Part shown: piece after piece, positions 1 to 20,059 of the stretch | Layout: each line of letters opens with the position of its first letter | How positions within the stretch are numbered: the stretch's first letter is position 1 | Origin: a virus | Length of the DNA stretch: 20,059 nucleotides | Direction: 5' to 3' (one strand) | Virus record (IMG/VR): IMGVR_UViG_3300005582_000159 | Location: 1-20,059 of that record | Translations under genes and position numbers: made by a program | The notes under the pieces: generated by a model | The model's input: the letters and a program-made list of their open reading frames with translations, nothing else | The model's database searches: none | Told to the model about the DNA's origin: nothing

Positions 1-1
1 G

Positions 2-1237
2 GGTCCATTGGGAGATTTGTATTCTAATCAGCAAAGCACTAATCTTTTAAAATACCCAATTGATTTGGGTAATAAAGCTGATAGAGGACATTACATGGTC
101 TTCTATATCAAAAAACAAACCAAAGGTGTCAACAATGCTAATGTTCCACAAGCGGGTAGTTTATCAAATAATGGTGAAGTTGGATTAATTGGAGGTTCTA
201 CAAATTTTTCAACAGCGGTGCAGCAAACTGTATCTAAGACTGCTACCAGCTTCGTTTCTCAGCTTATTAACTCGTTCCTAGGTGTCTCGACCCCAGGACA
301 AATATTTCAAAATAATTCAGCATCTACAGGTAATTTATTAAAGGGTTCAATAAAAAATAAGCAAGGTGCTGCTGAACTTTTGAGTAATTTTAGAAAAACA
401 GAAATGACAAGCGACACCATAGCACTCTATATGCCAGATACTTTGATGTATAGTTACAATCAAAGCTATGAGTCTTTGTCTCCAGGTAAAAGTGTAGCTG
501 GACAAATTGCAGCACAATTTACAGGTAAAGACAATACAGAACAAGGAAAAAACTTAACAAATTTAGGTGCTGCTGGCGCTGCCATAGCTGCAATAGTAGC
601 AGAAAAAAAACTTAGCGCACTTGGTGGTGATGCGGCTAGATTGGGGATTTACAAAGCACTTGGTGGTATAGTTAATCCAATGTTGGAAGTTATATACAGC
701 ACTCCAGCTTTTAGACAATTTCGCTTTGATTTTTCATTTTTTCCTAGAAGCAGAATGGAAGCTTTAGCAGTTCAAAATATTATTGAACGATTGAGATTTC
801 ATCAGGCGCCCGATTTAGTAACCGAAACAGGTGCTGCGATACTTGTTCCACCTTCTGAATTTGACATTCGTTTCTACTATGCCGGTTCAATAAATCCAAA
901 CATCGACAGTATAGGTAATTGCGTCCTCACTTCAATTGATGTTAATTATGCACCAAATGGTTTTCAAGCTTATGAAATGCCTGGGCAAGATAGTCCCACA
1001 TGGGGCGGTACAGGTATGCCAGTAGAAATACAATTGTCATTAAATTTCCAAGAGACAGTAATTCTCACAAAATCAGATTTTCAATCTAACTATTCTGGAA
1101 GCCCAACACAGACAACCCCATCGCAGACTCCAAGTGAACGAGGAGTAGGTCAAGGAAATAATCCAGCAAGTGGACAAACTTTTGCAAATAATCCAGCTGA
1201 CGCTGCCACGGGCCGCAGTTTTAATTCAACTAGATAA
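2..1237 (+). CDS. gp48: Baseplate tail-tube cap protein, gp48-like (5' partial)
   Basis: T4 gp48 sits on the baseplate hub and caps it, starting tail-tube polymerisation. The frame is open to the left edge and has only a TTG at base 8, so the true start probably lies outside the window; 411 residues are visible. The family signal is in the second half: a region with FRQFRFDFSFFPRSRMEA (about bases 713-767), a PPSEFDIRFYY stretch, then CVLTSIDVNYAPNGFQAYE and a closing LNFQETVILTKSDF. From memory, this follows the order seen at the C-terminus of T4 gp48 (SIRFDKTPNG, then LEITMREIITLNRASLY). After about base 1080 comes a 50-residue tail rich in Ser, Thr, Asn, Gln, Pro and Gly, likely disordered, which T4 gp48 lacks. 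The related tube initiator gp54 is the main alternative. gp53 follows after six bases. Confidence 0.8.
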   Translation, partial: GPLGDLYSNQQSTNLLKYPIDLGNKADRGHYMVFYIKKQTKGVNNANVPQAGSLSNNGEVGLIGGSTNFSTAVQQTVSKTATSFVSQLINSFLGVSTPGQIFQNNSASTGNLLKGSIKNKQGAAELLSNFRKTEMTSDTIALYMPDTLMYSYNQSYESLSPGKSVAGQIAAQFTGKDNTEQGKNLTNLGAAGAAIAAIVAEKKLSALGGDAARLGIYKALGGIVNPMLEVIYSTPAFRQFRFDFSFFPRSRMEALAVQNIIERLRFHQAPDLVTETGAAILVPPSEFDIRFYYAGSINPNIDSIGNCVLTSIDVNYAPNGFQAYEMPGQDSPTWGGTGMPVEIQLSLNFQETVILTKSDFQSNYSGSPTQTTPSQTPSERGVGQGNNPASGQTFANNPADAATGRSFNSTR

Positions 1238-1243
1238 AAAAAT

Positions 1244-1894
1244 ATGTCAAAATACTTTAACTTTTTTCCTAAGACTGTTTATTCAACAGCAAACAATCTA
1301 ACACAGACTGATCTTGTTACAAACATAACAAGTCGTTTTGGTTTTGAACAATCGTTAAAAACTAACTCTGCCGTTTTCTATAAGTATTCTATACAAGACG
1401 GAGACACACCAGAAATTATTGCCTCAAAATTTTATGGTGATCCTGAAAAGCATTGGATAGTTTTATCATATAATGACATAATTGATCCTCAATGGGATTG
1501 GCCTTTAGACTATAATACATTCATAAAATTTGTGGATAAAAAATATAGCGCAAACGGCGCGGCAAATACTCCATCACAATCTGGTGTAGTTTGGGCAATG
1601 AGTGACAATAATGTCAATGCTTACTATAAAGTGGTAACTAAAACTTCTTCGGCTGGTGGAGAATTGGTTGAGAAACTTCAAATAGATGCAAACACTTATG
1701 CTACATTGCAAACAGATGATACCGTATATAATTTGATAAATGGAATAGTAAGAGTGGTTATAACAAAAGAGAAACAATCTTTTTTTGAGTATGAAGAAGA
1801 AACAAACGAAACAAAAAGACAAATCAATCTATTGAAAAAAGAATTTGTTCCTGAGTTAGATAAAGAATTTAGACGAGTTATTAATGGCAGATAA
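1244..1894 (+). CDS. gp53: Baseplate wedge protein gp53 with LysM-like domain
   Basis: gp53 joins neighbouring wedges to each other and to the hub during baseplate assembly. The 216-residue product is close in length to T4 gp53 (about 196). It opens with FNFFPKTVYST, as usual for the family, and has a LysM-like segment at about residues 45-90: YSIQDGDTPEIIASKFYGDP followed by a hydrophobic HWIVLSYNDIIDP and a WDWPL turn. This matches the T4 pattern of a short LysM-like region with a Trp-containing second helix. The C-terminal third is charged and probably helical (EEETNETKRQINLLKKEF). The start is the ATG six bases after the gp48 stop; no clear Shine-Dalgarno sequence is seen. The end overlaps the next gene by 11 bases, which suggests coupled translation. 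Confidence 0.88.
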   Translation: MSKYFNFFPKTVYSTANNLTQTDLVTNITSRFGFEQSLKTNSAVFYKYSIQDGDTPEIIASKFYGDPEKHWIVLSYNDIIDPQWDWPLDYNTFIKFVDKKYSANGAANTPSQSGVVWAMSDNNVNAYYKVVTKTSSAGGELVEKLQIDANTYATLQTDDTVYNLINGIVRVVITKEKQSFFEYEEETNETKRQINLLKKEFVPELDKEFRRVINGR

Positions 1895-3233
1895 TCTGAT
1901 ACAGTCAACACAGTTTAGTATAAATCAGTTGGCTGTATATACTAAAAGTGGTGAATTACTTGATATATCATCTAGCTTTGGTCAGCTACATTTGTTTGAT
2001 TCAATCTTTGTTCCTGTGATGAATGGTTTCATTACAGTATTTGATTCTGTTGGTCTATCGGATTATCTTAGCTTTGATGGTTCAGAGGTTTTGCTTGTAG
2101 ATTTAAGTAAGTTTGGAGATGGATCAACAAGTTTCAAAAAATCATTTCGTATTAGAAAAATGGCTAACAGAATAAATTTGAATCCATCAACATTGGCCTA
2201 TGATCTGCATTTTGTATCTGATGAGTTAATTTACTCAGATCAACGCAAAGTAAACCAAAAGTATAATGATACATACTCTAACATTGTTGCAAAAATTTTA
2301 TTTGATTATCTAAAGTTACCTACCTTTGCTGGTATCTTTTCTCCATCGTATGGTATAAAAAGTATTGTCATACCAGATTTGTCTCCAATTGATGCAATAC
2401 AATGGTGCACCAACAGAGCAGTAGACGAAAATCTTGGTCCTAGCTTTATGTTCTATGAGAATATTGTTGGCTATAATTTTACCACTCTTTCAAATATACT
2501 AACGCAAGATGCAATATTGGATATCAAATTTTTCCCAAAGAATTTAAACAACACCGAAGCATTAGATGAAATGAGTAGCCCAAGACACTTTGAAGTAATT
2601 AGCAATCCAGATGTTATGAGAAGAACTCGCCAAGGTGTCAATGCAGGTAAGTATTCTGTTTTTGATCCAATAACTAGAACTCTTGGTCACATAGACGAAG
2701 AAAAGACTGTGAATTATCTTGACCATTATCAAACTGTAAAACATGGTAATGATACACCAATGTTTACTGGTATGGTAAACAGAGATAACACCAATAACTT
2801 TGAACAATTTGAAGCGAGAAGAAGTTTTGGTTTCTCTGGAAAGGCTCGTCAAGCAAGTGCATACATAAAGAAAAAAGATCCAACTTCAATCACAACAATT
2901 GATAATCAAGAAGATTTTGTTTTACAAAGACGATCTATTATTGAAAACTTAATATCAAAAAGATTGAAGATGGTCATGCCAGGAAATTTTGAGTTATCAA
3001 GTGGATTCAATGTCAATGTTCTATCACCTGTTTATGGTAAACCAGAAGGTGAAGATCAGTCAGTTAATGGAAAATATTTGATTGTTGCTTCACGACATAT
3101 ACTAGATATTAAAGGTAAATTTGAAACCGTGTTAGAAACCGCTACAACATCTACAGACATTGGGTTTATCGAAGGTGCTTCTGCTACACTTGCAAAGGCT
3201 GCTGTAGAATATGAGGATGATTACTTACGATGA
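1884..3233 (+). CDS. gp27: Baseplate hub ring protein, gp27-like
   Basis: gp27 forms the trimeric ring of the hub that holds the gp5 spike and carries the tail tube. The N-terminal part (residues about 20-75) reads like gp27's first tube-like domain: LFDSIFVPVMNGFITVFDS, then DGSEVLLVDLSK, comparable with the T4 segments ending in LQFYDSK and DGNEIIQISVA. The C-terminal part has VMPGNFELSSGFNVNV (about residues 365-380), then a YLIVASRHILD strand and an ETVLETATTS strand, matching the T4 order of GNFNLTPGVKIIF, YVDEVIHEL and a final T-rich strand. At 449 residues it is somewhat longer than T4 gp27 (391). Its position directly before the spike gene, with a four-base ATGA overlap, fits. The comparison with T4 is from memory; a structure-based search would settle it. 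Confidence 0.83.
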   Translation: MADNLIQSTQFSINQLAVYTKSGELLDISSSFGQLHLFDSIFVPVMNGFITVFDSVGLSDYLSFDGSEVLLVDLSKFGDGSTSFKKSFRIRKMANRINLNPSTLAYDLHFVSDELIYSDQRKVNQKYNDTYSNIVAKILFDYLKLPTFAGIFSPSYGIKSIVIPDLSPIDAIQWCTNRAVDENLGPSFMFYENIVGYNFTTLSNILTQDAILDIKFFPKNLNNTEALDEMSSPRHFEVISNPDVMRRTRQGVNAGKYSVFDPITRTLGHIDEEKTVNYLDHYQTVKHGNDTPMFTGMVNRDNTNNFEQFEARRSFGFSGKARQASAYIKKKDPTSITTIDNQEDFVLQRRSIIENLISKRLKMVMPGNFELSSGFNVNVLSPVYGKPEGEDQSVNGKYLIVASRHILDIKGKFETVLETATTSTDIGFIEGASATLAKAAVEYEDDYLR

Positions 3234-5788
3234 GAAATGCTGAAGATAATACAGATGTAGCAGGTCGCAATGGATTTATTTGGTGGATTGGTACAGTAGA
3301 AAGTAGACAAGATCCACTAAAATTAGGTCGTTGCCAAGTTCGTATTGGTGGTGGGTGGCATTCAGATGTTAGACTGAAAGTACCAACAAAAGATTTACCT
3401 TGGGCAACAGCTTGTCTCCCAGTTAATAATCCAAACCCATATGCACCCAAAGAAGGTGATATGGTATTTGGTTTTTTTCTTGACGGAAACAATGCTCAAC
3501 AGCCAGTAATATTTGGTGTCATGCCAGGCATTCCATTGAAAAAAGCTAATCCGCAAGAAGCATTTAATGATGGTCGTTCTATTAATGAACTTATGGCTGC
3601 GCCAGTTAAACCTGATGAAACGGGTTCTCTTTATCCAAGAAGATTAGATGAACCATCAACATCACGCCTCGCAAGAAATGAAGCTGATTATGCATCACCA
3701 ATAATTAAAAGTAAGAACGATAAGAAATCAAGTACCTTTGAATTACCAACTGCATATAATGCAAGATATCCATATAACAATGCTATGGAATCAGAGTCTG
3801 GTCATGCCATCGAAATAGATGATACACCAAATTCTGAGCGTTTACATTTCTATCATCGTAAAGGATCATATCAAGAATATAGACCAGATGGTAGCGTTCA
3901 AGCAAAAGTTGTCAAAGATAGTTATCAAGCGGTTGATGGGAACAAGAATGTTTACGTCAAAGGAAATTATACTGTCAATGTTGATGGTAATTTGTCGTTT
4001 AATGTAAAGGGGAGTATTAGTGCTATCGCGGGTAGTTCTATAAGCACAAAATCTGGAACCTCAACAGGTATGGTTGCAGGAACAACATGGTCTGCACTTG
4101 CACCAGCATCAGTATCTATGACTACTGCGGGTAAAGCATCAGTTACAGCTGGAAACATGGCATCTATGACAGCTGGAGGTATTGCATCAGTTACAGCTGG
4201 TGCGGCTGCAACTGTAACTGCTGGTGCGGCTGCAACACTCACTGGCGCTACTACATTTGTTACAGGTATAGGTTTAACTACGATATCTGGAGCAACAGTA
4301 AATATTTTAGGTGCACCAGTTGGTGGCGCCGCGGGTGCAGCAGCCGCTGGAGGTGCAGCAGCCGGTGCAGTTGGAGGCGTTGATTTAGCAATAGATGAGT
4401 TAGGGCTGACTAATGTTGTAACCGCTACTGTAGAAGGTGTACCTGTTGCAGTAGGAGGAGTAATAGAACAAGCAGGAGGTGCTTGTTCCACTTTCATAGA
4501 TCCATATACCGCTGCATATGATTTTGGTGATATCGCACCGGGCGCTTTAGACTCTACTACTATTACACAAACTATTGCTGATCCGGCGTTTGGAGACTTA
4601 TCTACAACAACTACTTTTTATCCTGATGGTGGAAATCTTACCGATGTATATGATGCAAATGGCACACTTGTCGATCAAGTTTATCAACCAGGATCAACAG
4701 TTTTAACTGATACTGGATCAGTTATTGGAACTGAAAGTGGTGGATCACTTGTTTCAGGAAATTTAGTAGATAATGGATTTGGTTCACTACCAACTTCTCC
4801 AACCAATATATCTTCTTTTAGTTTTGATAATATAATCTCTAGCGCACAAGAAACTTTTAAAAATGTAGTAGATTCTGTATCAAAAAGTTTTTCAGATATA
4901 ACATCAAAATTTCTTACAGCAACGCCTAGTGAATTAAATGTGGATGGTGGTTTTACAGATACACAATATTTTGAAGATGGTTCTTTCACACAAACAACAA
5001 TGAATGCAGACGGAACTTCTGTATTTCAAGTTTTTGATCCAGAAGGAACAATATTATCTTCAGCAACTGCGGCTGCACCAGCTGGTTTTGCAGATCAGGT
5101 AATAAGTAGAGCGCAAGATGTTGGTAATGCAATGATTGGTGCAGCATCTAAAGTTGATCCATTGAAATATGTAGAACCTGCTGGAAAAAATTTAGCAACA
5201 ACAATAACTCAGCCATTTTTAACTTCTTCCGGTGTTATTGAAAATAGTATGGGTGTATTAACAAATCCTGCTTCTTCTTTTAAAGATAGTTTTGCTGCTG
5301 CTAAAGCTGTGCTTGCAGAAGGTGCTATTCTATACGGACAAGTGTCTACACTCCCAACATTATTAGCAAACCCACAGCAATTGCTTACTCAATATGCTTT
5401 ACCTGCTGCTGATGTTGCCGCTTCTGATTTTACTAGAAATTTAAACAATGCATCGGTAGTTAGTTCTATCAAAGGTGATTTGAAAGATTCGATTGATGGA
5501 TTCACTCAAAAGGTTAAAGATACATATAGTGATACAAGCAAAAGTTTAAATAGTCTAATCAATAAAAGCCTTGATGATTTTGATTTAGAGAGTAAAGCGG
5601 TTGCTGCTGAAGTAGCTGATAATTTAGTAAATTTACGAGAACAAGGTTATACTGAAGCAGATTTGAAACGCATTATGCCAGATGTAATTAAACAATATCC
5701 AGTTGAATTTACAAAAGCATATAAAGGCGCACCAACAACATCAAATGCCGTAGCGGCAGAGTGGGCATCAGGAGGAGTGTTAGTATAA
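3230..5788 (+). CDS. gp5: Central baseplate spike, gp5-like, without lysozyme domain and with long C-terminal extension
   Basis: This is the trimeric needle protein that sits in the gp27 ring. Residues about 14-102 form the gp5/VgrG OB fold (GFIWWIGTVESRQDPLKLGR, LPWATACLPVNNP, GDMVFGFFLDGNN, QPVIFGVMPGIP). Residues about 188-222 carry the VgrG-type signature (SGHAIEIDDTPNSERLHFYH and YRPDGS). Residues 235-361 are about 16 octads, first VxGxxxxx (VDGNKNVY, VKGNYTVN, VDGNLSFN), then Ala/Thr/Gly-rich ones (TAGNMASM, TAGGIASV): the triple beta-helix. The T4 lysozyme domain should lie between OB fold and helix; only about 130 residues are there and none resemble it. After a Gly/Ala run (364-383) about 470 further residues follow, with two copies of a 34-residue repeat and amphipathic helical stretches near the end. 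A GAGGA site 12 bases before the ATG supports the start. Confidence 0.87.
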   Translation: MRNAEDNTDVAGRNGFIWWIGTVESRQDPLKLGRCQVRIGGGWHSDVRLKVPTKDLPWATACLPVNNPNPYAPKEGDMVFGFFLDGNNAQQPVIFGVMPGIPLKKANPQEAFNDGRSINELMAAPVKPDETGSLYPRRLDEPSTSRLARNEADYASPIIKSKNDKKSSTFELPTAYNARYPYNNAMESESGHAIEIDDTPNSERLHFYHRKGSYQEYRPDGSVQAKVVKDSYQAVDGNKNVYVKGNYTVNVDGNLSFNVKGSISAIAGSSISTKSGTSTGMVAGTTWSALAPASVSMTTAGKASVTAGNMASMTAGGIASVTAGAAATVTAGAAATLTGATTFVTGIGLTTISGATVNILGAPVGGAAGAAAAGGAAAGAVGGVDLAIDELGLTNVVTATVEGVPVAVGGVIEQAGGACSTFIDPYTAAYDFGDIAPGALDSTTITQTIADPAFGDLSTTTTFYPDGGNLTDVYDANGTLVDQVYQPGSTVLTDTGSVIGTESGGSLVSGNLVDNGFGSLPTSPTNISSFSFDNIISSAQETFKNVVDSVSKSFSDITSKFLTATPSELNVDGGFTDTQYFEDGSFTQTTMNADGTSVFQVFDPEGTILSSATAAAPAGFADQVISRAQDVGNAMIGAASKVDPLKYVEPAGKNLATTITQPFLTSSGVIENSMGVLTNPASSFKDSFAAAKAVLAEGAILYGQVSTLPTLLANPQQLLTQYALPAADVAASDFTRNLNNASVVSSIKGDLKDSIDGFTQKVKDTYSDTSKSLNSLINKSLDDFDLESKAVAAEVADNLVNLREQGYTEADLKRIMPDVIKQYPVEFTKAYKGAPTTSNAVAAEWASGGVLV
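4136..4255 (+). repeat. 24-bp tandem repeat encoding beta-helix octads of the spike
   Basis: Five successive 24-base units (starting at 4136, 4160, 4184, 4208 and 4232, the last one incomplete) begin GCATC or GCAAC and share a core like ACAGCTGG. They encode octads of the form A-S/T-x-T-A-G-x-x. Units 3 and 4 share an identical 3' end (CTGGTGCGGCT). The period equals eight codons, the octapeptide period of the gp5 needle, so this is a coding repeat that probably expanded by slippage or unequal recombination; it is not a regulatory or CRISPR array. Confidence 0.85.
4604..4705 (+). repeat. Copy 1 of a 34-residue repeat in the spike extension
   Basis: Encodes residues 459-492 of the gp5-like protein, containing FYPDGGNLTDVYDANGTLV. 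Aligned without gaps to 4955-5056 it gives about 13 identities in 34 positions, concentrated in the DG and ANGT/ADGT turns, the QV pair and the PG/PEGT end. The pattern of a DG turn followed by strands resembles short beta-hairpin repeats (the YD-like 'DG..T...D..G' style); this likeness is only suggestive. Confidence 0.6.
4955..5056 (+). repeat. Copy 2 of a 34-residue repeat in the spike extension
   Basis: Encodes residues 576-609 of the gp5-like protein, containing YFEDGSFTQTTMNADGTSVF and then QVFDPEGTIL. It is the second copy of the unit at 4604-4705. The 83 residues between the copies are rich in Ser and Thr and include a probable amphipathic helix (QETFKNVVDSVSKSFSDI). Confidence 0.6.
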
Positions 5789-6084
5789 TGGCAGGTCTTT
5801 TTTCAGTTGCAAGATTTGGTGATCTGGCAGAAGGTGAGATAATACTTCCTTGCCATATGACTGTTTTAATTGGTTCGACTAGCGGTGAAATGGAACCAGC
5901 AGCAATGCCTGGTTCAGTTGTTAGGTCACATGGACTACCACCACATAGTGGAGTAGTGCTTACTCCTATTGTTCCAACAACAGTTTTTATAAATGGGAAA
6001 CCAAATATGATTAGAACGGTTGGTGATCTTGCCTCTTGCGGTCACCTAATAACTACAGGAGCATTGACAGTTTTGTCTACATAA
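5788..6084 (+). CDS. PAAR-like spike-tip protein
   Basis: PAAR proteins fold into a small metal-binding cone that sharpens the tip of gp5/VgrG needles; T4's counterpart is gp5.4. The product is 98 residues. Visible family features are the PAAR-type sequence TVFINGKPNMIRTVGD (about residues 65-80) followed by CGH and a TTGALTVL end strand, plus an HGLPPHSG turn. Cys22, His23, His48, His53, Cys84 and His86 are candidate metal ligands; which ones are used cannot be told from sequence. The start is the ATG whose A is the last base of the spike's TAA stop (TAATG). A strong GGAGGAG site at 5771-5777 lies 10 bases upstream. A GTG at 5761 is in frame but lies before that site, so the ATG is preferred. 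Its place right after the spike gene supports the role. Confidence 0.85.
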   Translation: MAGLFSVARFGDLAEGEIILPCHMTVLIGSTSGEMEPAAMPGSVVRSHGLPPHSGVVLTPIVPTTVFINGKPNMIRTVGDLASCGHLITTGALTVLST

Positions 6085-6086
6085 TT

Positions 6087-6881
6087 ATGGCTAAAATATT
6101 TACTCGTTTAGAATACAATTTTAATTCTGAAAAATTTGGTGATGCTAATGATCCAACTGGTGAATTGGAAGCATCATTAGAAAGAATTAAACCACTTTTA
6201 CACAAGTGGCAGTTTGATGCATTGGCAAACAATGATGTATCTGGCTACTTGCAGAATCCATTAGCCAATACAACCATCGAAATGAATTCGTATGCTACCA
6301 GTATGAAAAATTTTGCATCTACAGTTACCTTCGATATAGCTGGAAATGCAAAGATGATAGGCGTTTCTACATCATTGGTTAGCGAGATATCATCATTTCA
6401 AGCGCATTGTAATAGAATATCTGGAGTAACAGCAACTACTGATCCCACTTTGCCAGACTTTGAATCGGCTTTAGGGATAGGTGAATTTGTTCAACTAATA
6501 GTATCATCATATGATGGGATAATGAACAATACTCCAGTTTTGGGTAGCATGACCAGTCTTTTTGTTCAGCCAGAACTGTCTGCTAATTTGATTACACTTA
6601 CAAACGATTCTGCTACACTCAATGCAACCTTCACTAATCTTTTAGATGGCGGATCAAATTCTCTAATATCTATAGTTTCAAATCAGGCTCTCTGTGATGA
6701 TATGAATACAGTAACCTCATTTTTGAGTACCAGAAGAACATCTGATGTTAATTATTACGGAAAAGCTAGAGACCTAATAAATGATTATGGAATAATTTCT
6801 CGATTTACTGCATTTAGTCCACTAAAATTATACCTAACGGAAAACTACATTGGCACCGATAAACTCAAAAGTAAGTTATAA
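6087..6881 (+). CDS. Unrecognised protein between spike tip and gp25
   Basis: I do not recognise this 264-residue protein. The ATG at 6087, two bases after the PAAR stop, is preferred to an in-frame TTG at 6036 inside the PAAR gene. No signal peptide or transmembrane segment stands out. The N-terminal third is charged and probably helical (GELEASLERIKPLLHKWQFD); the middle is rich in Ser, Thr, Asn and Ala with probable helices (MKNFASTVTFDIAGNAKMIG; FVQLIVSSYDGIMN); the C-terminal part, NYYGKARDLINDYGIISRFT, reads as mixed helix. Its place in an uninterrupted baseplate operon makes a structural or assembly role likely. By position it could replace one of the small T4 hub or chaperone genes (26, 28, 51), but no residue pattern supports any one of them. 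Confidence 0.75.
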   Translation: MAKIFTRLEYNFNSEKFGDANDPTGELEASLERIKPLLHKWQFDALANNDVSGYLQNPLANTTIEMNSYATSMKNFASTVTFDIAGNAKMIGVSTSLVSEISSFQAHCNRISGVTATTDPTLPDFESALGIGEFVQLIVSSYDGIMNNTPVLGSMTSLFVQPELSANLITLTNDSATLNATFTNLLDGGSNSLISIVSNQALCDDMNTVTSFLSTRRTSDVNYYGKARDLINDYGIISRFTAFSPLKLYLTENYIGTDKLKSKL

Positions 6882-6884
6882 ATA
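6877..6884 (+). promoter_or_regulatory. Possible T4-type late promoter box
   Basis: The octamer TATAAATA equals the T4 late promoter -10 consensus recognised by the gp55 sigma factor. It overlaps the stop codon of the upstream gene and ends four bases before the gp25 ATG. In T4 the start point lies about six bases past the box, which here would fall inside the gp25 start codon; the box would therefore better serve genes from gp6 onward, or be chance. In DNA this AT-rich a few exact matches per 20 kb are expected, so the evidence is weak. Confidence 0.3.
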
Positions 6885-6888
6885 GTCG

Positions 6889-7293
6889 ATGGCAACCGTA
6901 ACGATAGAATCTACAAGAAATTATAGAGACTTGGATCTCAATTTTTCTATTCATCCAGTCAAAAAAGACATTAACGTAAATGTTAATGAGTATGCTATCA
7001 TCAATTCAGTAAAAAATTTAGTGTTAACTAATTTTTACGAAAGACCCTTTAGACCTGACATTGGAAGTAATATTCGAAGCCTTCTGTTTGAACTTGTTAC
7101 ACCACTTACCGCAAATCAAATAGAGAGAGCCATACAAGAAACAATTACAAATTATGAACCTAGAGTAAACATCAGAACAGTAAAAGCTACTCCAAGTCAA
7201 GATGAGAATGGATACAATGTGAATATGGAATTCTTTATTGTTAATCTAACAACACCTATAACTATAGACTTTTTCTTGCAACGGATTAGATAA
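6889..7293 (+). CDS. gp25: Baseplate wedge protein gp25
   Basis: gp25 is the most conserved wedge protein of contractile systems (T4 gp25, TssE in type VI secretion); it binds gp6 and gp53 in the inner baseplate and templates sheath assembly. The 134-residue product is almost exactly T4 length (132). Typical features are RDLDLNFSIHPVKKDINV near the start, the AIINSVKNLVLTNFYERPFR helix and turn with following DIGSNIRSLLFE (about residues 38-67), and the NYEPRVNI segment holding the family EPR motif (about residues 89-96), after which a two-strand sheet ends the protein. The start is the ATG seven bases after the previous stop; no good ribosome site is visible. gp6 starts two bases after its stop, the same pairing as in T4. 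Confidence 0.95.
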   Translation: MATVTIESTRNYRDLDLNFSIHPVKKDINVNVNEYAIINSVKNLVLTNFYERPFRPDIGSNIRSLLFELVTPLTANQIERAIQETITNYEPRVNIRTVKATPSQDENGYNVNMEFFIVNLTTPITIDFFLQRIR

Positions 7294-7295
7294 AA

Positions 7296-9362
7296 ATGGC
7301 AGACCGTCTAAGAGTAACAGAACTTGATTTTGATACAATCAAGAACAATTTAAAAACATTTCTAAGCCAACAAACTGAATTTACTGATTATGATTTTGAA
7401 GGTTCTGGCTTAAGTGTATTGCTAGATATTTTAGCTTACAACACACATTACAACGCATATTATCTGAATATGGTTGCTAATGAATCATTTATGGATACGG
7501 CTCTACTACGCAGTTCTGCTGTATCTCACGCAAAACTTTTAAACTATGTACCATACTCTACTACTGCACCTATAGCTATAGTTAATCTTACTGTGTTCTC
7601 AGGAATTACAACTCCTGGAACTATGACTTTACCAGCTGGATATAATTTTCTATCAGAGTTGATTGATGGTAAATCATACAATTTTGTTTTGAATGAATCA
7701 GTTACTGTTACAAAATCAAATGATACCTACTACTTTGAAAATTTAGAAATATACGAAGGTCAAAGAGTATCATATATTTTCAATTACACTCAAGCTTCTA
7801 ACCCAAAACAAGTTTTTGTTTTGCCAGATGAAAATGTAGATATTAAAACGATAAGTGTCATTGTTGCTCCATCTTCTACAAGTTCTATTTCAACCAAATA
7901 TAACAAAGTTACCGATGTTTTAGATGTAGAACCTACCTCTGAAGTTTTCTTTTTAGAAGAAAATTTAGTAGGTAAATATCAAATAAGTTTTGGTAATGAT
8001 GTTGTTGGTAAAAAACTTCCTGACGGTGCAGTAATTACAACAAATTACATTGTGACAAATGCTACCGCAGCAAATAAAGCAAACAATTTCTTGGCTCTAC
8101 AAACTATAGTTGATAGTGTAGGAAGTACCCAATCAAACTTTACAGTAACTCCAGTATCTGCTGCATCAGGTGGTTCAGCAAGAGAATCTGTAGACAATAT
8201 TAAATTTTCAGCACCTTCTCAATTCGCTACACAGAATCGTTTGGTAACATTTAAAGATTATGAAACTTACATACTAAACAACTATCCAAATATTGGTTCT
8301 ATATCAGTATGGGGAGGAGAAGATAATGTTCCGCCTGTTTACGGAACAGTTTTCGTTTCTCTAAAACCAAAAAATAATTATTACATATCTGCTGCCGAAA
8401 AGCAGAGAATAATTGATGAAATTATTAAACCCAAAGCAATCGTAAGTACCGGTTGTATTATTCGTGATCCAGAATTTTTGTATTTAGTTTTAGAAAATCA
8501 AGTTGAATATAATCCAAATAAAACTATAACTTCAGAAGAATCTTTAAAGAATATAATTAGAAGTGCTATATTAAATTATTCAACAACTTATTTGAATAAA
8601 TTTGGTTCTAAATTTGTATTATCTAAAATGCAAGAGGCAATAGACAGTTCTCAATCAACCTCTATCATTGGTTCTAGAACTAACCTTCGTGTTCAAAAAA
8701 GATTTGTTCCATCTTTAAATGAAACAAAAACTTATATCATTAATTTTAGTGTTCCTGTTCATAGAGGCGGTTCTAATGATAGAATGATATCTTCACAATT
8801 TGATGTTTTTGATATTACTGGCGTAAGAAGAACTGTTTCTTTGGAAGAGATACAGGGATCATATACAGGCATTTCTTCAATTCCTGTAACAAATCCAGGA
8901 ACAGGTTATCTAACAACACCAATCGTCACTATCACTGGTGATGGTACAGGCGCTACAGCCGAAGCCGTTGTTGTGAATGGTGCAATTGAAAGTATTGTCA
9001 TAACTAATAGAGGTATAGATTATACTCGCGCTATAGTTACAATTACTAATACTGGTTCTGGTTACGGAGCCGCTGCGTCAGCCATTATAGATACACGATA
9101 TGGTTATCTAAGAACAATTTACTATGATACAAATGCACAAAGGCAGATTGTAAATACTAATATTGGCAATATTGATTATGATCAAGGTATAGTTACCATC
9201 GATGCAATTAAAATTTTATCAGTCAGCACAACAGACGGTTATATTAGACTTTCTTTTGAATCAGATAAAGGCATAATTTCAACAACAAGAGATACCATCA
9301 TCACAATAGATGAAGATGATCCTGCCTCAATAGTTACTACAATAGAAAAATCTTACAGTTAA
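7296..9362 (+). CDS. gp6: Baseplate wedge protein gp6 with Gly-rich insertion
   Basis: gp6 dimers form the continuous inner ring that ties the six wedges together and drives the baseplate's change of shape. The N-terminal region is diagnostic: FEGSGLSVLLDILAYNTHYN, then ANESFMDTALLRSSAVSHAK and LLNYVPYSTTAP (residues about 29-90), as in gp6/gpJ-type wedge proteins. RLVTFKDYETYILNNYPNIG (about 312-331) and VFVSLKP match the second conserved block. At 688 residues it is a little longer than T4 gp6 (660). Residues 531-598 form a Gly-rich module (NPGTGYLTTPIVTITGDGTG and NTGSGYGAAASA), which recurs in the next three large proteins and is not part of T4 gp6. The stop and the next start overlap by one base (TAATG). 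Confidence 0.93.
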   Translation: MADRLRVTELDFDTIKNNLKTFLSQQTEFTDYDFEGSGLSVLLDILAYNTHYNAYYLNMVANESFMDTALLRSSAVSHAKLLNYVPYSTTAPIAIVNLTVFSGITTPGTMTLPAGYNFLSELIDGKSYNFVLNESVTVTKSNDTYYFENLEIYEGQRVSYIFNYTQASNPKQVFVLPDENVDIKTISVIVAPSSTSSISTKYNKVTDVLDVEPTSEVFFLEENLVGKYQISFGNDVVGKKLPDGAVITTNYIVTNATAANKANNFLALQTIVDSVGSTQSNFTVTPVSAASGGSARESVDNIKFSAPSQFATQNRLVTFKDYETYILNNYPNIGSISVWGGEDNVPPVYGTVFVSLKPKNNYYISAAEKQRIIDEIIKPKAIVSTGCIIRDPEFLYLVLENQVEYNPNKTITSEESLKNIIRSAILNYSTTYLNKFGSKFVLSKMQEAIDSSQSTSIIGSRTNLRVQKRFVPSLNETKTYIINFSVPVHRGGSNDRMISSQFDVFDITGVRRTVSLEEIQGSYTGISSIPVTNPGTGYLTTPIVTITGDGTGATAEAVVVNGAIESIVITNRGIDYTRAIVTITNTGSGYGAAASAIIDTRYGYLRTIYYDTNAQRQIVNTNIGNIDYDQGIVTIDAIKILSVSTTDGYIRLSFESDKGIISTTRDTIITIDEDDPASIVTTIEKSYS
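8886..9089 (+). repeat. GxGY Gly-rich module inside gp6
   Basis: Residues 531-598 of gp6. Two half-repeats can be read: VTNPGTGYLTTPIVTITGDG followed by TGATAEAVV, then ITNRGIDYTRAIVTITNTGS followed by GYGAAASAII. Each starts with an (I/V)-T-N-x-G-x-x-Y turn, has an (I)VTIT strand and ends in an Ala-rich strand. Similar units occur in the gp7-like, gp8 and DUF4815-like products. Confidence 0.7.
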
Positions 9363-11917
9363 TGACTGATTACAAAACATCTTTACTTGTTAATAAACAG
9401 GTTCCTGAATTTATTCGGGATGAGTATCCTGTTTTCGTTTCGTTTTTAGAAGCATACTATCAGTATCTAGAGACACAACAAGGATCGCAAAAAAATGATT
9501 TGGTTTCTAAAGCCAAAGAATTAAAATATATTACCGATGTTGATACCTCAATTGATGATTTTGAAGATAATTTTTTCAACACATTTGCATCTCTTGTTCC
9601 ACACAATACTCAGGTTGATAAAGCATTTCTAATAAAAAATATTCTGCCAATTTATTTGGCTAAAGGTAATGAGAAATCATTCAAATTGTTATTCAGAATG
9701 TTATTCGCTGATGAGGTGAATATACTTTTACCAAAGAACAATGTTCTTCGTGCATCTGATGGTAAATGGACAGTTGATAATGTTTTAAAAATTCAAACTA
9801 ATATAAGAACAGTATACACAGGCAACAATTCAAACACACAATATATTTTGGCTCAAGTTTCTGGTCTTGGAGAAATAGATGTTTATGTTAATGATGTTAT
9901 AAAGACAGTAAATGTTGATTATCAAATAAGAAAAGAAACACGCAAAGTAATTTTTAATACTGCGCCTGCAAGCAATTCTAAAATAGAAATATATTACAGT
10001 AATTTTGATATAACTGCTTTAAATAACCGAAGGGTTGTAGGAGAAACTTCTGGCGCTTCTGCTTTAGTAAACATAGCAACAAAAAGAATTATTACCGATA
10101 GATTGAATTTTGGTTTGCCATATGAATTGTTTATTGATCCAACTTCTTTAGTTGGAACATTTAATAATGGTGAAAAAATTATAACGGATATTATTGATGA
10201 AAATGGCGTCTTAATAAACTTAGAAGCTGACACATATTCTATTCTAACTGGTATTCAAATAACAACTGGTGGTTCTTCTTATAATGTTGGTGATCCAGTA
10301 TTGGTTTTAGGCGGTGGTGCTAACCCTCCAGCTACAGCAATAGTCTCAGAAGTTTCTTCTGGTGTTATTACTGGTTACTTAACTGTTGATTATGGTGGTA
10401 CAGGTTTCAAATTATCTGGTTACGCTAACAGCTTTGGAACTTCAGCCAATACTATAGTTGTTGGTATAATCAATGCAGTAAATACTAGCCATTATTCTAA
10501 CTCTACTTACCGTGTGACCAATGATGTTATACAAAATTTTAATGGAAGTGTTCATGCTGCCAATACATTAATTAATGCTGCTGATTATGGATTTCCTACA
10601 TCATATACAGAGAATGTAAATACTCGCATAGTTGATGCATTGACTCCATTATTTGTTACGAATCTTGGACCAATAACCAATGTGGGCGTATTTTTTTCGA
10701 ACGTAACATCAAACATATCAACATTTGATTCGTTGGGAGCCTCATACACAATAGGAACCAATGATTACTACATAAAAGCTTTCAATTCAGTTGGTAGAAT
10801 TGATGTAACTAATGCTGGTGGCTCTGGCTATGCAGTTGGCGATGAAATTATATTTGGTTCAAATCCTTCTTCAACATATGGTATTGATGCTGCTGCTTAT
10901 GTTGGAACTGTAAGTGTCGCGGGTGCGATATTGACTGTTAATATTGGACCTCCTCACATTGCAGGTACGGTTAGTATAGCAAGTTCAACAGCAATAACAG
11001 GTTCTGGCACAAATTTTTTAAGTGATTTGCAACTAGGCGACATGATACAAGTTGCTGGACAAACAAGATATATTGATTCACTTACAAATAATACAGCAGC
11101 AACTGTCAATGTTGCATTTACAACAACAACAAGTGGCAGAAAACTTGGTAATTATAATAAAAATCAACTTGGTGGAGTAAATTACACTCAAGATAATTTT
11201 CCAACGGTGTCAGTTTCAACTGTAAGTGGCGGTTCTGGAGCCACGGTAGCGATCACTTCGTTAATGGGTAATGGTGAAAAGTTAACTGGAAATACTGGTT
11301 CTGTTCTTGGATCCATTACGAAAATAAGTTTGACCTCTGGTGGATCAGGCTACGATTATATTCCACAAGTAGAATTGACTTCTCATGGAGATGGTTTAGC
11401 TAGAGCAAGAGCCATACTAGGAGATGCATATTCAAATCTTCCAGGTCGTTGGACTACATCTGATTCTTTACTTTCTTCTTCTGAAAGAAGATTAGCTGGA
11501 AAAGATTACTATACAGACTACTCTTATGTTACATCATCAGTTACAGAATTTAGCAAATACAAACAGATACTGAAGAATCTTCTACATCCAGCTGGCTATG
11601 TAAACTATGCTGATCTTAACAGAGAATCGACTGTTTTGGTTGGAGATTCAATTGTTTCCAATTCTAATATTGCGGTAACATTGTCTGGACTTGTCAATGT
11701 AAATTCTACCATATATGTTATAGGAACAGGCACTAAATTTAATATTGCTAACGGTAATACAATCAGCATTGGTACGGGTAATCCAAGATCCAATATATCT
11801 GTAAATGGTGAAATACGACTGATTAGTAACATCATTTCTAATACTGTGTTAAGAGTTTTAACATCATTTACAACTAATGCCAATAGTCAAACCATAATTG
11901 TTGTGGCAAACACATAA
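9362..11917 (+). CDS. gp7: Baseplate wedge protein related to the C-terminal part of gp7
   Basis: gp7 is the large outer-wedge scaffold of T4 that holds gp6, gp8 and gp10. The 851-residue product begins where T4 gp7's C-terminal part lies: VPEFIRDEYPVFVSFLEAYY with YLET (residues 13-38; T4 has SNFEAFCEAYIQYL) and IYLAKGNEKSFKLLFRMLFA with DEVNI (residues about 97-120; T4 has YSTKGIEASYKFLFKVLYNE then EVEI). YKQILKNLLHPAGYVNYADL (about residue 733) parallels the T4 segment IRFVHPVGFGFI. T4 gp7 is 1032 residues, and its N-terminal beta-rich two thirds have no counterpart here; instead about 600 residues of Gly/Ser/Thr/Asn-rich modules are inserted between the conserved blocks. The T4 comparison is from memory. 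Position between gp6 and gp8 is as in T4. The start overlaps the gp6 stop by one base. Confidence 0.78.
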   Translation: MTDYKTSLLVNKQVPEFIRDEYPVFVSFLEAYYQYLETQQGSQKNDLVSKAKELKYITDVDTSIDDFEDNFFNTFASLVPHNTQVDKAFLIKNILPIYLAKGNEKSFKLLFRMLFADEVNILLPKNNVLRASDGKWTVDNVLKIQTNIRTVYTGNNSNTQYILAQVSGLGEIDVYVNDVIKTVNVDYQIRKETRKVIFNTAPASNSKIEIYYSNFDITALNNRRVVGETSGASALVNIATKRIITDRLNFGLPYELFIDPTSLVGTFNNGEKIITDIIDENGVLINLEADTYSILTGIQITTGGSSYNVGDPVLVLGGGANPPATAIVSEVSSGVITGYLTVDYGGTGFKLSGYANSFGTSANTIVVGIINAVNTSHYSNSTYRVTNDVIQNFNGSVHAANTLINAADYGFPTSYTENVNTRIVDALTPLFVTNLGPITNVGVFFSNVTSNISTFDSLGASYTIGTNDYYIKAFNSVGRIDVTNAGGSGYAVGDEIIFGSNPSSTYGIDAAAYVGTVSVAGAILTVNIGPPHIAGTVSIASSTAITGSGTNFLSDLQLGDMIQVAGQTRYIDSLTNNTAATVNVAFTTTTSGRKLGNYNKNQLGGVNYTQDNFPTVSVSTVSGGSGATVAITSLMGNGEKLTGNTGSVLGSITKISLTSGGSGYDYIPQVELTSHGDGLARARAILGDAYSNLPGRWTTSDSLLSSSERRLAGKDYYTDYSYVTSSVTEFSKYKQILKNLLHPAGYVNYADLNRESTVLVGDSIVSNSNIAVTLSGLVNVNSTIYVIGTGTKFNIANGNTISIGTGNPRSNISVNGEIRLISNIISNTVLRVLTSFTTNANSQTIIVVANT
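10247..10942 (+). repeat. Two GxGY-type modules in the gp7-like protein
   Basis: Two copies of the Gly-rich unit lie here: one from 10247 (TGIQITTGGSSYNVGDPVLV, then an Ala-rich strand) and one from 10790 (VGRIDVTNAGGSGYAVGDEI, then AAAYVGTV). Both have the form I-x-(V/I)-T-x-(G/A)-G-(S)-x-Y followed by VGD and a hydrophobic strand. The stretch between them is a Ser/Asn/Thr-rich region without a recognised domain. Confidence 0.65.
10964..11119 (+). repeat. GTGTxF-type module, copy 1, in the gp7-like protein
   Basis: Encodes GTVSIASSTAITGSGTNFLS followed by LGDMIQVAGQTRYIDS and AATVNVAF. The pattern of a G-(S/T)-G-T-x-F turn, then a short (I)xV strand, then an (R/x)-x-I-x-S-x-x-x-N-T strand recurs at 11666-11870 near the C-terminus of the same protein. 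Confidence 0.55.
11315..11419 (+). repeat. Third GxGY-type module in the gp7-like protein
   Basis: Encodes ITKISLTSGGSGYDYIPQVE followed by LTSHGDGLARARAIL. It keeps the same order as the other units: an ISLTSGGSGY turn, a PxVxLT strand, a GDG turn and an Ala/Arg strand. It lies just before the second conserved gp7 block. Confidence 0.7.
11666..11870 (+). repeat. GTGTxF-type module, copy 2, at the C-terminus of the gp7-like protein
   Basis: Encodes VNVNSTIYVIGTGTKFNIAN, then ISVNGEIRLISNIISNTVLR and TSF. It resembles the unit at 10964-11119 in the GTGT/SGT-x-F turn and in the following I-x-x-I-x-S/N-x-x-x-N-T strand, but the similarity is low and rests on pattern alone. It forms most of the C-terminal 80 residues after the conserved HPAG block. 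Confidence 0.45.
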
Positions 11918-11926
11918 ATAATAACC

Positions 11927-13537
11927 ATGACCACTATCACTACAAGAAAATTACAATTTAATAACGCTGAACAATTCAAAGAATCGTTCTCTGAGCCACA
12001 ACCTACAGTAGGATATGTTTTCATTGGAAATCATGTTCCTTGGCCAAACCCATCTTCTCCTCCTACTCTATTTGATACTGTTGTGGATGAGAAACAGGCA
12101 TGGGACAATATGTATGCTGCAAAAAGAATAACTGGAAATGATGTAGAGTTAGTCATTCCTAGAGTTGATTGGACAGCATCTACAAAATATCGTCAGTATG
12201 ATGATACTACTCCTATAACCACTTTATTGTCGGCAAATACGACAATGAATTTGAAGCCGATGTATATAATTACTTCAGAGAGAAGGGTGTATAAATGCCT
12301 TGCAAATAATGCATCGGCTAATTCTACTATAAAGCCCACGCATGATTATGTGTCATCTAATGGCACTCTTTCTGGTTCTGATGGATATATTTGGAAGTAT
12401 ATGTTTACTGTTCAACCATCAAATAAATTCTTAACTGATTCATGGGTGCCAGCACCGACTTCTGCCAATGCTTTAGATTATGGTGTCAACACTCTTGGTA
12501 TTGTAGATGGTGAATTATCTACTATTATTGTAACAGCAAACGGATCAAATTATCGACAATCAACAAATCTGAAATTTTCTACTTTCTTAGCTGGTGCGTC
12601 AATAATTCAACTATCAAATACTTCAAACGCATTAGCGTTTCTTAATGTTACTTCATTATCAAATACCGTAAATATGTCTATTTCTGGTACAGGTATTCCA
12701 ACGGGAACTTTTATTGTTGGTGCTATTACAGCAAATGGCAATATTACTTTATCTACCGACACCAGTGGTATTGGTGGAAATGCTAATAACTATACTATAA
12801 CCACTAGAGTGTATGTTGATGGCGACGGAATTGGTGTTGATGCAGATGCTATTTTTTCTAATGCCGACATTAATGCGACAGCTATTCAAGCCAATATTGC
12901 AAAAATTAATGTAACTGTTGTTGGAACAAACTATAGCCGCGCTAATGTATATGTTTATGGTACTGGCACTGGAGCAACTGCTAGAGCAATTCTGTCTCCA
13001 AAATATGGACACGCATACAATCCTGCCTCAGAATTGGGCGCAAATAATACCATGATTGCAGTAAGGATTGGAGAAATAGATTCAACAGAGGGTGGTATAA
13101 TTTCAACAGCAACAACATTTAGACAGATAGGTATTTTAAAAGACCCACATAAATATGGTGAATCTTCTTCAGTATCTTCTTCGAATGCAAATAATGTAAT
13201 TTCGCAGACTAGAAACCTACAATTAGTAAGTGGACTAACATATTCGTTGGATGAATATGTTTATCAAGGTCCTTCAGCTAACAATGCTTATGCATATGGT
13301 TTTTTAAATGCTATAAGCGGTGACCTTACAACTGTTAGATTAACTAAAGTTAGAGGTACTTTCGTAGTAGGTGAACAACTTTTTGGATTAACTTCTGGTA
13401 CAGCCAGAACAGTAACATCTGTTTTGAATCCTACTTTTGAACCCTATTCTGGTGACATTCTATATATTCAGAATGATACCGCAAATACTCGCACAGACGG
13501 ACAAGCAGAAAACATAAAAATGACTGTAAGCTTCTAA
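11927..13537 (+). CDS. gp8: Baseplate wedge protein gp8 with inserted modules
   Basis: gp8 dimers link gp7 and gp10 in the outer wedge. Family features at both ends: YVFIGNHVPWPNPSSPPTLF with a following DTVVDEKQAWDNMYAAKRI (residues about 29-67), DVELVIPRVDW (about 71-81; T4 has LDAVIPRRDW), RRVYKCLANN, GYIWKYMFTVQP (about 151-162; T4 GYVWEYLFEIPP) and a final DILYIQNDTANTR ... ENIKMTVSF (T4 GEMIYMENRPP ... EINILFTF). The protein has 536 residues against 334 in T4; the extra length is mainly in the middle (residues about 195-360), where two GxGY-type units and an SISGTGIPTGTFIVG segment sit. The ATG at 11927 follows the previous stop by nine bases with no clear ribosome site. CATAAATA at 11913-11920 resembles a late-promoter box but lies too close to the start to judge. 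Confidence 0.92.
   Translation: MTTITTRKLQFNNAEQFKESFSEPQPTVGYVFIGNHVPWPNPSSPPTLFDTVVDEKQAWDNMYAAKRITGNDVELVIPRVDWTASTKYRQYDDTTPITTLLSANTTMNLKPMYIITSERRVYKCLANNASANSTIKPTHDYVSSNGTLSGSDGYIWKYMFTVQPSNKFLTDSWVPAPTSANALDYGVNTLGIVDGELSTIIVTANGSNYRQSTNLKFSTFLAGASIIQLSNTSNALAFLNVTSLSNTVNMSISGTGIPTGTFIVGAITANGNITLSTDTSGIGGNANNYTITTRVYVDGDGIGVDADAIFSNADINATAIQANIAKINVTVVGTNYSRANVYVYGTGTGATARAILSPKYGHAYNPASELGANNTMIAVRIGEIDSTEGGIISTATTFRQIGILKDPHKYGESSSVSSSNANNVISQTRNLQLVSGLTYSLDEYVYQGPSANNAYAYGFLNAISGDLTTVRLTKVRGTFVVGEQLFGLTSGTARTVTSVLNPTFEPYSGDILYIQNDTANTRTDGQAENIKMTVSF
12515..12994 (+). repeat. GxGY-type modules interrupted by another domain in gp8
   Basis: A first unit (LSTIIVTANGSNYRQSTNLK, from 12515) and a second unit (INVTVVGTNYSRANVYVYGT then GTGATARAIL, 12905-12994) flank a segment containing SISGTGIPTGTFIVGAITAN and an ITLSTDTSG strand. 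The second unit is very close in form to the gp6 module, sharing the GTGATA element. Confidence 0.65.
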
Positions 13538-13546
13538 AGGTAAAAA

Positions 13547-16500
13547 ATGGCACTTGAAACTAATTTTAATACTAATCCATACTATGATGACTTTGATGAG
13601 GATAAAAAATTCCTCAGAATGTTGTTTAAGCCTGGCTATGCAGTTCAAGCCCGAGAATTAACACAACTACAAACTATTCTTCAAAAACAAGTATCGCGCT
13701 TTGGCGATCATATTTTTAAAAATGGTTCTGTCGTTACTGGCGGTTCTTTAATTTGCCAAAATTGCGCTTACATAAATCTTGTCAGCACATATTCTTCTTC
13801 AGCAATTAATGTTTCTGATTTTGATAATAAAATTATCATAAATGATGCAGGTGCGGGAATACCTTTTTCTAAAAAAGCACAAGTTTTAAAAACTTTTGAT
13901 GCTGATGATGTTACTGGTCAACCAAAAACATTATTGGTAAGTGAAACTTTTGGAACATTTGCAAGTGCGGATACAATACTTACCTCTAATCCATCTGATC
14001 CAACAAATGCAGTAAATGTATATGCAACAATTGCTACATCTGGTGTTGGTAACGCTCAAGTTTTTTCTGTAACTGAAGGTGTTTATTACTACGAAGGTTT
14101 CTTCGTTAAGGTTGATGCACAAACAATACCCGTATCAAAATACAGTAATACTGGAAGTGCTAGAATTGGATTTGAAGTTACCGAATCAATTGTAAAGTAT
14201 GATGAAGATACTTCACTTTTAGATCCTGCACAAGATGCATCTAACTATCAAGCACCTGGAGCAGACAGATATAAAATAGTTATGACTCTAGCGTCCAGAA
14301 GTTTAGCATCAACAGATACGACAAAATTTATTGAATTGGCTAGAATTGAAAATGGCAATATAATTAAACTTGTCAATACACCTTTATATTCTGTTTTGGA
14401 AGAAACTCTTGCCCGTAGAACATATGATGAATCTGGTAACTATACCGTTCGTCCTTTCAATCTGGCTCTACAAACAAATTCTTCAAATACTGCAAATTTA
14501 GATGTTATACTTTCTCCAGGTAAAGCATATATTTATGGCCATGAATACGAATCCATTTATCCAAAAATAATTACGGTTGACAAACCAAGATCATTTCAAA
14601 ATGTCAACAATAAACAAATTACTGCCGACTATGGTTATTTCGTTTATGCAAATACACCTTTTGGAAGTTTGCCAATAAACACACTTGACAATGTAGAATT
14701 ACATTGTGTATCAAACTTATCCATAAATCTTCAATCGTCATCAACGAGATCCAATACAAAAATTGGTAATGTTCGCGTTAAATCTATTACATATGATTCT
14801 GCGGGAAGCGTTAGTAATTCAGCGTCATACATTTATAAACTACATTTAACTAATATCAATGTTGAATCTATACTTGGTGGATCGTGTAATAATACACTAG
14901 GTGGTGTAAGTGGAAATACAACTTTTATACAGATTGCTAACGTATTAGGTTTTGGTGCTTCAACATTAAACTCAAATGGTATATTTGCTACCACAAACAA
15001 TGCTTATACTGGTGCTAAATTTAGAATCATTTCTGGTCCAGGTACTGGAGAAACACCAAAAACAATTATAAATTATAATGGTGCCACACAGACAATTCAA
15101 CTTGATCAACCGTTCGTAGCTAATGTGCAACAAAATAGTAGCACCTGGGCTATCGACTTTGAATTTAATGATGTTCGTTCGCTAATTGTTACAAATACTG
15201 CTGGATCAGGAATTGTTTCTTCATACAATATTGATACAAAATCGAGAGATCCATCTTCTCAATTTAATGATACACTAATTTTTGATACCTCATCAGAAAA
15301 ATTAGTTTTCAACCTAGGTCAAACATTCGTTAAAGATAATTCTATTGCGGATATGACTTATACCTATAAGAAATTCTATACTGGTATAACATTTACTGGA
15401 ACTGTTTCTTCAGCATTGTCTTTAGCAACCGGTGAAACTTTAACCTATACAGGTACATCATCGTCATTACTACCATCCTACTATCAAGTAATTTGCACCA
15501 CAGCAGGTGGTTCATATAAAGCTGGTGATAATATTCCAGCTTCTGCAATAACAGGTATTTCTAGTGGACAATTAACGATAACTGGTGCCGCTACTGGTAT
15601 GGCAGCAACAATTATAGCTTCGGTTACTGTTTATCCAGGGACAGCAAAAACAAAAACTTACAAATCTGCTAACACAACAGTTCAAGTTTATACTGGCGCG
15701 GCTGGACAAATTGATTTGTTTAGTGCTGGAAACAATTCAATTAGATTGTTTCCAGATCAAGGTCAAATACAAATTTTTGCCAATTCAGTAGTTAAGACAC
15801 CAGATACATCACAATCTCTGTTTACTTCTGATGTTGTTGCCATAAATTCTGTATTAGACTTTGCAGGATTAGCATTTAGTCCAGCTAACGAAGCAAGTGC
15901 CGCAAACATAACATCGAATTATATTCTAGTTTCTGGTCAAAAAGATTCTTACTATGACCATTCGGCTATCAAATTAAAACCTGGTTTTTCAGCACCAACT
16001 GGAAATTTGTTAGTAAAATTTCATCATTTTTCTTCAACTGGAATTGGATTTTTTACAGGAAGATCATATACTGCTGGTGGATATCCTTACGAAAATATTC
16101 CAGAATATTCGGATGAATCGGGTACATCCTTTCAACTTCGTGACTGTTTAGATTTTAGAGCGGTTCGTTCTAATGCAACTACAGCAACAGCAAACTCTGT
16201 TACTTTTGAAAGTGGACAAGGATTGCCAGTTAGTGGTTCAGCTATTACATTAGACTATGATTTTTACTTACCTAGAAAAGATAAAATAACTTTAAGTAAA
16301 GATGGTGTGTTTCAAGTAGTTAAAGGTATCCCATCGTTGACTCCAGTAGAACCTTCTGATAAAGAAAGTTCGATGACACTTTATAAATTGTCACATGATC
16401 CTTATCTAATCAATTCTTCAAATACAAAAGTTAATTACATAAACAATAAACGCTATACTATGCGTGATATTGGCACGATAGAAAAGCGTGTAGAAAATCT

Positions 16501-19500
16501 TGAATATTACACATCATTGTCATTGCTTGAATTAGACGCATTAAACAAACAAGATTTGACAATTAAAGATACTAGCAATTTGCAGAGATTTAAAAATGGT
16601 ATTCTTGTAGATTCGTTTACTGGTCAATCTATAATGGATGTTACCAAACCAGATTTGAAATCTTCTATTGATACAGCCAAAACAGAATTGCGTCCATCAA
16701 TAAATGCTTCTTCGTTTCATTTGATGTTTGATGACAAGAGTTCTAGTGGTTACAGTAAAACTGGTCCATATTTAACTTTAGCTGGAACTCCAGTCACTTT
16801 AGTCACACAGAATGCAGCATCTAGAACATATAATATTAACCCAACCGGTGTTACCAATTATATCGGTAAAATTGATTTAAGTCCAAAACAAGATGTTTGG
16901 GTAGATACAACTCGCGCAGTTGATACTTTAGTTAATATTGAAGGTGATAAAGATGCTTGGGAACTTATTGGTGGTCTTGCATATAGCGTAGCTTATAATG
17001 CGATAGAAGAAATATTAATAGGAACAACCACAGAAACAGTAATAGGTGGAGCATATGATTCTGGTGGCGGCGGCCGCCGACCACTCAATCAAGATACAAC
17101 TACAACAACTTCAACTACCTCAAAAATTATTACATCGGGTATAGCACAAACTATTGTTCCACAAACAATACAACAAAGAATTGGTGATAGAGTTATTGAT
17201 GTTTCTGTTATTCCTTATATGAGAAATATTGCAGTATTGTTTACTGCTTCAGATTTTAAACCAGATGTAACTTTATATCCATTCTTCGATAATACTCTTG
17301 TTCAAGGTTATGTTTCAAGAGCAAATAAAGTTGAATTAGAAAAAAATAATCTGCTTTATGAAACAAAAACAGACAATTATGAAACAGTTGTTTTTACCAA
17401 TAAAATTAATGGCGCTAATATTGCAAGTGCAATTATAGTAAAAAGTTCAAACAATGAAGCATTTGTTGTTTCTATTCGACCAACTGCTTATCCATTATTT
17501 AATGTTGGTACTTCTAACACAGCATTAACTGGTTTAACAACACAAGCAAATAATAGAATAACTGGTTATTTTCATTATAGTGGAAATGCAGCAGCAGGAG
17601 GTGCCAGCACTATAACATTGCGCGGTGATGCTGCCGGTTCTAATACAGCAACTATGTATGGAGTTCTTGCTAATTGTTCAACAATCTATATTACTCAGGG
17701 AACTGGAGCTGGACAATCTGCAACAATAACTGCTTACGATACTGCAACAAGAATCGCTACTATTACTCCAAGTTGGACAACTCAACCAGATGTTACTTCT
17801 TTATATACAATCGGCAATCAAGTATCAAACCGTCAAGGTGATGCAGCTGGTATATTCTTTATTCCAAAATCTACATTTAGAATAGGTGAAAAGAAGTTTA
17901 GATTGATTGACAATAATAGCAATGATGTATCATCATCAAGAACAAATGGAGATAATTCTTTCTTTGCCTCAGGACTAACAGAAAAATTACAAGATACTAT
18001 TATTTCTGCTACAGTTCCTACTTTACAGAAACAATTTGTTTCTGAAGAAAAAATTGTTACATCAACTTCAGCAGTAGTAACAACAAATGTTATTGGATGG
18101 ATTGATCCTTTAGCACAAACATTTTTAGTCTCGCCAACTACTAACTCTAGAGGCGTGTTTATTAATAAAATTCGTGTGTGCTTTAAGACTAAATCAACTT
18201 CTGTTCCTGTTACTTTGCAAATTCGACCAACAGTTAATGGTTATCCATCATATGCAACAATTTATCCATATGCTTCAGTAACTTTAACTCCTGATAAAGT
18301 AAAAGTTGTAACAGATGATACTCCAGATTTAAATGATGCTACTAAGTTTACAGATTTTGAATTTCCAAGTGGAGTATATCTACAACCTGGAGAACATTCA
18401 TTTGTTCTGATAGCTAACAGCAAAGACTATGAAATTTATGGTGCAGCGGTTGAAGGAACAGATATATCAAAAGACGGTAAAGGGTCTAAAATTTCAGAGG
18501 TGCCTTATCAGGGATTACTATTTGAATCTCAGAATGGTAGCACATGGTTACCGTTGCAAGGTAATGCAATGACCTTCCGTATTTTTAGAAATGAATTTTC
18601 TACAACCACTCCTGCTTCAGTAGTATTTAAAGTTACTCAACCTTCTAGCAATACTGTTTATGATACACTAAACTTGAAGGTTGGAGATTTAGTGATTTCT
18701 GGTACAAGCATTGCATATCAGTTCAATTCACTATCAAATACTACTGCTGCTCTAGTTGGTCTCAAATCAATAACACCATTAGATTCGTATAATTTGAATG
18801 ATGGTTTTGGTCGCCGCGTGATAACTTCTTCAGCGAACTATGCAAGAGATGTTGCATCTCCATATGAACCATCTGGTTATACTTCAACCTCGGCTAATGC
18901 AGATTCATTTAACATTGCTACTTCAAATTCGTTTATTGCTCAAGCAGTTATGTCAACAACAGATTCTGCTGTAAGTCCAATTATTGATACAACAAACTTT
19001 AATATTTACCTTCGTGAAAACATCATTAATAATTTACCTCTCTCAAATAATGGATTTACTATTGTAAACGGTGGAGCAGGATACACAACGGGAACAGTTA
19101 CTATCTCAGCACCAACAATTCTTGGAGGCGTAACAGCAGAAGCAACCGCTACCGTAACAAATGGTGCTATCACAGCAATTACTTTGAAAAATGGTCTTTC
19201 TGGAAGTTTATATGTAACTTCACCAACTATTACAATTACTGGTGCTAATACGACCATGGCTAATGTAAGTTATAACGGTGAAGATAAAAAATCTGGTGGT
19301 AATTCTGATGCTCGTTATATTACTCGCAAAGTAGTTCTTGCTGATGGATTTGATTCGGGCGATCTTCGTCTTTACCTAACTGCATACAAACCTTCAACAG
19401 GAAACATTTTTGTATATTACAAAATACTATCCGATTCTGATCCAGATTTGTTTGATGATAAAAATTACCAAACAATGACTCAGATTGATAACAATGTATC

Positions 19501-19714
19501 ATATGTTTCTAAAGATCCAAACGATTACCGTGAATTTACTTTTGCGCCTGGTGTAAATTATGTTGCAAATAATTCGGTATCATATGTTTCTGGAACAACA
19601 ACATTTAGAACTTTTAGAACATTTGCAATTAAAATTGTTATGACAGGAACTGATCCAACTGACACACCTAAGATTCGTGACTTTAGAGCAATTGCTATCC
19701 CTGAGGCTCTATAA
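13547..19714 (+). CDS. Giant DUF4815-like virion protein
   Basis: The 2055-residue product begins NFNTNPYYDDFDEDKKFLRM and continues with FKPGYAVQARELTQLQTILQ and VSRFGDHIFKNGS, the start typical of DUF4815 proteins of large myoviruses. A coiled-coil-like segment lies at about 974-1000 (IGTIEKRVENLEYYTSLSLL). PYMRNIAVLFTASDFKPD marks the middle (about 1221), after a Gly-rich GGGGRR hinge and a Thr run (about 1175-1192). WIDPLAQTFLV (about 1516) and the strand-rich VYLQPGEHSFVLIANSKDYE (about 1610) belong to the second conserved block. Gly-rich modules are inserted at about 486-540, 1375-1423 and 1836-1910. In related phages such proteins are virion components; a baseplate-periphery or fibre-attachment role is inferred from its place after gp8. 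AAAGGT six bases upstream supports the ATG. Confidence 0.85.
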   Translation: MALETNFNTNPYYDDFDEDKKFLRMLFKPGYAVQARELTQLQTILQKQVSRFGDHIFKNGSVVTGGSLICQNCAYINLVSTYSSSAINVSDFDNKIIINDAGAGIPFSKKAQVLKTFDADDVTGQPKTLLVSETFGTFASADTILTSNPSDPTNAVNVYATIATSGVGNAQVFSVTEGVYYYEGFFVKVDAQTIPVSKYSNTGSARIGFEVTESIVKYDEDTSLLDPAQDASNYQAPGADRYKIVMTLASRSLASTDTTKFIELARIENGNIIKLVNTPLYSVLEETLARRTYDESGNYTVRPFNLALQTNSSNTANLDVILSPGKAYIYGHEYESIYPKIITVDKPRSFQNVNNKQITADYGYFVYANTPFGSLPINTLDNVELHCVSNLSINLQSSSTRSNTKIGNVRVKSITYDSAGSVSNSASYIYKLHLTNINVESILGGSCNNTLGGVSGNTTFIQIANVLGFGASTLNSNGIFATTNNAYTGAKFRIISGPGTGETPKTIINYNGATQTIQLDQPFVANVQQNSSTWAIDFEFNDVRSLIVTNTAGSGIVSSYNIDTKSRDPSSQFNDTLIFDTSSEKLVFNLGQTFVKDNSIADMTYTYKKFYTGITFTGTVSSALSLATGETLTYTGTSSSLLPSYYQVICTTAGGSYKAGDNIPASAITGISSGQLTITGAATGMAATIIASVTVYPGTAKTKTYKSANTTVQVYTGAAGQIDLFSAGNNSIRLFPDQGQIQIFANSVVKTPDTSQSLFTSDVVAINSVLDFAGLAFSPANEASAANITSNYILVSGQKDSYYDHSAIKLKPGFSAPTGNLLVKFHHFSSTGIGFFTGRSYTAGGYPYENIPEYSDESGTSFQLRDCLDFRAVRSNATTATANSVTFESGQGLPVSGSAITLDYDFYLPRKDKITLSKDGVFQVVKGIPSLTPVEPSDKESSMTLYKLSHDPYLINSSNTKVNYINNKRYTMRDIGTIEKRVENLEYYTSLSLLELDALNKQDLTIKDTSNLQRFKNGILVDSFTGQSIMDVTKPDLKSSIDTAKTELRPSINASSFHLMFDDKSSSGYSKTGPYLTLAGTPVTLVTQNAASRTYNINPTGVTNYIGKIDLSPKQDVWVDTTRAVDTLVNIEGDKDAWELIGGLAYSVAYNAIEEILIGTTTETVIGGAYDSGGGGRRPLNQDTTTTTSTTSKIITSGIAQTIVPQTIQQRIGDRVIDVSVIPYMRNIAVLFTASDFKPDVTLYPFFDNTLVQGYVSRANKVELEKNNLLYETKTDNYETVVFTNKINGANIASAIIVKSSNNEAFVVSIRPTAYPLFNVGTSNTALTGLTTQANNRITGYFHYSGNAAAGGASTITLRGDAAGSNTATMYGVLANCSTIYITQGTGAGQSATITAYDTATRIATITPSWTTQPDVTSLYTIGNQVSNRQGDAAGIFFIPKSTFRIGEKKFRLIDNNSNDVSSSRTNGDNSFFASGLTEKLQDTIISATVPTLQKQFVSEEKIVTSTSAVVTTNVIGWIDPLAQTFLVSPTTNSRGVFINKIRVCFKTKSTSVPVTLQIRPTVNGYPSYATIYPYASVTLTPDKVKVVTDDTPDLNDATKFTDFEFPSGVYLQPGEHSFVLIANSKDYEIYGAAVEGTDISKDGKGSKISEVPYQGLLFESQNGSTWLPLQGNAMTFRIFRNEFSTTTPASVVFKVTQPSSNTVYDTLNLKVGDLVISGTSIAYQFNSLSNTTAALVGLKSITPLDSYNLNDGFGRRVITSSANYARDVASPYEPSGYTSTSANADSFNIATSNSFIAQAVMSTTDSAVSPIIDTTNFNIYLRENIINNLPLSNNGFTIVNGGAGYTTGTVTISAPTILGGVTAEATATVTNGAITAITLKNGLSGSLYVTSPTITITGANTTMANVSYNGEDKKSGGNSDARYITRKVVLADGFDSGDLRLYLTAYKPSTGNIFVYYKILSDSDPDLFDDKNYQTMTQIDNNVSYVSKDPNDYREFTFAPGVNYVANNSVSYVSGTTTFRTFRTFAIKIVMTGTDPTDTPKIRDFRAIAIPEAL
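15002..15166 (+). repeat. GTGxG-type module, copy 1, in the giant protein
   Basis: Encodes AYTGAKFRIISGPGTGETPK, then TIINYNGATQTIQLDQPF and SSTWAIDF. The layout, (F/I)xI-x-x-G-x-G-T-G-x-x-x-x-x-I-x-x-Y-x-x-x-T-x-x-(I), a Pro-containing turn and a closing S-x-(W/Y)-x-I strand, is repeated at 17669-17815. Confidence 0.6.
17669..17815 (+). repeat. GTGxG-type module, copy 2, in the giant protein
   Basis: Encodes STIYITQGTGAGQSATITAY, then DTATRIATITPSWTTQPD and TSLYTIG. It shares the GTG turn, the I-x-x-Y strand end, a T-x-x-I-x-(L/P) strand and the closing S-x-(W/Y)-x-I strand with 15002-15166. The two copies lie on either side of the central coiled-coil-like and hinge regions. Confidence 0.6.
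19052..19275 (+). repeat. GxGY Gly-rich module in the giant protein
   Basis: Encodes GFTIVNGGAGYTTGTVTISA, then VTAEATATVTNGAITAITLK and SPTITITGANTTMANVSY. This resembles the gp6 module (TNPGTGY, TPIVTITGDG, TAEAVVVNGAIESI), including the shared TAEA and V-x-NGAI elements in the same order. Confidence 0.75.
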
Positions 19715-19941
19715 TGCAAACACTTAAAGTTAAAGGGCATGAAAATTTAGTACGAGATACTTACTCCAAAGCAATTCTAAATACAGATAGAAAAGCTTTG
19801 GAAGAGTATCATAGACAAAGAGAAATTATAAGAAAAGAAATAGAAGAAAAAAAAGAGATGGGAGATCGTGTTGCAAATTTAGAAAACAATATGCAAGAAA
19901 TTAAATCTCTATTACTTGAACTTGCTCAACGGAAAGCATAA
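19714..19941 (+). CDS. Small charged helical protein of unknown function
   Basis: A 75-residue protein starting at an ATG that overlaps the previous stop by one base (TAATG), with GAGG at 19703-19706 as ribosome site. The first 30 residues (VKGHENLVRDTYSKAILNTD) resemble a short conserved segment I have seen in small proteins of T4-like phages near structural genes, recalled without a name. The rest is highly charged and probably one long helix or coiled coil: EEYHRQREIIRKEIEEKKEM, then VANLENNMQEIKSLLLELAQ, with leucine and isoleucine at roughly heptad spacing near the end. There is no signal peptide or membrane segment. A role as an assembly factor or small virion part fits the place but is not shown. 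Confidence 0.8.
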   Translation: MQTLKVKGHENLVRDTYSKAILNTDRKALEEYHRQREIIRKEIEEKKEMGDRVANLENNMQEIKSLLLELAQRKA

Positions 19942-20059
19942 TGGCAATTATAGACCAACTAGCAACATCAAATACCTTTAGTCAATGGCTAGGAGGTACG
20001 CAGTCACTTATCTCAAAGATGAATTCTTTGACCGATGGTGGTGTCGGTTCTACCTTCTA
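19941..20059 (+). CDS. Start of a probable virion or fibre-like protein (3' partial)
   Basis: The ATG at 19941 overlaps the preceding TAA by one base, continuing the same coupling pattern, and a GGAAAG stretch lies about five bases upstream. The frame stays open to the window end, giving about 39 residues: MAIIDQLATSNTFSQWLGGT, then QSLISKMNSLTDGG. The NTF-x-x-W-x-x-x-T-(x)-x-L-I-x-K-x-N arrangement is like the start of long virion and fibre-like proteins of marine T4-like phages, where such a helix precedes a fibrous body. This is a resemblance from memory in a short fragment; the rest of the gene is needed to name it. Confidence 0.6.
   Translation, partial: MAIIDQLATSNTFSQWLGGTQSLISKMNSLTDGGVGSTF

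Follow-up and report, generated by a model that had tools for sequence, protein, structure and literature searches.

In phage T4, the proteins gp26, gp51, and gp28 are encoded in or near the hub gene clusters and are comparable in size to the product of gene X, the gene studied here. Both gp26 and gp51 match the Pfam family PF12322, and gp51 acts as a hub assembly chaperone that is absent from the finished particle. According to a review on T4, the gp5 needle carries at its tip a protein of about 23 kDa that has not been identified (PMC3004832); in the phages analyzed here, a PAAR-like protein would be the more natural candidate for this place.

The second described family with which X can be compared is DUF7217, i.e., PF23854 in Pfam, and phrog_2114 along with the C-terminal part of phrog_289 in PHROGs, which gave tblastn matches in 579 phage records. 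ORF129 of phage LIMEstone1 is a member of this family (E 2.6e-93) and is annotated in its record as a confirmed structural protein: the 25.03 kDa product was detected in virions by mass spectrometry, with two unique peptides and 18.18% coverage (PMC3296691). ORF047 of the Felix O1-like phage VpaE1 is also a DUF7217 protein. Unlike X, the DUF7217 gene lies outside the interval between gp5 and gp25 in aagejoakim, where it is located away from the gp25 and gp6 genes, and in Felix O1, where some 16 kb separate it from the baseplate genes. Directly 5' of it in aagejoakim is a gene annotated as GTP-binding, and in phrog_289 a GTP-binding part is joined to the DUF7217 part (noted at L106:5517-6948). 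A DUF7217 gene resembling the Felix O1 type is also present in a record named Staphylococcus phage SA1 (GU169904.1:62417-63118), which is an odd host label. Neither "DUF7217" nor "PF23854" was found mentioned by name in the literature searched.

Gene X occupies positions 6087-6881 on the plus strand of the window, by which we mean the entire 20,059-base virus record analyzed, and encodes a 264-aa protein predicted to be all-helical. The mechanical ORF call starts at a TTG codon at 6036 and gives 281 aa, but the shorter reading from the ATG at 6087 is the better one, since most of the aligned relatives start at this ATG or a few residues from it. All the neighboring genes are on the plus strand: the gp5 spike gene (3230-5788) and the PAAR-like spike tip gene (5788-6084) precede X, with a gap of 2 nt between the PAAR stop and X, and the gp25 wedge gene (6889-7293) follows after 7 nt, next to a gp6-like wedge gene (7296-9362). 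The identities of gp48, gp53, gp5, and gp25 in the window are backed by family matches (Pfam, PHROGs), and that of gp6 by tblastn matches to annotated gp6 genes; that of PAAR is weakly supported (PHROGs E 2.7e-5; below the cutoff in Pfam). The name gp27 is a label given in this analysis to a gene whose PHROGs family is named merely "tail protein". In the gp5 protein of the window, the OB domain runs almost directly into the beta-helix, with no space for a T4-type lysozyme domain, and there is a long C-terminal extension.

Four conserved segments were identified in X by aligning 40 sequences. The motif Y-x-x-N-P (residues 54-58, positions 6246-6260, plus strand) lies directly before the helical bundle; P58 is invariant, and Y54 and N57 are conserved in at least 90% of the sequences. 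The segment F-x-x-H-x-x-R-x-S-G-V (residues 104-114, 6396-6428, plus strand) is strong among the nearer relatives, its H, R, S, and G residues being invariant in 11 sequences, while among the 40 only S112 reaches at least 90%. The third segment (residues 142-157, 6510-6557, plus strand) includes D143, G144, N147, G153, T156, and S157, of which N147, G153, and S157 are invariant in the 40 sequences, as is G256 in the C-terminal motif E-N-Y-I-G-T-D-K-L (residues 252-260, 6840-6866, plus strand). The window protein shows no membrane-like stretch, the highest mean hydropathy over 19 residues being 1.13.

The original prediction, made from the sequence of the window, described X as a mid-sized full-length gene without a recognised family, and this description holds: no significant match was obtained in Pfam, PHROGs, or 50,697 phage records. 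The PHROGs search with X gave no families at E≤1, that in Pfam gave just two matches, both far below the cutoffs, and tblastn against the phage records returned only two unrelated matches (E 2 and 6). The distant relative L062 likewise gave nothing at E≤1 in these records, and the matches of L052, in which X is fused to an extension, were confined to the extension (E 0.04 or worse). X was not found by a profile search in 14 named phage records, nor was any cultured carrier found; a low-sensitivity test of bacterial and archaeal genome contigs with a single peptide pattern gave 14 fitting stretches, none of which was confirmed. The best family match of X and its relatives was phrog_9886 (6 of 11 members at E≤10, best E 0.0012); this candidate was dropped, the match being limited to positions 18-89 of a 940-position model which also gives matches in the Bacillus subtilis control. 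The profile and structure searches proposed along with the original prediction were run, and yielded neither a significant match to a sequence family nor a clear match to a solved structure.

In IMG/VR, 17 X loci were obtained with a protein query, 55 with a profile, and 97 with a wider profile, 80 of which were kept, and two more were found via a slot neighbor. The total of 126 loci includes many refetched contigs and amounts to 87 distinct X DNA sequences, some of which are truncated. These loci were picked by X itself and not by gene context, and their context is constant: gp25 lies 3' of X in all the 80 copies testable (those with 500 or more bases downstream), and in all the 66 with 1500 or more bases upstream, X is preceded by a match to gp5, PAAR, or gp27. 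In one carrier (L006, 2579-4985), the gp5 matches are split over several ORFs (an OB part of 99 aa, two of 104 and 321 aa, and a beta-helix part of 302 aa); no PAAR match was detected there at E 1e-4, and the gene directly 5' of X is the gp5 beta-helix part.

The reverse test, starting from gp25, covered the best 80 of at least 596 confirmed loci: X is present in 9 and missing from 65, and the remaining 6 are too short for a decision. The X-negative loci each have at least 400 bases upstream, and L147 was counted as positive with 340 bases upstream only. Twelve X-negative contigs were searched whole; 11 gave no X match, and the other gave a weak one (15.8 bits) in its 520-aa slot gene. The gp25-anchored count and these whole-contig searches show X to be lineage-restricted. 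The fixed-looking place noticed in the original prediction is therefore confirmed among the carriers, where the gene order is kept in every testable copy, but it does not extend to the relatives at large, and the absence of X at this locus in close relatives, which was to count against the prediction, was partly observed in these best 80 loci.

The tree of gp25+gp6 consisted of 77 rows, the remainder of 123 once near-copies had been removed, with 32 X-positive and 45 X-negative rows (8 of the 45 being named phages); L195 and L196 were scored as X-negative, even though the gene in their slot is possibly a relative. The presence of X on this tree requires four changes, at least three of which are forced by well-supported branches, as compared with a mean of 25 changes when presence was shuffled (none of the 500 shuffles was as low as four). 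The few changes point to a mostly vertical inheritance of X, with few gains or losses. The distances in X and gp25+gp6 are correlated (Mantel r 0.68, 29 rows, none of 2000 permutations as high; three X-positive rows were omitted, not being in alignment A2 under that name), the two trees are correlated without being identical, and X changes about 1.8 times faster than gp25+gp6 (mean distance ratio 1.77).

Where X is absent, its place is taken by other genes or by none. In the 14 of the 65 X-negative loci of which the ORFs were listed, the gp5-gp25 interval contains a PAAR-like gene only, nothing, or other genes, and in named phages the annotations found there are 2OG-Fe(II) oxygenase, ferredoxin, and nuclease-like protein. 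At L019:6401-6981, L020:5540-6979, and L076:3474-4567, genes of named phages with these annotations or that of a toxin lie between or beside PAAR and gp25. The PAAR-gp25 interval seems to be prone to extra genes, and since named phages hold enzyme-annotated genes there, position alone is no proof of a structural role.

In two X-negative loci (L196:3451-5013 and L195:3430-5004), the gp5-gp25 slot contains a protein of 520-524 aa that belongs to no known family. These proteins are twice as long as X, but they share with it the segment HTDR(I/L)SGI, and the X profile matched them with hmmsearch E 0.0012 and 0.023, the next, unrelated match having an E of 0.048; with hhalign, X against this type of protein gave E 5.7e-4 and a probability of 30%. 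These scores are borderline, and the likeness may mean that the slot protein is a diverged X or may be coincidental. Part of the L195 protein matches a tail fibre protein of Synechococcus phage S-SM2 (E 9e-5).

The gap between X and the gp25 match exceeds 1.5 kb in eight copies. Seven of these correspond to an in-frame extension of X by about 500 residues (7 of the 87 distinct X sequences, three of them with the start of X cut off), and the eighth, of 2.5 kb, is in keeping with L040, where two additional genes of 432 and 365 aa lie between X and gp25 (L040:6801-9198). The extensions come from few lineages, six of the seven being 93-100% alike and L056 70%. Part of the extension is similar to sequences within the L034 and L037 wedge gene and within the SynMITS9220M01 gene directly behind gp5, with E values of 7e-6 to 2e-4 in a small local database.

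X is under purifying selection, as judged from dN/dS values of 0.127, 0.156, 0.196, and 0.132 against L025, L026, L028, and L004, respectively, with dS amounting to 1.9 for L028 and 2.9 for L004; the comparison with L027 was saturated. The amino acid identity between L026 and the window is 81% in PAAR, 88% in X, 66% in gp25, and 65% in gp6, and the opposite pattern is seen with L027 (X 52%, gp25 87%), the sliding DNA identity switching at the X-gp25 border in both directions. In the comparison with L032, a second switch occurs inside gp5, near 4150: the DNA identity is 54-67% in a block that starts in gp5 at about 4200 and runs through PAAR and X, and it is 72-89% on either side, as far as the end of gp6. 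The divergent block thus takes in, besides PAAR and X, the C-terminal part of gp5 with its long extension. Faster change, rather than exchange, could account for part of the L032 block, but not for the L026 pattern.

The quartet consisting of the window (W), L026, L004, and L028 was then scored for the splits W+L026, W+L028, and W+L004, in this order. The counts were 27:1:3 in PAAR and 72:10:6 in X (27 of 31 and 72 of 88 informative sites in favor of W+L026), and 6:45:3 in gp25 and 29:230:23 in gp6 codons 1-535 (45 of 54 and 230 of 282 in favor of W+L028), the first 535 codons of gp6 thus sharing the history of gp25. At the sequence level, there is a recombination break between X and gp25, X grouping with PAAR and against gp25-gp6. 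The identity switches and the quartet counts therefore indicate that in these phages, the history of X is that of the spike side and not that of the wedge side. X is not locked to PAAR, however, since L025 pairs a diverged PAAR (77%) with a near-identical X (95%).

These data bear on the idea that X might be an unrelated passenger, lodged by chance in the variable interval that separates the spike from the wedge genes. The different genes, or none, found there in named phages and in the 14 listed X-negative contigs would be in keeping with a passenger, but the purifying selection on X, its fixed context (80/80 and 66/66), its few gains and losses, the history it shares with PAAR, and the fact that none of the testable copies was found outside the slot make this explanation very improbable.

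The structural model of the window X, based on the alignment of 40 sequences, is nearly all helical with a pLDDT of 89.2, and that of L062, based on 36 sequences, is all-helical with a pLDDT of 93.6; the alignments behind the two models overlap, and the models are not fully independent. In a search among viral predictions, DUF7217 proteins ranked first and third with the window model (best E 3.2e-3, probability 1.00) and second and fourth with the L062 model (best E 4.0e-4, probability 1.00); an unnamed protein entry ranked second and first, respectively, and a 475-aa protein of Salmonella phage 38 third with L062. One further DUF7217 entry came only at rank 26 for the L062 model (E 0.75). The TM values by query between the X models and DUF7217 were 0.44-0.58, with predicted models on both sides. 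According to these models, the overall fold of X appears to be the same as that of DUF7217. Among solved structures, Foldseek gave no match to the window model at E≤0.001, realignment gave best Z values of 10.4 (window) and 10.5 (L062), within the helical-bundle background stated for the tool, and the best sequence-profile match of X had an E of 0.51.

The sequences of the two families also show some likenesses. DUF7217 has a similar size (242 aa, as compared with 264 aa), a motif F-S-N-P near the N terminus comparable to the Y-x-x-N-P of X, although about 40 residues closer to the N terminus, and a C terminus IGTPEL/IATPEM resembling the E-N-Y-I-G-T-D-K-L of X. Among 680 other ORFs of at least 200 aa, the NP motif occurred in 30 and the C-terminal motif in nine, all of them DUF7217 loci; the motif was written after both families had been inspected, and this control speaks to its rarity only. 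The Pfam model PF23854 gave no match at E≤1 for X or for six relatives and none at E≤0.01 for L223, and in 12 contigs (six of them X carriers) it gave none above cutoff, the sub-cutoff matches occurring only in another gene of one carrier. In hhalign comparisons with default settings, only 11-12 C-terminal columns of X and DUF7217 were aligned (probability 3.4% and 2.3%), and permissive settings did not raise the probability. Because the profile comparison gives no homology support beyond the C-terminal motif, our claim is restricted to a shared predicted fold, DUF7217 being possibly a distant relative.

Another possibility is that X might be a cargo or effector delivered with the spike tip, with the cell envelope or the host interior as its site of action. 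X adjoins PAAR and has a history in common with it, its rate of change exceeds that of gp25+gp6, and its structural look-alikes include long-helix proteins such as IncA; but the matches to solved structures are generic helical bundles within the background of the tool, X has no membrane-like stretch, and in L006 it lies directly behind the gp5 beta-helix part, with no PAAR match at the threshold used. We consider a role of this kind unlikely.

The original prediction had also suggested that X might be a diverged replacement for gp26, gp28, or gp51 of T4. None of these three is visible in the window, which is a 20-kb fragment, and the size of X is comparable, but the larger records do not support the suggestion. 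A PF12322 gene was found above cutoff in all ten records searched, namely two X-carrying contigs (108.7 and 76.8 kb) and eight named phages; X was searched for in five of these eight and in three others, with no match. Since the gene is present in both carriers and all eight named phages, carriers and non-carriers look alike in this respect. The gp28 family (PF11110) was detected in T4 only, among 11 records with and without X (two carriers, two non-carrier contigs, T4, and six other named phages), the contigs being fragments, from which its absence is not proof. X itself, with which PF12322 coexists, belongs to neither family, as neither PF12322 nor PF11110 was listed for it at E≤1. A replacement of this kind is hardly credible.

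A hub assembly chaperone which, like T4 gp51, builds or docks the spike and is then absent from the finished particle would suit the position of X among hub genes and its common history with the spike. However, the PF12322 gene, of the gp26/gp51 family, is still present in both the carrier contigs tested, a chaperone would not usually be fused to a partly wedge-like extension, as X is in 7 of 87 copies, the family closest in fold includes the LIMEstone1 virion protein, and many relatives do without X. This explanation therefore seems rather unlikely to us.

Since its place is kept, its ancestry is common with that of the spike genes where neighboring genes have recombined, and its predicted shape is like that of a known virion protein, X probably forms an additional component of the tail tip. 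The reading we prefer, with a probability of roughly 0.55, is that X is an accessory of the hub and spike residing in the virion: a compact helical bundle associated with the gp5-PAAR spike and placed on it or next to it. The new baseplate part envisaged in the original prediction is thus plausible, and its fixed slot in all the testable copies speaks for it; the presence of X in the particle is suggested by the analogy with DUF7217 and by the fusions. Judging from linkage, its partner may be the C-terminal part of gp5, PAAR, or both, the conserved terminal motifs possibly serving as contacts. A plausible mechanism is that X would seat or brace the spike of its lineage in the hub; the spike and X would consequently tend to be exchanged together. 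Lineages without X have other genes in the slot, or none. In a bolder version of this accessory role, which is possible but doubtful, X would be a lineage-specific module of the spike tip, exchanged as a unit with the C-terminal part of gp5 and PAAR, which is the first to contact or enter the host envelope and helps to set which targets can be punctured, and in ackermannviruses and Felix O1-like phages, the same class would be represented by DUF7217, a dispersed relative.

X is an undescribed, conserved family present in some T4-like lineages of uncultivated phages, and adds a new protein family at the center of their T4-type baseplate gene cluster. It is tied by its predicted fold to DUF7217, a family found in hundreds of phage records, one member of which is a virion protein according to mass spectrometry. 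The exchange which X appears to have in common with the spike provides a testable link between a gene of unknown function and the puncturing device.
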